Source: an uncultured Chloroflexus sp. (GTDB lineage Bacteria > Chloroflexota > Chloroflexia > Chloroflexales > Chloroflexaceae). From it: 64,000 nucleotides of DNA. Of this stretch, positions 1 through 64,000 are shown in pieces. Under the pieces are notes generated by a model that did not search any database, had not been told where the DNA came from, and worked only from the letters and a program-made list of their open reading frames with translations. The translations under genes and the position numbers were made by a program. The stretch spans positions 1 through 64,000 of the forward strand of contig NZ_CALFBQ010000004.1 in assembly GCF_937951745.1 (NCBI RefSeq), in the 5' to 3' direction. Position 1 is the stretch's first letter. The number at the start of each line of letters is the position of its first letter.

Positions 1-215
1 ACACCTTATCCCACGCTTGGCCGGATTCGAGCGCCTCGTGGGACGCAACCGGTGCAATGATCTGTGGACGCAGGTGCTGTGCGCTCAGAATATTCGGCGT
101 TTGCCGGCCACCGATTAGGATGAGCAGGGCGGTTGGTGGGTGCAGATTCATACGTGGTTGGCCAGCCGCGTTGGGTTGGATGGCTGGAAAAGTTGTATTT
201 TATTGTTTTGGTACT
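1..215. other. Left edge, possible tail of an upstream gene
   Basis: The window opens in GC-rich DNA unlike the AT-rich gene that follows. A plus-strand frame is open from base 2 to a TAG at 113-115 and could be the last 37 codons of a gene that starts outside the window. It has no motif I recognise. The composition changes to AT-rich near base 195, close to the end of the restriction gene, so this may be the junction of the island. Confidence 0.2.
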
Positions 216-1010
216 TTATGTTCTATATCTAATACGGCAATACAGATCATCAAATATACTAATCACTTCCTCTTCATCTTCAAGTTGTCTTAAATAATTT
301 TCTATATCTTGAAATCGTGTCTCGAAAAAAGCATCAAATAGTTCAGAACCTCGATATATGTTTGAGGATGGAATATATATTGGCTCCCATCGTTTTACCG
401 GATTAAAGTAGTACAATATTGGTTTCAAACTCTCAACATCTTTTATTTCCAGAGCATTTACAAGACCTGCGTAAGTTTTGATTAACTTTCGATTAATGTC
501 TACAAATTTTCCTGTATCATGATCGTCATTATACTTGATCTCCAAATATACTACTTGACCAGATGCTAATTTGAAGAGAGCATCTATGTCTTTGGTAATA
601 GCTTGTTTATTACCTTTGGTGTTTCTTTCAAGATGAATAATGTTTCGCAAAAGATCTTCGAAGAGTTTGTCACATTGATTGGGACTTTCTGGCAATTGTC
701 TACTCGTGATGTAACGATCAATAAGCGCATCGGTTTCTGCTGACATGGAAAGCTTCGCTCTCTTGCCAGAGAGAGGCAAAAACTCCACTTTAGGGTCGCG
801 CTTTATTACTAATGCTATTAGCCTCTCGATAAAATTGCCAAACTTGATATTAAGCGATTGTAACAGTCCACCAAGAATCCGGTATCTTGTTGGTACGAAG
901 TGGATTTTAGCTTCGTGTACTTGGCGAACTCGATTAACAGTTTCTTCAGAAAAGGTATAGTTAATTATTTCGGTAATGGCATCTTTTACACTATCTTTGA
1001 TGTTGTTCAT
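216..1010 (-). CDS. Type II restriction endonuclease (HinfI/TdeIII-like, inferred)
   Basis: This 264-residue protein probably cuts unmodified DNA as the partner of the methyltransferase just upstream. A PD-(D/E)XK nuclease core is visible: D143 in a DIDAL stretch, then E157-x-K159 in a hydrophobic strand (VYLEIK), followed by a polar DDHDTGKF segment. The length fits small homodimeric type II enzymes. It starts 4 bases after the methyltransferase stop, so the pair is one transcription unit with the protective enzyme translated first. The gene is clearly AT-rich compared with the rest of the window, which suggests horizontal acquisition. Assignment to HinfI or TdeIII relatives is from memory of the family; the target GANTC is inferred only from the methyltransferase. 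A PD-(D/E)XK nuclease is likely, the exact specificity is not. Confidence 0.75.
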   Translation of the reverse strand: MNNIKDSVKDAITEIINYTFSEETVNRVRQVHEAKIHFVPTRYRILGGLLQSLNIKFGNFIERLIALVIKRDPKVEFLPLSGKRAKLSMSAETDALIDRYITSRQLPESPNQCDKLFEDLLRNIIHLERNTKGNKQAITKDIDALFKLASGQVVYLEIKYNDDHDTGKFVDINRKLIKTYAGLVNALEIKDVESLKPILYYFNPVKRWEPIYIPSSNIYRGSELFDAFFETRFQDIENYLRQLEDEEEVISIFDDLYCRIRYRT

Positions 1011-1014
1011 ATCA

Positions 1015-2136
1015 CTATCTCATGTTAGTTTCGCGACGATATTGCTCGCGAAGATCATCGATACTGATGAGATTTCCATCACGATCTTCGTAATACCAAT
1101 ATTCCCAACCGTTAAAGGCTGGCTTATTTTGGGCTAATGCAGCAATCTTGTGTATCGATCCACTTGTATCCCCCCACAACAATTCTGAATCAGCTTTAAC
1201 AATTGCGCTTATACGTCGGTCTTTAGAGTATAGTTTTTGACCAACTTTGATATACTGTGCTTCTACTAACTGACCAAAGCTCACTCGTGGTTCAATGCGT
1301 TTTGATTTTGTAACGAGCTCTGAATCATCAAGGAGCGGTACTGGTATTTGTTCGATTCGCTCACGAGCCGCTTGAATGTATGTAGGATCAAGCTCAATCC
1401 CGATATAGTAGCGCTTCAATTTCTTGGCTACGGCACCGGTTGTCCCTGTGCCAAAAAATGGGTCGAGCACGATATCGCCCGGGTTGCTTGAGGAGAGGAT
1501 AACCCGGTAGAGGAGGGATTCTGGTTTTTGAGTCGAATGAACCTTTCTACCGTTCATCCGTAAACGCTCCGATCCAGTGCATAACGGAATGTACCAAACA
1601 TTCGACATCTGTTTATCATCATTGAGATGTTTCATTGCATGATAATTGAATGTGTATGTTCTTTGTTCCGATGACTTTTTAGCCCAAATCAAGGTTTCCG
1701 TTGCATTCTGAAAACGTGTTCCCCGGAAATTTGGCATCGGATTAGTCTTGTACCATATTATATCATTCAAAATCCAAAAGCCTAAATCCATCATTATTTT
1801 ACCCACTCGAAAAATGTTATGGTAAGAACCAATCACCCAAATGGTACCTTCATCTTTCAGAACGCGCCGGCATTCGCGTAACCAAGCCTCAGTAAACGAG
1901 TCATATTCGGCGAAATTCGCAAATTGATCCCATTCGTCATCTACTCCATCTACTACTGTCTGATTAGGACGGCGGAGTTCATTGCGCAGTTGGAGGTTAT
2001 ATGGTGGATCAGCGAAGATGAGATCGATCGATTTGGCTGGGAGAGTCTTAAGAACTTCTATGCAGTTACCCTGAATGATCTGATCTGTTGGTAAATTATG
2101 TATAGTGTTTTTTTCAAAGATATCGAACTGATGCAT
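1015..2136 (-). CDS. Adenine-specific DNA methyltransferase, CcrM/HinfI type with RAMA domain
   Basis: This 373-residue beta-class N6-adenine methyltransferase probably modifies GANTC. The catalytic motif DPPY lies at residues 43-46 and the AdoMet-binding FxGxG motif (DPFFGTGTTG) at 225-234, in the DPPY-first order of the beta class. The stretches DEWDQF (67-72) and STQKPE (201-206) are typical of CcrM and M.HinfI. The last 90 residues form a basic C-terminal module matching the RAMA domain that CcrM uses to recognise DNA. It is the first gene of a two-gene operon with the nuclease. The composition is AT-rich like its partner. An orphan cell-cycle role as in Caulobacter is less likely because a nuclease is attached. 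Confidence 0.88.
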   Translation of the reverse strand: MHQFDIFEKNTIHNLPTDQIIQGNCIEVLKTLPAKSIDLIFADPPYNLQLRNELRRPNQTVVDGVDDEWDQFANFAEYDSFTEAWLRECRRVLKDEGTIWVIGSYHNIFRVGKIMMDLGFWILNDIIWYKTNPMPNFRGTRFQNATETLIWAKKSSEQRTYTFNYHAMKHLNDDKQMSNVWYIPLCTGSERLRMNGRKVHSTQKPESLLYRVILSSSNPGDIVLDPFFGTGTTGAVAKKLKRYYIGIELDPTYIQAARERIEQIPVPLLDDSELVTKSKRIEPRVSFGQLVEAQYIKVGQKLYSKDRRISAIVKADSELLWGDTSGSIHKIAALAQNKPAFNGWEYWYYEDRDGNLISIDDLREQYRRETNMR

Positions 2137-3026
2137 CGTAAAACCTCACATCTATTATCCACGTTTAGTGATTTTACACTCACGCTTTTTGCTTGTCAAC
2201 CATCAATGTTACTTACATTCAACGCGCGCAAATTAATTACGATAACGTACAACAATATCTAGATCCACTTGCGGATGGTGACTGCCAAGGAATCTCACTT
2301 GTTTTACTTCCAAATTGGATATAGGTCTATATGCTGCTGCAGAACTTTTGCGACAGCAATCTCGAACTCGCCTCCAGCATCTTCTAGCCGCTCGTCAGTT
2401 TGATCTCGTGCATGTTTCCGTGCGTCTTCCTCTTTTTCAAACCGTCTATTCGTTGGACCCATTGCTCTGCTTGGTTTTGGAGACACTTGCGAATGCGTTG
2501 CTCAAGCTGGATGCTAATCCCTGCGGGATCATAAGTTTCGATGCACGCTAAGATGCGGTTAACCACTTCATGTTTGTTTCTTAGGCAGGGAACATAAGAG
2601 TTGCTTTCAATGCTGTAAATTCTTGCGCTGCGTAGCATGGGCGTTCACTGAGCAGGTGCGAACCAACCTATAAGTCACGCGGTTTACGTGTTGCGGCGAT
2701 GAACGATTGCACCGGGCCAATGGTGAGTAGGAACGAACATGAATTCTCTGCCGTTCTCCGGCGATGATTACTACAGCACGACCAACAGCTTAGCGAAACT
2801 GGAAGACCGGTAGGCAAGACTGGCTTGGCAAGCGTAACATCATACTATTTTGGTTGACTAGCATAGATAGTCGTGCACATAATAGCATTTTCTCATATAA
2901 TGCGCAATATCTGTTGAGAGTTAGGTTCTATCCCCATCAATATCATGTCAAACAAGAACACATGTTTCAAAAACTCCTAACACCTATGTGGGTTCCATGT
3001 GGGATAATGTGGGATAGTGTGGGATA
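2137..3026. other. Gene-poor gap with short decayed reading frames
   Basis: This 890-base stretch between the restriction island and the MoxR gene holds no convincing intact gene. Two overlapping minus-strand frames (2384-2638 and 2304-2486) are rich in Glu, Arg and Gln and could be one small gene broken by a frameshift near 2450. I do not recognise the product. From 2640 to 2990 I see no gene. The right end carries a 10-base tandem repeat at 2999-3038. Confidence 0.5.
2304..2638 (-). pseudogene. Possible frameshifted small gene, unknown
   Basis: Reading from 2638 leftwards, one frame gives about 60 plausible residues (Cys, Gln, Arg-rich, helical) and the overlapping frame continues from about 2486 with a charged, helix-like segment ending at 2304. 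Joined, they would give a protein of roughly 110 residues. No ribosome binding site or known motif is seen. It could equally be chance. Confidence 0.2.
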
Positions 3027-3038
3027 ATGCGGGATACC
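2999..3038. repeat. Four tandem 10-base units (GTGGGATAAT)
   Basis: Four consecutive 10-base units read GTGGGATAAT, GTGGGATAGT, GTGGGATAAT and GCGGGATACC. The period equals one helical turn. The first ATG of the MoxR frame (3027) falls inside unit 3, which argues against that start. Confidence 0.85.
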
Positions 3039-3158
3039 GAGTGTCAAAGAATTTTGTTTGCCCGGTGCGCTGGAGCCAATCTCGGCTATAATGACAGCAA
3101 GGATGCAGAGAAGTCATCTGCGCGCATTGTTTCGGATGACGAACAGTACCGTACCCAC

Positions 3159-4124
3159 GTGACCACACCACCAACCTCAATCGATCTGCGCGTGCTGGCC
3201 GAGTTTGCCGAACGGGTGCGCGCGAATGTGGCGCGGGTGATCGTTGGCAAGACCGAGGCGATTGACCTGCTCCTGATTGCGCTGCTGTGCGGCGGGCATG
3301 TGTTGATCGAGGATGTGCCCGGCGTAGGGAAGACGATGCTGGCCCGTGCCTTGGCGTTGTCGTTGGGGTTGAGTTTCCGGCGGGTGCAGTGTACGCCCGA
3401 TCTGTTGCCGAACGATTTGACCGGGGTGAGTGTGTACCGTCCCCAGACCGGTCAGTTTGTCTTTCAACCCGGCCCGCTCTTTAGCCATGTGTTGCTGGTT
3501 GATGAGATTAATCGGGCGACGCCGCGCACGCAAAGCGCTTTGCTCGAGGCGATGGGTGAGGGGCAGGTGAGTGTTGATGGCGAGACGCACCAGTTGCCGC
3601 AGCCGTTTTTGGTTTTGGCGACGCAGAATCCAATCGAGTTTGAGGGCACCTTCCCGTTACCAGAGGCGCAGCTTGACCGGTTTTTGGTGCAGGTGCGGCT
3701 GGGCTATCCATCACCGGACGAAGAGGTGCAAATGTTGGCAATGCTGACCGGTGAGCATCCGATTACCCGGATTGAGGCAGTGGTGGATGGTGCACAGGTA
3801 CCGGTGTTGCAACGGTCATTGTATGGGGTGCGCGTGGCGCCATCGTTGCGCGAATATGTGGTGAAAGTGGCGCAGGCGCTGCGCGCGCATCCTGATTTAG
3901 CGCTGGCGATGAGTCCACGTGCGACCTTGGCCCTGTTTCGGGCGGGTCAGGCGCGAGCCGTGCTCGATGGGCGCGATTATGTGTTGCCTGACGATTATAA
4001 AGCATTAGCTGTGCCGGTGCTGAGTCATCGCTTGCTAGTGCGTCCGGCGGCGGCGTTGCGCGGGCGCACAGCAGTGGATATTCTGGCTGAGGTGCTAGCG
4101 AGTGTCGAATTGCCGCTTGAGTGA
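3159..4124 (+). CDS. MoxR-family AAA+ ATPase
   Basis: MoxR ATPases are chaperone-like AAA+ proteins, usually acting with VWA-domain partners in metal-centre insertion or stress response. With the GTG start at 3159 the protein has 321 residues, normal for the family. A Walker A (GVGKT) follows EDVP near residue 55, Walker B is VDEINR, and sensor 1 is the family-typical ATQNP. The open frame extends back to an ATG at 3027, but that ATG lies inside a tandem repeat and a TATAAT box sits between (3087-3092), so I prefer 3159. The usual VWA/DUF58 partner is not adjacent; the next gene is metabolic, so the client is unknown. Confidence 0.88.
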   Translation: MTTPPTSIDLRVLAEFAERVRANVARVIVGKTEAIDLLLIALLCGGHVLIEDVPGVGKTMLARALALSLGLSFRRVQCTPDLLPNDLTGVSVYRPQTGQFVFQPGPLFSHVLLVDEINRATPRTQSALLEAMGEGQVSVDGETHQLPQPFLVLATQNPIEFEGTFPLPEAQLDRFLVQVRLGYPSPDEEVQMLAMLTGEHPITRIEAVVDGAQVPVLQRSLYGVRVAPSLREYVVKVAQALRAHPDLALAMSPRATLALFRAGQARAVLDGRDYVLPDDYKALAVPVLSHRLLVRPAAALRGRTAVDILAEVLASVELPLE

Positions 4125-4125
4125 G

Positions 4126-4260
4126 GCGCAAAGGGCGCAACGATCGCAACGGTTTTTGGGCGTCTATCCCCAACCGTCCTTGTGCTCTATACCTAAATTC
4201 TCTCGGTGTTCTTCGTGTCTTTGCGTTAAACTCTTTGAGTTCTTCACGTTGAGCCAACCT
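4126..4260. repeat. Dispersed GCAAAG/CTTTGCG repeat, copy 1
   Basis: The gap after the MoxR gene starts with GGCGCAAAGGGCGCAA and ends with TTCGTGTCTTTGCGTTAAA, roughly inverted versions of each other. The middle carries GGTTTTTGGGCGTCTATCCCC, which is nearly repeated in copy 2. It looks like one member of a dispersed non-coding family. Confidence 0.7.
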
Positions 4261-4287
4261 TATTTGCATGCACACAGGAGTATCACT

Positions 4288-5067
4288 ATGGCAGTGCTGA
4301 CCTTGACCCGCGATGGGCCGGTGGCTACGCTGACTCTGCAGCGTCCGGCGGTTCACAATGCCTTTAACCCGGACGTGATCGCCGGCATCACCGAGGTTTG
4401 CCACGAGGTGCGGCATGATCCGGTGGTGCGGGTGCTGGTGGTGCAAGGAGAGGGGCCTTCGTTCTGCGCAGGTGCCGATTTGAACTGGATGCAAAGTAGC
4501 CTTGCGTATTCGCATGAGGAGAATCTTGTTGATGCCACCCGGCTCGATGCGATGTTTACGGCCCTCGATACTTTACCACAGGCAGTGGTAGCACGGGTAC
4601 ACGGTGCAGCGCTCGGTGGCGGAGTCGGATTAGTCTGCTGCGCCGATTATGTCGTAGCTGCTGAGGAGGCAGTGTTTGGCTTGACCGAAGTGCGTTTGGG
4701 GTTGTTGCCGGCGGTGATTGCCCGTTTTGTAGTGGGGCGGATCGGCTTCGGCCATGCCCGTGCGCTTTTCGTGACCGGGAGGCGGATCAAGGCGGCGCGG
4801 GCGCTGGCGATTGGGTTGGTGCATGAAGTGGTTTCGGCAGACCAGCTTGATGTAGCGGTTGATGGAGTTGTGGCCGATCTGCTGCGCGGCGGCCCGCAGG
4901 CAATTGCGGCCAGCAAGGAGTTGCTGCGCGCCGTGCGTAGCGAGCCGCTCGCCGAGGTGCGTCGGTTGGCGATTGAGGCGATCGCGGCGGCGCGTACCGG
5001 CCCGGAAGGGCAGGCCGGATTGCGAGCCTTCCTTGAACGGCAGTCACCGCCGTGGGCGCTGGGGTAG
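4288..5067 (+). CDS. Enoyl-CoA hydratase, methylglutaconyl-CoA hydratase type
   Basis: This 259-residue crotonase-fold enzyme most likely hydrates 3-methylglutaconyl-CoA to HMG-CoA in leucine degradation (EC 4.2.1.18). The oxyanion-hole loop FCAGADLNWM (59-68) is the signature of the AUH/LiuC subgroup, and the second oxyanion loop is ALGGGVGLV (108-116). Glu134 in GLTEVRLGLLP matches a catalytic glutamate. The ATG at 4288 has an AGGAG ribosome site 7 bases upstream; the open frame continues to 4102 through repeat DNA, which I discount. No other leucine-pathway gene is adjacent, so the substrate rests on the loop signature. A general short-chain enoyl-CoA hydratase is the alternative. Confidence 0.85.
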   Translation: MAVLTLTRDGPVATLTLQRPAVHNAFNPDVIAGITEVCHEVRHDPVVRVLVVQGEGPSFCAGADLNWMQSSLAYSHEENLVDATRLDAMFTALDTLPQAVVARVHGAALGGGVGLVCCADYVVAAEEAVFGLTEVRLGLLPAVIARFVVGRIGFGHARALFVTGRRIKAARALAIGLVHEVVSADQLDVAVDGVVADLLRGGPQAIAASKELLRAVRSEPLAEVRRLAIEAIAAARTGPEGQAGLRAFLERQSPPWALG

Positions 5068-5255
5068 TCAAGACGCAAAGGAGGCGAAGGTGCGAAGAAT
5101 TGATAACACAAAGGTGCGAAGTGCGCAGAGAACGCTAAGGTTTTTTGGGTGTTTACCCCTAACCATACTTACGGCCCATCCTTCCAATGATCTTTGCGAC
5201 CTTTGCGCTCTTGGCGTCTTTACGTTAACCCCTTTGCGACCTTTGCCTAAGCTTA
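5068..5255. repeat. Dispersed GCAAAG/CTTTGCG repeat, copy 2
   Basis: The gap opens with AAGACGCAAAGGAGGCGAAGG and closes with CTTTGCGACCTTTGCGCTC and a second CTTTGCGACCTTTGC. The centre has GGTTTTTTGGGTGTTTACCCC, matching copy 1. It begins directly at the stop of the hydratase gene. Confidence 0.75.
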
Positions 5256-5267
5256 GAGGTTCATCGT

Positions 5268-5897
5268 ATGCCAACATTCACGATTCGTCCCGCTACAATA
5301 AATGATGTGCCGGATATAGCCCGTCTGATTGTGGAGTTGTACCATGCCGAATTGCCTAGTGCGCTGCGTGGTACGCGGTCAGGGCAAGAGCGGTTGGTAG
5401 CGTATACGCTGCGCGCCAACGGTGAGGCGGCTCTAGCTCATCGGTATGTGGTTTGTGATGAACAGCAACAGATGATTGGCACTGGCATGGTGCAATTCCC
5501 CGGCGCGCCGGTGTTTGAGCGCGCGCCGCGCGGCACGATCGCAGTGGCGCTGCGCGAGATTGGCCTGTTGCCGACGCTGCAATTAGCGGCTACCGTCTCT
5601 CGCACCCTGTTCGGCGTTTACCGACACGACGATCCGCAGAGCGCTTTGATCCACAGTGTGGTAGTGGCGGCGGCGGCGCGCGGTCGTGGCGCGGGTCAGG
5701 TATTGATCGCCGCGCTGGAAGATCGCATCCGCGCTCGCGGCTTGGCCCGCGCCCGGTTGCAGGTGCTGGCGAGCAATACCGGCGCGCAGCGCTTTTATCA
5801 CCGGTTAGGCTATCGCGAAGTGTGGCGGTTAGAAGGATGGCGCGCCCGGTTGGGTTGGCCCAGTCTCGTCATGGAAAAAGATGTTGTTTCCCTGTAG
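5268..5897 (+). CDS. GNAT-family N-acetyltransferase
   Basis: This 209-residue protein has the GNAT fold, which moves an acetyl group from acetyl-CoA to an amine. The N-terminal strand (FTIRPATINDVPDIARLI) and the acetyl-CoA pyrophosphate loop RGRGAGQVLI near residue 140 are typical, followed by the late motif NTGAQRFYHRLGY. A weak AGAGG site precedes the ATG. The segment between residues 75 and 105 is a longer, Arg-rich insertion than usual. The substrate cannot be told from the sequence; neighbours do not help because both flanks are repeat or unrelated genes. Confidence 0.85.
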   Translation: MPTFTIRPATINDVPDIARLIVELYHAELPSALRGTRSGQERLVAYTLRANGEAALAHRYVVCDEQQQMIGTGMVQFPGAPVFERAPRGTIAVALREIGLLPTLQLAATVSRTLFGVYRHDDPQSALIHSVVVAAAARGRGAGQVLIAALEDRIRARGLARARLQVLASNTGAQRFYHRLGYREVWRLEGWRARLGWPSLVMEKDVVSL

Positions 5898-5980
5898 TGG
5901 CACATAGCGCACGTTCCTCGATGCGCGTCCCTGCTGCTTGCCTACCCCCTCCTCCTCATAAACAATGCCCGGCAGCCTGC

Positions 5981-6733
5981 TTACGGCGCCACTGCCCGTA
6001 ACGCGGCGATGGCTCCTTTCATTATCAAATCCCCGTCGTTGACAATGGTCATAAAGTTGAAGCCGAGTGTAGCTAGATCGGCAGCGATTTCGGGGGTGGC
6101 GTAGATGCCCGCAGCCAGCCCGTGCTGTTGGCAGACGGCGGTAATACGCTGCAATGCTTCGCGGAAAGATGGTGCGCCAAAATCAACCGGTATCGGCAAA
6201 CCAAGGCTCAGGCTCAGATCAGCCGGCCCAACATAGAGGCCATCGATGCCGGGTACGTCAGCAATCGCCTCAAGCTGTTCCAGTGCTGTTGCCGTCTCGA
6301 TCATCGGCATAATCACCGGCAGTCGTGCCACTGCAGCCGGTTCGGCCACACCGTGCGCTACCCCTACCCGCACCGGGCCATAGCTGCGCATGCCTTCCGG
6401 TGGGAAACGGCAGGCGGCTACTAAGGCGCGCACATCGTCGGGGCCGTTTATGAGCGGCGCAATAATCCCAGATGCGCCGCGGTCGAGCGCGCGCATAATT
6501 GCAGCCGGTTCGTTCCACGCCAACCGCACGAAGACCGGGCAGCGGCGCTGATCGATCGTGTGCAGGATTTGCAATGCGGTTGGATCGTCGATCAGGCCGT
6601 GTTGCAAATCAATGGTCAGCGATGGAAAGCCGGCAGCGGCGAGGAGTTCGGCGCTCCACGGACTCGGGATGGTCAGCCACGCATTGTACACGACGGCGCC
6701 GGCGGCCCATTGCTGACGAATGCTGTCAATCAT
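5981..6733 (-). CDS. HpcH/HpaI-type aldolase
   Basis: This protein of about 250 residues belongs to the HpcH/HpaI class II aldolases, which split or form 2-keto-3-deoxy sugar acids and related hydroxy acids with a divalent metal. Typical signatures are DLQHGLID near residue 40, a metal-binding MIETATALEQ segment, and GPADLSLSLG. I chose the ATG at 6733 because a CGGAG ribosome site lies 8 bases upstream. An in-frame ATG at 6763, 2 bases after the glycosyltransferase stop, is the alternative and would add 10 residues. The close spacing suggests co-transcription with the glycosyltransferase. The natural substrate is unknown. Confidence 0.85.
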   Translation of the reverse strand: MIDSIRQQWAAGAVVYNAWLTIPSPWSAELLAAAGFPSLTIDLQHGLIDDPTALQILHTIDQRRCPVFVRLAWNEPAAIMRALDRGASGIIAPLINGPDDVRALVAACRFPPEGMRSYGPVRVGVAHGVAEPAAVARLPVIMPMIETATALEQLEAIADVPGIDGLYVGPADLSLSLGLPIPVDFGAPSFREALQRITAVCQQHGLAAGIYATPEIAADLATLGFNFMTIVNDGDLIMKGAIAALRAVAP

Positions 6734-6765
6734 AGCTTGCTCCGTGTGATCGCGGAAAGGCATTG

Positions 6766-7830
6766 CTAGCCGCTTGTACGTGATGTGTCGTTGGCTACTG
6801 ACTCGGTGTGCTCTTCATCTATCCCCAAAGCCCGCTCGATCCGGTTGAGGCGGACGCTGATCGTGCGCCGCCACTCTTCTTGCTCGACGAGATTGACGCG
6901 CGTGCGGTACAGAATCTCTTCTTGCAGCCGACGCAAGCCGCCGACGCGGTCGGCGAGCAACCCGATTAGGAAGATGATCAACGCCATGAGGACCAGTACG
7001 CTCCCCACCAGCAGCGATTGATCATTGGTCGCCGACAAAATGTTCAATCGGCGTCCGATAAAGATAAACGCTGCCCGACCGAGCAAAAGAATACCGGGAA
7101 CCGCAAAGAACATCGCGATGTAGCTAAAGACCTTGAGCGGTTCGTAGGTGGTGTAGGTACGGGCAATGATCGCTGCCTGTCGCTTAATAAAGTTCCAGTT
7201 GCCACGGTGCAAGCGCGATGGCCGCTTAACCGGATTGGTAGTAATCGGCACGGTAGCGATGGTCAGCCGACGCTTGCCGGCTTGGATCAGGTTTTCGACC
7301 GTGTACGAGAAATCTGAGGTGACAAAGGTACGGAGGGCGGCTTCGCGTGAGAGAGCGCGGAAACCAGAGACAGTATCGGGGACGTTGGTTTCTGAGGCCC
7401 AACGCACCACCGCGCTGCCGACGTGTTGCAGCGCCTTTTTCAGCGGCGAAAAGTGCTCGATCTGATGTACCTGCCGGTCGCCGATCACAATATCGGCCTT
7501 ACCGGCGAGGATTGGGGCAATCAAACGCGGAATCTCACTGCCGGGGTATTGGTTGTCAGCGTCAGTATTGACAATAATGTCAGCGCCGAGGCGCAGCGCA
7601 GTGTCGATGCCGGTTTGGTAGGCGGTTGCCAACCCCTTATTGGCAGTATGGCGCACGACATGATCGGCGCCGGTAGCGAGGGCAACTGCGACCGTGTCAT
7701 CGGTGCAGCCATCGTCGATGATCAATACCTCAACCTGATCCACGCCGGGGATGTGGCGGGGGATGGCGCGAATGACGTCGGCAATGGTATCACGTTCGTT
7801 GAGGGCTGGAATCTGTACAATCAGTTTCAT
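6766..7830 (-). CDS. Membrane-anchored GT2 glycosyltransferase (dolichol/polyprenyl-phosphate sugar type)
   Basis: This 354-residue protein probably transfers a hexose from a nucleotide sugar to polyprenyl phosphate. The GT-A fold is clear: LIIDDGCTDDT at 37-47 binds nucleotide and NTDADNQYP at 88-96 holds the metal-binding acidic motif. Two membrane helices follow (about 240-262 and 275-298), then a cytoplasmic amphipathic tail. This layout matches DPM1/GtrB-like enzymes. It lies between inositol-phosphate synthase and the aldolase in the same direction, so it could act in glycolipid formation, but this is inference. Confidence 0.87.
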   Translation of the reverse strand: MKLIVQIPALNERDTIADVIRAIPRHIPGVDQVEVLIIDDGCTDDTVAVALATGADHVVRHTANKGLATAYQTGIDTALRLGADIIVNTDADNQYPGSEIPRLIAPILAGKADIVIGDRQVHQIEHFSPLKKALQHVGSAVVRWASETNVPDTVSGFRALSREAALRTFVTSDFSYTVENLIQAGKRRLTIATVPITTNPVKRPSRLHRGNWNFIKRQAAIIARTYTTYEPLKVFSYIAMFFAVPGILLLGRAAFIFIGRRLNILSATNDQSLLVGSVLVLMALIIFLIGLLADRVGGLRRLQEEILYRTRVNLVEQEEWRRTISVRLNRIERALGIDEEHTESVANDTSRTSG

Positions 7831-7854
7831 GCCCGTCCTGTGGTGTGTCGATCA

Positions 7855-7998
7855 CACGCTTACGCCAAGGCGCGAAAAGTGTTCAACGCAAAGACGCCAA
7901 GGTGCGAAGGATGTCATCAACCGCTGTACCAGCGCTTGGCTCATATCCGAAACTCTTTTTGTCTTTGCGTTGTACCAAACTTCGCGCCTTTGCGTTCC
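7855..7998. repeat. Dispersed GCAAAG/CTTTGCG repeat, copy 3
   Basis: The gap between inositol-phosphate synthase and the glycosyltransferase holds AACGCAAAGACGCCAAGGTGCG on the left and TTTGTCTTTGCGTTG and CGCGCCTTTGCGTTCC on the right, so the ends are inverted relative to each other. It lacks the GGTTTTTGGG core of copies 1 and 2. Confidence 0.7.
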
Positions 7999-9084
7999 TT
8001 ACTTCGCGCCGGCCTCGCCGCGGATGAAGCGCTCGGTGAGATTGCGCGCCTCATAGTCGGTAAACTGGCGCGGCGGCGTCTTCATAAAGTAGCTGCTTGG
8101 CCCGTACAGCGCGCCGCCGATCCCGCGATCAAGTGCCAGCTTAGCACAGCGGATCGCGTCGATCACCACGCCCGCCGAATTGGGCGAATCCCACACTTCC
8201 AGCTTCAGTTCGAGATTGAGCGGCACATCGCCAAAGGTGGTGCCTTCCATGCGAATATAGCACCACTTGCGATCACCTAGCCACGGCACGTAGTCGCTCG
8301 GCCCAACGTGAACATTCTCTGCCGGCAGCTCGTAACCCAACTGTGACGTAACCGCGTTGGTCTTGCTAATCTTCTTGCTCTCGAGCCGCTCGCGTTCGAG
8401 CATATTGAGAAAGTCGGTGTTGCCGCCAAAATTCAACTGATAGGTGCGGTCAAGGCGCACGCCGCGCTCTTTGAAGAGGGTAGTCAGCACGCGATGGGTA
8501 ATGGTCGCGCCGACTTGGCTCTTGATATCGTCGCCGATGATTGGCAACCCCTTCTCTTCAAACCGCCGCCGCCAATACTCTTGGCTGGCGATAAACACTG
8601 GAATGCAGTTAATAAAGGCACAGCCGGCATCAAGTACCTGCTCGACGTACCATTTCGTTGCCATCTCGCTGCCGACCGGGAGAAAATTGACTACTACATC
8701 GGTGCCAGTCTCGCGCAGAATCCGCACAATATCGTCAGTATCGCGCTTGGATTTACGGATGACCGTGCTGAGATACTTACCGATGCCGTCGTGGGTCATG
8801 CCACGCGAGACGGGCACCCCCAGCTTGGGCACGTCGGCAAAGCGATAGGTATTGTTCGGCTCGGCGAAGATCGCCTCGGCCAGATCGCGATCGACCTTAG
8901 TATCGGCAATGTCGAACGCCGCCGAAAACTCAATGTCGCCGATGTGGTAGCCGCCGAGATTGACGTGCATCAAGCCGGGGATGTCATCGCCATCGCGGGC
9001 ATTGCGGTAGTAATGCACTCCTTGTACTAATGAAGAGGCGCAATTGCCAACGCCAATAATCGCAACCCGAATCTTCTTACTCAC
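7999..9084 (-). CDS. ino1: Inositol-3-phosphate synthase
   Basis: The enzyme converts glucose 6-phosphate to 1L-myo-inositol 1-phosphate with NAD (EC 5.5.1.4), the first step of inositol synthesis. The 361-residue length matches the compact prokaryotic form. The Rossmann loop GVGNCASS (11-18) binds NAD, and NFLPVGSE and the [12 protein letters not shown] segment are conserved in the family. Inositol phosphate feeds phosphatidylinositol-type lipids or inositol solutes; which applies here cannot be seen. A same-direction glycosyltransferase follows after a repeat. No CDP-inositol phosphotransferase lies nearby. Confidence 0.93.
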
Positions 9085-9677
9085 AGCGCTTCTATCCTTT
9101 CACCACTGTATCTTGAGGCAACAGCCGCAGCGTGGCGGCGTGGATCGGCTTGCCATTGTACCCCTGTCGCGCCGCTTTGTAAAATGGGTAGGTCATAGGT
9201 TCATTGTGTGAGTGCGGAGCCGCGGCGATGTCGTAGGTCTGCCGTCCAAAGCGATTTCCTTGGCTTGTGAGGATGTTGTTAATGTATAAGATCTAACCAT
9301 TAGACAAACTGTCCAATCCGATTGCCGAAAGGATTGTACCCTCTCACCGTAGCGCGAGAGATGGCAACTGGTTAGACTACTGATAGGTGCAGATGTTGCA
9401 CGCTGCCTGTGTAGGCGCAATGGCCAACACCGACGTGGCCCGGTTTGACTATGATCGTTTCGATGCTGCGATGTCGCGTTGCATTGAAGAAAAAGCCTCA
9501 CCGGGTTTGCTGCCTGCCTCACGCGTTGCGCTCTGTCTGCCCCCCCATGTGATAGAAGCCGAGAGGGAGCATACGACGCCGCCGGTCGCCAATGTGCCGC
9601 GGCGTCGTTGCCTGTTTCAGGACCATGTTCGTTCTGGCGGACCGCGTTCGTGCTTGTACTGTAAGGAGTAGGTTCTC
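9085..9677. other. Long non-coding leader region of glnA
   Basis: The 593 bases between the divergent ino1 and glnA genes hold no gene I can support. A 94-residue plus-strand frame (9387-9671) is Cys- and Arg-rich with no family signature. The length suggests promoters for both genes and possibly a structured glnA leader, but I found no hairpin or operator good enough to name. Confidence 0.5.
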
Positions 9678-11099
9678 ATGGCAATGGATGCGAAGGGCGT
9701 TATTGAGCTGATCAAAGCCAAAGGAATTCAAATTGTTGACACGCGCTTTACCGATCTCTTCGGCGGGTGGCAGCACTATTCACTGCCGGCCTCGCGGTTG
9801 ACCGAAGATATGATCCGTGAGGGGTTAGGCTTCGATGGCTCATCGATCAAGGGCTTTCAGGCAATCAACGAGAGCGATATGTTGATGGTGCCGGATCCTT
9901 CGACTGCCTTCATCGATCCGACCCTCAGTGTACCGACGCTGGTGCTGATCTGTGACATCATTGACCCGATCACGCGCCAGTCCTACAGCCGTGACCCGCG
10001 CACAGTGGCGAAGAAGGCTGAGGCGTATCTGAAGTCAACCGGCATTGCTGACACCGCTTACTTTGGGCCGGAAGCGGAATTCTTCCTCTTTAGCGACGTG
10101 CGGTTTGGCCAGAGCGCCAATCAGGGGTTCTACTACATTGACAGCCCCGAAGCGGTGTGGAACACGGGGGCGGAAGTGCCGGGGGGCAACAAGGGCTACC
10201 GCATCCGCCACAAAGAGGGCTACTTCCCGGTGCCGCCGACCGACACCTTGCAGGACATCCGCTCGGAGATGATCCTGAAGATGATGGAAATCGGGATCGA
10301 GATTGAGCTGCACCACCACGAGGTTGCGACTGCCGGCCAGTGCGAGATCGATATGCGGTTTGACTCGCTGGTCAACATGGCCGACAAGGTGCAGAAGTAC
10401 AAGTACATTGTGCGCAACGTGGCCCGCGCCCACGGCTACAGCGCAACGTTTATGCCCAAGCCGATCTTCGGCGACAACGGGTCGGGTATGCACACCCACC
10501 AGAGCTTGTGGAAGGATGGCGAGCCGCTCTTCTTTGACGAGACGCAGTACGCGCTGCTGTCGAAGACGGCGCAATACTACATTGGCGGTATTCTGAAGCA
10601 TGCGCCGGCCTTGCTGGCGATCTGTGCGCCGACCACCAACAGCTACCGGCGGCTAGTGCCCGGCTTCGAGGCCCCGATCAACCTCGTCTACTCGATGCGC
10701 AACCGCTCGGCGGCCATCCGCATCCCGACCTACAGCTCATCGCCGAAGGCCCGCCGGATCGAATTCCGCGCGCCGGATGCCATGTGCAACCCCTATCTGG
10801 CCTTTGCGGCAATGATGATGGCCGGCCTCGACGGCATCCAGAACAAGATCGAGCCACCGCCGCCGCTTGATGTGGACATCTACGAGCTGTCGCCGGAAGA
10901 GAAGGCCGATATTCGCGGTACCCCCAGCTCGCTCAACGAGGCGCTCGATGCGCTCGAGCAGGATCACGAATTCCTGCTTAAGGGCGGCGTGTTTACCACC
11001 GACCTGCTCGAAGCCTACATCGAGACCAAGCGCAAAGAGGCAGTTGGGTTGGCGTTGCGCCCGCACCCGTATGAGTTCATGATGTACTACGATGCATAA
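9678..11099 (+). CDS. glnA: Glutamine synthetase type I
   Basis: The enzyme joins ammonia to glutamate with ATP and is the main nitrogen-assimilation step. The 473 residues match class I dodecameric synthetases. Visible signatures are FDGSSIKGF near residue 52, the ATP-site run [16 protein letters not shown] near 260, and the C-terminal glutamate-binding [13 protein letters not shown]. Tyr402 in the sequence DIYELSPEE lies where GlnE adenylylates the I-beta subtype, so covalent control is possible. An AAGGAG ribosome site lies 9 bases before the ATG; a second ATG six bases downstream (9684) is less well placed. A GC-rich hairpin follows the stop. Confidence 0.97.
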
Positions 11100-11112
11100 T
11101 TGATTCGGTAAC

Positions 11113-11138
11113 GCCGCTGTGCCTGCGGGCACGGCGGC
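11113..11138 (+). terminator. GC-rich hairpin after glnA
   Basis: An 11-base-pair stem (GCCGCTGTGCC with GGCACGGCGGC, one G-U pair) closes a TGCG loop 13 bases after the glnA stop. There is no U-tract, so it may act as a transcript-stabilising end or a weak terminator between two convergent genes. Confidence 0.6.
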
Positions 11139-11155
11139 GCTGTGCCACTACTACC

Positions 11156-11419
11156 CTACCGCGCGCGCTTGCGTCCGCGCATGCCGATGAGCAGCAATGC
11201 GCCCAACAGCACTGTCGAGACCCCAATATAGAGTGCGGCAGCATCAATTGTGATAGCGCCACTGCGCACAAACGACCCAAAACCGGGTATCATCCACACT
11301 AGCCAGCTACAGACGATGACGGCCCGCTGTTCGATGACCGACAGCCGCGGCGTTCCCAGCGCCAGCACTGCCGTCGCTGCCCACCCAATCAAGCTAATTA
11401 AGACACCTTGCACTTCCAT
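11156..11419 (-). CDS. Small membrane protein, unknown
   Basis: This 87-residue protein has about three hydrophobic stretches (near 2-20, 27-45 and 56-78) and a basic tail GRKRAR, so it is a small integral membrane protein with the tail probably inside. The ATG at 11419 has a GGAGGA site 5 bases upstream; the open frame continues further but without a signal. It is convergent with glnA. I do not recognise the family. Confidence 0.6.
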   Translation of the reverse strand: MEVQGVLISLIGWAATAVLALGTPRLSVIEQRAVIVCSWLVWMIPGFGSFVRSGAITIDAAALYIGVSTVLLGALLLIGMRGRKRAR

Positions 11420-11577
11420 CGCTTCCTCCGTGCTGCTGCATTGCAACCACCGGCTAGCTCTCCGCTGAAACTAGCGGCAACCATCACATGCGATGGCTTT
11501 CTGTTCGCATCATAGCAGAGGAATTGGATGGTTTCAACAACTGAAACGCTGCATGATTTGTGCAAAACGTCTAAATT

Positions 11578-11865
11578 TCACAACCGAATGTAACGGATAG
11601 CAATCGCGATCACGGTAATAAACAGCACGATTAGGAGCGAGAACCGGCGCAGCGCGAGCAGGATCGGATCGGCGCGCACAATGGCTTCGGCGTCGGGGAA
11701 GAACTGCGCTAGGTGGAGCAACCCAAGCACAATGATGATCAGCGTCAGCACCAAACTGCCAGTGAGCAGCCACGCAAAGCAAAGGAGTGCCGTAATACCG
11801 GCAATGCTCCAATAGGTCAGTTGGTTGCCCATATCTGAGTCATTGCTGCGCTGCGGTTCGTCCAT
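11578..11865 (-). CDS. Small membrane protein, unknown
   Basis: This 95-residue protein has a polar N-terminus and three hydrophobic segments (about 17-35, 36-52 and 74-92) with a conserved-looking acidic link (FFPDAEAIVRADP). An AGGAG site stands 6 bases before the ATG, which supports translation. It runs in the same direction as the small membrane gene at 11156-11419 and could share its transcript. No family was recognised. Confidence 0.6.
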   Translation of the reverse strand: MDEPQRSNDSDMGNQLTYWSIAGITALLCFAWLLTGSLVLTLIIIVLGLLHLAQFFPDAEAIVRADPILLALRRFSLLIVLFITVIAIAIRYIRL

Positions 11866-12032
11866 GTGATGCTCCTAATGAAGTGATAGGGTCTCTATGA
11901 AGTATACCTAAGTTACACCATCCACGGTAGGGGCGAACATCGGTATGCGCCTACCGGTTGGTAATGAAACCGGTATACAATACCTACGTGCGCAACGCAC
12001 GCTATTTATTTTGTATCGACACTAGGCCCAAT

Positions 12033-12980
12033 ATGATCGAAGCCATCCATTTGAGCAAGCAATTCGGTGATTTTGTCGCCGTGCGCGACCTCAATCTAGT
12101 CGTCGAACCGGGTGAACTGGTTGCCCTCTTAGGGCCAAATGGCGCTGGCAAGACGACCACGGTGCGGATGCTGGCGGCGATTTTGCCGCCGAGCAGCGGG
12201 CAAGCGCGGATCTGCGGCTATGATGTGGTGCGCGAGGCGCAACGGGTGCGCGGGATGGTTGGGTTGTTAACCGAGTATCCCGGTTTGTACGGACGCATGG
12301 CGGCGCTTGAGTATTTGGCCTTTTTTGGCGCGCTGCTTGGCCTTGACCCCACTCAGTGTCGCCAGCGCAGTGAAGCGCTCTTGCGCCAATTTGGCCTGTG
12401 GGAAGTGCGTGACCGCAACTTAGAGAGTTTTTCCAAGGGCATGCGGCAAAAGATGGCGCTCATCCGCGCGATGATCCACGATCCGCCGGTGCTGTTCCTC
12501 GATGAACCAACGACCGCCATGGATCCGCAGAGCGCACGCACGGTGCGCGATGCGATCGGCGAGTTACGCGGTGCGAAGCGTAGTATTCTGCTCACCACCC
12601 ACAATCTCAGTGAAGCGGAAGAGTTGGCAGACCGAATCGCGATTATTCGCGGTGGCCAGATTATCGCTGCTGGCCCCTTCGCCGAACTGAGCCGTCAATT
12701 GCTCGGCGATCCGGCTTTTGAACTGACCTTGGCCCGGCCAGTCGATCAAGACCGAGCATTGGCAATCGCGCGTCATCTGGTGGCGGCAGAGGCGGTGGGC
12801 AATAACCGGTTAGTGTGGCAGACCGCCGAGCCGCAGTTGCTGAATCCGGTGATCTTGAACCGGCTCATTGAGGCGGGGATTGAGGTGTATAGCCTTTCTG
12901 AACAACCACGCCGGTTGGAAGACCTCTACCTGCGGATTGTGGCCGAGGATGAAGCAGCACCGACGGGAAAGAGCAGGTGA
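12033..12980 (+). CDS. ABC transporter ATP-binding protein
   Basis: This 315-residue ATPase energises the membrane protein encoded next. Walker A GPNGAGKTT is near residue 34, the signature is FSKGMRQKMAL, Walker B is LFLDEPTT and the switch His is in LLTTHNLSEAE. The domain is followed by about 90 residues typical of ABC-2 exporter ATPases (drug, antibiotic or sodium export). I used the ATG at 12033, where homology to the family begins; the frame is open back to 11958. The stop overlaps the GTG of the permease by four bases (GTGA), so the two are translationally coupled. Confidence 0.92.
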   Translation: MIEAIHLSKQFGDFVAVRDLNLVVEPGELVALLGPNGAGKTTTVRMLAAILPPSSGQARICGYDVVREAQRVRGMVGLLTEYPGLYGRMAALEYLAFFGALLGLDPTQCRQRSEALLRQFGLWEVRDRNLESFSKGMRQKMALIRAMIHDPPVLFLDEPTTAMDPQSARTVRDAIGELRGAKRSILLTTHNLSEAEELADRIAIIRGGQIIAAGPFAELSRQLLGDPAFELTLARPVDQDRALAIARHLVAAEAVGNNRLVWQTAEPQLLNPVILNRLIEAGIEVYSLSEQPRRLEDLYLRIVAEDEAAPTGKSR

Positions 12981-15250
12981 TAGTCATGAAACGATTCTCA
13001 CTCTCCCAGCCTACTACCATCAGCTCTCCCTCGCGCGCGTTGCCGGCGTGGTGGATCATTACCCGGCGCGAGTTGCGTGATACGTTGACCGATTGGCGCT
13101 TACTGACGCCAATTGCTCTGCTTTCCCTCGCGCTGCCGGCGCTGGTGGCAGCAGCGGCATTGGTGCTCATTCGTTTTGTCGGCCAAGTTGATCTGGCAAT
13201 TCAGATTATTCCGTTTGCCATTCTGTTGGTGGGATTTTTGCCAGCCGGCTTCTCGCTGATTCTTGCGCTCGAGTCATTTGCTGGCGAACGCGAGCGCAAT
13301 ACGCTCGAAACGTTGCTGGCGATGCCGCTTGGCGATCGCCAACTGTACCTCGCCAAACTGACGGCGGCGCTGGCGCTGCCACTGCTCGGTGCCTTACTCA
13401 GCCAGTTGGTGTTTGGCATGCTCTTGCAACTGTTTGCCTCAGATGTGGCCGCTGTCGCGCTTCAACCGCTGCGGCTGTTGCTGTTGCTGGCATTGGTCGT
13501 TACGATGGCGCTAGTAATGGTGAGTGGCGCAGTGATCATCTCGTCACATGTCATAACTGTTCGCGCGGCAAGTCTGCTGTCGAGCCTGATTTTGGTGCCG
13601 ATGGCGCTGGTCGTGCAACTCATTGCATTTTTCATTGTCAGCGATCGGTGGGAGGTGGTACTGGCAATCTGGTTGGGTCTAAGCGTGCTCGTGTTGCTAT
13701 TGGTGCAAATCGGGATGCGCTCGTTTAGTCGCGAAGAGTTGCTGGCCCGCGAGCAGATTCGACGACCTTGGTTTGGGCAACGTGCACGAACGCGCCGTCA
13801 GATCGAGTGGTTTGGTGGTGGATCGATCTGGATCGTTGCCCGACGTGAGTTGATAGAGATTACCCGTGACTGGCGTTCGGTAGGGTTGCTGAGTTTTCTA
13901 GCCGTTTTGATGCCTACCGGCTTGACCGCAGCGATTTACGCGATCTCTCCTCAGCTCGACGACCCGTTGACGCTTGCGCCGCTGATTCCGTTTGGCGGCG
14001 TGCTGGCCGGCTTTGTGCCGATTAGCTTTGCGCTGGTGGCGGCGCTTGAGTCGTTTGTAGGGGAGCGTGAACGCAATACGCTTGAAGCGCTCTGTGCAGC
14101 GCCCATTTCAGATCGCCAACTTTTTCTTGGCAAGTTGGTCGGTACGTTGCTGATTCCGCTGGTCACTGCTCTCATCACCCAGTACCTCTTCTACGGGCTG
14201 GTGGCGGTAAATTTTCCCGCCATGTATGCCGATGGAATGTCACTAGCTTTGCTGGGACAAATGGGATTGCTCACCATTACTGTAGCGGTCGTGCTGGTAA
14301 CCGGCGCAGTGAGTCTCTCGATCCACGCCGGCAGTATACGCGAGGCGTCGCTGCTTGCGTCGGGGATTTTGTTGCCGACGACGGTGCTGTTGCAAATTCA
14401 AGCGCCTTACTTCATTGCCCGCCGGTTTGATGTCATCTGGCTGGCGATGCTCGCGTTAGTGGTCGTGGCGATGGCCTTTTTACGGAGCGGGTTGCAAACC
14501 TTTCAGCGCGCTGCGATCTTTTCGCGCAGCCGTGAAGAGATGGGCTTACGCCGGCTCTGGTCGGTCTTTCGCTGCTTCTTCAACGAGTACCACCCGGCGG
14601 GGACGCCGCTTTATGCCTACGCTGGGTTGCCGTTTTCGCCGAAACGCTTCTATCGTTACGAGCTACCAGCGTTGCTGCGCGAATTACGTTTACCATTGGC
14701 GGTCAGTGGGTTGGCCGCAGTGGGGGGAAGTGTTTTTGGTTTTGGGAAGGCAGCAACGTGGGTGTTGCCGCCAGTCGAGCGGATGCTTGATCAGATTGCG
14801 ACCGGCCCAGCGCCATCGCTGTGGTTGGCACTGTTTGTGTTTCTCAACAACATACGGGTATCAGTCCTCTCTAATCTACTCGCGCCGTTCAGTCTAGGCG
14901 TATTTCCCTTCCTCGTGCCGGCGACGGTCTTTGCTCAGATTGGCTATGTCTGTGGGCGGCTGATCGAACGCGGCGGGGTCGGGCTTGATAGTCCGTTGAC
15001 CTTCCTTGTTGCGTATCTGTTGCCGCACGGCATCATCGAGCTGCCCACGTTTTTGCTCAGCGCCGCGTTAGGCTTGCGCATGGGTGCCGCATTGCTCACC
15101 GCGCCGGGAGAGTTTACCGTGGGCGAGAACCTACTTTGGGCAATCGCCCAAGCGACGAAGGTCTGGCTACTGCTGATTGTGCCGTTGGTGTTGGTGGCGG
15201 CGCTCATCGAAGGATTGCTTACGCCGCTCGTCATTATGTGGGCGTATTAA
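12977..15250 (+). CDS. ABC-2 permease (duplicated) fused to a SpoIIM-like membrane domain
   Basis: This 757-residue membrane protein is the partner of the upstream ATPase. Two homologous permease halves follow each other: each holds the motif ALESFxGERERNTLE followed by DRQLxLxKL, near residues 97-128 and 358-390. The remaining part, from about residue 530, matches SpoIIM/DUF95 proteins, including the hallmark LLPHGIIELPTFLLSAALGLRMG. SpoIIM proteins are normally separate and act in peptidoglycan remodelling during sporulation; in non-sporulating bacteria their role is unclear. The start is the overlapping GTG at 12977; an ATG at 12986 with GAGCAGG upstream is equally plausible. The end overlaps the convergent oxidoreductase by 17 bases. 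The cargo is unknown. Confidence 0.85.
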   Translation: MIVMKRFSLSQPTTISSPSRALPAWWIITRRELRDTLTDWRLLTPIALLSLALPALVAAAALVLIRFVGQVDLAIQIIPFAILLVGFLPAGFSLILALESFAGERERNTLETLLAMPLGDRQLYLAKLTAALALPLLGALLSQLVFGMLLQLFASDVAAVALQPLRLLLLLALVVTMALVMVSGAVIISSHVITVRAASLLSSLILVPMALVVQLIAFFIVSDRWEVVLAIWLGLSVLVLLLVQIGMRSFSREELLAREQIRRPWFGQRARTRRQIEWFGGGSIWIVARRELIEITRDWRSVGLLSFLAVLMPTGLTAAIYAISPQLDDPLTLAPLIPFGGVLAGFVPISFALVAALESFVGERERNTLEALCAAPISDRQLFLGKLVGTLLIPLVTALITQYLFYGLVAVNFPAMYADGMSLALLGQMGLLTITVAVVLVTGAVSLSIHAGSIREASLLASGILLPTTVLLQIQAPYFIARRFDVIWLAMLALVVVAMAFLRSGLQTFQRAAIFSRSREEMGLRRLWSVFRCFFNEYHPAGTPLYAYAGLPFSPKRFYRYELPALLRELRLPLAVSGLAAVGGSVFGFGKAATWVLPPVERMLDQIATGPAPSLWLALFVFLNNIRVSVLSNLLAPFSLGVFPFLVPATVFAQIGYVCGRLIERGGVGLDSPLTFLVAYLLPHGIIELPTFLLSAALGLRMGAALLTAPGEFTVGENLLWAIAQATKVWLLLIVPLVLVAALIEGLLTPLVIMWAY

Positions 15251-15719
15251 TATCGAGCACCATGATCGGTATTGTCCGCCCGGCCCGGCGGGCATAGGCG
15301 ACAAAGCCGGGATAGTAGCGCACAGCCCGTTCCCACAGTTCGAGATATTCGATGCCGGTGGCTTCGCGCGCCCAACAGGTAAAGGTGTGACCGTAGATGT
15401 TCACCTGTACCTGCGGATTAGCACGCATGTTGTAATACCAGTCGGGATGGCGATTACGGCCAAAGTTCGATGCCACCAGCACAATCCGATTGCCGTCAGG
15501 CAAGAAGAGCAACGGTGTGCGCCGTTGCGCGCCGCTGCGTGCGCCGGTGGTGATCAGAGTAAGTGTTGGGTAGACGAACGAAACAATCCCCATCCGCCCA
15601 CCGGTCAGTTGGAGCACGAGGCGGTCGAGGGGCTGGACACAGGTGCGCACAAACCATGCGCCGGGACGAGTGGCCGAAAGATGGGCGATGATCAGTTGGA
15701 AACGGCGAAAGAGACGCAT
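15234..15719 (-). CDS. Nitroreductase-family deazaflavin-dependent oxidoreductase
   Basis: This protein of 161 residues belongs to the split-barrel DDN-like family (once DUF385), many members of which use the deazaflavin F420. The core LTLITTGARSGAQRRTPLLFLPDG and the following ASNFGRNRHPDWYYNMRANP pattern are diagnostic. The ATG at 15719 was chosen because the family similarity starts just after it; the frame is open to 15983 through repeat DNA. The ribosome site is weak. No F420 biosynthesis gene is in the window, so the cofactor is open and could be FMN or haem. It overlaps the end of the permease gene. Confidence 0.8.
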   Translation of the reverse strand: MRLFRRFQLIIAHLSATRPGAWFVRTCVQPLDRLVLQLTGGRMGIVSFVYPTLTLITTGARSGAQRRTPLLFLPDGNRIVLVASNFGRNRHPDWYYNMRANPQVQVNIYGHTFTCWAREATGIEYLELWERAVRYYPGFVAYARRAGRTIPIMVLDINTPT

Positions 15720-15822
15720 AGTGACTCGCTGAGAAAATACAGAGATGGCGAATGTTAGGAGAGACGAACGATCGATCTGTCTCTTGTATGGGCTATGAGT
15801 TGGCAGATACGTATGCCACACC

Positions 15823-15932
15823 ATGATGCCATGAGGTTGAGCTTTTTGGAGCTTTTGCCCCCGGAAGGGGGCGGCGTGCCGCGCCCCTACAATATGCAAT
15901 GATGCCATGAGTTGAGCTTTTTGGGGCTTTTG
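15823..15932. repeat. Direct repeat pair flanking a GC hairpin
   Basis: A 35-base sequence beginning ATGATGCCATGAGGTTGAGC occurs at 15823-15857 and again, with two small differences, at 15899-15932. Between them sits a GC-rich stretch with CCCCCGGAAGGGGG and GCGGCGTGCCGC hairpins. The rest of this 388-base gap (15720-16107) holds no gene. Confidence 0.8.
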
Positions 15933-16107
15933 ACCGCTATAATTTGCTGATATGGCCGAGCGGACTGTGCATAGACACAACAACCGCTATGCCAACCTGT
16001 TTTTGGCGGCTACCGTTTGAGTGCTGTGATTACTTGATAAGACAAAAATCTGTTATGATACAGAGCAGTACCGATTCTCGCTGCAACCCACGCACGGAGA
16101 TCCGTTC

Positions 16108-17367
16108 ATGTCTGAGATCGCTTTCGACCACGCCGCTGCCATGCGCCGGATTATCGGCGCTTTATTTGTGACGCAGAGTTTAGCATCGGCTGCGGTTATC
16201 GCGAACATTGCGGTGAATGCAATTGCCGGCGCTCGACTGAGCGGGAATGACGCGCTGGCTGGCTTACCGGCAACGCTGATGCTCGCCGGCGCGGCGCTGT
16301 CGGCCTATCCTGCTGGCAGGGCGATGCAGCGGTTTGGCCGCCGGCCCGGCCTTATCACCGGTATGTTGTTGGGTTTGGCAGGGATGCTGGTCGATGGGAT
16401 CGCCGTGCTCAGCCACTCATTTTTGCTCTTCTTAGGCGGGCTATTTCTGGTTGGGATGGCGCGCGGGATTATTGACCAGAGCCGTTACGCGGCGGCTGAT
16501 GCGGTGCTGCCCGATCGACGGGCGGGTGCGATCAGCACGATCGTCTTTGCGGGGACGATTGGTGCGGTGGGGGGGCCGTTGTTAGTAGGGCCGTTGGGCC
16601 AGTTCGCGGCGGCGAGCGGATTGCCCGAACTCACCGGGCCAATGTTTGGCGGCGCACTATTGTTCGCACTAGCGGCGCTGATCATGTTTCTCGGTTTACG
16701 TCCCGATCCGCGCGTGCTAGCGTTGCGGGTGGCGGCACAGGCGACCACATCCTCGCCCACCCTAGCCGTGCCGGCGCGCTCGCTGCGCGCCATCTTGCGC
16801 CTGCCGCTAGTGCGGGCGGGGTTGGTGAGCATGGTGCTTGGTCAGGTTGTCATGGTGTTAGTGATGAGTGTCACCTCACTCCACATGAGCCACCATGCCC
16901 ATGGCCTTGACAGTATTTCGCTGGTGATCGGCGCTCACACCTTTGGCATGTTTGGGCTGTCAATGTTCACCGGCCGGATCGCTGATCGGCTTGGCCGTTC
17001 ATTGACCATCGTTCTCGGCGCGCTGATGTTGATTGCAGGGGCGCTGATTGCGCCGGCGTCGCTGCTGACGCCGTGGCTGGCCTTGGGGTTGTTTTTGGTG
17101 GGATTGGGATGGAACTTTTGCTACATCGCCGGATCGTCATTGTTGGCCGACGCTATTACCCCTGCCGAACGCGGTGCGGTGCAGGGGGCGAGTGATCTGC
17201 TGGTCAATCTAGGATCGGCGTTTGGTAGTCTGAGTAGCGGGTTTATTTTGGCCGGATTTGGCTATCTGATCCTCTGTCTGATTGGCGCTACGCTCAGTTT
17301 AGCGCCGCTAAGCGCGGCTATGTGGTGGGGACAGCAGACCCGCCAATTGGCGGCGGGAACTGATTGA
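16108..17367 (+). CDS. Major facilitator superfamily transporter
   Basis: This 419-residue protein has about 12 hydrophobic helices and the MFS loop motif GRAMQRFGRRPGLITG after helix 2, with a related GRIADRLGRSLTIVLG in the second half. It is a secondary transporter, probably proton-coupled. The ATG has a CGGAG site 8 bases upstream. The central loop is short (near residue 210), as in drug-efflux and sugar-efflux groups. The substrate cannot be read from the sequence. It stands alone, followed by an unrelated hydrolase. Confidence 0.88.
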   Translation: MSEIAFDHAAAMRRIIGALFVTQSLASAAVIANIAVNAIAGARLSGNDALAGLPATLMLAGAALSAYPAGRAMQRFGRRPGLITGMLLGLAGMLVDGIAVLSHSFLLFLGGLFLVGMARGIIDQSRYAAADAVLPDRRAGAISTIVFAGTIGAVGGPLLVGPLGQFAAASGLPELTGPMFGGALLFALAALIMFLGLRPDPRVLALRVAAQATTSSPTLAVPARSLRAILRLPLVRAGLVSMVLGQVVMVLVMSVTSLHMSHHAHGLDSISLVIGAHTFGMFGLSMFTGRIADRLGRSLTIVLGALMLIAGALIAPASLLTPWLALGLFLVGLGWNFCYIAGSSLLADAITPAERGAVQGASDLLVNLGSAFGSLSSGFILAGFGYLILCLIGATLSLAPLSAAMWWGQQTRQLAAGTD

Positions 17368-17452
17368 GGGTTGAGGAGTAGGCGACCCGGGTTGCGCTCT
17401 TGGCTCGGAATGATGAATATCATTCAGTTAGGAAAGGAGTTAGCTGCGCTTT

Positions 17453-18358
17453 ATGCCACCATCACCGTTTCCAACTTTTTGGGATGCGCTCCACCGGCCA
17501 CCGGCGCGGCAACTACGCTGCCGGCTGAGACGTATTCATCACGAACCGGCCAGTCGGCGTAGTCCGTTGCTCTTGCTGCACGGATTTCCCGACTCCGAGC
17601 AGATGTACGACGCTTACATCACACCAGCCGAACGTGAGCAGGATTGGTTGCGTGGACGGAGTATCTATGCCATCGTGTTACCGAACCGGCGCACCAATCC
17701 AAATTGGCCGTCATTGCACGATCTGTGGCACGGGCGATTGGCGCGTGAAGTAGCGGCGCTCATCGATGTGGTAATTGCGGCTAGCCCAACCGACAAAGTG
17801 ACGATTATTGCCCATAATTGGGGGGCGACCTTTACGTGGATGCGGGTACGGCAACGGCCCGATCTCCCTATCGAGCGGATGGTCGCGTTGTCAGTTGGAT
17901 CGTCATTCCGCTACGATGTTGGCGAACACGGGGTAGGGGCATTGTGGTGGTTGTATGGGGTGTTGTTTGGCTTGCCGTATTATCTGCCGCCAGCGCGATT
18001 CCTTACCGCAGCGGCACTGATAGCCGGCGGCTATCGCGCCCCAGATGCAGATAAGGCTGCCTATGACAGCTTTCATTACTGGGACTGGCCGTTGACGTTG
18101 GCTCGGTTGCCGTGGCGACTGGCCGGTTATGGACAACAACCACCATTCACCGATATTCGCTTCCCAGTGCTCTTCATCCGTAGCCCACTTGACCGGATTG
18201 CCGCTACCGCTGGGTTTGAACAAGCGTTGCGGCAGCGTCCTGACTGCGTTGTGCATCTGACCGATAATCCGCATTGGTTTCCTGAACAAAGGCCGGCAGA
18301 GGTCCTGAGATTGGTACGATCTTTTCTCGCCGATGAAGCGAGCAGCCTGTACATTTGA
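17453..18358 (+). CDS. Alpha/beta hydrolase of the epoxide hydrolase/dehalogenase group with Asn at the nucleophile site
   Basis: This 301-residue protein has the alpha/beta hydrolase fold. The oxyanion segment HGFPDS is near residue 43. The nucleophile elbow reads AHNWGAT near residue 123, where epoxide hydrolases and haloalkane dehalogenases have HDWG, so the expected catalytic Asp is Asn. The catalytic His is probably in DNPHWFPEQRP near residue 281, in its usual place. The cap domain (about 150-220) is Trp- and Tyr-rich. Because the rest of the site is kept, the protein may be inactive, self-activated by deamidation, or use other chemistry. An AAAGGAG site lies 13 bases before the ATG. 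Confidence 0.8.
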   Translation: MPPSPFPTFWDALHRPPARQLRCRLRRIHHEPASRRSPLLLLHGFPDSEQMYDAYITPAEREQDWLRGRSIYAIVLPNRRTNPNWPSLHDLWHGRLAREVAALIDVVIAASPTDKVTIIAHNWGATFTWMRVRQRPDLPIERMVALSVGSSFRYDVGEHGVGALWWLYGVLFGLPYYLPPARFLTAAALIAGGYRAPDADKAAYDSFHYWDWPLTLARLPWRLAGYGQQPPFTDIRFPVLFIRSPLDRIAATAGFEQALRQRPDCVVHLTDNPHWFPEQRPAEVLRLVRSFLADEASSLYI

Positions 18359-18382
18359 TACGTTGATTCAATGTGCTACAAT
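18355..18382 (+). promoter_or_regulatory. Sigma-70-like promoter before the STAS gene
   Basis: TTGATA at 18355-18360 and TACAAT at 18377-18382 are separated by 16 bases. Transcription would begin near 18389, which excludes the upstream ATG at 18373 and supports the ATG at 18424. Confidence 0.55.
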
Positions 18383-18423
18383 ACCGGCAGAAACATAGAC
18401 TTCCGTACCCGATATGGCAGTAT

Positions 18424-19521
18424 ATGCTCTCATCACTATGGAACTGGTTTCTCGCCGTACCCACCTCTGACGCCGAACTGCAACGGCGAGGCAGAAATCT
18501 GCTGATCATTGGGGTGGTGTTAGTTGTGATGTCGGTACTGTCGATCCCCTTAGTCCTCATTCAGCCTGATCCCTTACCGCAATTAATCGCTAACCTATTC
18601 GGTCTTGCTCTTGTTGTAGCTATCATCGTAGTTGCTCGACTCGGATGGGTAGATCAGGCCACTATAGGCTTGATCATTATCCTTGTGGTCAGTTTTGCGG
18701 TGATTCCCTTTGGTACCGGTCAGATAGGGCTTGTACCGATCTTTGCGGTCGTTGCTGTGGTAACGGCTGCGGTCATTGGCCGCGAGAGCCACGTTGTGTT
18801 TGCGGCTGGGGCTGGCATTGTCGGGATGGTCAGCCAATGGTTCGGGGTCTCGATGCGGCCGCAAGTAGCGCCTTCGGCTGGTGAGATCGTTGTTGTCGGC
18901 ATCTTGCTAACGGTGGTTTGCGGCTTGATTGCTAGCATAGGGACGCGCAGCGTGCAGCGGGCGATCGAGGTTGCTGCGACAGCGCAAATGAAGGCTGAGG
19001 GTTTAGCGCAACAGTTGGTTGAAGCGAATCAGGCGCTTGAAATACGCGTCGCCGAGCGCACTGCGGCTTTGCAAGCAGCGTTAGCAGAGAGTGAGCAACG
19101 ACAGGCAGCGTTAGCTGCGGCGTTGGCCGAAAATGAGCGACAACGGCGTGAAATTCGTGACTTGAGCGTGCCGATTTTAGCAGTTCGTGATGATACGCTA
19201 GTCATGCCGCTGATCGGTATGCTCGATGGCGAACGGCTGGCATTGGCTCAGCAGCGCGCTCTGCACGCGATCGAACAACAGCGGGCGCGATCGTTGTTGG
19301 TTGATATCACCGGGGTGCCCTTCGTTGATCAAGCGGCGGCTCACAGCCTCGTTGCGCTAGCGCGTAGTGTGCGGTTGTTAGGGGCGCGGCTGACATTGAT
19401 CGGGGTTAGTCCTGAGGTGGCACAGACCATTATCGGGCTGGGCATCGAATTGCATGACATGAGTGTTGCGCGCGATTTACGTGATGCAGTGATGCGTGGG
19501 AGTACACCTTCTTCGATGTAG
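18424..19521 (+). CDS. Membrane protein with coiled coil and STAS domain (RsbR-like)
   Basis: This 365-residue protein has six hydrophobic helices (about 25-185), a long Ala/Glu/Gln coiled coil (195-255) and a C-terminal STAS domain (265-360). The STAS core SLLVDITGVPFVDQAAAHSLV resembles RsbR proteins, in which this region holds phosphorylatable residues. Such proteins sense a signal and control a switch kinase and a sigma factor or other partner. The membrane part with coiled coil replaces the usual globin-like sensor. No RsbS, RsbT or RsbU gene is adjacent. The start at 18424 is set by the promoter and the hydrophobic start of the protein. Confidence 0.82.
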   Translation: MLSSLWNWFLAVPTSDAELQRRGRNLLIIGVVLVVMSVLSIPLVLIQPDPLPQLIANLFGLALVVAIIVVARLGWVDQATIGLIIILVVSFAVIPFGTGQIGLVPIFAVVAVVTAAVIGRESHVVFAAGAGIVGMVSQWFGVSMRPQVAPSAGEIVVVGILLTVVCGLIASIGTRSVQRAIEVAATAQMKAEGLAQQLVEANQALEIRVAERTAALQAALAESEQRQAALAAALAENERQRREIRDLSVPILAVRDDTLVMPLIGMLDGERLALAQQRALHAIEQQRARSLLVDITGVPFVDQAAAHSLVALARSVRLLGARLTLIGVSPEVAQTIIGLGIELHDMSVARDLRDAVMRGSTPSSM

Positions 19522-19534
19522 ACGAAGTCGCCTG

Positions 19535-20680
19535 CTATCTCAACGCCTGATACATCTCGCTATGGGCTGCTGCAATCAGTTGCCAATCAAACCGACGGGC
19601 GACGGCACGAGCCGCTTCACCGAGGCGAGTGCGCGCGGCCGGGTTATCCAGCAAAGCGCTGATCGCAGCAGTAAAGGCATCAGGTTGGGCGGCAGCAAAT
19701 TGCACTGCCCCGGTCAGAGCGGCGGCGGTAGCTGCCGAAGCAGGCGGTGTGGTAACGATGACGCAGCCATGCGCAAGCGCCGCCAAGAGGCTGCCGCGCC
19801 GCAACGATGCACCGTCGCGGAACGGTAGCGCGATCACATCGCAGGCGCTCAGGTAGGCCGAGACCTGCGTCGCGGTGACGTGACCGGTGACGATCACCCG
19901 ATGGCGCAGACCGGTCATTGTAAGGCGTTGCTGCACCGAATCGGCGTAAGTGCGATCGGTCGGCGAGGTAGCGCCGCCACCGATAATCAGCAGGTGCCAA
20001 TCTGGTTGACTGGCGACCACGTCGATGAGCAGATCGATCCCCTTGCCCGGTGACAACAGGCCAAAATAGCCAATGAGCGCTTCGTTGGCAGTCACACCGA
20101 GGCATGTGCGCCACGCATCGCGATCGTAATCCGGTGGGAGCGATGGTTCAATATTGGCGCCAATCGGGATGAGACGAGGTTGAATACCGGCAGCGCGCAG
20201 GGTGGCTTCGTCTTCAGGGTTGGTGACTACAACTGCCGTGGCCGAGCGTGCCGGTAGCAATGTTACCCAATTGCGCACTGGCCCAGCTTTGGGGAAGAGG
20301 TACGGTGGCAGCAAGTCGTGATACGTGATAGCGGTTGTAATGCCTGTCCGACGTAGCAATAGCGGCAGCATATTCACGCCGATCTGTAGGTTGTAGGCAC
20401 CAGTCTGGTACTGGATATGGCACCACGTAGGTCGTAATCGGCGCACGATCTTGACCAGTCGAACGGCGGCAAGTAGCCGCCAACTTGCCCCGTTCCGTGG
20501 TGTTGGCAGTGCTTTGTCGCCGCTGCTCGTAGCCTGCCATAGTCGCCAACGGCCCTGCGCTGCAGTCAGCGTCATAACCTCATACCCAGTGGACGCAAGC
20601 GTCTGGGCCAATCGTTGGGTGTAGTCACCGACACCTCCCGGTTGTGGTGGATATTCGCCAGTGATGAACAAAATCCGCAT
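19535..20680 (-). CDS. GT4-family glycosyltransferase
   Basis: This 381-residue GT-B enzyme transfers a sugar from a nucleotide donor, probably in cell-surface polysaccharide or glycolipid assembly. The N-terminal domain begins RILFITGEYPPQPGGVGDY with the Gly-rich acceptor loop, and the donor domain contains GYFGLLSPGKGIDLLIDVV and a late ALAHGCVIVTT region where the family E-x7-E motif is expected but appears weak. The ATG at 20680 has a GGAGAG site 6 bases upstream; the open frame reaches 20728. It is convergent with the STAS gene. Confidence 0.85.
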   Translation of the reverse strand: MRILFITGEYPPQPGGVGDYTQRLAQTLASTGYEVMTLTAAQGRWRLWQATSSGDKALPTPRNGASWRLLAAVRLVKIVRRLRPTWCHIQYQTGAYNLQIGVNMLPLLLRRTGITTAITYHDLLPPYLFPKAGPVRNWVTLLPARSATAVVVTNPEDEATLRAAGIQPRLIPIGANIEPSLPPDYDRDAWRTCLGVTANEALIGYFGLLSPGKGIDLLIDVVASQPDWHLLIIGGGATSPTDRTYADSVQQRLTMTGLRHRVIVTGHVTATQVSAYLSACDVIALPFRDGASLRRGSLLAALAHGCVIVTTPPASAATAAALTGAVQFAAAQPDAFTAAISALLDNPAARTRLGEAARAVARRFDWQLIAAAHSEMYQALR

Positions 20681-20949
20681 CTGATGCTCTCCATAGCTGC
20701 ACGTACTGGCATACAATACCACAAACAAGAGACGATTAGACAGATTCTGGGCAATGGATAGTGTGCTGCTCGACTGGCCCCAGCCTTGTAAGGGGTTGAC
20801 TAGACCGCAGCGTTGGCTTGAAGCAATAGTCTCGATGAGATGGTCGCACCCATGCTCAGCAATGTGACTTTGTCACTGATCAAAGCGGATGAATCTGCTA
20901 TAACAGAGAAGTAGGCATAATAAGAACAACGGTACGAGGAGGTGGGATA

Positions 20950-21144
20950 ATGACTCCGAATATGGGAAACGTTGATCGGATTGCGCGGGTGGTGATTGCG
21001 CTCTTGCTCGGATTGATGATTGTCACCGGTGTGCTAAGCGGGGCGTTGGCATGGATTGGTGGCATTCTGGCGGTGGTGTTTCTGGCCACTAGCGCGATCG
21101 GTTTCTGCCCGCTGTATCTGCCCTTTGGGATTAAGACGCGCTAA
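20950..21144 (+). CDS. Small inner-membrane protein of the DUF2892 (YgaP-like) family
   Basis: This 64-residue protein matches DUF2892: a short N-terminus (NMGNVDRIARVVIALLLG), two membrane helices and the ending GFCPLYLPFGIKTR. The single Cys in GFCPLY is typical. Proteins of this kind are often fused to rhodanese domains or encoded near sulfur-handling genes; here it stands alone. The ribosome site GAGGAGGTGG is unusually strong. An extended -10 box (TGCTATAAC) lies about 50 bases upstream. Confidence 0.85.
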   Translation: MTPNMGNVDRIARVVIALLLGLMIVTGVLSGALAWIGGILAVVFLATSAIGFCPLYLPFGIKTR

Positions 21145-21283
21145 AACAATCTTCCCACGGAAGCAGCGGGGTACGGAGGGGAGCAGCACAACGCGCTGCG
21201 GCGTACACTGCATGCTACCGATGCGCAGAGATTAGATGGCTGGCATAGATCCAACGCTCATCGCCGATTAGGAAAATTATCGT

Positions 21284-21326
21284 AAACCGGAGCGAGACAC
21301 CTTTGGTCTCGCTCCGGTTTTTTGCC
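21284..21326 (+). terminator. Rho-independent terminator, 15-base-pair perfect stem
   Basis: AAACCGGAGCGAGAC pairs perfectly with GTCTCGCTCCGGTTT around a 7-base loop, and a T-run follows. An A-run on the other side would let it work in both directions. Confidence 0.9.
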
Positions 21327-21615
21327 CCAGTACATAAGAGGCTGCTCGCAGGCTTTTGGGGAGCGCTCTTTTTTGTGCGATGTGGATAACCGGTGAGCGT
21401 ATGAACGTACCAAAGCGAACTCAAGCCGCTGCTGAGCGCACATAGACCGCTCCAAGCCTATATTAGCCGGCCATGGAGCGTTGCATGCGTTCAGCGCAGA
21501 AGGTCTGCGTACACAGATTGGCGCGAAAGAACCACTCGCCCATGATACTTGTTCATAGGCAAGATATTCATCATCTTCACCAAGGCCCCTCCACAACTTC
21601 TTCATATCTGCTTCT

Positions 21616-21628
21616 TACACTGAGTGTA
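21616..21628. promoter_or_regulatory. Palindrome TACACT-G-AGTGTA, operator candidate
   Basis: A perfect 6+1+6 palindrome lies 28 bases before the start of the DUF4405 gene, a usual place for a repressor site. The regulator is unknown. Confidence 0.4.
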
Positions 21629-21656
21629 GGAAGAGCGAGTTTGGCAGGAGGATCCT

Positions 21657-22160
21657 ATGAAACAACGACCCCAAAACTGGAACCATTTGCTGATTGACAG
21701 TGTTATGTTCATCGCCTTTCTCATCACTACTGCCCCCAGCTTCAGCGGGCTAGCTATCCACGAGTGGTTGAGTTTGGCGTTGGCTGGGATGATCATCACC
21801 CATTTGCTGCTGCACTGGCAATGGATCGTTACCATCGGCAAGCGGCTGTTTGCCAAGACAATATGGCGGTCGCGTTTGAACTATCTACTCAATGCGCTGC
21901 TGTTCCTCGCCTTTACCATCACGGTTGCTACCGGCGTGCTGATGTCGCGTGAAGCGTTGCCATTGTTCGGGATCACGCTGCCGCGCGATCGCACGCTCGA
22001 AATCCTTCACCGGCAGGCGTCGGATCTGACGGTGATCATTCTCGGTTTGCACGTCGCGATTCACCGGAGTTGGATTGTAGGTATGTTCCGCCGGATCTGG
22101 CCGTTGCGCAAACCGACTCGCCAACCGGCGGTGGCGCAGCTAGAGGAGGTGCGGCAATGA
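21657..22160 (+). CDS. DUF4405-type membrane protein, possible b-type cytochrome
   Basis: This 167-residue protein has four membrane helices, as in DUF4405 proteins related to cytochrome b561 and the membrane subunit of formate dehydrogenase. Histidines in or next to helices (H35 in AIHEW, H45 and H49 near THLLLH, H118 in LHRQASD and H130/H134 in LHVAIH) could ligate haem. A GGAGGA site lies just before the ATG. The stop overlaps the next start (ATGA), so the two genes are coupled. An electron-transfer role is inferred from the family and the histidines, not shown. Confidence 0.78.
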   Translation: MKQRPQNWNHLLIDSVMFIAFLITTAPSFSGLAIHEWLSLALAGMIITHLLLHWQWIVTIGKRLFAKTIWRSRLNYLLNALLFLAFTITVATGVLMSREALPLFGITLPRDRTLEILHRQASDLTVIILGLHVAIHRSWIVGMFRRIWPLRKPTRQPAVAQLEEVRQ

Positions 22161-22507
22161 AAACACTCGGACGCATCTTGATCATTGTTGGTGTGGCAGT
22201 ATTGGTGGCGATGGGGTTCAACTGGCTGCGAGTGAACCATCTGCTACCGGTGACGCAGGTGGCGGCGCGTGAAGAGGGGGGTCGCGGGCGCGAGCGCAGT
22301 GCGGTCATCTTTAGCGGCGAGCGGGAAAACGGCGCATTGGCCGGTCGCGGCGAGCATCGTATCAACGAAGCGCCGTCATTGGCGAACGCCGGTGAGTTGG
22401 GCGAGGCGTTGATCAAGATCGGTCTTATCACGATCGTTGTCGTGATCATTGACCGGCTCATCAGGCTGTTCAAACATCGCCAACGCCAAGCCGCAGTCAC
22501 TTCATAA
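22157..22507 (+). CDS. Small membrane protein coupled to the DUF4405 gene
   Basis: This 116-residue protein starts with a membrane helix (about 5-22), then an Arg/Glu-rich outside loop (REEGGRGRERSAVIFSGERENG), and a second helix near 88-104, ending in a basic tail. The ATG overlaps the upstream stop and has GGAGGTG 8 bases before it. I do not recognise the family. Its coupling suggests that it works with the DUF4405 protein, perhaps as an accessory subunit. Confidence 0.65.
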   Translation: MKTLGRILIIVGVAVLVAMGFNWLRVNHLLPVTQVAAREEGGRGRERSAVIFSGERENGALAGRGEHRINEAPSLANAGELGEALIKIGLITIVVVIIDRLIRLFKHRQRQAAVTS

Positions 22508-22513
22508 ACGGCG

Positions 22514-22538
22514 CGGGGCGATGCAAGGCATCGCCCCG
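22514..22538. terminator. Bidirectional hairpin between convergent genes
   Basis: CGGGGCGATGC and GCATCGCCCCG form a perfect 11-base-pair stem with an AAG loop, followed by TTATCATTT. It separates the small membrane gene from the convergent GT2 gene. Confidence 0.8.
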
Positions 22539-22541
22539 TTA

Positions 22542-23525
22542 TCATTTCGCAGAGGCATGACGTTTGCGGCGCTCGCAGACCCCAACTGGATAGCCAATCA
22601 TTTTGGCTGTATCACCTGCCAGCCTGATCAGCAGTACCAACACCAGCGCGGCTAGCCGTTCGCCGAACGGTCTCCCGCGCAACTTGGGCCAGAGCCGGCG
22701 ATAGGGGGCGTGGGTGTAGGCGGCCACCCCCAACCCAACCAGCGCCCCCACCAGCGCACGCAGGTGCGGCTGGCTGATCGCGATTCCCAACAGACCGCTG
22801 AGCGCAAGATACACCGCATAGCGCAAAGCATGGCGTTTGGGCCACAACCCGGCCCGCCCGTCGCCGCGGGCATAGAAATAGTACTGGCGAATGAAGGCAC
22901 GTAACGTGGATCGCGGCGCGAAATGGACCACCGCTTCTGGGGTGAAGACGCGGCGAAAGCCAGCGCGCTCAACCGCTAGATCAAACAGCAGGTCTTCGCA
23001 GTGGCTGGCCCATTCGGGGAACCCGCCAACAGCTTCCCAAACCTCTTTCCGAAAAGCCATTGATTTGCCGAAAGGGAGGAAGGTTGCCGGATCGATCTCA
23101 CTGCTGCGGCGATAATTGGTTTCACCGAGCGCCAATGCAAAGAGTGAGCGGGGAGTGGGGTGGAAAAAGCCGCCAACCAGATCGGCTTCTCCTGCCTCGA
23201 TGGGGGCTACGATGCGCGCTAGCCAATGCGGATCGAGGGTTAGCCCGGCGTCAGTACTCGCGATAATCGGGCCACGGGCATGACGAATGGCGTTGTTGCG
23301 GCCCGACGAGATGTTGTGCCCACCGCGCACCAATTTAATCTGCGGGTAGCGTGCAGCGTAAGCGGCGACGATGGCCGGCGTTTCATCAACGCTCTGGCAA
23401 TCATTGATCACAATCTCGTCGGCGGCGCGGGTTTGGGCCAGCATTGAATCAATCAGCGCGGCGATATTATCAGCTTCATCGCGCACTGTGCAGATGATCG
23501 AAACCGATTGATGTTCGCTCGTCAT
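22542..23525 (-). CDS. GT2-family glycosyltransferase with C-terminal membrane segments
   Basis: This 327-residue enzyme has a GT-A fold: SIICTVRDEADNIAALIDSML at the start, INDCQSVDETPAIV for nucleotide binding, and ASTDAGLTLD where the DxD motif usually lies (here with Asp-Ala-Gly). GGFPEWASHCEDLLFDL follows, with the conserved ED of the acceptor site. Two hydrophobic segments (about 245-275 and 290-310) anchor the tail. It resembles rhamnosyl or exopolysaccharide transferases. I used the ATG at 23525; the open frame goes on to 23873 across the divergent gene and is not real. Confidence 0.82.
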   Translation of the reverse strand: MTSEHQSVSIICTVRDEADNIAALIDSMLAQTRAADEIVINDCQSVDETPAIVAAYAARYPQIKLVRGGHNISSGRNNAIRHARGPIIASTDAGLTLDPHWLARIVAPIEAGEADLVGGFFHPTPRSLFALALGETNYRRSSEIDPATFLPFGKSMAFRKEVWEAVGGFPEWASHCEDLLFDLAVERAGFRRVFTPEAVVHFAPRSTLRAFIRQYYFYARGDGRAGLWPKRHALRYAVYLALSGLLGIAISQPHLRALVGALVGLGVAAYTHAPYRRLWPKLRGRPFGERLAALVLVLLIRLAGDTAKMIGYPVGVCERRKRHASAK

Positions 23526-23538
23526 TGCGCAAAGGCTT

Positions 23539-23581
23539 CTGGTACAATATTCAATAAGTCTCTCCGTACCTATTGTACCAG
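23539..23581. promoter_or_regulatory. Inverted repeat with facing extended -10 elements
   Basis: CTGGTACAATA (23539-23549) and TATTGTACCAG (23571-23581) are perfect 11-base inverted arms, 21 bases apart, in the space between divergent genes. Each arm contains TGGTACAAT, an extended -10 element, one on each strand, pointing at each other. Each would give a leader of about 40 bases to its gene. Confidence 0.5.
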
Positions 23582-23592
23582 ACGAGGTTGTC

Positions 23593-26499
23593 ATGACGAA
23601 CTTGCACGGATTTGAGCTGCTGCGTGATGAGTTCATCCCCGAACTTAATACGCGCGCTCGCCTGTATCGCCATCTAAAGACTGGCGCTGAACTCCTCTCG
23701 TTAGAAAACGACGACGAAAATAAATGTTTTGGCATTACCTTCCGCACGCCGCCCCGCGACTCAACCGGCATTGCCCACATTCTCGAACACTCAGTGCTCT
23801 GCGGATCGCGCAAATATCCGGTTAAAGACCCCTTCTTCACCTTGGTGAAGGGATCGGTGCATACCTTCCTCAACGCGATGACCTACCCGGATAAAACGAC
23901 CTATCCGGTAGCCAGCACCAACCTGAAAGACTTCTACAATCTGGTTGATGTCTATCTCGACGCGGTCTTCTTCCCGCGCATCACGCCCGAAGTGCTCAAG
24001 CAAGAGGGGTGGCACTTCGAGCTGCCGGCGCCTGATGCGCCGCTCACCATCAAGGGTGTGGTGTACAACGAGATGAAGGGGGCCTATTCATCGCCTGATA
24101 GCCTGCTCTACCGCTATTCTCAGCAGTCGCTCTTCCCCGACACCACCTACGGCTACTCGTCGGGTGGCGATCCGCAGGTGATCCCCGATTTGACCTACGA
24201 GGCGTTCAAGCGATTCCACGAGACGCTCTACCACCCCTCGAACGCGCGTATCTTCTTCTACGGCGACGACCCGCCGGAAGAGCGGCTGCGCAAGCTCGAC
24301 GAGTATCTTAGCCAGTTTGAGCGGATCGATCCACCTTCGCACATCGAGCCACAGACCCGTTTTAGCGCGCCGCGCGAGTTTGAGTACACCTTTAGCGCCG
24401 ATGGCGACAACCAGAAGGGCATGGTAATGCTCAACTGGTTGATTGACGATAATCGTGACCCGACAGTGTTGATGGCGCGCGAGTTGCTGAGCTATATTCT
24501 GTTGGGGAACGCGGCGGCTCCGTTGCGTAAGGCGCTGATCGACTCGGGGTTGGGCGAAGAGGTGGTCGGCGGGTACGAGAGCGATTTGCTTCAGCAAACC
24601 TTCTCGGTAGGAATGAAGGGAATTGATCCGGCCAATGCCGCACAGGTTGAAGAGGTCATCCTGCGCACACTGACCGATCTCGCCGAGCAAGGGATCGATT
24701 CCGAGACGATTGCGGCGGCATTCAACACCTTTGAGTTCAGTCTGCGCGAGAATAACACCGGCAGCTTCCCACGTGGCTTGGTGCTGATGCTGCGCGCGCT
24801 GGGCACGTGGCTCTACGACGATGATCCGATTGCGCCGTTACGGTTCGAGGCGCCGTTGGCGGCAGTGCGCACGATGGTGGCAAGTGGCGAACGCCTCTTC
24901 GAGCGCCTCATCCGCGAGCTGCTGCTCGACAATCCACACCGCACCCGCGTGACCCTGCGGCCCGACCCTGAACACGCAGCGCGCTTGGCCGCAGCCGAGC
25001 AGGCTCGGATCGACGCCTTCGCCGCGACCCTCGACGACGCCAAGCGTGCGGCGCTGATCGCCGAGACGCAGGCGCTGGCCGAGTGGCAGCAGATGCCTGA
25101 TCCGCCGGAAGCAATTGCCGCCATCCCCACCTTGCGCCTCGCCGATCTTGACCGCGCTGTCAAGCACATCCCGACCGAGATTGACGAGCGGGGCGGGGTG
25201 CGTCTGTTGCGCCACAATTTGTTTACCAACGGAATTGTTTACCTCGATCTCGCGTTTGATCTGCGGGCCTTGCCGTCACACCTCTTGCCCTACGTGCCGC
25301 TCTTTGCCCGCGCCTTGACCGAGATGGGTACGGCGACATCCGATTTTGTACGCTTATTGCAGCGGATCGGGCGGGAAACCGGTGGTATTTATGCAGCCAC
25401 GATGACGGCCACCGACATTGTGACCGCAGCACCAGTAGGGCGCCTGATCGTGCGCGGCAAGAGCACTGTCGCCCAAACGATCGAGCTGTTGCGGCTGTTG
25501 CGCGAGATTCTGCTGACGGTGAATCTCGACAACCGCGAACGCTTCCGCCAGATCGTGCTGCGCGCACGCGCCAACAAGGAATCATCACTGGTGCCGGCGG
25601 GAAATGCGTATGCGCGTCAGCGCCTCGCCGCCCGCTTTGCCCCGGCTGAGTGGGCCGACGAACAGATGGGTGGCGTCTCTGCGATCTTCTTCCTGCGCGA
25701 ACTTGAGCAGCGGGTGCAGCATGACTGGCCGAGCGTGCTGGCCGATCTCGAGGCGGTGCGGGCAGCGCTGATCAACCGACGCGGCTTGGTGGCGAATCTC
25801 ACCCTTGATGCCGATAACCAGCAGGCTGTGTTGCCTATGCTGACCGCCTTCCTCTCTGAGCTGCCAGACGCCGCTTACACGTCGGTACATTGGCCGGTGC
25901 GGAGCGTTGATGGTGGCGAGGGATTGATCATCCCAGCACAGGTGAACTACGTCGCAAAAGGGGTTAATCTCCACGCGCTAGGTATTCGGCCAAGCGGTGC
26001 AGCAATGGTCGTGCTGCGCCATCTGCGCATTGACTACCTGCTCGACCGCATCCGCATTCAGGGAGGGGCGTATGGCGCCGGCGGCAACTACGACCGCAGC
26101 ACCGGCTTGTTCATCACAACCTCGTACCGTGATCCCAACCTCTTGCGCACGCTCGATGTGTATGACGAGATGGCGGCCTTCCTGCAAGAGACGGCGCTCG
26201 ATCCGGTGACGGTTGAACGGGCGATTATCGGCACGATCGGCGATATGGATGCCTACCAGTTGCCGGATGCCAAGGGCTACACGGCGCTGGTGCGCTACTT
26301 GACGGGCGTGAGCGATGAGTATCGCCAGCAGATCCGCGATGAGGTGTTGGCAACCACGCCGGCTGATTTCGTGGCTTTTGCCGAAGCAGCGGCGGCATTG
26401 CGTGATCACGGACAGGTGGCAGTCTTAGGTTCCGCCGAGGCAATCGAAGCGGCCAATCGTGAACGGCCCGGTTTGTTAACTCCGATCAAAATCTTGTAG
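23593..26499 (+). CDS. M16C metalloprotease, presequence-protease (PreP) type
   Basis: This 968-residue zinc peptidase belongs to the family of mitochondrial PreP and bacterial relatives, which enclose and degrade peptides up to about 65 residues. The inverted zinc motif HILEH (H62, E65, H66) and the distal ligand E160 in VYNEMKG are present, as are the PreP-typical LCGSRKYPVKDPF and NAMTYPDKTTYP segments. The second half lacks the zinc motif, as expected, and keeps a GGAYGAGG-like loop (residues 826-832) for substrate binding. No signal peptide is seen, so it acts in the cytoplasm. A GAGG site precedes the ATG. Confidence 0.93.
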   Translation: MTNLHGFELLRDEFIPELNTRARLYRHLKTGAELLSLENDDENKCFGITFRTPPRDSTGIAHILEHSVLCGSRKYPVKDPFFTLVKGSVHTFLNAMTYPDKTTYPVASTNLKDFYNLVDVYLDAVFFPRITPEVLKQEGWHFELPAPDAPLTIKGVVYNEMKGAYSSPDSLLYRYSQQSLFPDTTYGYSSGGDPQVIPDLTYEAFKRFHETLYHPSNARIFFYGDDPPEERLRKLDEYLSQFERIDPPSHIEPQTRFSAPREFEYTFSADGDNQKGMVMLNWLIDDNRDPTVLMARELLSYILLGNAAAPLRKALIDSGLGEEVVGGYESDLLQQTFSVGMKGIDPANAAQVEEVILRTLTDLAEQGIDSETIAAAFNTFEFSLRENNTGSFPRGLVLMLRALGTWLYDDDPIAPLRFEAPLAAVRTMVASGERLFERLIRELLLDNPHRTRVTLRPDPEHAARLAAAEQARIDAFAATLDDAKRAALIAETQALAEWQQMPDPPEAIAAIPTLRLADLDRAVKHIPTEIDERGGVRLLRHNLFTNGIVYLDLAFDLRALPSHLLPYVPLFARALTEMGTATSDFVRLLQRIGRETGGIYAATMTATDIVTAAPVGRLIVRGKSTVAQTIELLRLLREILLTVNLDNRERFRQIVLRARANKESSLVPAGNAYARQRLAARFAPAEWADEQMGGVSAIFFLRELEQRVQHDWPSVLADLEAVRAALINRRGLVANLTLDADNQQAVLPMLTAFLSELPDAAYTSVHWPVRSVDGGEGLIIPAQVNYVAKGVNLHALGIRPSGAAMVVLRHLRIDYLLDRIRIQGGAYGAGGNYDRSTGLFITTSYRDPNLLRTLDVYDEMAAFLQETALDPVTVERAIIGTIGDMDAYQLPDAKGYTALVRYLTGVSDEYRQQIRDEVLATTPADFVAFAEAAAALRDHGQVAVLGSAEAIEAANRERPGLLTPIKIL

Positions 26500-26526
26500 G
26501 TAGATTGGCGATATGCCTGTGACTGT

Positions 26527-26571
26527 GTAGAGACGTTGCATTGTAGAGACGTTGCATTGCAACGTCTCTAC
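26527..26571. repeat. Palindromic GTAGAGACGTTGCA repeat with tandem half
   Basis: The unit GTAGAGACGTTGCATT occurs twice in tandem (26527-26542 and 26543-26558), and the second forms a palindrome with TGCAACGTCTCTAC (26543-26571; 14-base arms, one-base centre). A decayed further half follows. It lies just after the M16C gene and could also act as a terminator. Confidence 0.85.
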
Positions 26572-26648
26572 TTGAGAGATGTTGCGTTAGTGGGAACGAG
26601 CAGAGCGGTAAGGAGCAACAGGGTTGTTGCCCTCATACGGAGGAACCT

Positions 26649-28208
26649 ATGCCGACTAGCGATCCAACCAGCTCGATCGGATCTATTGCTTACGAGGCCA
26701 CGATTGCCGATCTCCAGACAGCGATGGAGCGTGGTGCGCTCAGCGCTGAAGCGCTGACGATGGCCTGTCTCGAGCGGATCGAAGCCCTCAATCGGTCAGG
26801 ACCTTGCCTCAATGCCGTCATTGAGGTCAGCCCGTCGGCACTCGAAACGGCGATCGCGCTTGATACTGAACGTGATACACGTGGGCCGCGCGGCCCATTA
26901 CACGGCATTCCAATTCTGCTCAAAGACAACATCGACACGCTTGACGATACGGCTACGACGGCTGGATCGCTTGCTCTGCTCGGCTCGCGTCCGGCGGCGG
27001 AAGCGACGGTTGCGGCCCGCTTACGTGCGGCTGGAGCAGTGATCTTGGGCAAAGCGAATATGAGCGAATGGGCCAACTTCCGCAGCACCGCGTCGTCGAG
27101 CGGATGGAGTGCGCGCGGTGGGCAGGCGCGTAATCCGTATGTGCTCACGCGCAGCCCTTGTGGGTCGAGTTCGGGGTCGGCAATTGCGGTTGCGGCCAGT
27201 ATGTGCGTCGCCGCGCTCGGTACCGAAACCGACGGCTCGATCTCGTGTCCGTCAGCGCTATGTAGTGTGGTAGGGATCAAGCCAACTGTCGGCCTAACCA
27301 GCCGAGCCGGCGTGATCCCGATCAGCTTTACGCAGGATACGGTTGGCCCGCATGCCCGCTGCGTCGCCGATGCTGCCACCGTACTCGGCATCATCGCCGG
27401 GCCTGATCCGCGTGATCCGGCAACGGCAGCCGCAGCCGGTCATGTTCGCCCTGATTACCGCACCTGCTTGCAAGCCGATGCATTACGCGGGGCGCGGATT
27501 GGGGTGGTGCGCAGCGATCGCTTTGCCTGCTTTGGTCGCCATGTCGAACGGGCCTTTGACTATGCGTTGGCAGCAATGCGCGATGCTGGGGCGCATATCG
27601 TTGACCCGGTGAAGCTATCGGAAGAGGTACTGGCGTTCAGTGAAGCTGAGCTAACGGTGCTGCTCTACGAGTTCAAGGCGACGTTGAACCGGTATCTCGC
27701 CGAGCGCATCCCTGATCCGCAAGCAACCACACTGGCGCCGCGTTCGTTGGCTGAATTGATTGCCTTTAACGAACAGCATGCTGAGCGCGAATTGCGCTTC
27801 TTCGGCCAAGAGCTGTTGTTGCAAGCGATGGCAGTGGGTGATCTCGGCGATCCGGCTTACCAACAGGCGCTGGTGGCTAGCCGCGATGAGGCGCGGAAGG
27901 CGCTGGATACGGTGCTCTATGAACAGCAGCTCGATGCTCTCGTAGCGCCGGCGACCGGGTTAGCATGGCCGATCGATCTGATTGGCGGCGACCGCTACCT
28001 TGGCGGTAGTAGCTCATTACCAGCGCGGGCCGGCTACCCAATGGTGACGATGCCGGCTGGGAGGGCGTTTGGATTGCCGGTGAGCATCAACTTCATCGGT
28101 GGGGCGTGGTCGGAACCGATGCTGATCCGGTTAGCGTATTCCTTCGAGCAAGCGACTCGCTTTCGCCAGCCACCCGCTTACCGTGAGCGGATTGAAGGGG
28201 ACGAGTAG
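26649..28208 (+). CDS. Amidase signature-family hydrolase
   Basis: This 519-residue enzyme hydrolyses amides with a Ser-cisSer-Lys triad. K92 in PILLKDNIDT, the Ser cluster CGSSSGSA (171-178) and S197 in TETDGSISCPS fill the triad. It differs from GatA in the C-terminal half and in the Cys-rich SISCPSALCSVVG segment, and there is no gatB or gatC nearby, so it is probably a catabolic or peptide amidase. A GGAGGAA site lies 4 bases before the ATG. It is convergent with purF. Confidence 0.88.
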   Translation: MPTSDPTSSIGSIAYEATIADLQTAMERGALSAEALTMACLERIEALNRSGPCLNAVIEVSPSALETAIALDTERDTRGPRGPLHGIPILLKDNIDTLDDTATTAGSLALLGSRPAAEATVAARLRAAGAVILGKANMSEWANFRSTASSSGWSARGGQARNPYVLTRSPCGSSSGSAIAVAASMCVAALGTETDGSISCPSALCSVVGIKPTVGLTSRAGVIPISFTQDTVGPHARCVADAATVLGIIAGPDPRDPATAAAAGHVRPDYRTCLQADALRGARIGVVRSDRFACFGRHVERAFDYALAAMRDAGAHIVDPVKLSEEVLAFSEAELTVLLYEFKATLNRYLAERIPDPQATTLAPRSLAELIAFNEQHAERELRFFGQELLLQAMAVGDLGDPAYQQALVASRDEARKALDTVLYEQQLDALVAPATGLAWPIDLIGGDRYLGGSSSLPARAGYPMVTMPAGRAFGLPVSINFIGGAWSEPMLIRLAYSFEQATRFRQPPAYRERIEGDE

Positions 28209-28234
28209 TGGTATAGCGATGCTATGCCACTACC
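28206..28234. terminator. Hairpin between the amidase gene and purF
   Basis: GTAGTGGTATAGC pairs with GCTATGCCACTAC over 13 bases (one G-U pair) around a GAT loop. It overlaps both stop codons and fits a shared bidirectional terminator. Confidence 0.75.
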
Positions 28235-29702
28235 GTACCTCGAATACCTCTTTATCGACCACCTCAATCTCAACCGGATAGTTGCCGGTAAAACAGCCGG
28301 TACAGAAGGTGTCAGGGTCGCGTCCGGTTGAGCGGATCAGACCTTCCAAGCTCAGGTACGCCAAGCTATCAGCGCCGAGATGTTGGCGAATGCCCTCGAT
28401 CGTCATCCGATGGGCGATCAATTCGGGGTAGGTCGCCATATCAACGCCGAGGAAGCAGGGATGGCGGATAGGTGGCGATGAGACGCGCACATGCACCTCG
28501 CGCGCACCGGCCTCGCGCAGCATACGCACAATCGGGCCGCTAGTATTGCCGCGCACAATACTATCATCGACCAACACAACTCGCTTACCGTTCAGATTAT
28601 CGGTTAGCGCATTGAACTTGAGTGCAATGCCCAACTTGCGTAGCCGGTCATCGGGTTGAATAAAGGTGCGGCCGATGTAACGGTTCTTAATCAAGCCTTC
28701 CGAATACGGAATACCTGATTCTTGCGCATACCCGATCGCTGCCGGCGTCGCGCTGTCAGGGACGGCGATCACCACATCGGCGTCGCACGGCGCTTCACGG
28801 GCCAATTCACGGCCTTGCGCCACCCGCATGGCGTGCAGCACCTTGCCGTGCAGCATACTGTCGGGGCGGGCGAAGTAGATGTATTCAAACAGGCAGGCGG
28901 CGGTGTGCAGCGAGGGTTGGCGGGCAATGACTTGCGGCCCATCGAGGGTAATCTTCAGAATCTCACCCGGCTCGATCTCGCGCACAAAGTCGGCGCCAAT
29001 CGTGCCAAGTGCGCAACTCTCGGAAGCGACCACCCAGCCCTGTTCGCCGAGCTGGCCGAGACAGAGCGGGTGCAGGCCCCACGGATCACGCACCGCGTAG
29101 AGCGCATCGCGGGTGAGCACGGTCAAACAGTACGCACCTTGGGCACGCACCATAAAGACCTTCAGCTTCTCTTCCCACGTTCGCCCCTCGCCACCGGCCA
29201 ACATTTGGGTGATGACTTCACTGTCGCTGCTGCTGGTCAACCCGACACCGCGCTGCAACAGTTCACGGCGTAACGAAGCGGCGTTAGTGAGGTTGCCGTT
29301 ATGGCCGACGGCCAGCGGCCCTAGTGCGCTTTCGACGACGAAGGGTTGGGCATTCTCGAGCTTCGAGGAACCGGTGGTCGAATAACGGGTATGACCAATC
29401 GCCATATACCCACTGAGCGGGCGCAACTTCTCCTCATCAAACACTTGCGCCACTAGCCCCATATTTTTGTAGTATCGAATGCTGCGACCATTGCTCACCG
29501 CAATGCCGGCACTCTCTTGGCCGCGATGCTGGAGAGCATAGAGGCCGAAGAAGGTTAGGCGGGCGACATCAGCGTCGGCGGCGACGATGCCGAACACGCC
29601 GCATTCGTGACCCGGTTTGTCATCAGGGGTGGCGGGATCGTCTGTTTTGCCGGCAATGGTATGATTACGATCAGCTACGCCCGATAGCGATTGATCGTCC
29701 AT
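28230..29702 (-). CDS. purF: Amidophosphoribosyltransferase
   Basis: PurF makes 5-phosphoribosylamine from PRPP and glutamine, the first step of purine synthesis. The 490 residues match the Bacillus-type enzyme. The nucleophile C34 in HECGVFGI follows a 33-residue propeptide that would be removed to free the Cys. The PRPP loop VVLVDDSIVRGNT is intact. Cysteines in TAACLFEY, RHPCFLGVD and the late FCTGCF motif match the four ligands of the [4Fe-4S] cluster of oxygen-sensitive PurF. AGGAGG lies upstream of the ATG. No other pur gene is adjacent. Confidence 0.96.
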   Translation of the reverse strand: MDDQSLSGVADRNHTIAGKTDDPATPDDKPGHECGVFGIVAADADVARLTFFGLYALQHRGQESAGIAVSNGRSIRYYKNMGLVAQVFDEEKLRPLSGYMAIGHTRYSTTGSSKLENAQPFVVESALGPLAVGHNGNLTNAASLRRELLQRGVGLTSSSDSEVITQMLAGGEGRTWEEKLKVFMVRAQGAYCLTVLTRDALYAVRDPWGLHPLCLGQLGEQGWVVASESCALGTIGADFVREIEPGEILKITLDGPQVIARQPSLHTAACLFEYIYFARPDSMLHGKVLHAMRVAQGRELAREAPCDADVVIAVPDSATPAAIGYAQESGIPYSEGLIKNRYIGRTFIQPDDRLRKLGIALKFNALTDNLNGKRVVLVDDSIVRGNTSGPIVRMLREAGAREVHVRVSSPPIRHPCFLGVDMATYPELIAHRMTIEGIRQHLGADSLAYLSLEGLIRSTGRDPDTFCTGCFTGNYPVEIEVVDKEVFEVR

Positions 29703-29780
29703 GGAACATCATCCTCCTGCGCGCAGGGTTGGGGACACGTTGCAACGTTGCTATCTATGGAAAGTATAACACGGATCGCT

Positions 29781-32099
29781 ATGGCATCATTCGACAGGAC
29801 GCCGCCGCAGACCGGCATATCATGGGGAAAGGGTTGCCTCCTAACGGTCATCATGGTGATTGCGTTAGGGATTGGCGGGGTTTTGCGGCTGGTAGAAATT
29901 GGTGTAGGTCTGTTCGATTCGGGGGGGATTGGCCGCGCAGTTGTGATCTGGATCAGCCTAATCGTGGGCTTGATTGCTTTTGGGCTATGGGCCAGCCTGA
30001 CGCGCGGCGTAGTGCGCGCTGCGGCACTGCGCTGGCTGGCGGCGCTGCCATTACCGGCCATGCTCGCGTTCACGACCTTGATACCTTCGGCGGAAAGCCA
30101 ACTGATTGCGTTAGCTCAGCTTGGTCTCAGCTTGCTTTATGCACTCGCTCTGATGCTGCTTATTCGCCAGCCAGTGCAATGGAGGTGGACGCCGGTTGCC
30201 GTGAGTACAGGGTTGCTGGTGACGTTGCCATGGCTGGCGATTGGCGCACCCGGTTCGTGGCTGGATGTAGGACTGGCGTTATTGCTGGGTGCGGTTGTGG
30301 GTTGGGCTGGCGGGCAGGTGCTGGCGTGGCAACCGCCCATCAGTTGGCAGCGCGCTGAGGTTTCCTTCAGGGTATGGCTGCTCGAAGGCGCGGCGCTCAG
30401 CCTCTTGTTGTTGCTGCTTAGTCGGACATTAGGGCCGAATTATACCGCAGCCATGTTTCTCTTTTGCGCCCCGGCTGGTGGCTGGCTCTGGCTGGCACTC
30501 GGTCGGCAGGCAGGTCTGGCCGCTGTGACTCCGATCTCGGCACTATTTGGTACATTCTTCTTTGGCGTACCGTTAGCTTTCACTGATCCTGATGTCATGG
30601 TGGCGCTCCTGCTTGCTAGCAGTTTTCCCGAAGGGTTTCATTTGGCGATCGTAGCTGCTATCGGGCAAGCCTTGTTAGCATTACTGGCTACGCCGGTGGC
30701 ACTGTTCGTGGCGAATCAGCGAGTTCATACTGTGGGTGCCGGCTTCGTCGCAATAGGCGGATTGGCGCTGCTCATCGGCGGTGGTCGGGCAGCACCAACG
30801 GGCGACCGCCTGTTCGTGGTCTTGCGCGATCAGACTGATGTGAGCACGTTGGCGACAATTGCCGATTACGATCAGCGACGCATAGCCGTGTATCAGCGGC
30901 TCACGGCCCACGCCGAGCTGACACAGGCTGATCTACGGGCAACACTCGATTGGCTTGGGGTGCGCTACACGCCGTATTACCTTGTCAATGCGTTAGAAAT
31001 TGAAGCTGATCTGCCGCTGCGCCTCTGGTTGCAGAGCCGGCCAGAGGTGGCAGCAGTGATGCCGGCGCCGCACCTGCGGCCATTGCCGGTTGCGCCGTCG
31101 CCGGCAACGGGTGATCAGCCGCCGCCGGACTCGCCGCCGTGGAATTTAACGATGATAGGTGCGCCAGAGGCATGGGCGCTGGGTGTGCGTGGTGCAGGGA
31201 TTATCGTTGGTCAAGCCGATTCGGGCGTCGAGGTCGACCATCCTGAATTGAGCGATGCCTACGCTGGTCGTTTAGGCAATGGTGTTGACCATACGTACCA
31301 CTGGCTTGATCCATGGACAGGAGCGACCGCGCCGTATGATCTGGGCGGTCATGGCACCCACACCCTAGCTACTGTGCTGGGAAACAGTGTTGGCGTTGCC
31401 CCGGACGCCCAATGGATTGCTTGTGTCAATTTAGCACGCAATCTTGGTAATGCGCCGCGCTACCTCGATTGTATGCAATTTCTGTTTGCACCTTATCCAC
31501 CCAGTGGCGATCCGATGCGTGACGGCGATCCCATCCGGGGGGCGCACGTGTTGAACAACTCGTGGGGGTGCCCGCAAGACCTTGAAGGTTGCACTCCTAA
31601 TTCGTTACAACCGGCAGTACGTGCACTGCGAGCGGCTGGAGTATTTGTTGTCGCTAGCGCCGGCAATGACGGCCCGGCGTGTAGTTCGCTCAACGCGCCA
31701 TTGGCCATTTACGACGATGTGCTCACGGTTGGGGCGGTGGATGCTGATGGTCGGCTCGCGCCGTTCAGCAGTGTTGGCCCGGTGCTGAGCGATGGCAGCG
31801 CGCGTGTCAAACCCGATCTCGTTGCACCGGGGGTAGACATTCTCTCGGCCTTTCCCAACCAAAGTTATACGCGAGCAAGTGGTACCTCGATGGCCGGGCC
31901 GCACGTCGCTGGCGCAGTAGCCCTGCTCTGGTCGGCGAATCCGGCGCTAATTGGCGATATTGAGACAACCGAACGCATCTTGCGCGAAACCGCCCGGCCC
32001 TACACTGCCGCAGATAGCGAGCGGTGCGGGGCTGGCAATGGCGCCGGCGCGGGCATTCTCGATGTGGCAGCGGCGGTACGGCGGGCAATTGGGCGATGA
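29781..32099 (+). CDS. Membrane-anchored subtilase (S8) with polytopic N-terminus
   Basis: With the ATG at 29781 the protein has 772 residues. About ten hydrophobic helices fill residues 15-335. A segment near 340-430 looks like an inhibitor-I9 propeptide (DRLFVVLRDQTDV). The S8 peptidase follows, with D480 (GQADSGVEVDH), H524 (GGHGTHT), oxyanion N629 (SAGNDG) and S703 (GTSMAGPHVAG) all present. The protease should lie outside, tethered by the helical bundle. Cysteines in the catalytic domain may form disulfides. Upstream ATGs at 29691 and 29757 are in frame; a TATAAC box at about 29764 supports the later start. The role is unknown; the helices could be a transport or sensor unit. Confidence 0.82.
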   Translation: MASFDRTPPQTGISWGKGCLLTVIMVIALGIGGVLRLVEIGVGLFDSGGIGRAVVIWISLIVGLIAFGLWASLTRGVVRAAALRWLAALPLPAMLAFTTLIPSAESQLIALAQLGLSLLYALALMLLIRQPVQWRWTPVAVSTGLLVTLPWLAIGAPGSWLDVGLALLLGAVVGWAGGQVLAWQPPISWQRAEVSFRVWLLEGAALSLLLLLLSRTLGPNYTAAMFLFCAPAGGWLWLALGRQAGLAAVTPISALFGTFFFGVPLAFTDPDVMVALLLASSFPEGFHLAIVAAIGQALLALLATPVALFVANQRVHTVGAGFVAIGGLALLIGGGRAAPTGDRLFVVLRDQTDVSTLATIADYDQRRIAVYQRLTAHAELTQADLRATLDWLGVRYTPYYLVNALEIEADLPLRLWLQSRPEVAAVMPAPHLRPLPVAPSPATGDQPPPDSPPWNLTMIGAPEAWALGVRGAGIIVGQADSGVEVDHPELSDAYAGRLGNGVDHTYHWLDPWTGATAPYDLGGHGTHTLATVLGNSVGVAPDAQWIACVNLARNLGNAPRYLDCMQFLFAPYPPSGDPMRDGDPIRGAHVLNNSWGCPQDLEGCTPNSLQPAVRALRAAGVFVVASAGNDGPACSSLNAPLAIYDDVLTVGAVDADGRLAPFSSVGPVLSDGSARVKPDLVAPGVDILSAFPNQSYTRASGTSMAGPHVAGAVALLWSANPALIGDIETTERILRETARPYTAADSERCGAGNGAGAGILDVAAAVRRAIGR

Positions 32100-32133
32100 T
32101 CGGATTGTTCGCCTGATGTGATACACTCATAGT

Positions 32134-34173
32134 ATGAACCATCGCATGCCGTCACTCATCCGAACAGTTACATCGCGTTACCAGCGCACTGCATTGGCAT
32201 TTCTGATCTTGCTCTCGCTGGTGACGCTAGTTGTTGCGCTGAGCGCGCTGGGTGATGCAACGTTGCGCGCCGAGTGGCCGCGTTTGGCCGGGATGCTGGC
32301 GTGTCTTGGTGTAATGCTGGGATTGGCATGGCTGACCCCGCTGCGCGTCTTGACTACGTGGGGGCAACTCGCGTTGATTGGTCTTGAACTAGCGGCGGCA
32401 GCCGGTGCGCAACTGCTCACGGCGGCGCCGTTGATCGACTACATCTATCTTGTGCTCGTGTTACAGGGCATTATGCTCTTTCGGCCATGGGTGTGGGCGA
32501 TCATGGCAGTTGGGGTCTGGGCCATTTGGGCCGTTGTACGCTATCAGCTCTCAAAAGACCTGCTTGGCTGGTTGCAGAGCAACCTTGTGATTGCGTTTCC
32601 GGCCACGTATGCGATTATTGCCGCCTTCATTTACGCTCGTCACGTGCATCGCAGCGAACAGATGCAGGCAATGTTGCAGCAGATGCAGCAACGCTATGCC
32701 GCTTTATCTGCCTTTCTGCGCGATGTGCAACAGCGTGCAGCACGCGAAGAACGGCAGCGCCTGTTACATCTACTCGCGAGTGAAGTGCAGCAGGCGTTGG
32801 TGAATGCCGAGCAGAGTGTCACCGCCGCTTTGGCGATGGCGCAGACGAACCTTGGCCGGGTGCAGGCCGTGATTGATGTCCCACGAGCGGCGGCGGCGAA
32901 CGCGATCGAGCGTTTGCGGGCCACGGTGATGGCCTTACGCTATCAGTCGGGGAGTGACGAGTCGCCGCCGCGTCTGGCGCTGACTGGCGCCATTGATGAG
33001 ACCTTGATCGCGCCGCGCCCGAATCACATACTGGCATGGCTGTTACCGTCGCTCTTTGTCTCGTTGTCGTTGGGGTTGGCGTTGCTGCAACCGCACCCTC
33101 TGTCGCTGGGGGTATTGCTCTGGTTGGTGGCACTCGGCGGCTTGTTGATTGTGACCAGCGCATGCACCCAACAGGTGCGGCATGCCGTTTTTGTCCAACT
33201 GGGATTAGCGGCACAAACCCTGACAATTGGGCTGATGGCGGCTATGACCAATCTGTTGCCGCTACTCTGGGGGTTGTTGCTGGTGGCATGGCAAATGGCG
33301 AGCCGGCTGTCGCTCTTGCAATGGCTCAGGTTCGTAGCAGTGTTGCCACTCCTCCTCATAGTGGTAAGTTTTTGGCAGCCATTCGCACTTGACGTAACGA
33401 CAACAGTAAGCTTGCTGGTGGCAATGGTGCTGGTGAGTGCGCCGTTGTTGTTGGCTCGCTATCAGTTGCGCCGTCGTCAGCAGGTCGAGCAACAGGTTAA
33501 GTTCCTAGAAGCGGAGATGCAGCAACAAGCTAACGAGGTGCATAAGATTGCTGTGGCAGCGGAGCGGGCGCGGCTGGCGCGTGAGATGCACGATGATCTT
33601 GGCTCGAAACTGGTGTTGATCAACTTGACGTTGCAAGTTGCTGCCGAATTAGCTGCCGAAGATCCGGCTGCGGCCTGCGATCATTTGGCGAATAGCCGTG
33701 AATTATTGGGGAGCGCGTGGCAAAGCTTGTTGGCCGTCGTGGATGCTGAACTTCCGGTAGGTGCAACCCTGACCGAAACCTTGCGCCAGTTGGCAAGGCA
33801 ATGTGCCCAAAGTACACGCGCACGGGTGGAATTGGACATACAGGGTGAGGTTGATCATCTGGCAGCCCCGGTTATTCATTGTCTCTATCGTACTGTCCAA
33901 GAAGGTTTAACGAACGCCTGCAAACATGCGCGCGCTGACACGATTACCGTGCAAGTAAAGGTTGAAGGCGGCTGTGTGGTGGTAACGATCACAAATAACG
34001 ATTGTCCTGATCGCGTGCTGCTGCCGGTTGATCTGGGCAGTGGCAGCTTTGGTCTGATCGGGTTGCGGGAACGGGCCGAGGCGCTCGGTGGTGGTCTTGA
34101 GGCCGGGCCGTTGCCCGCAGGCGGCTGGCGGCTGCGCTTGGTGTTGCCGGCTGAAGATGAGGCTTCACTATGA
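32134..34173 (+). CDS. NarL-type sensor histidine kinase
   Basis: This 679-residue kinase autophosphorylates on H486 in the HisKA_3 motif LAREMHDDLGSKL. The ATPase domain follows with EGLTNACKHARA (N-box) and GSFGLIGLRERAEALGG (G-box). The N-terminal part has two blocks of membrane helices, about 18-165 and 298-440, with a soluble coiled region between, an unusual double sensor. The stop overlaps the regulator start by four bases (ATGA). The ATG at 32134 has no clear ribosome site, so the transcript may be leaderless. Confidence 0.9.
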   Translation: MNHRMPSLIRTVTSRYQRTALAFLILLSLVTLVVALSALGDATLRAEWPRLAGMLACLGVMLGLAWLTPLRVLTTWGQLALIGLELAAAAGAQLLTAAPLIDYIYLVLVLQGIMLFRPWVWAIMAVGVWAIWAVVRYQLSKDLLGWLQSNLVIAFPATYAIIAAFIYARHVHRSEQMQAMLQQMQQRYAALSAFLRDVQQRAAREERQRLLHLLASEVQQALVNAEQSVTAALAMAQTNLGRVQAVIDVPRAAAANAIERLRATVMALRYQSGSDESPPRLALTGAIDETLIAPRPNHILAWLLPSLFVSLSLGLALLQPHPLSLGVLLWLVALGGLLIVTSACTQQVRHAVFVQLGLAAQTLTIGLMAAMTNLLPLLWGLLLVAWQMASRLSLLQWLRFVAVLPLLLIVVSFWQPFALDVTTTVSLLVAMVLVSAPLLLARYQLRRRQQVEQQVKFLEAEMQQQANEVHKIAVAAERARLAREMHDDLGSKLVLINLTLQVAAELAAEDPAAACDHLANSRELLGSAWQSLLAVVDAELPVGATLTETLRQLARQCAQSTRARVELDIQGEVDHLAAPVIHCLYRTVQEGLTNACKHARADTITVQVKVEGGCVVVTITNNDCPDRVLLPVDLGSGSFGLIGLRERAEALGGGLEAGPLPAGGWRLRLVLPAEDEASL

Positions 34174-34829
34174 CGATACGTGTCCTCATTGTTGATGACC
34201 AGCCGCTGATTCGCACCGGTATCGCAACGTTGCTGGCTCGGAAAGCGGATATTGAAGTGGTTGGGCAAGCTGGCAACGGTCGTGAGGCACTAGCGCTGGT
34301 GGCAGAGCTTGATCCTGATGTTGTGCTGATGGATGTGATGATGCCAGTGATGGACGGCGTTGAAGCGACGCGACAGCTTGCTGCCCGTGGCCCGCGACCG
34401 CTGGTGATTATGCTCACTACCTTCCACGATGATGAGCGCGTGTTGCAATCGATTGCCGCTGGCGCGCGCGGCTATCTGCTCAAAGATGTTGATCATCGCA
34501 CACTGGCCGAGAGTATTCGCACGGTTGCTGCCGGTGGCGCACTGATCCACCCCCAGATTACTGCCCAACTCTTGCCGCGTCTGAGCCAGTTGGCTACCGC
34601 TGCGTCGCCGCCGGCTGAACCGCCTGTTGCTGAACCGGCGATTGCGCTGACTCCCCGCGAGCGCGAGATTCTGCTGCTGTTGGCGCAGGGCTATACGAAT
34701 CAAGAGATTGGCGAAAGGCTTGCGCTTAGTATCGGCACGGTCAAAAACCACCTCAGTGTCATTTTTGCGAAGTTGAACGTGCGTGACCGTACCCAAGCTG
34801 CGTTGTGGGCACGCGAGCACTTGCGGTAG
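34170..34829 (+). CDS. NarL/FixJ-type response regulator
   Basis: This 219-residue regulator has a receiver domain (1-120) with D9, D10, phosphoacceptor D55 in VVLMDVMMPVMDG and a Lys in GYLLKDVD, and a LuxR-type HTH (about 155-215: LTPREREILLLLAQGYTNQEIGERL). The two are joined by a Pro/Ala linker. It is coupled to the upstream kinase, which surely phosphorylates it. Its targets are unknown; the next genes downstream are convergent. Confidence 0.94.
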   Translation: MTIRVLIVDDQPLIRTGIATLLARKADIEVVGQAGNGREALALVAELDPDVVLMDVMMPVMDGVEATRQLAARGPRPLVIMLTTFHDDERVLQSIAAGARGYLLKDVDHRTLAESIRTVAAGGALIHPQITAQLLPRLSQLATAASPPAEPPVAEPAIALTPREREILLLLAQGYTNQEIGERLALSIGTVKNHLSVIFAKLNVRDRTQAALWAREHLR

Positions 34830-34883
34830 CATTGCTGGTAAAAATGGTGAGAGCGGAAGTACCACGAGCGCACTCGATTGCTG

Positions 34884-34916
34884 ACAGCGCGCGGCAAGGT
34901 ACTTGCCACGCGCTGT
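34884..34916. terminator. Hairpin between the response regulator and the C25 gene
   Basis: ACAGCGCGCGGCAAG pairs with CTTGCCACGCGCTGT over 15 positions with one mismatch around a GTA loop, between convergent genes. Confidence 0.7.
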
Positions 34917-34947
34917 AGACAGTGATGTTCGTCCAGTATGATCCGCA

Positions 34948-37900
34948 TCACTTCATGATCACCGCCATCAGCACACGATACGTCGGCGGTGCAAACGCAC
35001 CTTTGGCAGTATACATCACCGAGTTGCCGGCGCTATCGGTCGCGGTGATGATTAACCTCACATCAGGCCAATTGCGCGGGACGCTCGCTAGCCAACGTTG
35101 CCGGTTGAGCGGATCTTGCGTAAAGGTCAGCGGCATCCACGTCGCGTTGTCGGCGGCAAGATAAACACCGGTAACTGCAACCTCAGGATTGCTCGGATTG
35201 TCAGGATCGCTGACGATAACCTCAATTGGGGTGGAAATACTCTGCAACCCGGCATCTTGCCCAGCGATACGTACTCGTTCGATCACCGGTGGATTTTGAT
35301 CGGCCAAGGCTGTACTCGCTCCGTCCGCCTCTGGATCGGTGTAAATCACCTGATAGACCAGTTGCGTGTAAGGGCGCAACGTGCCGGTCACGCCGTTGGT
35401 GGCGCGGAATTGGGCTGCTGTGCTAATCAGGGTATCACGCTGTGAGTCGCCGCTGCCGGTGCTGCTATAGCCGAAGAAGCGATCGGGCACCCACACCCCG
35501 ATCCCTGCGCTGAAGTCGGGTTCGATAGTCGTTGTAATCAACGGGGTGGAGGTCTCGGTCACAATTTGGGTAACGGTTGGGTTGAAGTTCTCGACAGTGT
35601 TGTACTGGCCACCAAGGAAGATGATATCGCGCACCACTAATGGCTGGTGATCGTCATCATCACTACCCGATAGCGCCGTAATATCGTAGGTAAAGGCAGG
35701 CAAACTCGGCATCCCGATCAGATTGTTGTCAAAGACGGTTACCGTTGGCGTGACGTTAAAGGTGCTGGCGAGCAAGAAGGTGTCGGTGATGGTGAAGTTG
35801 CCGGCAGTGAGCTGTACCGCTTGACCGGTGCGGGTTGGGCGAAGGTAGTTGGCATCGTAACTGATCGTAAACGTGATCGTGCGTGTCAATTGACTGCCGG
35901 ATGTTGGGATGGGTGCAGTGCGATCATTGATGGGTAGTTCGGCATTGAGATCTTCAACTGGTGCCGTGAGCGGATTATCTACCAAGATTCGCTTCCACGG
36001 CAGCCCGTACAGCGTGGTGATCAAGAGGATTTTGTAGTCGTAAGCGTTTAATCCGGTTGAAGTGCGCAAATAGCGCAGCTTGGCCTGCACCAGTGCGTCG
36101 CCGATGTTGCGTCCTACGTAGGTGATGCCGTTGGTGGCAGATGGATCGGGACGGGTTTCATTCCGCATCAGTTCTTGAGTCAGCAGCGCTGCCAGTCGTT
36201 CACTGTAATCAACGCCGTCGAGCGTACCGTAACCATAGCCGGTGTTACCGATCCAGTTGCCGGCATGACGGTTGAAGGCTTGGGCAAAGTCGGCAGCGTA
36301 ATAGTCGAGCGGGATGTCAAGTGTCTGATCTATCGCTCTTGCCGGCACATTGTAGCCGCTGTGACAGCCCACCGAGTAGTAGATAGTGTTGTAGAAGAAG
36401 CCGGGGCATTCCACTGGGTAGTAGTCGCATATCGACGATACACCCTCGTATCCCGTTATTAACACGCGATCAGCCGGGAAGTTAGGAGACCTGCTACTCT
36501 CGACTGCTGGGATAAGTTGCCAGTGATCAAAGTGGGCATTGAGCGAGCTGAGTAGCGTGTTCGTGCGCGAAAAGATACTTAATGGCGCGCTGAAGAAGCC
36601 GGTAGTCCTGAGTGGTTGCTCAAGCCATGTGTTCTCGAAGGCGGTGCGATCCCATAAGTTGCTAATGAGTGGCCGTTTGGCAAGTGAGTTAGCCGTGGCT
36701 TGGTTGAGGGTGCGTGAAATTGCTTCCGCACCGTCGATCAGAAAGTCATAGCCGGTAAGTGAGATGCTGTATGAAGAGATTTCTGGGTCTACCCGAAGAT
36801 CGATATTCGTCTCACTGTAGGATCCCGGCACATTGCGGCGCAGAAAATCGGCGATTTCACTCGGTTGCTCGACGATCCGGCCAATGGCTAGTTGGGGCAC
36901 GAATAATGGGAACCCATAGAAGCGGTATGGTCGGTCAGTGCCATACGGGTTATCGCTCAGCAACATCCGGTTGCGTAGCGCTGCACCAAGCGGGTTGTCG
37001 GCTGCGATCAGGCTATTGCCGTTGCTCCGCGTGTCGATGCTCTTTAGATATTCTAAATAATCGGCCTCGTTGGCAATGGTGGTTAGATCGGGCAGACGGA
37101 AGAAGGGGATGATCTCGTCGCTCCCGATCAAGACAATATGCCGCACGTTGGGGTAAGGCGTCCTTTGATTCGTCTCATTGTTGCGTGTATTATCGTTGTT
37201 AGCTATCATCTGGTACCGGATGCGCACTTCACCCGAACGACCATTGCCGGCGGGGGCAATCGCCGCTTCGATCACGTGGTCAATGATACTGGCAAGGTAA
37301 TTGGCGTAGAGCGGGTTGCGCTGATTGGCCGGTTGCGACCAGTCGCTCAGCAATTGGTTAAATGGCGTTGCGCCGCTGCTGGTGATGACCTCAAGATTGG
37401 CGAGATCGATAACCGCACCTTTTTCTCTGATCAGTGGATGTTCTGATGCGCCCCAAATGAGGGTCTGCGTATATGAGTACGATTGTTGCAAGGTTGACGT
37501 AATTGTAGTGATACTCGTCAGATCGTTGGTATACACCTCTTGCATGCGGGCGGAATTGATGATGTAGAGAGTAGTGACATTGTCGTCGGGTGTGTCAGTC
37601 AGAAACTGTACGTGCGGGGCCGGGCCAAGTGATTGGAGCGTACTGCGCTGGAGCGTAATGGTCAGCCGGTACGGTCGGGAACTGATTTGACCGGCATTGG
37701 CCGGCGCAACCGCTGCGAAGTATAGCCCCGGTTGCCAGACGATCGTCTCGATCCGTTCATCGCGGTTGGCAAGGTTGGCACTGATTGAAGCAATCTGGCC
37801 ACCAATCGAGGCAATCTGGCCGCCAATCGAAGCAATCTGGCCGCCAATCGAAGCAATCTGGCCGCCAATCGAAGCAATCTGGCCGCCAATCGAGGCAATC

Positions 37901-38352
37901 TGGCCGCCAACCTGTGTTACACCCTCCAAACCGCGTTCGCCGGTATCGAACTCAAAGCTGTCGGTCGCACCACCCTCGCCAGTTGCCGGATCAATGCCGC
38001 CACCGAAGACCAGATCGTAATCGGCGTCTAAGTTAGTTAGATCAATAGTCACCAACGAACCGGGCGCGTCAACCACAAAGGCGAAGTAGTCAATATCACT
38101 TGACGAGGCAATAATGCCATTGATCGACTGCCGCCAGCTATCGGTGCGATCAACCGCGATGCGCTGAGCGTTTGCGCCGGGTTGGAGGATGCGATTATTT
38201 GGCTCGATCTCATTAAGCAGCGGCAATTCGGAGATGCTAGTGAGATGGATCGGTTCGGATTCGGCGGCAGTAGCCGGGGTGGGTTGTGGCGTCAGCGCGA
38301 ACGGCGTGAGCAACATCACCATAACTGTCAGCACGATCAGGAGGCGTGACAT
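34948..38352 (-). CDS. Secreted C25 (gingipain-like) peptidase with PPC domain and GGQIASI heptads
   Basis: This 1134-residue protein has a signal peptide (about 1-30, cleavage after ATAA). A PPC-like beta domain begins at NEIEPNN (48) and spans to about 235. Six exact heptads GGQIASI fill residues 149-190 inside it. The central part (about 245-780) resembles C25 peptidases: HIVLIGSDEIIPFFRLPD, HFDHWQL and SVGCHSGYN, with C663 the likely nucleophile. I could not fix the partner His with certainty. The tail has beta-rich repeats with TDSAGNS near the end. No membrane anchor or sorting signal is seen. GGAAGGAGC lies before the ATG. It starts 18 bases after the cyclase gene and is probably in its operon. 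Confidence 0.78.
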   Translation of the reverse strand: MSRLLIVLTVMVMLLTPFALTPQPTPATAAESEPIHLTSISELPLLNEIEPNNRILQPGANAQRIAVDRTDSWRQSINGIIASSSDIDYFAFVVDAPGSLVTIDLTNLDADYDLVFGGGIDPATGEGGATDSFEFDTGERGLEGVTQVGGQIASIGGQIASIGGQIASIGGQIASIGGQIASIGGQIASISANLANRDERIETIVWQPGLYFAAVAPANAGQISSRPYRLTITLQRSTLQSLGPAPHVQFLTDTPDDNVTTLYIINSARMQEVYTNDLTSITTITSTLQQSYSYTQTLIWGASEHPLIREKGAVIDLANLEVITSSGATPFNQLLSDWSQPANQRNPLYANYLASIIDHVIEAAIAPAGNGRSGEVRIRYQMIANNDNTRNNETNQRTPYPNVRHIVLIGSDEIIPFFRLPDLTTIANEADYLEYLKSIDTRSNGNSLIAADNPLGAALRNRMLLSDNPYGTDRPYRFYGFPLFVPQLAIGRIVEQPSEIADFLRRNVPGSYSETNIDLRVDPEISSYSISLTGYDFLIDGAEAISRTLNQATANSLAKRPLISNLWDRTAFENTWLEQPLRTTGFFSAPLSIFSRTNTLLSSLNAHFDHWQLIPAVESSRSPNFPADRVLITGYEGVSSICDYYPVECPGFFYNTIYYSVGCHSGYNVPARAIDQTLDIPLDYYAADFAQAFNRHAGNWIGNTGYGYGTLDGVDYSERLAALLTQELMRNETRPDPSATNGITYVGRNIGDALVQAKLRYLRTSTGLNAYDYKILLITTLYGLPWKRILVDNPLTAPVEDLNAELPINDRTAPIPTSGSQLTRTITFTISYDANYLRPTRTGQAVQLTAGNFTITDTFLLASTFNVTPTVTVFDNNLIGMPSLPAFTYDITALSGSDDDDHQPLVVRDIIFLGGQYNTVENFNPTVTQIVTETSTPLITTTIEPDFSAGIGVWVPDRFFGYSSTGSGDSQRDTLISTAAQFRATNGVTGTLRPYTQLVYQVIYTDPEADGASTALADQNPPVIERVRIAGQDAGLQSISTPIEVIVSDPDNPSNPEVAVTGVYLAADNATWMPLTFTQDPLNRQRWLASVPRNWPDVRLIITATDSAGNSVMYTAKGAFAPPTYRVLMAVIMK
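37783..37908 (-). repeat. Six tandem 21-base units coding GGQIASI
   Basis: Six in-frame 21-base units, differing only at single positions (GAAGC/GAGGC), encode the heptads inside the C25 protein. Because the unit is a multiple of three, copy-number change by slippage would keep the frame. Confidence 0.95.
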
Positions 38353-38370
38353 AAGAATGCTCCTTCCAAG

Positions 38371-41300
38371 TTATGCAGGTAACGCCACGGCGAAGGTGAG
38401 ATCGCGCTGAGCATCAAGTTCGGTAAAGATGGCGATTGCTTCGGCGCGAGCGATGGCCGCAGTAGCATCGTCGTGACGGGCGAGTGCCAGCCGTGCTTGC
38501 TGATATCGAACTTTGCCTAACTCATAGCGATTATCTAGTTGGGCCAAGGTGGAGCTGCTGCGGGCAAAGAGATCTTCTGCAACATCAAGATCGCCGCATG
38601 CTAAAGCTATCTCGCCAAGCACACGATCAGCAATTGCCGAGTCGTCGGCTTGGCCGAGTTCTTCTGCAATAGCCAATGAACGATGAGCGTTAGCGCGGGC
38701 TTGAGTAAGATCACCCAAGACCAACGCCGCTAAAGCGGCTAAGCGCAAGACTTCGGGTAAGAAACTGCGGGCATTGATCGCTTCGAGATCGGCAATTGCC
38801 GCCTGAAACAGTTTGAGCGCCTCGGCAGCGCGGTCTTGATAGAGTAGCACTTCGCCGCGGTTATACTTTGTTACTGCAACCCCGAGGCGTGAACCGAGGT
38901 GGGCAAAGAGTTCACTGGCTCGCTGGTACAATGCGCCGGCCCGGTCGAGTTGGTTACGTCCTACTAATACTACCGCCAGATTGTTGGCCGTGCGAGCCGT
39001 GGCTAACACATCGCCAATGTTTTCTGAGATCGCCATCGATTGCTCGAACACGGCAATAGTCTCGGCCCATCGTCCGGCTTGGGTGTAGACGCGGCCAAGG
39101 TCGTTGAGCACATCACACAAGCCGGCTGGCATATTTGCCTGTTCGTAGAGGGTGCGCGCTTGGTTGAGCGTTTCGATCGCTTGGGCGCGGTCTCCTTGAT
39201 CATTGGCAATATTACCGATAATCTTGAGCGCGCGCGCCTGATCGGTGGCGCTGCCGTTTTGCGCCGCCAATTCGTAGCCGATCCGCGCCCATTCCATGGC
39301 ATGGGTGTAATCACCGGTGCGGTACGCGATGCCGGTGCCGAGAATGTAGCAGCGCGCCGTCTCTGCTTGCAAGCCGCGATGGGCGCGGGCCATGCCTTCG
39401 GTCAACCGATCGAACGCGGCTTGATAGCGTGAGCGCCGCTCTTCCACTGTGGCCAGCATGCGGTGCATACGCAACCAGCGTTCGCTGACCGGTTCGTCTC
39501 CTACCGGTAGACTGAGCTGCAGCGCCTCGTGGAAGTGATGTTCCGCTTGATCGTATTCACCCAATACCAGATGTAGTTCGCCGATCGCTTCATGGATCGC
39601 GGCCACGTGATCGATCAGTTGCGCAGGCGGTAAGACCGTCGTTAGCCGTGGCGCGATGTTGAGCGCGGTGGTATACAGGGCGAGCGCGTCGCGGTTGGCG
39701 AAGCGCCGGCGGGCTTGCTCGGCAGCTTGCACGTGATAGCGCAAGGCAGGTTGCCACTCTTCGGCTTGCAGAAAGTGCCATGCCAGCACGGCGTACTGTT
39801 CTTCGAGCTGCTGGGCTGCGATGGTTTCGATCCGACGGGCAACACGGGCGTGCAGAGTGCGGCGGCGGGCGTAGAGAATCCCTTCGTAGGCGACATCGCG
39901 CAGCAGCGCATGGCGGAAGATGTAGGCTAAAATCCGCTCTTGCTGGTCGGCTTGGATCAATTCGCCTTCAATCAGGCGTTGGATGCTCTCGTCCAGCGCA
40001 GGTGGGTTTGAATACACTCCTTCCACCACCGGGCGCGGAAAGCGACGCCCAATCACTGAAGCAACCTGCACCAGCTCTTGGCGCGGTTCGTCGAGTCGGT
40101 CAAGTCGGGCGATCAGTAGACCTTCGATGCTGCGCGGCAGCTCGATTTTCTCGATTGGTTGCGTTAGTTGCCATACGCCGCTTTCTGCGTTGCGCACCAG
40201 TAAGCGGTCACGCACTAACGCGCGTACCAACTCTTCGATAAAGAAGGGATTGCCTTGGGTGCGCTCGAGTAGCGGCAAGATATCGTTGGGCGGCGGCCCG
40301 CCAAGGAGCGCTGCGAGCAAGGCTTGGCTATCGCTTAGCGGCAATTCGCCTAACTCGATTCGGATGGTGTTGGGGAGCGTTTCCCAAGGTGTAGGCGATG
40401 CCATTTCGGGACGGTAGGTGAGGGTTAAAGCGAGTGCTCTGCCCTGAGCGGCTTTGCTGAGGCGTTCGAGCACTTCGAGCGAGGGTGAGTCGGCCCAATG
40501 GCAATCTTCGAGCACCAACAAAACTGGCTCACGCTTAGTTGTAGCGAGAAAAATATCAACGATTAGCTCTTGCAGCCGGTCGTGCCGTTGTTGAGGCGAT
40601 AAGCCGGCGGTGAGCGGCGTATCAGCCAGTGGCAGGCCGAGCGTATCAGACAGCAACGGTGTAAACCGGCTGGAATCCGGCACGAGCCGTTCGACGCGGG
40701 CAACCGTGTCAGCAGCTAATTGGGCTGGTGCGGCGCGCAGGTCAAGTCCTAGCGCATTCGTCAGCGGCGCGCGAATCGTGGCGTAGGCGGTGCGCTGTTC
40801 GTAACTCTGGCAATCGCCAAACAGGATCGTAAACGATGGTACATCTTCGGTCGCATGATCGTGTTCGGTAGAAGCGATGACTAAGCGCTGGATCACCTCC
40901 TCGGCTAGGCGAGATTTACCGGCGCCAGCTTCGCCGACAATGGCAATCGTCGCGCCTTGCCCGTTCAACGCTGCTCGGGCTGCCGTTAACACACGTGCCA
41001 ATTCGGCATCTCGCCCGATCAGTGGCGCAACCGTCAACTGTTCGAGGTGATGGCGCGTGGTAACTGTGGCAATCTGTACTACCTTGGCCGGTGTGACCGC
41101 TTCACGAAACCCCTTGAGGTGCAGCGGTGTTCCTGCCTCAAGCACAAATTGACCTTCGATGGCTGTCTGCGTGCTTGGTGAAAGGTAGATCGCGCCGTCA
41201 GGCGCAGCGGCCATCAGACGAGCCGCGAGATTGACCGCCGGCCCCATAACGGTGTATTCATACCGCGTTGCTCCGCCGACCCGTCCGGCAAAGACGGTAC

Positions 41301-42582
41301 CGGTATTGATACCGATCTTCTGGGCCAGCGGTGGCGTAGTCGGGCCGAGTAAGGTGGCAATCTCGGCGTTGACTTCAGAGAGTGTCTCGCGCAACTCGAT
41401 TGCACAACGCACGGCCCGCGTCGGGTCGTCTTCGTGAGCAGTCGGTGCTCCGAACAACGCCATCAACTTGTCGCCATGGGTGTACATATCGACTTTGTTG
41501 ATGATGCCATCGTAGCGATGCACAACTGCCTGCATGCGCCGGTAGTAGGCGTTGAAAACGGTAGCGGCTAGGTTAGGATCAGAATCGAGCACCGCAAGGT
41601 AGTGGGAAAAATCGTGGACATTGGCAAAGAGTACGGTAACCGGGCGAAACTCACCTAACTCGCCGGCAGCAGGGTCGAGAAAGCGCCGGGGCAGGCGATA
41701 CACGAGGTAGGGTTGCAATGCCGCTAATTGGTGGGCCAAGCGATTGAGGGTGGCCAGATCGTTGGGGCCGTCGAGCGGTAATGGCAGTGGCGGCGCAATC
41801 ATAGCTTGGGTAAAGGCTAGCTCATGGAGCCGATAAAATCCATCGCGCCGCGCCTCAATATGCGGCTGAGCAAGCAATCGGGCCGTTTGTTCCGTAATCA
41901 CCACTTCACCGGGCGCAGCAATCTCTTGCGCGAGGGCCACCCGGTTCACTTCCGGCCCGGTCACCACCAGTTCGATATGGCTCTGATCACCGACTTCGGC
42001 GGCAAAGACACGTCCGACATGCACGCCAACCCGCAGCCGCAGTGTAAAGGTTCCGGTCCGGGTTTCAAGATTGGCGAATTCAGCCATGCGCGTTTGCATC
42101 GCCAAGGCCGCCGTACAAGCCGCGGTCGCATGCTGATCGCCGAGTGTAGCAGCATCGAAAAAGACAGTCAGGGCATCGCCGCCAAACTTGAGCAGCGCCC
42201 CGCTCCGTGCTTGCACTTCATGCAGCAGCGCGGCAAATAGTCGGTTGACAACTGCTGAAACTTCTTCGGCTCCTTGCCGGCCAAGCACCGATAACCGTTC
42301 GGAGAGAGCAGTGAAGCCGGATAGATCGGCAAAGAGGAGCGATCCTTCCCAGAACGCACCGGTGGTGCGTCCGGGTTGCGGATCGGCGAGTTGGCTCTGC
42401 ACAATGCGGGCCGGAATGTAGGCAGCGTGGGCGGCCAAGCGTGCGCGTAGATCGCGCCCAAGGCGTGCGCGCATCGGTAGGGGCAGATCGTTGACCGCAG
42501 TAAGCTCAGCAATCTGCTGGTCATCAAGGTGAATGATGAGATCGTGCCATTGCGTCAGCGAACCCGTCATGACGGCTTCCAT
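38371..42582 (-). CDS. Soluble adenylyl cyclase (sAC-like): two cyclase domains, ATPase, TPR
   Basis: This 1403-residue protein should make cAMP from ATP. C1 (about 80-240) has the metal Asps D86 (LFADLSGF) and D136 (KFGGD) but lacks the transition-state Arg (L217). C2 (about 313-475) has N321 instead of the first metal Asp, but keeps K363 (INK), T444, N451 and R455 (VNLAARL). So one complete site forms between C1 and C2, as in mammalian sAC. An ATPase follows (Walker A GEAGAGKS near 550), then an AAA/STAND-like helical part and TPR-like repeats (about 960-1390). K132 matches a bicarbonate-binding Lys of sAC, but the position of its Arg176 is A216. The first ATG has GAGG upstream. The gene is upstream of the C25 gene. 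Confidence 0.9.
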   Translation of the reverse strand: MEAVMTGSLTQWHDLIIHLDDQQIAELTAVNDLPLPMRARLGRDLRARLAAHAAYIPARIVQSQLADPQPGRTTGAFWEGSLLFADLSGFTALSERLSVLGRQGAEEVSAVVNRLFAALLHEVQARSGALLKFGGDALTVFFDAATLGDQHATAACTAALAMQTRMAEFANLETRTGTFTLRLRVGVHVGRVFAAEVGDQSHIELVVTGPEVNRVALAQEIAAPGEVVITEQTARLLAQPHIEARRDGFYRLHELAFTQAMIAPPLPLPLDGPNDLATLNRLAHQLAALQPYLVYRLPRRFLDPAAGELGEFRPVTVLFANVHDFSHYLAVLDSDPNLAATVFNAYYRRMQAVVHRYDGIINKVDMYTHGDKLMALFGAPTAHEDDPTRAVRCAIELRETLSEVNAEIATLLGPTTPPLAQKIGINTGTVFAGRVGGATRYEYTVMGPAVNLAARLMAAAPDGAIYLSPSTQTAIEGQFVLEAGTPLHLKGFREAVTPAKVVQIATVTTRHHLEQLTVAPLIGRDAELARVLTAARAALNGQGATIAIVGEAGAGKSRLAEEVIQRLVIASTEHDHATEDVPSFTILFGDCQSYEQRTAYATIRAPLTNALGLDLRAAPAQLAADTVARVERLVPDSSRFTPLLSDTLGLPLADTPLTAGLSPQQRHDRLQELIVDIFLATTKREPVLLVLEDCHWADSPSLEVLERLSKAAQGRALALTLTYRPEMASPTPWETLPNTIRIELGELPLSDSQALLAALLGGPPPNDILPLLERTQGNPFFIEELVRALVRDRLLVRNAESGVWQLTQPIEKIELPRSIEGLLIARLDRLDEPRQELVQVASVIGRRFPRPVVEGVYSNPPALDESIQRLIEGELIQADQQERILAYIFRHALLRDVAYEGILYARRRTLHARVARRIETIAAQQLEEQYAVLAWHFLQAEEWQPALRYHVQAAEQARRRFANRDALALYTTALNIAPRLTTVLPPAQLIDHVAAIHEAIGELHLVLGEYDQAEHHFHEALQLSLPVGDEPVSERWLRMHRMLATVEERRSRYQAAFDRLTEGMARAHRGLQAETARCYILGTGIAYRTGDYTHAMEWARIGYELAAQNGSATDQARALKIIGNIANDQGDRAQAIETLNQARTLYEQANMPAGLCDVLNDLGRVYTQAGRWAETIAVFEQSMAISENIGDVLATARTANNLAVVLVGRNQLDRAGALYQRASELFAHLGSRLGVAVTKYNRGEVLLYQDRAAEALKLFQAAIADLEAINARSFLPEVLRLAALAALVLGDLTQARANAHRSLAIAEELGQADDSAIADRVLGEIALACGDLDVAEDLFARSSSTLAQLDNRYELGKVRYQQARLALARHDDATAAIARAEAIAIFTELDAQRDLTFAVALPA

Positions 42583-42590
42583 ATTCGACC

Positions 42591-42642
42591 TCGGCGACGT
42601 GAGAGCCGTTTGTATCTATATCTGTAAACGAATCGTCGCCGA
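42591..42642 (-). promoter_or_regulatory. Inverted repeat in the cyclase leader
   Basis: TCGGCGACG (42591-42599) and CGTCGCCGA (42634-42642) are perfect 9-base inverted arms just upstream of the cyclase start. If transcribed, one arm abuts the GAGG ribosome site. It may be an operator or an RNA hairpin limiting translation. Confidence 0.35.
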
Positions 42643-42793
42643 AGATTGTTTCGCGGTAATGTATTCATCATGTTCGGAATAAGTGTGCTCAGCGGTTAGA
42701 TGGTTTATGGTTGTGCTCTCATTGTGCAACCAAAGTAGGAAAAAGAGAAGAGGCTAGATAGCCTAAGTTGGATAAAAAATTTTTAGTGACCTC

Positions 42794-42822
42794 TTGACAA
42801 TATCTCGCTAGGGGTGTATACT
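42794..42822 (+). promoter_or_regulatory. Near-consensus sigma-70 promoter of the nad operon
   Basis: TTGACA (42794-42799), a 17-base spacer and TATACT (42817-42822) differ from the consensus at one base. Transcription would start near 42829, about 43 bases before nadA. Confidence 0.85.
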
Positions 42823-42838
42823 CATCGCAATTATTAAA

Positions 42839-42855
42839 AGTGTAATAATAACACT
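42839..42855 (+). promoter_or_regulatory. Operator candidate downstream of the nad promoter
   Basis: AGTGT-AATAATA-ACACT is an inverted repeat placed about +10 to +27, where a bound repressor would block transcription. NAD synthesis operons are often repressed by NrtR or NiaR; the sequence alone does not say which, if either. Confidence 0.5.
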
Positions 42856-42871
42856 AATTGGAGAACGTCCC

Positions 42872-43843
42872 ATGGTCGCCCAGCTCTACGAAACGACCGG
42901 CGTCACCGCTGCCGAATTAATAGCCGAGATTAACGACTTGCGCCGCCGGCGCAATGCCATCATTTTGGCTCACAATTACGAATACGGCGAGATTCAGGAG
43001 ATCGCCGATTACGTTGGCGACTCGCTTGGCATGGCGCAGGCTGCCGCCCGCACCAACGCCGATGTGATTGTGGTCTGCGGCGTCTACTTTATGGCTGAAA
43101 CGGCAGCCATTCTCAACCCGCAGCGCACGGTTCTGATCCCCGATGCTAATGCCGGCTGTTCATTGGCCGATTCGATAACCGTCGAGCAGTTGCGCGCGTG
43201 GAAGGCGGCCAATCCCGGCGCGGTGGTGGTGAGCTATGTCAACACTAGCGCCGCCGTTAAGGCCGAGAGTGATTATTGCTGCACGTCGGGCAATGCCGAG
43301 CGGGTGATCAATGCGATCCCGGCTGATAAGACCATCCTCTTCTTGCCGGATATGTTCCTTGGCAGCTACTTGCGCCAAAAGACGGGCCGTCCGCTCAAGA
43401 TTTGGGCCGGCGAGTGTCACGTTCACGCTGCTATCCGCCCTACAATGATCGAGCAGAAGCGGGCGGCGATGCCTGATGCCGAGTTTCTGATTCACCCGGA
43501 ATGTGGGTGTGTGAGCAGCGCGATGGACTATCTGGCCCGTGGTGCGATAGATAGTCGCGGTACCCATATTCTCTCAACCGAGGGTATGATCGCGCATGCC
43601 AGTCGCTCGCCGGCCAGCCGCTTCGTGGTTGCTACCGAGATCGGTGTGCTCCATCGGATGCGCAAGGCTAATCCTGACAAACAGTTTGTACCGATTGATG
43701 AGTCGATCAGTTGTCGCTACATGAAGATGATCACGCTCGAAAAGGTGCGCGATAGTTTGCGCGATTTGCGCGAACCCGTCACCGTGCCGCCGGACATTGC
43801 CGCGCGCGCGCGAGTCGCGATTGACCGGATGTTGGCGTTGTAG
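42872..43843 (+). CDS. nadA: Quinolinate synthase
   Basis: NadA condenses iminoaspartate with dihydroxyacetone phosphate to quinolinate, using a [4Fe-4S] cluster. The 323-residue length fits. C69 (VVCGVYFMAE), C182 (GECHVHA) and C281 (ISCRYMKM) match the three cluster ligands. The N-terminal ILAHNYEYGEIQEIADYVGDS is the family signature. It is the first gene of nadABC. TTGGAGAA lies 8 bases before the ATG. Confidence 0.97.
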   Translation: MVAQLYETTGVTAAELIAEINDLRRRRNAIILAHNYEYGEIQEIADYVGDSLGMAQAAARTNADVIVVCGVYFMAETAAILNPQRTVLIPDANAGCSLADSITVEQLRAWKAANPGAVVVSYVNTSAAVKAESDYCCTSGNAERVINAIPADKTILFLPDMFLGSYLRQKTGRPLKIWAGECHVHAAIRPTMIEQKRAAMPDAEFLIHPECGCVSSAMDYLARGAIDSRGTHILSTEGMIAHASRSPASRFVVATEIGVLHRMRKANPDKQFVPIDESISCRYMKMITLEKVRDSLRDLREPVTVPPDIAARARVAIDRMLAL

Positions 43844-43881
43844 TCGTGGCAATGCACCGCATTGTCGCCGGAGGACTCACA

Positions 43882-45507
43882 ATGCAATCTATCTCTGCCC
43901 CGCGGAGTGCGTTACCATCGCTACCCCCAGCTCGCGAACGGCGCGTTGATGTCTTGGTCATTGGCGCCGGCGCGGCTGGCCTGACCGCCGCATTAGCAGC
44001 CGCAGCGCGCGGCGCACAGGTTTTGGTGTTGGCCCGTGGTTCGTTGCCGGAAAGCAATTCGGCGTGGGCGCAGGGCGGCATCGCCGCTGCGCTCGATCCG
44101 GCTGACTCGCCGGGGATTCACGTTGCCGATACGCTGACTGCCGGCGCCGGTTTGTGTGACGTGGCGGCGGTGTCGGTGTTGGCTCACGAAGCGCCGGCGT
44201 TGATGCGGGAATTAGCCGAGCTTGGCGTCCCCTTTGAGCGTGATGCCGATCGGTTTGCATTGGGTTTGGAAGGCGGCCATTCGCGCCGACGCATCGTTCA
44301 CGTCGGTGATGCTACCGGCTGGGCGGTGACGCAGATGCTGATCGAGCGTGTGCGAGCGATGCCGCTGATTACCGTGTGCGAGCAAGCGCAAGCGGTTGAG
44401 TTGCTCACCGCCGGTGAGCGGGTGGTGGGGGCGTTGGTGCGGTTGGTCGGCGGCACGTGGTTGCGGGTGCTCGCTACGGCGACGGTGTTGGCCAGTGGTG
44501 GGGCTGGCGCGTTGTATGGCCTCACCAGCAATCAGCCTACGGCGCTGGGTGAAGGGATCGCGATGGCGTATCGGGCCGGCGCGGAAGTGGCCGATATGGA
44601 ATTCGTCCAGTTTCATCCTACGGTTTACCGTACTCGCGATGGGCAGGGCTTCTTGATCACCGAAGCGGCGCGGGGCGAGGGTGGCTTGCTCTATACGCCA
44701 GCGGGCCGTCGCTTTATGCCGGCCTACGATCCGCGCGCCGAATTAGCCCCGCGTGATGTAGTGACGCGCGGTATTGTCGCGGCGATGCAGGCCGAGGGGT
44801 GCGATCACGTCTTGCTCGATCTGACCCATCTCCCCGCCGATCTGATCGAACACCACTTCCCGACCATCTGTGCCCGCTTGCGGGCCGATGGGATCGATCC
44901 GGTGCGCGATCCGATCCCGGTTGCACCGGCGGCGCACTATCTGATGGGAGGTGTGCGCACCGATCTCAGCGGTGCGACTACTCTGCCCGGCCTGTTTGCT
45001 GCCGGCGAGGTGGCATGCACCGGCGTGCATGGCGCGAACCGGCTGGCGAGCAATTCGCTGCTCGAGTGTCTCGTCTTTGGCCGCCGGGCCGGCGAAGCGG
45101 CAGCATCGTATCGTGGCCGCGCTGTGCCGCCGCCTGACCCCTTGCCGGTGGCGCCCGTGGCTGTGTCGCCACCGGCTGATTGGCGCAACGCGCTAGCGAC
45201 GATCATGCGCGCGGCGGGGCCATTGCGCCACGGTGATGGCCTGCGCGCCGCCTTAGCTGCGTTGGAGGCATGGCCGGCCAGCGCCGATCTGACTGATGCT
45301 GATGCGCTCACGGCGGTTAATGCCGCCCTGACGGCGCGGCTCATCGTCGCTTCTGCCTTGCTTCGCACCGAGAGCCGTGGCGGCCATTTCCGCCTCGATT
45401 ACCCGCAGAGTGATGAGGCGTGGCGCAAGCATACCATCTTGTGCCGCGGTACATCACCGGTGTTTGTGCCTGCCATTGCGCCGGCGCCAGCGTTGGCCGC
45501 CGATTAA
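43882..45507 (+). CDS. nadB: L-aspartate oxidase
   Basis: NadB oxidises L-aspartate to iminoaspartate for NadA, with FAD. The protein has 541 residues. The FAD loop VIGAGAAGLTAA is near residue 26; the active-site region MEFVQFHPT and the HGANRLASNSLLECLVFG run of the succinate dehydrogenase/aspartate oxidase family are clear. The start at 43882 has CGGAGG upstream; an in-frame ATG at 43846 lacks a site. It begins 38 bases after nadA. The C-terminal helical domain is a little short and Ala-rich. Confidence 0.95.
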   Translation: MQSISAPRSALPSLPPARERRVDVLVIGAGAAGLTAALAAAARGAQVLVLARGSLPESNSAWAQGGIAAALDPADSPGIHVADTLTAGAGLCDVAAVSVLAHEAPALMRELAELGVPFERDADRFALGLEGGHSRRRIVHVGDATGWAVTQMLIERVRAMPLITVCEQAQAVELLTAGERVVGALVRLVGGTWLRVLATATVLASGGAGALYGLTSNQPTALGEGIAMAYRAGAEVADMEFVQFHPTVYRTRDGQGFLITEAARGEGGLLYTPAGRRFMPAYDPRAELAPRDVVTRGIVAAMQAEGCDHVLLDLTHLPADLIEHHFPTICARLRADGIDPVRDPIPVAPAAHYLMGGVRTDLSGATTLPGLFAAGEVACTGVHGANRLASNSLLECLVFGRRAGEAAASYRGRAVPPPDPLPVAPVAVSPPADWRNALATIMRAAGPLRHGDGLRAALAALEAWPASADLTDADALTAVNAALTARLIVASALLRTESRGGHFRLDYPQSDEAWRKHTILCRGTSPVFVPAIAPAPALAAD

Positions 45508-45519
45508 GAGGGGCGCGGA

Positions 45520-45538
45520 GGCGCAGCGGCGCTGCGCC
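45520..45538 (+). promoter_or_regulatory. Hairpin between nadB and nadC
   Basis: GGCGCAGC and GCTGCGCC form a perfect 8-base-pair stem with a GGC loop in the 96-base gap. No T-run follows, so it may set relative expression of nadC rather than end transcription. Confidence 0.4.
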
Positions 45539-45603
45539 CCTTCATACCCCTTTACACCCTTCTACCCTATACATCGTCGTTTATGATACGAAACGGAACT
45601 CGT

Positions 45604-46455
45604 ATGGAACTTCCCCTACAGGTTATTGATACTGTTGTCGCTCATGCGCTCGCCGAAGACATCGGCAGCGGCGATCTGACCACGCTGGCTGCAATTCCGG
45701 CGACTGCGCACATGACCGCTCATCTTGTCACCCGTGAAGCTGGAGTAATTGCCGGCTTGCCGGTGGTGGTCGCTGTCTTTCGCCAGCTTGATCCCAGTGT
45801 CAAGGTGCTGCTGCACACCGCCGATGGCGTCGCAGTTGTTGCTGGTGCTACGCTTGCCACCGTGACCGGCCCGGCCCGCAGCATCCTCAGTGGCGAACGG
45901 GTGGCGCTCAATCTGTTGCAACGCCTCAGCGGGATTGCCACCGTGACGGCCCAGTATGTGGTGGCAGTGGCCGGCACGCGGGCCCAGATTCTCGATACGC
46001 GCAAGACAACGCCGGGTTTGCGAGCGCTTGAGAAATATGCTGTCCGGATGGGCGGCGGGCGCAATCACCGGTTTGGCCTGTATGACGGCGTGATGCTCAA
46101 AGACAACCATCTGGCCATCCTTGCCGCACAAGGGATCGATCTGGCAACTGCTATTGCCCGCGTGCGCGCGCAGCTTGGGCCGATGGTGCGGCTCGAGGTT
46201 GAAGTTGAGAGCGTCGCTGATGCGATCACTGCCGCTGAAGCCGGAGCCGATCTGATCTTGCTTGATAACATGCCGCTCGACCAGCTCCGCGCAGCGGTGC
46301 AGGCGGTAGCCGGTCGTGCGCAGACCGAAGCCAGCGGCGGCGTCAATCTGCAAACGGTGCGGGCGATTGCTGAGACTGGGGTTGATTACATTTCAGTCGG
46401 GGCGCTGACCCATTCGGTGCGCGCGCTCGATATTGGGCTCGATTACGCGGCGTAA
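45604..46455 (+). CDS. nadC: Nicotinate-nucleotide diphosphorylase (carboxylating)
   Basis: NadC converts quinolinate and PRPP to nicotinate mononucleotide, completing the pathway begun by NadB and NadA. With the ATG at 45604 it has 283 residues, the usual size. LALAEDIGSGDLTT at the start, the LSGERVALNLLQRLSGIAT run, LDTRKTTPGLR and the late ETGVDYISVGALTHS are all family hallmarks with the phosphate and quinolinate contacts (R, K, H). An ACGGAA site precedes the ATG. An upstream ATG at 45583 is possible. Confidence 0.96.
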   Translation: MELPLQVIDTVVAHALAEDIGSGDLTTLAAIPATAHMTAHLVTREAGVIAGLPVVVAVFRQLDPSVKVLLHTADGVAVVAGATLATVTGPARSILSGERVALNLLQRLSGIATVTAQYVVAVAGTRAQILDTRKTTPGLRALEKYAVRMGGGRNHRFGLYDGVMLKDNHLAILAAQGIDLATAIARVRAQLGPMVRLEVEVESVADAITAAEAGADLILLDNMPLDQLRAAVQAVAGRAQTEASGGVNLQTVRAIAETGVDYISVGALTHSVRALDIGLDYAA

Positions 46456-46462
46456 TCGCAGT

Positions 46463-47539
46463 TTACTCGTCATCAGCTAGACTCTCAACCCGTAATTGCC
46501 AGAGCAACCCGCCTAACGCTGGGCCGAACCGGTCAATTAGACGCTGGCGCGTCCGACCCTCTTGGTAGCGCTGATGGGCAAAGCGCTGAATTTGCTGCTC
46601 TTCATCGCCGACGCGCAACGTTTGCATCAGTTTGAAGGAGACATCGTTGAGGCCAAAGGTGGCTGCCACATCCACCAAGCGGGCAATCGACTCATAGGGT
46701 GGTTCGAGCAAGATGGTAGCGTGCGTGTAGATGCCTTGCTCACGGGCATACGCGATCAACTTGCGGGCCTGTTCACGGCTGCTGGCTGAGTCGAACACAC
46801 TTGTCGCGGCCAGCGCAAACGTGATCGCTTCGCAGCCGGCTTGCGCCAACCGCCGGATCCGCTCTTCGTGTAGGCGGTCAAGGGCGACGGCAGCTTGCCA
46901 TTTAATGTTGAAGTGCGCGCCAATCAACTGATCGAGGAACTCATCAAGCCACTGTTCATTGATGGTGATCTCTGGTTCACAAAACAAAAGATGGCGAATG
47001 CCAACTTCTTCGACCAGAGCGCGAATCTCTTGGCAGATCTGGCGGGTTGAGCGCATCTGCCATTGGTTATGCATCCGCCAACCGATCACCACCGGCGTCT
47101 GCACCTCACCACCCGGTGCGCGCAATTCGTAATGTTCGAGCGAGAGCAAGTGGCGGGCTGGATATGGCAGTTCTTCGCCACTCTGTACGGCCAGCGTGTT
47201 GGCGCCGTCAAGCCAAGCTAATACACTGGCGGTGGCTGCTAATGCTTCACTGCCGCTGCGATGCACGAAGAGCGGCAAGATGTCGGGATAGGTTTGGTGA
47301 ATATGGGAAACGGCTTGCTCAAGAGCGTGGCTATCTTCACCGGCGATAATGACACACTGTGGTTGAAAGGTTTCCAACCGGCGCTGAATTTCTTCCCAAC
47401 TGCCCAACGGATCGAGCGCGCGATCGTAGATACGCACAATCGCGCGCCGCTGTTCGAGCGCCGCTGCTATATATGCCACCGTGAGCGGCGGAAGATGATT
47501 ATCATCTTTGCTTGGGAGTGCAATAATCGCGATCTTCAC
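46463..47539 (-). CDS. Cobalamin-binding/radical-SAM-like protein without the cluster motif
   Basis: The 358-residue product starts like B12-binding radical SAM proteins (KIAIIALPSKDDNHLPPLTVAYIAAALE...) and its second half follows the radical SAM barrel (ICQEIRALVEEVGIRHLLFCEPEITIN, AVALDRLHEERIRRLAQAGCEAITFAL). But no CxxxCxxC occurs: only four scattered Cys are visible, and the expected place reads VVIGWRMHNQ. The His of the B12 motif DxHxxG is also absent. So it is probably a non-catalytic or repurposed relative. The GTG at 47539 has GGAG upstream and overlaps the stop of a tiny ORF; the ATG at 47572 is an alternative. It is convergent with nadC, 7 bases away. Confidence 0.7.
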   Translation of the reverse strand: MKIAIIALPSKDDNHLPPLTVAYIAAALEQRRAIVRIYDRALDPLGSWEEIQRRLETFQPQCVIIAGEDSHALEQAVSHIHQTYPDILPLFVHRSGSEALAATASVLAWLDGANTLAVQSGEELPYPARHLLSLEHYELRAPGGEVQTPVVIGWRMHNQWQMRSTRQICQEIRALVEEVGIRHLLFCEPEITINEQWLDEFLDQLIGAHFNIKWQAAVALDRLHEERIRRLAQAGCEAITFALAATSVFDSASSREQARKLIAYAREQGIYTHATILLEPPYESIARLVDVAATFGLNDVSFKLMQTLRVGDEEQQIQRFAHQRYQEGRTRQRLIDRFGPALGGLLWQLRVESLADDE

Positions 47540-47646
47540 AGTGACTCCGGCCAGTGTTGTGTCGGGTAGCAAACTCTGACATAACGATAGGCGAAGGGAT
47601 GGGTCGCTAGCACACGTCGCAACTCCTTAATGGTGCAGCGAGCCAT
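47536..47646 (-). CDS. Possible 36-residue peptide coupled to the radical-SAM-like gene
   Basis: A short frame begins at ATG 47644-47646 and its stop overlaps the GTG of the downstream gene as GTGA. The translation is balanced (Arg, Tyr, Pro, Trp; contains LATHPFAYRYVRVC) and does not look random. The overlap is the arrangement used for translational coupling. The ribosome site is weak and I know no family. Confidence 0.4.
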   Translation of the reverse strand: MARCTIKELRRVLATHPFAYRYVRVCYPTQHWPESL

Positions 47647-47742
47647 CGTAACGTTTCTCTCGTTTTTGCTGGTGATCTCCTTATTGCGAAGTGTAGCATA
47701 TTTGTGGTCAGATCAATGTGACGACTTTGTCAGAAAGCGTCT

Positions 47743-49917
47743 TCACTGCGCAATGGCGCCATCATCAGTATTGGCGCTCAACGCGCGTTCGCGCTGTAAC
47801 GGCAATGAGAATGAAAAGCGGGTTCCTTTGCCTACTTCACTGTATGCGATCCAAATGTTACCGTTGTGCGCTTCGACAAACTGCTTACAGATTGCCAATC
47901 CTAGTCCTAAATGCAGCCCTTTTGAAATGCCGTTGCCGCCGCTGTAGAACGATCGGAAAACCTTGTCAAATTGTTCGGGCGGAATGCCATTGCCGGTGTC
48001 AGTGACGTGAATATGGATGTATGGGTGTTGCAATTCGGCGCTGACGGTAATCTTCCCGCCGGCAGCGGTCGCTTTGGCGGCGTTTTCGATCAGATTCACT
48101 AAGACTTGGCTAATCCGTTCTTCATCAGCCACGATATCAGGCAACTGATCGGGAACTTCCCACACCAATTCGATATCACGCTCTTTGACCTGTTGTTGCT
48201 GCTGCATACAGGGGGCAATAATTAGGTCAATCACATTGGTGCGCACTAGATTCAGCTTGAGCTGGCCGGTTTCCGATCGGTTCAGGTCAATCAATTCGGC
48301 GATCCGTTTAGCTAGCCGGCGGGCGCTGCTATCTACTTCTTGCAGAAATTCACGCTGGCGTTCATTGAGTTTCCCGATACTGTCGCTCTCTTTCAACACG
48401 ATTTTGAGGTAGCCTTGCAACGTGTTGAGCGGGTTGCGCAATTCGTGAGATACTTTAGCGATAAACTCACGGCGCTGCTGTTCCTGCATCTTTTGGCTGG
48501 TTATGTCATGTAATACCAGCACGGCAAGGCGCTTATCCGGCGAGGTGCTGACGAGGGTGCCATGAATCCGATAGTACCGTTTGTCATCATCATTGCCATC
48601 ATGCACCTCCCAGATGCGCGAGTCGCCTGCCTGATGAAGGTAGGTGGCGAAGTCGGCCAATTGGGTGGCCAACCTGCCATTGTGGGCCGCGCTTTGCGCC
48701 AAGGCCCGGCGCGCGATGGCATTGTCGAGATAGACAGCCCCTTGATCGTCGTAGACAATCAGGCCATCGGCCATGTCGTGCAACACGGTGCTGAGCATCG
48801 CCTGCTGCCGGCTCAACTCGACGTGCAGTTCGGCGTTGCGGATAGCGATCATGGCTTGAATGCTGAACGATGTCAGATGGCGTTCTTCGGCCAGCGAAAA
48901 CGCCTCTTCTTGGTGACTGACCACGCTTAACGCGCCATGCACATAGTTAGGTTGTTCAGGATCGAACAGGGGAACGCTGAGCGCAGCGCGAAACCCATAG
49001 TGAGCAAGCACGGCCCATTCTGGCCGCTGCTCGATCTCGTGTTGATCGAGCAAGATGGTGCGCTGGCTGGCAATAACAGCCTGCGCGAGCGTGTTCGCCC
49101 AATCGGCGGCATGGCGATTGGCATGCAGGATCCGGTGTTCGAGATCGGTGCGCCGTATCAGGCTCAGGGCCGCGTCATCGATCCGTTGCACTCCTAGCAT
49201 ATAAGCCAGCGAGTCGAGAATTTGACGCAAAACATCATCGAGGCTCAGTGAGCTGCTGATCGCGCGCAAACTTTCGCCAAGCGCTTCCATCCGGCGCAAC
49301 CGATCGCGCAAATCATTGTTAGACGCCTCAAGGCTGGCGACCTGTTGCTTCTGCTCGCGGCGCAGGTGTTCGTAACGCGCGCGCCATTCGCGTGCAGCTA
49401 GGTTGCGCTGGTTGCCAAACAAAATCAATGCCGCGATGGTCGCGGCACTGATGAGAAAACTGCCGAATGAAGCGAGATTGCTGAACATTCCAGAACCGGG
49501 CAGGGCCAGCATTGGGAGATCAAGGGCGAACAACAGCCCAACGAGTCCCGGTACTAGCGCTAACCACAATGAATAGAAGCGATAGCGCCATGCGCGTAGC
49601 GCGCTGATGCCCTGAATGACGACTATGGCGGGAGTTAAGCCGGCGGTGGCGATACACCAGCCGAGCGCAATGACATCACCGATCCCGGCGAACAGCAACA
49701 GCCGCCCTGTTAACGGAGCCATGCGACGGATCCAGAACAGGAACCCGATATTCACGACTGCGTAGCCGATCAGAACCCAGAGAATCGGTGGCGATAGGTC
49801 GAATTGTGTCAGCGCCCAACTCAATCCTAGTGCCGGCAACGGCAATAGGCGACGAGTGATAGTTTGAAGTTGCTCGGTATTAGACCGCATAATGGCCGGT
49901 GAGATGCCATAGTTCAC
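47743..49917 (-). CDS. Membrane histidine kinase with GAF and PAS domains
   Basis: This 724-residue kinase has six hydrophobic segments (about 25-170), a coiled coil (170-215), a GAF domain (220-370), a PAS-like domain (375-470) and HisKA with H491 in KVSHELRNPLNTL. The ATPase domain has the N-box LVNLIENAAKATA and the G-boxes DTGNGIPPEQFDKVF and GLHLGLGLAICKQFV. The GTG start overlaps the stop of the response regulator upstream (GTGA), so the pair is coupled. The ligand is unknown. Confidence 0.92.
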   Translation of the reverse strand: MNYGISPAIMRSNTEQLQTITRRLLPLPALGLSWALTQFDLSPPILWVLIGYAVVNIGFLFWIRRMAPLTGRLLLFAGIGDVIALGWCIATAGLTPAIVVIQGISALRAWRYRFYSLWLALVPGLVGLLFALDLPMLALPGSGMFSNLASFGSFLISAATIAALILFGNQRNLAAREWRARYEHLRREQKQQVASLEASNNDLRDRLRRMEALGESLRAISSSLSLDDVLRQILDSLAYMLGVQRIDDAALSLIRRTDLEHRILHANRHAADWANTLAQAVIASQRTILLDQHEIEQRPEWAVLAHYGFRAALSVPLFDPEQPNYVHGALSVVSHQEEAFSLAEERHLTSFSIQAMIAIRNAELHVELSRQQAMLSTVLHDMADGLIVYDDQGAVYLDNAIARRALAQSAAHNGRLATQLADFATYLHQAGDSRIWEVHDGNDDDKRYYRIHGTLVSTSPDKRLAVLVLHDITSQKMQEQQRREFIAKVSHELRNPLNTLQGYLKIVLKESDSIGKLNERQREFLQEVDSSARRLAKRIAELIDLNRSETGQLKLNLVRTNVIDLIIAPCMQQQQQVKERDIELVWEVPDQLPDIVADEERISQVLVNLIENAAKATAAGGKITVSAELQHPYIHIHVTDTGNGIPPEQFDKVFRSFYSGGNGISKGLHLGLGLAICKQFVEAHNGNIWIAYSEVGKGTRFSFSLPLQRERALSANTDDGAIAQ

Positions 49918-50594
49918 GGTTCAAACTTGTAGCCAAGGTTGCGTACCGTAATCACGTGGCGGGGATGATCCGGATCTTCTTCTACTTTCGTGCGTAAGCG
50001 CCGAATGTACACGGCGACAAGGTTGCTCTCGCCTTCGTAGTCGTAGCCCCAGACTTTACTCAAAATTTGGGTCACGTTCAAAATGCGGCCAGCATTTTTC
50101 ATCAAATAATACAGCAGGCGAAATTCAAGGGGGGTCAATTCAACGACGCGACCATCGGTAAAGATGACTTTGTGCTCGACCGGATCGAGCGTAATATTGC
50201 CTTGGCTGAGGCGGGTTGACGTATTCAGCATATCGGCGTTGCGCCGCCGCAAGACGGCCTCAACGCGGGCTAATAACTCCGATGGCTCATACGGTTTGAC
50301 CAAGTAGTCATCGCCGCCGATTTGCAGACCCGTCACCCGATCTTGTAGTTGCGATCGTGCCGATAGAAAGATAATGGGTACATCAGAATTGCGCCTAATC
50401 TGCCGGCAGACTTCAAAGCCATCGATCTTGGGCATCATGATGTCGAGCAGGATCAGATCGGGATTGTGCTGCTCGATGACTTGCATAATACTGGTGGCGT
50501 CGTGTGCACGGAGAACCCGGTAGCCAGCTTCCTCAAGCAGATACGAGGTTAATTTAGCGCTGGGAATGTCATCATCAACCACCAAAATATTCAT
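49914..50594 (-). CDS. OmpR/PhoB-type response regulator
   Basis: This 226-residue regulator has a receiver domain with D7, D8, D9, phosphoacceptor D51 in LILLDIMMPKIDGF and K in DDYLVKPYEP, and a C-terminal winged-helix domain (about 130-225: LTPLEFRLLYYLMKNAGRILN, VAVYIRRLRTKVE, VRNLGYKFEP). The ATG at 50594 has GGGGAGCG 7 bases upstream; the frame is open to 50642. It is the first gene of the pair with the kinase. Confidence 0.94.
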   Translation of the reverse strand: MNILVVDDDIPSAKLTSYLLEEAGYRVLRAHDATSIMQVIEQHNPDLILLDIMMPKIDGFEVCRQIRRNSDVPIIFLSARSQLQDRVTGLQIGGDDYLVKPYEPSELLARVEAVLRRRNADMLNTSTRLSQGNITLDPVEHKVIFTDGRVVELTPLEFRLLYYLMKNAGRILNVTQILSKVWGYDYEGESNLVAVYIRRLRTKVEEDPDHPRHVITVRNLGYKFEP

Positions 50595-51428
50595 GGAACG
50601 CTCCCCGTTTGATTTTAATGCGCACACCAATAGCGCCTGCATATGACAGCTTATTCATTGTACCACTTGCCGATCGCTTTGGGTAGAGTGGTAACATTAA
50701 AAACTTGTGCCTGCTCTCATGCTGCCTTCGGGAGCACACCGGCCATTGCTAAGCATGTCGTTGTAGCTTGGTATCGTCGTGCTAACTGAGCAATCATGCG
50801 GCGGAATCCTAAGGCATAGGGTTCCGCTCTCTCCGCTCGCTCCGTAGCTCTGGGGGAGCGTTGTCTGCTGATCCTATGCGCTCGCCGTAGCGAAGACGTT
50901 TTGAGGACGCTTGAGCGTTACCATGCAGATTGTCGCGGAACGTCTCGTTCTGATCGGTGCAGAGCCGTTGGTGCGCTCTCGTGTACCAAGCTCAGAGGTG
51001 ATCTCATACTACGAACTACTGATCGCCGGGTGTTGCTAGCCATTCCATTCATTCGGTTTGCCGATGCATTGGGCAACACCACCAGCAGCTTGGTGCCTGT
51101 CTGCGTTCGGGATGACCGATCCGCGCGCTCGTTCCTATTCGGCCAGACTTCTTCCGGCCAACTTCCCGTCGTCGCGGGAACAGGCTGGCCTGCGTTTGCA
51201 ATGGTAACCTCCAGCAGACATTCGTCGGCGCCATTAAGACTGAACTGCCCAGCGAGCAGATCGTTTGCGCCAACTAGCCCTATCCCGGCTTTGCCGCCGG
51301 AACGAAACCGCTCGTGCTGGGTACGAGTATGCCGCCAACATCGAAGTCGAGCGACATAGTTCTCTTTGCATCGTTTTGTTGGCGCATTTCCTCTCTGGTA
51401 TTCTGTTCAATGTACGTGGAGGTCATCA
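50595..51428. other. Decay zone with hairpins and gene debris
   Basis: No intact gene is seen in these 834 bases. At 50801-50827 GCGGAATCCTA pairs with TAGGGTTCCGC (one G-U), followed by CGCTCC/GGAGCG. From about 50930 short protein-like fragments appear in changing frames, for example PYPGFAAGTKPLVLG near 51275-51325, which suggests a decayed gene. The open 152-residue frame at 50901-51359 is probably chance. Confidence 0.5.
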
Positions 51429-52217
51429 TGATAAAGATTCTGTCTGCTCGTTGCCCTCCTATTGTGCGGTGGTGCTGTTCGCGCAGCAGCATACGCAGCC
51501 CGTGTACGCAGCCGGCTCTGTTGTCAATTCGCTGGCGAATAACACGACGAACGACACGTCACGCACTCTGCGCGAAGCGATTCTAGCGGCGAACAATACT
51601 CCGGCCAACGCCAACTGCGGCGCAGGGAGCGCCGGCAACGATACCATCACCTTCGGCGTGTTCGTCCCGCTCACGCTGATCTCGTTTCTGCCGAATATTG
51701 TGAGCGGCGCGGGATTACTGACGATTGATGGCGGCGGGAACAGCACTATCAGCGGCAATAATGCGGTGCGGGTGCTGATGGGTGATAGGGCGCCAATCTT
51801 ACCCTGCGCAACCTGACCATCGCTAATGCGAGTACTCCATTGAGCAGCGGAGGTGTGGTCAATAATGGCACATTGACGGTCAGCAACCGCACCCTCTCAG
51901 GCAATAATGCTGGTAGCGGCGGTGGCATTATCAACTTCAACAGCGGCACGCTGATGGTCGCTAATAGTACCTTTTCTGGCAATAGGGCAACCTTTGGCGG
52001 CGGTATTGACAACGCCGGTGATGTATTGACAGTGGTAAACATCACCTTTTCTGGCAATAGCGCCGCCAACAGCGGTGGTGGAATCTACAACAACTCCGGC
52101 AGCACGCTAATAGTGAATAACAGTACCTTATCTGCTGGCAGCGCCACAAACGGCGGCGGCAGGGACGGTCTCGGACTGGCCTCACAACTTCAGGGGCAGA
52201 CAGAACCTAGGGTGTAG
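51429..52217 (+). pseudogene. Decayed beta-helix surface protein (Pmp/choice-of-anchor-like)
   Basis: A signal-peptide-like run (FCLLVALLLCGGAVRAAAYA) appears in one frame near 51431-51490, then the frame changes to VYAAGSVVNSLANNTTNDTSRTLREAILAANN, typical of the start of polymorphic-membrane-protein-like surface proteins. Near 51785 the frame shifts again: GATLTLRNLTIANAST continues into GGGIINFNSGTLMVANSTFSGN repeats of a right-handed beta-helix. After about 52170 the similarity stops. So at least two frameshifts and a truncation are visible. It would have been an exported adhesin-like protein. Confidence 0.75.
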
Positions 52218-52662
52218 ATACGGTTGATAGCTTTGCAATGAGCCGTTTCACCCTCACCCCTAGTCTCTCTTCCACTGGCGCGAGAGAATGGGTGCGGCAA
52301 GAGGTTGCTGCTCGCTACGGTGTACTCTCTTCCACCGGCGCGAGAGAATGGAGCAGAGTTAAGCTTTGAGGCATTGCACAGCGATCAACCGTTGTACTCG
52401 ACCAAATTTTTGTTCGCCCCTCAACCCCCACAACGGAGGGGCAGGTCTGAAATCAGTTCGCGATAAGCATCGGGGTGGTGCCAATTACTGCCAGCGCACC
52501 GGCGACCCTTGCTGCTGGCGGTGTTTGCCGGGTTGATGCGAATGAGGCTATCGTTGAAAGTAATGAGCGTAACGATCATGACCCCGCCAACACGGCGATG
52601 GTGCATCCGGCTGATCAGTCGCGGATGGGGGGCGACGCAGAGCGTCGCCCCACGCTGATGCC
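52218..52662. other. Remnant end of the surface gene and short repeats
   Basis: Two copies of CTCTCTTCCACNGGCGCGAGAGAATGG lie at about 52265-52291 and 52325-52350. A plus-strand frame at about 52475-52620 reads VVPITASAPATLAAGGVCRVDANEAIVESNE, which resembles the ending of CARDB-like repeats and may be the detached tail of the pseudogene. Confidence 0.4.
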
Positions 52663-54171
52663 TTACACCGACAGCGCTCGCTCGCGTATCCGGCGCCGGG
52701 CCGGCAAGATGGCAGGCCGGGCCGGTTGCCGGAATGGCAGTGGCTGAGGTAGGGCAGTCGGTTGGGGTCGGTAGCCGAGCAGGCGCATAATGGCGGCCTG
52801 ATCTTGCTGAGGTGTGATCCGTGAGCTGAGCCGCCCGTCGCGCTCTTCGACGATAAACCGGGCCGCTTCGGGAGTGAGGCAGTGGTGCGCGCCGCCGCGC
52901 CCTGAAATCATCTGCTGGTACGCGCCAATGCCGAAGATGGCTAGCACAAGGCCACCTTCGGTAGCCGGCAGCCACAACGGTGCCTGTGCGGGTCGCGGAT
53001 AGATGTCGTCGCTGTCGCAGGTGCGCCGGCCCGCCAGCCGCACCGGACGCACCGGCTGGTCCCAATCGGTCAGCGGCAAGATCACAAACTCCTGCCCGCT
53101 CACAAACAGGGTGTCAGGCAACATGACCATCATTGAGCCATTGACCAGATACCAATCGGGTTGGCCGGCGTGACCTGCCTTGACCGCGCCAACCTCGACC
53201 AGATAGGCGCTGTGGGTAGCGACGGTGTAGCGGCCAAACTCGCCGATTAATTCCGGCGCCGGTACGCCATACTCAGCGCAAAGGTCGCGGATGGTCGCCA
53301 TTAGCCGGCTCAGGAAACGCTGATAATCAAACGTGAAAGTCAACTGGTATCCAGAGGTGGGCATCCCGCCGCCGAAGTTGAAATACCGCAGGGTCGGCAC
53401 CCGCTGGCGCAGCCGGCAGTAGTTCTCGATTGAAGCGCGTAGGGTTGTGAGGAAGTGGGCTTCGTCTTCGATCTGGCTGCCGATCATCGCGTGGTACAGC
53501 ACCAGCACGTGGTGGCTATCAGCAATCAATTCCGCCGCCCGCTCGATCTCGGTGGTGGTCAAGCCAAAGCGGTCGTTGCCGGGATGGCGGCCATCGCGGT
53601 TGCCGGCGGCGCGCTCGCGCACACCGAATTGAAGCGGCACGGGTGTGGCGAGCAAATCGCGCAGCTCGTCAAGATCATCGAGCACCGGGATCACCGTCTC
53701 GCACCCGTCAAGGCGAAAGTTGCGGATCGCATCGCGGTAGGCCGGCTCTTTCGAGCCATTACAGCAGATCAGCCGGTCTGCCGGCAAAATCCCTTGCCGC
53801 CAGAGACCATGGGCGATAATCAGGTCAGCCGTCGCCGAGGTTTCGTAGTGCGCACCGGCGGCCAGCGCCGTCTGCACCGCTTCGGCGGCGAAATTGGCTT
53901 TGGTGGCGTAGGCGTAGTGGAACGCGGCTGGGTATTCGGTCGCGGCGCGTGCTTGCTCTGCCCAGCCGATCATGCGTTGCACTTGGGCGGTAATTTGGGG
54001 CGTATAAACCACTTCAAGCGGTGCGCCATGTTGGCGCGCCAGCCGGTTTAAGTTGAGACGATCGCCGAAGTAGAGCTCACCGTCGTAGCGGCTCACGAAA
54101 TCGGTCAGGCGGCCCTCACCGGCAAAGCCGGTCTGCTGTGCAATCAGGTCAGCAAAGGTTAGCGTCTTCAA
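52663..54171 (-). CDS. Arginine/ornithine-type decarboxylase, fold-III PLP enzyme
   Basis: This 502-residue protein decarboxylates a basic amino acid, probably the first step of polyamine synthesis. It has the alanine-racemase-like fold of SpeA and eukaryotic ODC. The PLP Lys is K91 in HYAYATKANF. FNFGGGMPTSG is the phosphate loop and RTCDSDDIYP carries the catalytic Cys-Asp. VYTPQITAQVQRMIGW near the start favours the arginine decarboxylase side, but the protein is shorter than E. coli SpeA. The start is TTG at 54171 with GGAGG upstream. The last 45 residues are Pro/Arg-rich and probably disordered. Confidence 0.8.
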   Translation of the reverse strand: MKTLTFADLIAQQTGFAGEGRLTDFVSRYDGELYFGDRLNLNRLARQHGAPLEVVYTPQITAQVQRMIGWAEQARAATEYPAAFHYAYATKANFAAEAVQTALAAGAHYETSATADLIIAHGLWRQGILPADRLICCNGSKEPAYRDAIRNFRLDGCETVIPVLDDLDELRDLLATPVPLQFGVRERAAGNRDGRHPGNDRFGLTTTEIERAAELIADSHHVLVLYHAMIGSQIEDEAHFLTTLRASIENYCRLRQRVPTLRYFNFGGGMPTSGYQLTFTFDYQRFLSRLMATIRDLCAEYGVPAPELIGEFGRYTVATHSAYLVEVGAVKAGHAGQPDWYLVNGSMMVMLPDTLFVSGQEFVILPLTDWDQPVRPVRLAGRRTCDSDDIYPRPAQAPLWLPATEGGLVLAIFGIGAYQQMISGRGGAHHCLTPEAARFIVEERDGRLSSRITPQQDQAAIMRLLGYRPQPTALPQPLPFRQPARPAILPARRRIRERALSV

Positions 54172-54749
54172 CTTACCACATTCCTCCGCAATACGAGGCG
54201 GGTATTACCCGCAGAGCGAAAACAAGGCAAGACGAGATCTACCCCGCATGCAACGGGCAAGATCACAGGCGTGCAATGGCTAGCGCCAACCGAGCACGAT
54301 CGGCGCTGGCGCAGCCATGAGTTTCAGCGATTCAGCGTCAGGGAAAGAAAAAAGGCCCTGCACCTGATGCAGTGGCCGGGGAAGCGAGAACGCGCAGCGT
54401 CACTCGCGCGGCGAGCAGGCAAGGCCTACTGGCGCACGGCTTGCAGGTGTGCAGTTTGGGAAGCGCTGAATCGCGCGTATGTTGTATGCGCCGTCCATAC
54501 TGCCTCACACTAGCCCACCCGACGCCGTCTTCCACCCGAGGCGACGTTAGTCGCCGTGACGACGATTTCCGCTCGGCGTTCGGTGTTGCGTGTTACGTGT
54601 GCCGGGTGCCTTCCCAGAACGCGAAACCCGTAACCCGAACGTAACGGGGGGCGCGAATGACATGGCCGATTGGCTCGACCGAACGTGAATTATACAACCG
54701 ATAGGAGTAGGAGTCAATAAGTGATCGGGGAAGTTGGGCACGGAATTTC

Positions 54750-54997
54750 ATGTCATTGCGCGTCGCTACAGATGGTGCAGCAACCCCCCGGCGTGAGCGT
54801 GCGAGGGGCGTGCCCGATGTCATTGCGCACCGCCAGAGGCGGCGAAGCAATCTCCTGCGCGAGTGGGAACAATGCCTCTGCGGAAACGACCAGCGGCAAT
54901 GGTCGTGTTCGGGCAGCGAGCGCTTCCGTGCTTGCGGAGGATTGCTTCGGGAGACCGGCTCCCTACAGGTACCGGCACACCCTTGCAATGACATGAA
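54750..54997. repeat. TGTCATTGCG...CAATGACA-bounded repeat
   Basis: The element begins with ATGTCATTGCGCGTCGC, has a second ATGTCATTGCGCACCG near 54819 followed by GAAGCAATCTCCTGCGCG, then the reverse GGAGGATTGCTTCGGGAG near 54936, and ends with CCTTGCAATGACAT. Ends and centre are inverted relative to each other. Such GTCATTGCGAGC/GAAGCAATC elements occur in many bacterial genomes. Confidence 0.7.
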
Positions 54998-55068
54998 GGA
55001 ACGGACAGCAGGGAACCCGGCCCTTCAGGGCCGGGCTAGGGTTACGAAGCCTGCGGTGCGGGCTGCTG

Positions 55069-55210
55069 GCCCTCACCTCCCCCGGCCCCCGTTCCCACCT
55101 GACGGCGGGAGAGGAGACGTTTGTTACCGCGAAGGGCACTGAGGACGCAACGGGAAGGGGTAAGGGCCTCCCCTCTCCTAGCGGGGGAGGGGTTAGGGCT
55201 GGGGCACATC
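55069..55210. repeat. CCCTCACC/GGGAGAGG palindromic cluster
   Basis: CCCTCACCTCCCCCGGCCCC and GCGGGAGAGGAG on the left face CCTCCCCTCTCCTAGCGGGGGAGGGG on the right. The two halves can pair with each other and each can fold on itself. Confidence 0.55.
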
Positions 55211-55266
55211 CCCTCGCGCTGACCTCACTTGACCATCTGGCCGCCTTCGGCTATTCTGCGCATGCT

Positions 55267-57069
55267 ATGCGTCGTTTGTTACTATTGGTCATTATTATCC
55301 TCAGCGCATGCGTGGCTCCGCCCCCGCCTCCGCCGCCGGTCACCCCTACCCCGCCGCCGGCGTCGCCGGCGGTGAGCGGTCAGACCACCGCTACTGCCAC
55401 TGTGACGGCGACGTCGGCGCCAATTGCAACACCGGTTGTTACGCCGCCCGCAGTCATTACCGCAACCCCAGTGCCTGCCGTCCATCCCCTCTTCGACCCA
55501 CAGCGGCTCAGTTACGACCATCACTTCAGCGCTCCCGAAATCCAAGCTTTTCTCGAGGTGCGCAATAGTCCGCTCGCAACGATGCGGATAGTCATTGGCG
55601 GGCGGAGCCAATCCTTTACCGATGTGCTGGTCTCGCTTAGCCATCTCTATAGTGTCAGCCCGCGCTTATTGCTTAGCTTGATGGAATTGCAAAGCGGGGT
55701 GTTGAGCACGTCCACGCCGAGCAGCGAGCAATTGGCATGGGCGGCTGGGTTTCGGGGTGAGAATGGCAACCGGCGCGGCGTGTTTAACCAATTGCGCTGG
55801 CTGACCCGCGAGTTGCGCGCGGCGATGCGTGATTACGCTTTGCTGGGGCCTGAGGCGCTGCCGCCGCTGACATTTGCCGATGGATCGCAGGTTGCCGCCT
55901 CGCCTGACCTTAGCCGCTACGTGCTGAGCCGCGCTCTTGCCCCAACGACGACGCCGGGCCAGCTCGATCCGCTGCTCTGGGCCGTTGCCCCTACCTATCA
56001 GCGCCTATTCGACCTCGATCCGCGCCTTGAACCAATTGATTGGCCGGCGCCGTCCGAACCGTTCCTTACCCGACCCACCGAGCGCAACTTCCCGGTCACA
56101 TCGTTTTTCGATCACGACGCGCCGTTTCTGCGTGAGAACGGTTCAGTGCATACCTTCTGGGGGCGGGCCGAAACCGATCGTTCGTTCGCTTACGATGGCC
56201 ATACTGGTTGGGATTACGCGCTGGGGCCGCCCGACCGGGTGCTGGCCGCCGCTCCGGGCCGGGTGGTCTTTGCCGGTTTTTCTGATGATGGCTGCCCCAC
56301 GCCGGCGGGTGGGGTGATTATTGACCACGGCAACGGCTATCGCACGCTCTATTGGCATTTGGCCCGCGTCAGCGTGACTGCGGGTGAAACGGTTGACCGC
56401 GGCGCGGTGATCGGGATCGCTGGCGATACCGGTTGCGCGCGTGGCGCGCATCTCCATTTGCAGGTGCAATATCTTGGGCGCGATGTCGATCCGTATGGCT
56501 GGTGCGGCACTGATCCCGATCCATGGGCAGTGAATCCGGTGGGGCAGATCAGCGTGTGGTTGTGGGCCGATATGCCCTCGCCGTGCGCGCCGCCGCCTCC
56601 CGGCGTGATTGTAGTTGACGATGCCGATCCGGGTTTTCGCGTAAGTGGCGATTGGCAATCGCTTGCGATCGGATACAGTGGCGGCTCCCGCTTTGCCCCG
56701 TCGCAACTTGCCGCCAGCACAGCGAGGCCGTGGCGCTTTAGCGATTTTGCTGCACCCCGGGTTGCAATTTGGCAGCCAGCATTGCCGGCTGCCGGTAGCT
56801 ACCGGGTGCTGGCGTATGTTCCGTTTGCGCTTAATGGCTACGATGATTCACGCGAGGCCCGCTTCTTGATCCGCCACCGCGATGGCGAAACGATCGTGAC
56901 GGTTGATCTCGAAGCTGAGCGCAACTGGTGGGCCGATCTGGGGGTGTATGTATTCGATCCGGCAGCCACGCCGTTCGTGGCTACCGGCACCTTGGCCGGC
57001 GATCGGCAGCGAGGCATCTGGGCCGACGCGATCGCCTTCATACCGGTAGCTGAGCCTACGACGCGCTAA
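55267..57069 (+). CDS. M23-family lipoprotein with golvesin-like C-terminal domain
   Basis: This 600-residue protein starts with a lipobox (LSAC, C15), then a Pro/Thr-rich linker (16-75). A helical domain covers about 80-270. The M23 (LytM-like) domain is at about 300-425: HTGWDYAL with the first zinc ligands, GVIIDHGNGYRTLYWH and HLHLQV (HxH) with the last ones, so the zinc site is complete. It probably cuts peptidoglycan cross-links outside the membrane. The last 150 residues form a beta domain similar to the C-terminal domain of golvesin-like proteins. The end overlaps the convergent permease by 14 bases. Confidence 0.87.
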   Translation: MRRLLLLVIIILSACVAPPPPPPPVTPTPPPASPAVSGQTTATATVTATSAPIATPVVTPPAVITATPVPAVHPLFDPQRLSYDHHFSAPEIQAFLEVRNSPLATMRIVIGGRSQSFTDVLVSLSHLYSVSPRLLLSLMELQSGVLSTSTPSSEQLAWAAGFRGENGNRRGVFNQLRWLTRELRAAMRDYALLGPEALPPLTFADGSQVAASPDLSRYVLSRALAPTTTPGQLDPLLWAVAPTYQRLFDLDPRLEPIDWPAPSEPFLTRPTERNFPVTSFFDHDAPFLRENGSVHTFWGRAETDRSFAYDGHTGWDYALGPPDRVLAAAPGRVVFAGFSDDGCPTPAGGVIIDHGNGYRTLYWHLARVSVTAGETVDRGAVIGIAGDTGCARGAHLHLQVQYLGRDVDPYGWCGTDPDPWAVNPVGQISVWLWADMPSPCAPPPPGVIVVDDADPGFRVSGDWQSLAIGYSGGSRFAPSQLAASTARPWRFSDFAAPRVAIWQPALPAAGSYRVLAYVPFALNGYDDSREARFLIRHRDGETIVTVDLEAERNWWADLGVYVFDPAATPFVATGTLAGDRQRGIWADAIAFIPVAEPTTR

Positions 57070-57835
57070 AGAGGAGATCGCGTTGATTGAAAGCGTAGCG
57101 GGCTAAGCCAAGAAACGCCAGCAGCAATGAGCATTGGGCCAACAGGTTTGACCACGCCGCTATCTGTGCGAAAGCCCGGCTGATGCTCAACTGATACCCG
57201 TAAAAGACCGGTACTAATGGCCCGCTCAGGATTGTCTGAAAGGCGCGCAGCACATTAACTAGGAGGGGGTTGATCTCGGTGAGTTGGTTGATGACCGGCC
57301 CGCCGATCACGTTGCTTGATAGGGCGATGGCAACCAAGGCGAGCACGAAGAGCCGCCAGCCGGTTCCAAGCACGAGCGGCGAGAGCAAGAGCGTGAGCGC
57401 CGCAACCAGCCCGACGTTCAGGATGAGTGGCAAGGTCGCTAGGAACCATCCGGTCACATCGAGATCGGTTGCGCGATTGATCAGGGCCGCCAAGAGGCAG
57501 AGAGTCCCATACATCGCCAATGCGACGGTGACGGCGGCCAAGAATAACCCGATCAGATACGCCCCCCGGCTAACGTTGTGCGCCAAGACGATGTACCCCT
57601 GTGGCCGATCGCCAAGACTGATCATATAGCTGGTGGTGACAATCGCCATAGCCGGGCTAAAAAGACCCAACACCGTAAACAGATAACCGGCGCTCATCGG
57701 GGCTCCGGTCGGGCGCAACAAGACGACATAGCAGGCGACAGCGGCTACCACCTCTAGCAAAACTCGCCCCGATCGCAGATATTCTAGCAATGTAAATCCG
57801 GCGAGCCGGACAGCTTGCGCGATCGATCGCATCAT
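57056..57835 (-). CDS. ABC-2 type permease
   Basis: This 259-residue protein has six membrane helices in the ABC-2 pattern: a first pair, a loop (SLGDRPQGYIVLAHNVSRGAY), and four more. It works with the ATPase encoded just upstream, whose stop overlaps its start (ATGA). The cargo is unknown. It could export a lipid, drug or peptide. It lies next to a cell-wall hydrolase, but on the other strand. Confidence 0.82.
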   Translation of the reverse strand: MMRSIAQAVRLAGFTLLEYLRSGRVLLEVVAAVACYVVLLRPTGAPMSAGYLFTVLGLFSPAMAIVTTSYMISLGDRPQGYIVLAHNVSRGAYLIGLFLAAVTVALAMYGTLCLLAALINRATDLDVTGWFLATLPLILNVGLVAALTLLLSPLVLGTGWRLFVLALVAIALSSNVIGGPVINQLTEINPLLVNVLRAFQTILSGPLVPVFYGYQLSISRAFAQIAAWSNLLAQCSLLLAFLGLARYAFNQRDLLFSAS

Positions 57836-58890
57836 TGTTTGCCCTCCCTCTGGCTAGGCGGATTGGTACTGCTGCGCTGTAACAGTCGCTTCAACATCGG
57901 GTCAATATCGTCAGTTGGCGGTTTGAGCAACGTTTCGCGCAACACTGGGCGGAGGGATGTCACGTTGCCAACCAGTAAATTGTCGACCGGCTCGCCGCGC
58001 ACGGTGCGCAGATAAATCTGCGCTAACCGGCTCATTTGTGGTTCAAGGGCGTGGATTGACACATTGGCTTCGATCAAGGTCTGCAATACTTTGGCCTGCA
58101 ACTCAGGCGTATGTGGACTGATTAACACCGCCTGCTCGGTGCATTGCACTTCGCGCCCGATCATTTCCAATCGCTGGCGCAACGGTAGATCGAGTGGCCC
58201 AGTTTGCACGATGATGCTGCCAGCGGATTGCCGTACCTCGGCGACGTTGAGTTCGAGCGCAATGTTGCCATTGGTCAGAATGCCGGCGCGGTCGCAGAGA
58301 TATTCGACTTCGGCTAGTCGATGAGTGCAGAGCAAGACAGTATGACCACGCTGACGTACACCGTTGAGTAGGGTTAGCAACTCTTGCTGACCGTCGAGGT
58401 CAAGGCCACTGGTTGGTTCATCGATCAGCAACAGATCGGGATCGGTCAAAAGCGCTTGGGCAATGCCGAAACGCTGGAGCATGCCCTTGGAAAAGGTGCG
58501 CAGGTGGCGATTGGCCACCGTGGCGAGTCCGGTCAGTTCAAGAAGTTCGTCAATCCGTTGGCGCAACTGGCTGGCCGGCATCTCATCGAAGCGACCGAGG
58601 AAGGTGAGATATTCGCGAGGAGTGTAGTAGCTGTGATAGCGCTGTCGTTCGGGCATATAGCCGATCAGGCGGCGTTGCGCTTCCAAATTGGCGCTGCCGA
58701 GCACGCGGATGCGCCCGCTATCGGGGTGCAAGAAGCCGAGCAGCAGATGGATGAGCGTGGATTTGCCAGCCCCGTTTGGCCCTAACAAACCATACACTTC
58801 ACCGGCGACGACACGCAGATTGACGCCGCGTAATACCGAGACGTGACCGTAACGTTTCGTAAGACCTTCAACGACAATGACATCGGTCAT
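57832..58890 (-). CDS. ABC transporter ATP-binding protein
   Basis: This 352-residue ATPase has Walker A GPNGAGKST, signature TFSKGMLQRFGIAQ, Walker B LLLIDEPTSGLD and switch His in LCTHRLAEVE. After the nucleotide domain, about 130 residues form a C-terminal extension typical of exporters of the CcmA/NatA group. The ATG at 58890 has GGAG upstream; the frame is open to 58920. It is coupled to the permease gene that follows. Confidence 0.9.
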   Translation of the reverse strand: MTDVIVVEGLTKRYGHVSVLRGVNLRVVAGEVYGLLGPNGAGKSTLIHLLLGFLHPDSGRIRVLGSANLEAQRRLIGYMPERQRYHSYYTPREYLTFLGRFDEMPASQLRQRIDELLELTGLATVANRHLRTFSKGMLQRFGIAQALLTDPDLLLIDEPTSGLDLDGQQELLTLLNGVRQRGHTVLLCTHRLAEVEYLCDRAGILTNGNIALELNVAEVRQSAGSIIVQTGPLDLPLRQRLEMIGREVQCTEQAVLISPHTPELQAKVLQTLIEANVSIHALEPQMSRLAQIYLRTVRGEPVDNLLVGNVTSLRPVLRETLLKPPTDDIDPMLKRLLQRSSTNPPSQREGKQ

Positions 58891-59118
58891 GATGCCGAAC
58901 TCCGGTGATGATGGCTGCAATGAGCGATGTATGCTACATTATGTGTCAACGTATGCAATGTTGCGAAAGGCGGCATCATCGGTTCATCCGCGCTCGCTCA
59001 TCTGACTACGAGGATGGTCGGTTTGTTGGGAAGGGCATCGATTTCACCGCGCTACCTCTCTTAGGAACGCATAGTAAGCGCGCTAGGATGGGATCACGCC
59101 GCAGATAGCGGAAGGCAT

Positions 59119-59934
59119 TCAGGCGCTTTGTCCTAATCCCAGCATTGCCACAGCCAATACCGCCAGACTCCCCGCCCAGATGAGCGTAGTGCGAAGCGCC
59201 GCCGGCACGCTTAAGCGTGGCAGCCGGCCTTGCAACCATTGGAGAGCAAGGGCTGTGATGGCGCTGCCGCCAATGATGATCAACAGCTCAGCCCATGGCG
59301 GCAGCAGTTCGCGCGGTAAGCCTGCCATCCAGACGACGGTCAGCAGGGCTGCCGCAACTGTATCGCGAGCAAACGTTAAGGTTGCCGCCGGACGCGCTGG
59401 CAACCCTTCGGTGATCCCCTGCGGCCCTAACGATGGTTCTGGCCCGAATGGACCCCAGTTGATCGCCGCCGGCAGGCTGAACAGACCGGCCAGCCAGATG
59501 AGCAGGTGGCCGCTGAGCGTCCAGCCGCTCAAACCGCCTGAGCTGCTCAGGCTGATGACAGCGACACTCCATACGATGGCTCGTCCCAATACGCCGATTT
59601 GAGCTTCGCGCACAGCGGCGCGCACGAGGTGAGGCGCCCCGGACGACAACGCCGGCCAGAAGGGGAGCCACGCCGCCGCTTCCAAACATACCCAAGCCCC
59701 TAACCAACCAAATGGCAGTGGCGCCGGATGCCATGGCCACGGCAAACTGGCCAGACCGCCGGCAACTAATCCCAGCGTGGCCAGCGCCAGCCAGCCAATC
59801 CAGTCCGTGGTCAGGAGCAAGCTGCCATTGGCCGGCAGTTGGCGGGTGGTGAGCAAACGGTAGCCAATGCCTAGCCCGATAGCCAGTGCGCCGCCCGGAT
59901 AGATGATCAGTGCTATCAATCCGGCTATCAACAT
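59119..59934 (-). CDS. Membrane subunit, possibly NuoH/HyfC-like, of the hydrogenase-like complex
   Basis: This 271-residue hydrophobic protein has about seven helices, beginning LIALIIYPGGALAIGLGIGYRLL. The order and spacing place it last in the five-gene run (29 bases after the NuoN-like gene). The charged loops of NuoH (the RVGP and EYSG motifs) are not seen, so assignment to NuoH/HyfC is by position and by the YPGG start only. It could be a complex-specific subunit. Confidence 0.45.
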   Translation of the reverse strand: MLIAGLIALIIYPGGALAIGLGIGYRLLTTRQLPANGSLLLTTDWIGWLALATLGLVAGGLASLPWPWHPAPLPFGWLGAWVCLEAAAWLPFWPALSSGAPHLVRAAVREAQIGVLGRAIVWSVAVISLSSSGGLSGWTLSGHLLIWLAGLFSLPAAINWGPFGPEPSLGPQGITEGLPARPAATLTFARDTVAAALLTVVWMAGLPRELLPPWAELLIIIGGSAITALALQWLQGRLPRLSVPAALRTTLIWAGSLAVLAVAMLGLGQSA

Positions 59935-59963
59935 GAAGGTTGTCGCTTCCTTTCTCTGCTTTG

Positions 59964-61415
59964 CTATACAGCGTGCAGCGCAGCCAGACTGCGCACCGCC
60001 GCTTCGATCGTTGGCAACAGCACATTCGGGCAGAGGCCGATTGCCAACATCACAGCCAGCAAGATGCTGATGAGGGCAACGCTGCTCAATGGTTCGCTAG
60101 CTGGTTGGGGCAGCGGCAGGCGATCCAGTTCGGTTTCGCCAAGCAGCGGCGGTTCCTCATCTGAGGGAATGTCGCGCGAACCAATCAGATACTGCACGGC
60201 CAATTGCACCAGTGTCAGCGCCGCTAAGCCCATTGCCGCCAGCACGATCAACAATTCGCCCCAATGGATCGCTGCGGCTGCTTGTAATACTAAGAGCGAG
60301 CTGGTTCCACCCGGAAACGGCAACCAACCGATTAACGCTAACCCGCCACCTAACACGCCGGCGCCTGCCACTGGCTGGCGCCAGAAGAGGTCGTTCCGAG
60401 ATTCTGCGGTCAGGCGCTCGTGCGGATGTTCGAGCAGGGCCAGACTGATCAGAATGGTTGTCACGGCTAACGCTAGATTGATCACACCAACCAGCGCGCC
60501 ACTCAGGCCGGATAATGACAGTGAGGCGAATCCATAGAATATGATACCGCAATTGCTTGCGATCAGATAGGCAATGCGCTGGCGCAACGTACTTGCGGTC
60601 AATGCTAGCGCGCTGGCTAACACGGCGCTGATCGCCGCCCCGATGCGCAGCACATGAAGCGCTTGCCCTCCCTCGAAGAGCAGCGTCGGAAAACTTTGCA
60701 TCGTCAGCAACAAAACGAGCAAGCTCGCCGGCGCTGGTAGGGCGATAATAAGGATGGCCGCCAGCGATCCGGCGTATGATATCAGATCGACCAGCCACGA
60801 ATGGAACGGCGTCAGCGCCATACGCAACGCAAATCCGGCGGCCAGCAAGGCTAAGATAAACCGAGCTGGCGAAATGCGCCCCGGCAGTTCACCCGGACGA
60901 AAGATATCGGTGAGGACGTAGGCGATGTAGAGCAAGATACCGGCAACGACCATTAAGACCAGATACTTCAATGCAGTTGCCAGCGTCTGCCGGTTGACCA
61001 AGACCCCGGCTCCGGTTGGTAGATCAACAATGGCTAGCACCGTTGTCAGACCGATGGCCACCAACACCAAGGCGGTCACGAACGAGTCTTGCATCACCAG
61101 AATTGCGATCGTTTGACCAACGGTGAGCAGGCCGATGGCGCTGAAGTTTTCGCCGTGCGGCACGATGAGCGCCGCGGTCAGTGTTGCAATGCCCACCCCT
61201 AAAAATAGAAAGAGAAAGATTTGGTTGAGCGGGCTGAGCAATAATGTCACTCCTAAGACGCGCACCGGATCGTCAACCCGTACTTGTACGGCGAGCAACA
61301 ATTCAACGACTAGCGTCCCGATGCTCAGCGCAATGGCAATGCGGGGCAACCGGCGCAAGAGAAAGGTGCTGAAGGCCATACTGAGCGGGAAAAAGATGAG
61401 TAACAGGTACAGCAT
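59964..61415 (-). CDS. NuoN/HyfF-like ion-translocating subunit
   Basis: This 483-residue protein has about 14 helices of the NuoL/M/N antiporter-like family. It keeps TALKYLVLMV (the helix-broken Lys site) near residue 148 and RMALTPFHSWLVDLISYAG near 200, which matches the KxxxxPFHxWLPD motif with Arg in place of Lys. These residues form the ion channel in complex I. The C-terminal 70 residues are polar in part (DIPSDEEPPLLGETELDRLP). Its start is 2 bases from the previous stop. Confidence 0.75.
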   Translation of the reverse strand: MLYLLLIFFPLSMAFSTFLLRRLPRIAIALSIGTLVVELLLAVQVRVDDPVRVLGVTLLLSPLNQIFLFLFLGVGIATLTAALIVPHGENFSAIGLLTVGQTIAILVMQDSFVTALVLVAIGLTTVLAIVDLPTGAGVLVNRQTLATALKYLVLMVVAGILLYIAYVLTDIFRPGELPGRISPARFILALLAAGFALRMALTPFHSWLVDLISYAGSLAAILIIALPAPASLLVLLLTMQSFPTLLFEGGQALHVLRIGAAISAVLASALALTASTLRQRIAYLIASNCGIIFYGFASLSLSGLSGALVGVINLALAVTTILISLALLEHPHERLTAESRNDLFWRQPVAGAGVLGGGLALIGWLPFPGGTSSLLVLQAAAAIHWGELLIVLAAMGLAALTLVQLAVQYLIGSRDIPSDEEPPLLGETELDRLPLPQPASEPLSSVALISILLAVMLAIGLCPNVLLPTIEAAVRSLAALHAV

Positions 61416-61417
61416 GG

Positions 61418-62140
61418 TTATCCGCGGTAGAGTTCGCTGATCGCGAGCGTCTTCAATCGCCCATAGACGATCCCAGCGAGGTAGGCGATAGCCAAGGCCA
61501 GCAAGATTTGGACAACGCTGAGCAACAGTAGCGCCATAATCTTTAAGCCGCTTGCCGCCGGCGCGCTCATGACCGCACTGTACAATAAGTCAATCCCGCT
61601 GGTGCAGAGGAGCAAGCCCAAGCCGATTTTCAATACGTCGCTAGCCGTGGCCATCGTGAGCATACCGCTAAGCGCAAGCCAGTACCATGCGAAATCGAGA
61701 CCGGGACTGGGCGCAATCGGGTAGATGATCGGCAGAACGATGCTGGCGATCAAGGCGGCAACTCCTGACCAAAATGGAAAGACATAATCAATCAACCGCA
61801 GCGTTTCGGTGGAGCGTTGGCGAGCAGCGGCGCGCAAGGCTCGGCGTAGCTCGGCTTGCCCGAACTCATCGAGGTCTTCGAGACCATAATCGCGCGAAAA
61901 AGTGAGTGCCGTGACCGCGAGAATGAGCGTGGTGCAGACGCCAGTAATGAGTTTGATCAAGGCTAGCGAACTTAGCCCTGCTTGGCCGAGATCGGGTCGC
62001 ACGAAGGGTTGTTCGTTCAGTAAGCCGGCCAGCGCCCCATAGTTCAACAGCAACAAGATGACTGTCAGCCGCCAATCGCGCAACAGTAAGATGCCGCCTG
62101 CCGAGATGCCGAGCAGTATGATCCAGATATCAAACGTCAT
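61418..62140 (-). CDS. NuoK/HyfE-like membrane subunit
   Basis: This 240-residue protein has six helices. The segment DVLKIGLGLLLCTSGIDLLYSAV and the later SVVQILLALAIAYLAGIVYG resemble HyfE and the NuoK pair of helices, with the N-terminal part longer. In group-4 hydrogenases HyfE takes the place of NuoK. A charged cytoplasmic loop (YGLEDLDEFGQAELRRALRAAARQR) lies in the middle. The gene is tightly packed, 28 bases from the gene upstream and 2 from the gene downstream. Confidence 0.6.
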   Translation of the reverse strand: MTFDIWIILLGISAGGILLLRDWRLTVILLLLNYGALAGLLNEQPFVRPDLGQAGLSSLALIKLITGVCTTLILAVTALTFSRDYGLEDLDEFGQAELRRALRAAARQRSTETLRLIDYVFPFWSGVAALIASIVLPIIYPIAPSPGLDFAWYWLALSGMLTMATASDVLKIGLGLLLCTSGIDLLYSAVMSAPAASGLKIMALLLLSVVQILLALAIAYLAGIVYGRLKTLAISELYRG

Positions 62141-62168
62141 AGTCCGTCATTCCTTGTCAAGGCGACGT

Positions 62169-63869
62169 TCATTGCGCCATCAAGATGAGGATGGCCAACA
62201 GCGCGACGATTACGCCAAAGAGGTAGTAGCGTTGCTCGAAGATGATCATGCCGGTATGCAACATGCTCGCTACCCGATCGATCGCGCGCCCCAGCCAAAT
62301 CAGCGCTGTGTGCGCATCGGCGGCTTCCGCCAGCCCGCGCAACCTATCACCCATTCCCTGCCAAGTGGGGATAACGGGGTTGCCGATATTGGGTGGCGGG
62401 TCGAGCCGCTTAGCTCGCCGCGCTAATAGCCATCCGCCAAGGCCGCTGGCCAAGGCAAAGCTAATCAACGGCCAAGCAACCGGATCGGCGGGGAGCACTG
62501 GCGGGGCAAAGGGCGACCAGCTCAACCACAGCGGCCATGCCAACCACGGGATCAGGCCGGCCAATACCAGTGGCGCGAGTGCCAAGCCTCCAAGCATGCC
62601 TTCTGGCCAATGTTCGCGCGTCGTCGTCTGACCATGCCAGCACCGGATTACGAGCGGCAACCCGGCTGCTAGACCGATCAGGGCAGCGGCGATGAGTGGC
62701 GCAATAGCCCAAACCAACCGGGTGGCGAGTGCTTCGATCAGCCAGCGCCATCCCCAAAAGCTCCACCCAAGCGGAAGACCGGTGGCAATGGCGGTGGTGA
62801 GCAGCCAAAGTACGCCGCTCAAGGGTAGCGCCACCTGCGCTGCTGATCCGTCAAGCGCATCGCTACTCTGACGTTGGATGATCGCTGCGACCACGATCCC
62901 GCCAGCAATGGCATGGAGCTGCAAGGCCAGTAAGAGTGCCGGTGCGGCTAAGCCGGCCAGAGGATCGTTGATGACTGCGGCGCACACGATCACCCCGGCT
63001 TGTAGTGCGCCCTGCCACAACCCCAACTCGCGCCCATTCGCCGCGCAGAGCGCACCGACTGCGGCTCCGAGCGCGCCGATGGCGCCAGCAGCAGCCAACA
63101 ACTGGCCGGCGAGCGCCGGCAATGGCGGTAATTGCGGTATGACCCGCACCACGAACCCCAACCCAATCGTTGGCAATACCAGCCCAGCGATTAGCGCACC
63201 AACCGGCGCTGGCGCATGGGCAAAGCTCAAGCGTGTTCCGGCGAACGGCGGCGCTCCGGCTAAGGCCAGTGCGCCGATCACCGCGAAGAGTACCGGCGCT
63301 GTTGCAGGCGTTGTATCAGGGGTCAGCAGCGCCATAAGCGCAATGAGACCGCTCACGGCCACGACGGCGACTGCTCCGGCAATCAGGTGCGGGGGAAGTC
63401 GCCCCGGTGCCGGCATCACACCGCTAGCGAGTAACGCGCCGTGGGCGGCCAGCACAGCCAGCGCCCAACTGAGCGGGGTCAACACGCTGAATGGGGGGAT
63501 CGTTAAGCTGAGTAGCGCAGCGGCAAGCGCCAATGTGAGCCAGCCAAACAGTGTACCAAAGCTTTTAGTAGCGGGGGGAACGGCGAGTGCTAACGCGAGC
63601 AGACCAATGGTTCCGCCAAATAATAGCCCTCCTGCCAGCGCTCGTTCGCTCAGAGCAACTGGCGCTGGCAAGACCACTGCGATCGCGCCAATGCTGTACA
63701 ACGGCGTCGCCTCCGCCGGTTCAAGCGGGTCAATGATGACCCCAACCATGGCGATCCCGCTGGCTAGCGTAGCGAGTAACGCTAAGCGCCGGGTAATGCC
63801 AGCGCGGCTGAGCAGAAAGCAAGCGGTAGCAACCGCCAGTAAGCTTATCAGTCCGGCAGTAACACCCAT
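62169..63869 (-). CDS. NuoL/HyfB-like hydrophobic subunit
   Basis: This 566-residue, very Ala/Leu-rich protein has about 15 helices. The motif LAGAPPFAGTRLSF matches GxPPFxGF, a hallmark of NuoL/M/N subunits, and the C-terminal AIDRVASMLHTGMIIFEQRYYLFGVIVALLAI resembles the end of HyfB/NuoL-type proteins. Charged residues in helices are few, so the channel may be degenerate. GGGGGAGGA lies upstream of the ATG, 35 bases after the preceding stop. Confidence 0.65.
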   Translation of the reverse strand: MGVTAGLISLLAVATACFLLSRAGITRRLALLATLASGIAMVGVIIDPLEPAEATPLYSIGAIAVVLPAPVALSERALAGGLLFGGTIGLLALALAVPPATKSFGTLFGWLTLALAAALLSLTIPPFSVLTPLSWALAVLAAHGALLASGVMPAPGRLPPHLIAGAVAVVAVSGLIALMALLTPDTTPATAPVLFAVIGALALAGAPPFAGTRLSFAHAPAPVGALIAGLVLPTIGLGFVVRVIPQLPPLPALAGQLLAAAGAIGALGAAVGALCAANGRELGLWQGALQAGVIVCAAVINDPLAGLAAPALLLALQLHAIAGGIVVAAIIQRQSSDALDGSAAQVALPLSGVLWLLTTAIATGLPLGWSFWGWRWLIEALATRLVWAIAPLIAAALIGLAAGLPLVIRCWHGQTTTREHWPEGMLGGLALAPLVLAGLIPWLAWPLWLSWSPFAPPVLPADPVAWPLISFALASGLGGWLLARRAKRLDPPPNIGNPVIPTWQGMGDRLRGLAEAADAHTALIWLGRAIDRVASMLHTGMIIFEQRYYLFGVIVALLAILILMAQ

Positions 63870-63904
63870 GAAGCGTCGCTATCCTCCCCCTGATTGCAGA
63901 AGCG

Positions 63905-64000
63905 TTATTCGCGACCAATGATATAGGTCGCTGCTTGCCAGCATGCCGTGCATGGGTCGGTTGAGATGGCGATCAGGAGCGCATCGTCAACCGCAGCTTT
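63905..64000 (-). CDS. [NiFe]-hydrogenase-like large subunit, C-terminal 31 residues (partial)
   Basis: The gene enters from beyond the window. Its last codons read ALLIAISTDPCTACWQAATYIIGRE. DPCxxC preceded by a hydrophobic strand is the C-terminal metal-ligand motif of [NiFe]-hydrogenase large subunits; in group-4 enzymes it reads SxDPCxSCTxR. Here the usual His/Arg two positions after the second Cys is Gln. The 9 residues after WQ could be the peptide cut off after nickel insertion. It lies directly before the membrane genes, as hydrogenase modules often do. The identification rests on a short stretch and the gene context. Confidence 0.65.
   Translation of the reverse strand, partial: KAAVDDALLIAISTDPCTACWQAATYIIGRE

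What the first reader, a model, noticed from the sequence alone, without database searches (positions are those of the whole stretch)
38371..42582. Bacterial soluble adenylyl cyclase with split catalytic residues
C1 supplies both metal Asps and C2 supplies the Lys/Thr/Asn/Arg set; each lacks the other half. Spacings match animal sAC (Asp to Asp 50; Thr to Asn 7; Asn to Arg 4). The ATPase and TPR-like tail match too. Of two bicarbonate-contact residues that I recall for sAC, the Lys is kept (K132) and the Arg is replaced (A216), so it may sense CO2/bicarbonate differently. I recall a report of a bicarbonate-responsive Chloroflexus cyclase but cannot verify it here.
Basis: partly seen in the sequence, partly recalled or inferred. 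Interest (0 to 1): 0.7.

Follow-up and report, generated by a model that had tools for sequence, protein, structure and literature searches.

The report
Bacterial sAC-like cyclase with peptidase partner
A Chloroflexus gene encodes a close bacterial relative of our bicarbonate-sensing adenylyl cyclase with one shared active site, but it lacks the arginine switch that mammals use to sense bicarbonate and it sits beside a gene for a secreted protease, which suggests an older and different signalling role.

Summary
The gene at 38371-42582 (minus strand, 1403 aa) encodes a two-domain class III cyclase followed by an ATPase and TPRs. Human sAC is its best solved relative by sequence and by predicted fold. 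C1 supplies both metal Asps (D86, D136) and C2 the Lys/Thr/Asn/Arg set, giving one active site. The halves are less clean than reported: C1 keeps an Asn (N213), C2 keeps the second Asp (D371), and Asp-Asp spacing is 50 against 52 in human. A Chloroflexus sAC-like cyclase is already in print, so the type is known.

Two results go further. First, the human switch residue Arg176 is Ala216 here, and is Arg or Lys in 0 of 167 distinct two-domain bacterial proteins, though Lys95 is kept in 79. Any bicarbonate response must work differently from the mammalian one. Second, 18 nt downstream lies a secreted protein with a gingipain (C25) fold and conserved His/Cys. Of 37 such genes found in 301 Chloroflexota genomes, 32 sit beside a class III cyclase, in three arrangements. 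Three paper searches on this pairing found nothing. A shared envelope-cytoplasm function is inferred, not shown.

The parts
38371..42582 (-). sAC-like two-domain class III cyclase-ATPase-TPR protein, 1403 aa (P0001)
   Evidence: ORF and translation; Pfam; human sAC E 2.3e-32
41839..42342 (-). C1 cyclase domain (PF00211 match)
41104..41652 (-). C2 cyclase domain (PF00211 match)
42325..42327 (-). D86 codon, metal Asp 1 (human D47)
   Evidence: Asp in 167 of 167
42175..42177 (-). D136 codon, metal Asp 2 (human D99)
   Evidence: Asp in 167 of 167
42187..42189 (-). K132 codon (human K95, bicarbonate-site Lys)
   Evidence: Lys in 79 of 167
41935..41937 (-). A216 codon (human R176, bicarbonate switch Arg)
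   Evidence: Arg or Lys in 0 of 167
41944..41946 (-). N213 codon, Asn kept in C1 at the place of the C2 catalytic Asn
   Evidence: motif VN at 212-213 against VN at 450-451
41620..41622 (-). N321 codon, Asn in C2 at the first-metal Asp position
   Evidence: motif LFAN against LFAD
41494..41496 (-). K363 codon (human K334)
41470..41472 (-). D371 codon, Asp kept in C2 at the second-metal position (human C342)
41251..41253 (-). T444 codon (human T405, adenine contact)
41218..41232 (-). N451 to R455 (human N412, R416)
   Evidence: N in 164 and R in 162 of 167
40444..41025 (-). AAA_16 ATPase domain, residues 520-713; Walker A GEAGAGKS at residues 550-557
38455..39603 (-). TPR region, residues 994-1376
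38353..38370 (-). 18-nt gap between cyclase stop and peptidase start, with GGAAGGAG (38360-38367), a likely ribosome-binding site
   Evidence: no terminator-like site in the gap
34948..38352 (-). Partner gene: secreted PPC plus gingipain-fold (C25-like) protein, 1134 aa, signal-peptide-like N terminus
37651..38226 (-). PPC / collagen-binding-like domain of the partner, residues 43-234, interrupted by the repeat
   Evidence: VIA Z 14.0 to 5iku, 114 residues aligned; profile E 1.7e-5
37783..37908 (-). Seven-residue repeats IASIGGQ inside the PPC domain
   Evidence: low confidence in the model
35977..37578 (-). Gingipain (C25) fold, residues 259-792
   Evidence: VIA Z 23.0 to RgpB 4ief_B, rmsd 3.1, 317 residues aligned
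36532..36534 (-). H607 codon, putative catalytic His of the partner
36364..36366 (-). C663 codon, putative catalytic Cys of the partner

Best explanation
The gene makes a cytosolic sAC-type adenylyl cyclase. C1 and C2 of one chain fold together and form a single ATP site: C1 holds the two metal ions with D86 and D136, and C2 holds the adenine (K363, T444) and the transition state (N451, R455). The other interface site is degenerate, so neither domain should work as a homodimer. The ATPase and TPR tail probably gates the cyclase. The Arg switch by which bicarbonate activates mammalian sAC is absent, as in every bacterial two-domain relative examined, so any bicarbonate or pH response must use another route, with K132 the obvious candidate. 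The cyclase is very likely co-transcribed with a secreted gingipain-fold peptidase, and the two most likely serve one process, for example cAMP control linked to surface proteolysis. Shown: sequence, residue set, predicted fold, gene pairing. Inferred: cAMP synthesis, gating by the tail, co-transcription, and the shared process.
For: Human sAC is the top PDB sequence hit (E 2.3e-32, both domains aligned). The model of residues 40-515 has pLDDT 93.8 and pTM 0.91; its first 24 Foldseek rows are all human sAC and VIA Z is 40.6 to sAC 4clk against 37.9 to the best tmAC row, 9u3r. Catalytic D/D in 167 of 167, N in 164, R in 162. Arg176 position is Arg or Lys in 0 of 167, including the five two-domain cyclases found in G110, a Chloroflexus genome of C. 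aurantiacus size. Pairing with the peptidase: 32 of 37 profile hits with E <= 1e-20 lie beside a class III cyclase. His/Cys dyad conserved. Gap of 18 nt with a ribosome-binding-like site.
Against: No biochemical data for this protein. The 2004 Chloroflexus paper is cited for bicarbonate activation, so some route to bicarbonate exists in at least one relative. 28 of 143 relatives (not this one) carry Arg or Lys one residue on, at 177, and this protein has Arg214 at the 174 position, so a displaced basic residue is not excluded. The model holds no ligand and its coordinates were not read. Most two-domain cyclases outside the window's clade have no peptidase beside them: only 2 of the loci L051-L092 do (L057, L058). 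Twenty-two of the 32 pairs share one inherited arrangement and are not independent.
Confidence: 0.62

Rival explanations
1. Bicarbonate sensor in the mammalian sense: HCO3- docks near K132 and activates the enzyme although Arg176 is missing.
For: PMC11006738 cites Kobayashi 2004 for bicarbonate activation of a Chloroflexus cyclase. K132 and T444 are kept. Nearby basic residue R214.
Against: In human sAC Arg176 is the switch to Asp99 (PMC12250328). Losing K95 or R176 greatly reduces HCO3- sensitivity and activity, and sea urchin sAC with Lys kept and Arg lost ignores HCO3- (PMC12867704). 0 of 167 bacterial proteins have Arg or Lys there.
Confidence: 0.2
2. pH sensor of sea urchin type: K132 titrates near neutral-alkaline pH and controls Asp136.
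For: Same Lys-kept, Arg-lost genotype as sea urchin sAC, which is activated at alkaline pH and impaired at pH 8 by mutating the Lys (PMC12867704 passages).
Against: Salmon sAC is pH-sensitive without that Lys, so genotype does not predict mechanism. The surrounding residues differ. 88 of 167 bacterial relatives lack the Lys.
Confidence: 0.17
3. The cyclase part is a nucleotide-sensing pseudo-enzyme or a guanylyl cyclase; the ATPase-TPR part is the business end.
For: A class III cyclase-like ATP-binding protein without assigned catalysis is among the fold matches (6yii, VIA Z 26.9). PF00211 does not separate activities.
Against: All catalytic residues are kept across 134 of 137 relatives, and the Lys/Thr pair is the ATP-selecting pair of sAC (PMC12867704 Table 1 and PMC12250328).
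Confidence: 0.08
4. The cyclase-peptidase adjacency is only inherited synteny with no shared function.
For: 22 of the 32 pairs are the same arrangement within related families. Three of 37 peptidase genes have no cyclase in the stretch fetched.
Against: The pairing recurs with distant cyclase relatives in two further arrangements, 6 convergent and 3 with the peptidase first, and at 27-30% peptidase identity in Herpetosiphon-like loci.
Confidence: 0.25

Closest known systems
Human soluble adenylyl cyclase ADCY10 (4clf, 4clk, 4oyz)
   Same: Two cyclase domains in one chain; metal Asps in C1; Lys/Thr/Asn/Arg in C2; Lys95 equivalent; ATPase/TPR-like tail (tail of human sAC recalled)
   Different: Ala for Arg176; Arg184 for Lys144; Asp371 kept in C2 in place of C342; Asp-Asp spacing 50 not 52; about 30% identity over the aligned core
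Chloroflexus sAC-like cyclases of Kobayashi et al. 2004 (paper not held; cited in PMC11006738)
   Same: Same genus-level group; two-domain architecture and bicarbonate stimulation as recalled; an orthologue (78% identity, L098) lies in G110, a genome of C. aurantiacus size
   Different: Which paralogue was tested could not be checked. None of the five two-domain cyclases found in G110 has the Lys/Arg pair
Sea urchin sAC (ApsAC, PMC12867704)
   Same: Lys95 equivalent kept, Arg176 equivalent replaced by a neutral residue
   Different: Asn rather than Ala; animal protein; pH regulation shown there, untested here
Gingipain RgpB / Kgp and PorU (C25 peptidases), for the partner gene
   Same: Predicted fold over residues 259-792 (VIA Z 23.0 to RgpB) and His/Cys dyad
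   Different: PPC domain with heptad repeats at the N terminus; 14% identity; no Pfam match for the fold region; paired with a cyclase
TOMM system kinase/cyclase fusion (TIGR03903)
   Same: Cyclase-ATPase-TPR run matches (279 bits)
   Different: Far below the curated cut-off of 705.75; two cyclase domains and no Pfam kinase match

Membership tests
sAC-type (ADCY10-like) two-domain class III cyclase | Two class III cyclase domains in one soluble chain | tested here: met
sAC-type (ADCY10-like) two-domain class III cyclase | One composite site: Asp/Asp from C1; Lys/Thr/Asn/Arg from C2 | tested here: met
sAC-type (ADCY10-like) two-domain class III cyclase | Predicted fold closer to sAC than to transmembrane cyclases | tested here: met
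   Foldseek rows 1-24 all sAC; VIA Z 38.2-40.6 for sAC, 37.9 and lower for tmACs.
sAC-type (ADCY10-like) two-domain class III cyclase | ATPase plus TPR C-terminal extension homologous to that of animals | tested here: inconclusive
   AAA_16 and TPR present; the human tail is not in the held structure set, so it was not compared
sAC-type (ADCY10-like) two-domain class III cyclase | Makes cAMP | not testable with these tools
   needs an assay
Mammalian-type bicarbonate-gated sAC | Lys95 | tested here: met
   K132
Mammalian-type bicarbonate-gated sAC | Arg176 switch | tested here: not met
   A216
Mammalian-type bicarbonate-gated sAC | Activation by HCO3- | not testable with these tools
   needs an assay
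Chloroflexus sAC-like enzymes of Kobayashi 2004 | Orthologue of the tested enzyme | tested here: inconclusive
   orthologue found in G110 (L098), but the paper is not held
C25 gingipain family (partner gene) | Gingipain fold | tested here: met
   VIA Z 23.0 RgpB, 19.3 Kgp; model pLDDT 73.3, pTM 0.81
C25 gingipain family (partner gene) | Catalytic His and Cys | tested here: met
   H607 in window and 18 of 18 distant homologues that span it; C663 in window and 19 of 19; columns also conserved in 24 of 24. The assignment to gingipain catalytic residues is by motif order, recalled
C25 gingipain family (partner gene) | Peptidase activity | not testable with these tools
   needs an assay
TOMM kinase/cyclase fusion TIGR03903 | Score above curated cut-off | tested here: not met
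   279 against 705.75 bits

The most novel reading that the evidence does not exclude
Chloroflexota carry an undescribed envelope-to-cytoplasm module: a secreted gingipain-fold peptidase and a cytosolic sAC-type cyclase-ATPase-TPR that act in one process. The bacterial cyclases represent the ancestral, Arg-less state of sAC, so the Arg176 bicarbonate switch of mammals is a later invention and bacterial sAC-like enzymes sense bicarbonate or pH, if at all, by another mechanism.
Probability: 0.35. Interest if true: 0.75.

Novelty: new variant of a known kind. Interest (0 to 1): 0.5.

Why it matters
Whether bicarbonate regulation of sAC is ancient is a live question: reviews call it an evolutionarily conserved property (PMC11006738 and PMC3085406, passages seen), while a 2026 study finds pH rather than bicarbonate control in sea urchin and salmon (PMC12867704). 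The bacterial outgroup has not entered that debate in what I read. Here the switch residue is absent from all 167 bacterial two-domain proteins examined, including the human-like clade. That makes the question directly testable with one purified bacterial enzyme and a handful of mutants. The conserved peptidase partner gives a first handle on what these large cyclases do in bacteria.

Tried and rejected
'Clean' complementary halves: rejected, because C1 keeps N213 and C2 keeps D371. Spacing of 50 as an sAC match: rejected (52 in human). Lys/Arg (mammalian) genotype elsewhere in bacteria: looked for and not found in 167 distinct two-domain proteins, including searches of 246 Planctomycetota-type and 349 Proteobacteria-type genomes centred on the genomes of L077 and L056 with a profile of the human-like clade. 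Two further two-domain matches (G386 C53 and C95) were listed but not fetched, and one search scored only two candidates per genome and did not list all matches, so the survey is not exhaustive. Idea that Arg176 is the leftover catalytic Arg of C1: not supported, since without gaps it falls one residue short of the C2 Arg position. Idea that the window protein is the closest bacterial relative of human sAC: rejected; human groups with another clade (support 0.997) that includes this genome's own paralogue L011 (33% identity against 30%). Phage-defence reading: PADLOC hits are generic cyclase models (PycC) and a TPR model; the partner has none. A C-terminal LP-motif count over the genome gave one match and led nowhere. 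Paper searches for the pairing and for cyclase with Chloroflexi and bicarbonate returned nothing; one search found only an AC9 paper and nothing on this point.

Rows dropped before counts: eight loci that repeat own-genome stretches, 21 exact duplicates, and 16 loci with a single cyclase domain. L049 (C2 broken) stays in the residue counts with gaps, and was left out of the tree. In one search, loci marked DUP and single-domain ORFs (45) were left out. The homodimeric control row that I named CyaC in scripts is in fact Cya2 (2w01) and is in no count.
Full report
What is there. The ORF at 38371-42582 (minus strand) runs 1403 codons from an ATG. Pfam finds two Guanylate_cyc domains, an AAA_16 ATPase domain at residues 520-713 and several TPRs between 994 and 1376; the P-loop GEAGAGKS is at 550. 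The host is a Chloroflexus: the closest named relatives of the protein are an unclassified Chloroflexota MAG (92%), C. islandicus (91%) and Chloroflexus sp. SKYG63 (88%), and its genome shares a genus with contigs of 5,258,541 and 4,684,931 bases, the sizes I recall for C. aurantiacus and C. aggregans.

Catalytic anatomy. The best PDB sequence match is human sAC (E 2.3e-32, both domains aligned). Human numbering was checked on the aligned fragments. D86/D136 stand at D47/D99, K132 at K95, A216 at R176, R184 at K144, K363 at K334, T444 at T405, N451 at N412 and R455 at R416. C1 has Val207 and Ala216 where human has Val167 and Arg176, yet keeps N213. C2 has N321 in place of the first metal Asp but keeps D371 at the second. 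So there is one complete site and one degenerate site, not two clean halves. The D-D spacing is 50, against 52 in human.

Fold. A model of residues 40-515 from 107 aligned window and locus proteins (A1) has mean pLDDT 93.8 and pTM 0.91. The first 24 Foldseek rows in the PDB are all human sAC, followed by AC9. With VIA-align, sAC 4clk has Z 40.6 (rmsd 2.8, 422 residues) and the best transmembrane cyclase, AC9 9u3r, Z 37.9 (rmsd 3.1, 406 residues); the lowest sAC rows (38.2) are tied with it.

Survey of the switch residue. Seven more from three Chloroflexus genomes and 23 from Planctomycetota-, Proteobacteria- and Gemmatimonadota-type genomes make 167. The R176 position is Ala in 107, Val 24, Gly 18, Ser 11, Thr 3, Asn 2, Leu 1 and Glu 1, never Arg or Lys; Lys95 is Lys in 79. 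An off-by-one alignment error is a caveat: 28 of 143 have Arg or Lys at 177, the next residue, in ungapped stretches such as VNLVARAQ against human VDDVRLAQ; the window protein is not one of them. In a tree of 144 rows human sAC groups with a mostly Lys95-bearing bacterial clade (support 0.997), including this genome's own paralogue L011; none of that clade has Arg176. The retrieval was by similarity to the window protein and that clade, so an unsampled Lys/Arg lineage is possible. In G110 the five two-domain cyclases found read K/A, T/A, K/G, K/A and H/S.

What the papers say. PMC12250328 (passages) states that Arg176 holds Asp99 in a salt bridge which bicarbonate breaks. PMC12867704 (passages) reports that replacing K95 or R176 greatly reduces HCO3- sensitivity and activity, that many non-mammalian sACs lack one of the two, that sea urchin and salmon sAC respond to pH and not to HCO3-, and that restoring the Arg in sea urchin sAC does not restore HCO3- sensitivity; the word 'bacteria' does not occur in it. 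PMC11006738 (passage) cites Kobayashi et al. 2004 for bicarbonate activation of a Chloroflexus cyclase; that paper is not held, and its further content (three two-domain enzymes, one cloned and stimulated) is recalled. If the recalled enzyme is one of the five found in G110, it was stimulated without Arg176.

The neighbour. The cyclase stop is followed after 18 nt, with GGAAGGAG, by a second minus-strand gene of 1134 codons (34948-38352). It has a signal-peptide-like N terminus, a PPC domain (VIA Z 14.0 to 5iku) split by seven-residue repeats, and a gingipain fold (Z 23.0 to RgpB 4ief_B, 317 residues, 3.1 A; Kgp 19.3). The model is of middling confidence (pLDDT 73.3, pTM 0.81). Its H607 and C663 are kept: 24 of 24 in the first alignment, and in 18 of 18 and 19 of 19 of the further distant homologues that span them. 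Pfam at E <= 1 gave no family for the window copy.

How conserved is the pair. In the named loci L017-L050, 27 of 34 hold at least 0.5 kb beyond the cyclase ORF; 24 of these show the peptidase on the same strand, and L028, L041 and L046 do not (the last two have a broken cyclase frame). A profile of the peptidase (A2) against 301 Chloroflexota genomes gave 37 ORFs at E <= 1e-20 (my merging of split rows). Thirty-two lie next to a class III cyclase: 23 with cyclase first on the same strand, 3 with peptidase first on the same strand (G112, G214 C89, G260 C1), and 6 convergent (G144, G145, G250, G281, G053, G061 C59); the cyclase of G145 has one cyclase domain. Two lie at contig ends (G070 C146, G238 C4); three have no cyclase in the fetched stretch (G128 C58, G199 C206, G253 C83; G199 also starts at a contig end). 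Against this, among loci L051-L092, mostly from other groups, only L057 and L058 have the peptidase, and in the window's genome only one peptidase copy exists beside one of four two-domain cyclases. As a rough yardstick, Chloroflexus genomes of about 5 Mb have 10-13 cyclase-domain matches, so a random gene would be next to one well under 2% of the time; I ran no formal test, and 22 of the 32 share one inherited arrangement.

Mechanism. Most likely the protein makes cAMP at one C1/C2 site, gated by its ATPase-TPR tail, and belongs with the peptidase to one process. Mammalian-type bicarbonate gating is unlikely because its switch is missing; a K132-based pH or bicarbonate response is open. None of this has been assayed.

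Standing. As a cyclase this is a member of the sAC-type group in all features testable here except the Arg switch, which also varies among animals. A Chloroflexus sAC-like enzyme is already in print. What I did not find in print (in an open-access library only) is the absence of Arg176 across bacteria and the peptidase pairing.

Noticed in passing
34948-38352 (-): Partner protein carries tandem seven-residue IASIGGQ repeats inside a PPC domain; repeat number and wording vary among orthologues (IGGQ, IGAQ, IGGT), and distant copies have none.
   Followed up: partly
34948-34980 (-) and the ends of L030, L036, L037, L047 copies: Many partner orthologues end in a motif like [YF]LPLVxR, possibly a C-terminal sorting signal; one genome-wide pattern search gave a single match.
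   Followed up: partly
L194-L201, L204: Distant partner homologues are much longer (1,600-2,400 aa), one with a right-handed beta-helix region (L196), as in surface proteins.
   Followed up: partly
L011 (G000 C14): Another two-domain cyclase of the same genome (1261-aa frame, Lys/Gly genotype) groups nearer to human sAC than the window protein does.
   Followed up: partly
42872-46455 (+): Genes at nadA, nadB and nadC positions, named by eye, lie divergent to the cyclase with a 289-nt gap; the arrangement is kept in several Chloroflexus and Oscillochloris loci.
   Followed up: partly
32134-34829 (+): A HisKA_3 histidine kinase and an adjoining response-regulator-like ORF lie convergent to the partner gene; homologues sit at the same place in L017, L020 and L032.
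   Followed up: no

Follow-up and report, generated by a model that had tools for sequence, protein, structure and literature searches.

A hydrogenase-derived membrane complex in Chloroflexus that is probably redox-silent and non-pumping

In this study, we analysed a cassette of five genes that encodes a membrane complex in Chloroflexus. We put at roughly 60% the probability that this complex descends from an energy-converting hydrogenase, has become redox-silent and non-pumping, and is kept for a new role that is possibly tied to an ABC exporter. A preliminary description of the same DNA had seen an ion-pumping complex of the group-4 [NiFe]-hydrogenase kind with a degenerate membrane arm. The degenerate arm stands, with charged residues replaced in three membrane subunits (M566, M483 and M271 below). 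The ion pumping does not, because neither antiporter-like subunit has the Glu of TM5 or the Lys of TM7 any more, and the membrane anchor has lost the equivalents of HycD E138 and E203.

Results

The cassette and its genomic setting

The window is the whole stretch of 64,000 nucleotides analysed here, that is, contig C4:1-64000 of a Chloroflexus genome of 4.25 Mb and 99.4% completeness. An ORF check of the window confirmed five consecutive minus-strand genes, each where the preliminary description had placed it. The gene for the large subunit (LSU) runs over the window edge, and extension past position 64,000 completed its ORF and recovered both CxxC motifs. The features are as follows.

63905-64000, minus strand: 3' end of the gene for LSU, a hydrogenase-type large subunit of 361 aa (full gene at contig 63905-64990, stop at 63905)
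63941-63958, minus strand: DPCTAC motif of LSU, the second CxxC
Contig 64796-64807, beyond the window edge, minus strand: CPYC motif of LSU, the first CxxC
62169-63869, minus strand: M566, a degenerate NuoL/MrpA/MbhH-like antiporter-type subunit of 566 aa (family profile; TM5 Glu and TM7 Lys absent)
61418-62140, minus strand: M240, a membrane protein of 240 aa, NuoK/MrpC-like by position and very weak similarity only
59964-61415, minus strand: M483, a NuoM/NuoN-like subunit of 483 aa (PF00361; TM5 Glu replaced by Val)
60822-60824, minus strand: Arg198 of M483, replacing the TM7 Lys (alignment)
59935-59963, minus strand: gap of 29 bp between M483 and M271, the site of an Fe-S small subunit (SSU) gene of about 130 aa in relatives; SSU absent
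59119-59934, minus strand: M271, a NuoH/HycD-like membrane anchor of 271 aa (predicted fold)
59581-59583, minus strand: Arg118 of M271, replacing a conserved channel Glu (alignment)
57832-58920, minus strand: DrrA-like ABC exporter ATPase, syntenic with the complex in most Chloroflexales
57056-57835, minus strand: ABC-2-type permease, partner of the ATPase (synteny)

The LSU gene comes first in the cassette, an unusual order relative to hyf and hyc that had been pointed out before. Convergent with the permease gene lies a plus-strand gene for an M23 peptidase/Golvesin-domain protein (window 55267-57069), which many f1 family members also have beside the cassette. We found no functional link between the cassette and its flanking genes (Ig-like protein, M23 peptidase, DUF4097 and DppB-like permease), and direct repeats between 54000 and 64000 amounted to nothing beyond short imperfect two-copy pairs.

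The cassette is not an ordinary complex I operon. Two such operons lie elsewhere in the genome (C7 71000-90000 and C16 55000-74000; loci L100 and L101), and one of them contains an additional gene of the antiporter-like (NuoM) type, a feature already published for C. aggregans. Two complex I sets also appear in the accessible parts of published genome and transcript studies (PMC3150298, PMC8004040), where the LSU-membrane cassette receives no mention. Because the second nuo set is described there as scattered (PMC3150298), we considered a NuoF near the cluster; the NuoF homologues sit elsewhere. No description of the cassette was found in the open-access literature. LSU resembles NuoD over about 270 residues and the membrane subunits are homologous to NuoH, NuoL and NuoM/N; unlike complex I, the Chloroflexus cassette has an LSU from a separate clade, no NADH module, and neither the TM5 Glu nor the TM7 Lys.

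The large subunit

LSU is a true homologue of hydrogenase large subunits. The protein alone matches PF00346 (the NuoD family) with E=7.8e-31, and a profile of 24 relatives matches E. coli HycE (7z0s_E, E=4.9e-70) and MbhL (6cfw_L, E=7.1e-62) over its positions 6-359 of 360, that is, at full length; most NuoD proteins match the profile over about 280 residues only. In a maximum-likelihood tree, the LSUs of Chloroflexales form one clade (100/99), separate from HycE/HyfG, from Ech- and MBH-type proteins and from NuoD. The LSU of G315, a genome from another order of the same class, joins this clade at 99/91; G315 and G136, a further Chloroflexota genome, are long branches.

Both CxxC motifs are present, the first within CPYCSVAH towards the N-terminus and the second within DPCTACWQ towards the C-terminus. 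Retention of all four cysteines and of the catalytic Arg of the PRG motif in a true homologue would suit a working group-4 energy-converting [NiFe]-hydrogenase that makes H2 and pumps ions. Against this, the L1 Arg before the first CxxC, which is Arg in the HycE, HyfG, Ech and Mbh controls, is Q in the window genome, and the usual terminal Arg/His, whose absence had already been remarked on, is indeed replaced by WQ.

Cysteine conservation differs between members with and without an SSU. The four LSU cysteines are kept in 21, 23, 24 and 24 of the 24 SSU-less members and in 18, 11, 20 and 19 of the 22 SSU-bearing ones, counts that are not independent because the sequences are related. All four are lost in G021/G031, and the second is lost in family f2 and in the Herpetosiphon types. 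The SSU-less clade has gained conserved prolines (CPxC in 23/24, DPC in 24/24) and no longer has the L1 Arg, Arg39, the GPFHP loop or the AE terminus. Since the cysteines are better kept without SSU and are accompanied by new prolines, a re-used metal or structural site fits these data better than a catalytic vestige, and we give even odds to the cysteines forming such a site. With a mean column identity of 57%, LSU is, together with M240 (61%), the best-conserved subunit of the complex.

The small subunit and maturation

In relatives, SSU is a protein of about 130 aa homologous to MbhJ and NuoB. A whole-genome search with the family profile found no SSU of the LSU-associated family in Chloroflexus. 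In the window genome, this profile matches nothing but the two NuoB proteins encoded in the complex I operons, which score 39-46 bits versus 133-186 for true members and lie far from the cassette. We also looked for an SSU hidden elsewhere by means of PF01058, and its four matches were this NuoB pair and two proteins near other hydrogenase genes. The SSU-less members, 24 in total from Chloroflexus and related genera, form one supported clade in the LSU tree, and SSU of this family is absent from their genomes, including three single-contig Chloroflexus genomes. G008 likewise has no SSU. The preliminary description had advised a search for a small subunit with 4Fe-4S ligands, and had offered either a true energy-converting hydrogenase or a hydrogenase-related complex with a new redox partner. 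For Chloroflexus neither proposal finds support, as the family's Fe-S SSU is absent genome-wide.

Building of the Ni-Fe cofactor requires HypD. HypD is missing from three genomes whose SSU is intact and whose LSU has all four cysteines (G039, G058 and G045), and from every Herpetosiphon-type genome searched. Chloroflexus does have HypD, encoded on contig C38 with another PF01058 protein, and its genome holds two conventional NiFe hydrogenases, so that Ni-Fe loading of LSU is still conceivable. This HypD also counts in favor of a working hydrogenase. Nevertheless, the genome has no SSU, the pump residues and E-channel glutamates are lost (see below), some relatives with intact LSU cysteines dispense with HypD, and published work on C. 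aggregans counts just two hydrogenases, one for uptake and one bidirectional (PMC8004040). Altogether, we regard a functional H2-producing, ion-pumping enzyme as highly improbable.

Among the SSU-bearing relatives, the Fe-S ligands have diverged. All four Fe-S cysteines of SSU are intact in some of them, while Herpetosiphon-type genomes, G059 and G315 keep SSU with these cysteines replaced. The intact set makes electron transfer plausible in those relatives, where an Ehr-like activity is possible. The Chloroflexus complex might be an Ehr/Mbx-type machine, that is, not a hydrogenase, which passes electrons to quinone or another acceptor through NuoB in trans or through an unrecognised Fe-S protein. 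In principle, NuoB of complex I could replace SSU in trans in Chloroflexus. The likeness lies in a hydrogenase-like LSU within a non-hydrogenase membrane complex; Ehr complexes also lack Ni-Fe ligands and are suspected of linking charge translocation to a redox reaction (PMC6349859). However, the situation in Chloroflexus is the reverse of that in Ehr/Mbx, as the LSU cysteines remain and the Fe-S SSU is gone. No Fe-S gene is linked to the cassette in Chloroflexus, its LSU has lost the GPFHP loop and further residues that SSU-bearing members conserve, and the pump residues are missing. Moreover, the loss of the SSU cysteines in the Herpetosiphon types and in G315 implies that the conserved function seems not to need them. 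For these reasons, we consider an Ehr/Mbx-type activity in Chloroflexus unlikely.

The membrane subunits

Two of the earlier assignments in the membrane arm hold. M483 matches PF00361 (E=5.7e-11) and behaves as a NuoM/N-like protein in profile comparisons, in line with its former designation as NuoN-like. M566 alone has no meaningful Pfam match; its family profile matches MbhH, MrpA and ND5, which agrees with the NuoL-like label. The NuoK/HyfE-like label of M240 is weak; there are slight profile hints of MrpC/NuoK, and hhalign, Pfam and a fold search gave no convincing match. The structure model of M240 is of lower confidence than that of M271.

The residues on which antiporter-like subunits depend are replaced throughout the family. 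In an alignment of 35 controls (complex I, Hyf, Hyc, MBH- and Ech-type) and 47 family members, the TM5 Glu is found in 34/35 controls and in 0/47 members of the Chloroflexales family. For the TM7 Lys, the corresponding counts are 33/35 and 0/47. The TM7 position of M483 is occupied by Arg in 22 of 23 family members; the Lys-to-Arg exchange noticed earlier near residue 200 is Arg198. HycC is a known exception, with Leu208 in place of Lys (PMC9474812). The register of our alignment is supported by its reproduction of this exception and by the NuoL-like subunit of G315, which keeps both residues, and separate HMM alignments agree with it. In addition, most SSU-bearing members have the TM12 Lys, which the SSU-less clade members examined have lost.

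M271, formerly the unassigned hydrophobic protein of the set, has no sequence match. On its predicted fold, it is a homologue of NuoH/HycD: the AF2 model (pLDDT 91.7) superimposes on HycD (7z0s_D) with a VIA Z of 20.6 and an rmsd of 3.2 over 257 aligned residues, and the best 50 Foldseek matches are all of the NuoH/HycD type. At the position of HycD E138, 16/17 controls have Glu, whereas 23/23 family members have Arg; at that of E203, Glu occurs in 17/17 controls and in 0/23 family members. Mutation of E138 in HycD cut H2 production by 98% (PMC9474812).

Taken together with the missing SSU, these replacements indicate that the complex is likely redox-silent and non-pumping in Chloroflexus. Against the second part, the Arg at TM7 of M483 is still positively charged, and an unusual proton path could run over other polar residues. 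The membrane arm also brings to mind an Mrp-like cation/proton antiporter, or a passive ion or lipid channel, with LSU as a cytoplasmic plug. Mrp likewise has antiporter-like subunits and no Fe-S module, two such subunits and the H-like subunit remain in the cassette, and most SSU-bearing members still have the TM12 Lys. In contrast to Mrp, the cassette retains a hydrogenase LSU and an H-like anchor, and the canonical charged residues of antiporters are missing, including the TM5 Glu and TM7 Lys in both subunits and the TM12 Lys in those members of the SSU-less clade that were examined. An Mrp-like antiporter or channel is, in our view, improbable.

Distribution and selection

A high-scoring LSU homologue occurs in nearly all of the 61 genomes searched, which span four families of the order. 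The contig scan with the window LSU as single query returned Chloroflexus islandicus (93%) and other Chloroflexus records, and none of another type. Across the loci compared, the usual order is LSU - M566 - M240 - M483 - [SSU] - M271 - ABC ATPase - ABC permease. The Herpetosiphon-type family carries the cassette in two separate pieces, the second of which unites SSU, M271 and the ABC pair. Family f2 has the ABC pair away from the cassette, and relatives of the permease are found elsewhere in the genome. The preliminary description had thought of a phototroph, a link that is not upheld because all four families carry the cassette, including what is presumably Herpetosiphon, a non-phototroph.

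Some loci depart from this scheme. In a relative, G014 (L053, 6452-9157, minus strand), an ORF of 901 aa lies between the LSU and NuoL-like genes. The related cassette of G315 (L116, G315:C1:333000-352500; 5193-10874, minus strand) has an LSU with all four cysteines (ICGKC...CMACGER), a NuoL-like protein that retains the TM5 Glu and the TM7 Lys, and an SSU that has lost its Fe-S cysteines. G136 (L120, G136:C20:25500-44500; 4617-9981, minus strand) contains an odd group-4-like set on a long branch, with an LSU having a single first-motif Cys (LCGSAAHHH...DICVACVDK), an SSU with CNGC, and an H-like protein without the E138 Glu.

The stepwise loss of cofactors and charged residues might be taken as the decay of a pseudo-operon with no remaining function. 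This is very hard to reconcile with the dN/dS values of 0.04-0.24 for LSU, M566, M240, M483 and M271 (between Chloroflexus species and other close pairs), with the retention of the operon in four families of the order, and with the presence of invariant residues in every subunit across the family. For the ABC ATPase, dN/dS of pairs with the window genome (G000) was left out, as a paralogue was compared. Judging from these sequences, purifying selection is still acting on the complex, and we give decay almost no weight.

Discussion

The closest named concepts for this cassette are Ehr/Mbx and Mrp, and neither fits by the features tested. With the group-4 [NiFe]-hydrogenases (Hyd-3 FHL and Hyd-4 of E. 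coli, MBH and Ech) it has in common a homologous LSU, a NuoH/HycD-type anchor and antiporter-like subunits. An SSU homologous to MbhJ is present in some Chloroflexales relatives, and its gene is missing in Chloroflexus. Unlike those hydrogenases, the Chloroflexus cassette has no NuoI-type ferredoxin or NuoC-type gene, its pump and E-channel residues are replaced, its LSU gene comes first, and an ABC exporter is attached.

In our preferred reading, that of a redox-silent and non-pumping descendant of an energy-converting hydrogenase, the complex probably now does a different job. Its origin would lie in the deletion of the Fe-S SSU gene in Chloroflexus and related genera and in the replacement of pump residues and E-channel glutamates, as seen in the sequence. 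LSU and the H-like, NuoM/N-like, NuoL-like and 240-aa subunits would still form an L-shaped complex without electron transfer. The CPxC/DPCxxC cysteines of LSU may now hold a structural or sensory Zn-like metal, or form a disulfide, in place of the Ni-Fe cofactor. In complex I, conformational changes at the interface of the large subunit and the H subunit couple redox chemistry to the membrane arm. In the most speculative step of our proposal, such changes might have come to control the linked ABC exporter or to serve as its scaffold.

Synteny with the ABC exporter suggests transport, or its regulation, as the role of the complex. In favor of the link, the ABC pair has moved together with SSU and M271 in the Herpetosiphon-type genomes. 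Against it, the link is based on synteny, which is lost in family f2. We consider functional coupling to the exporter doubtful. We are more reserved still about a wider version, in which the complex would be a redox-free membrane machine throughout the order, with the former Ni-Fe site serving as metal-binding or sensory cysteines that gate or scaffold the exporter, and with coupling of the complex I fold operating without electrons or pumping.

By the prevailing view, complex I arose from group-4 hydrogenases through loss of the Ni-Fe site, with Fe-S transfer and pumping retained. The cassette described here would represent another evolutionary route, in which the pump residues, the E-channel, SSU and, in places, the Fe-S ligands were lost and the scaffold stayed under selection. 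These natural loss-of-function variants may serve for testing what the complex I fold does without redox chemistry, and the stages of loss are carried by cultured strains of Chloroflexus and probably also of Roseiflexus and Herpetosiphon. If these genes were labelled as hydrogenase or complex I, the extent of H2 metabolism in Chloroflexota genomes would be overestimated.
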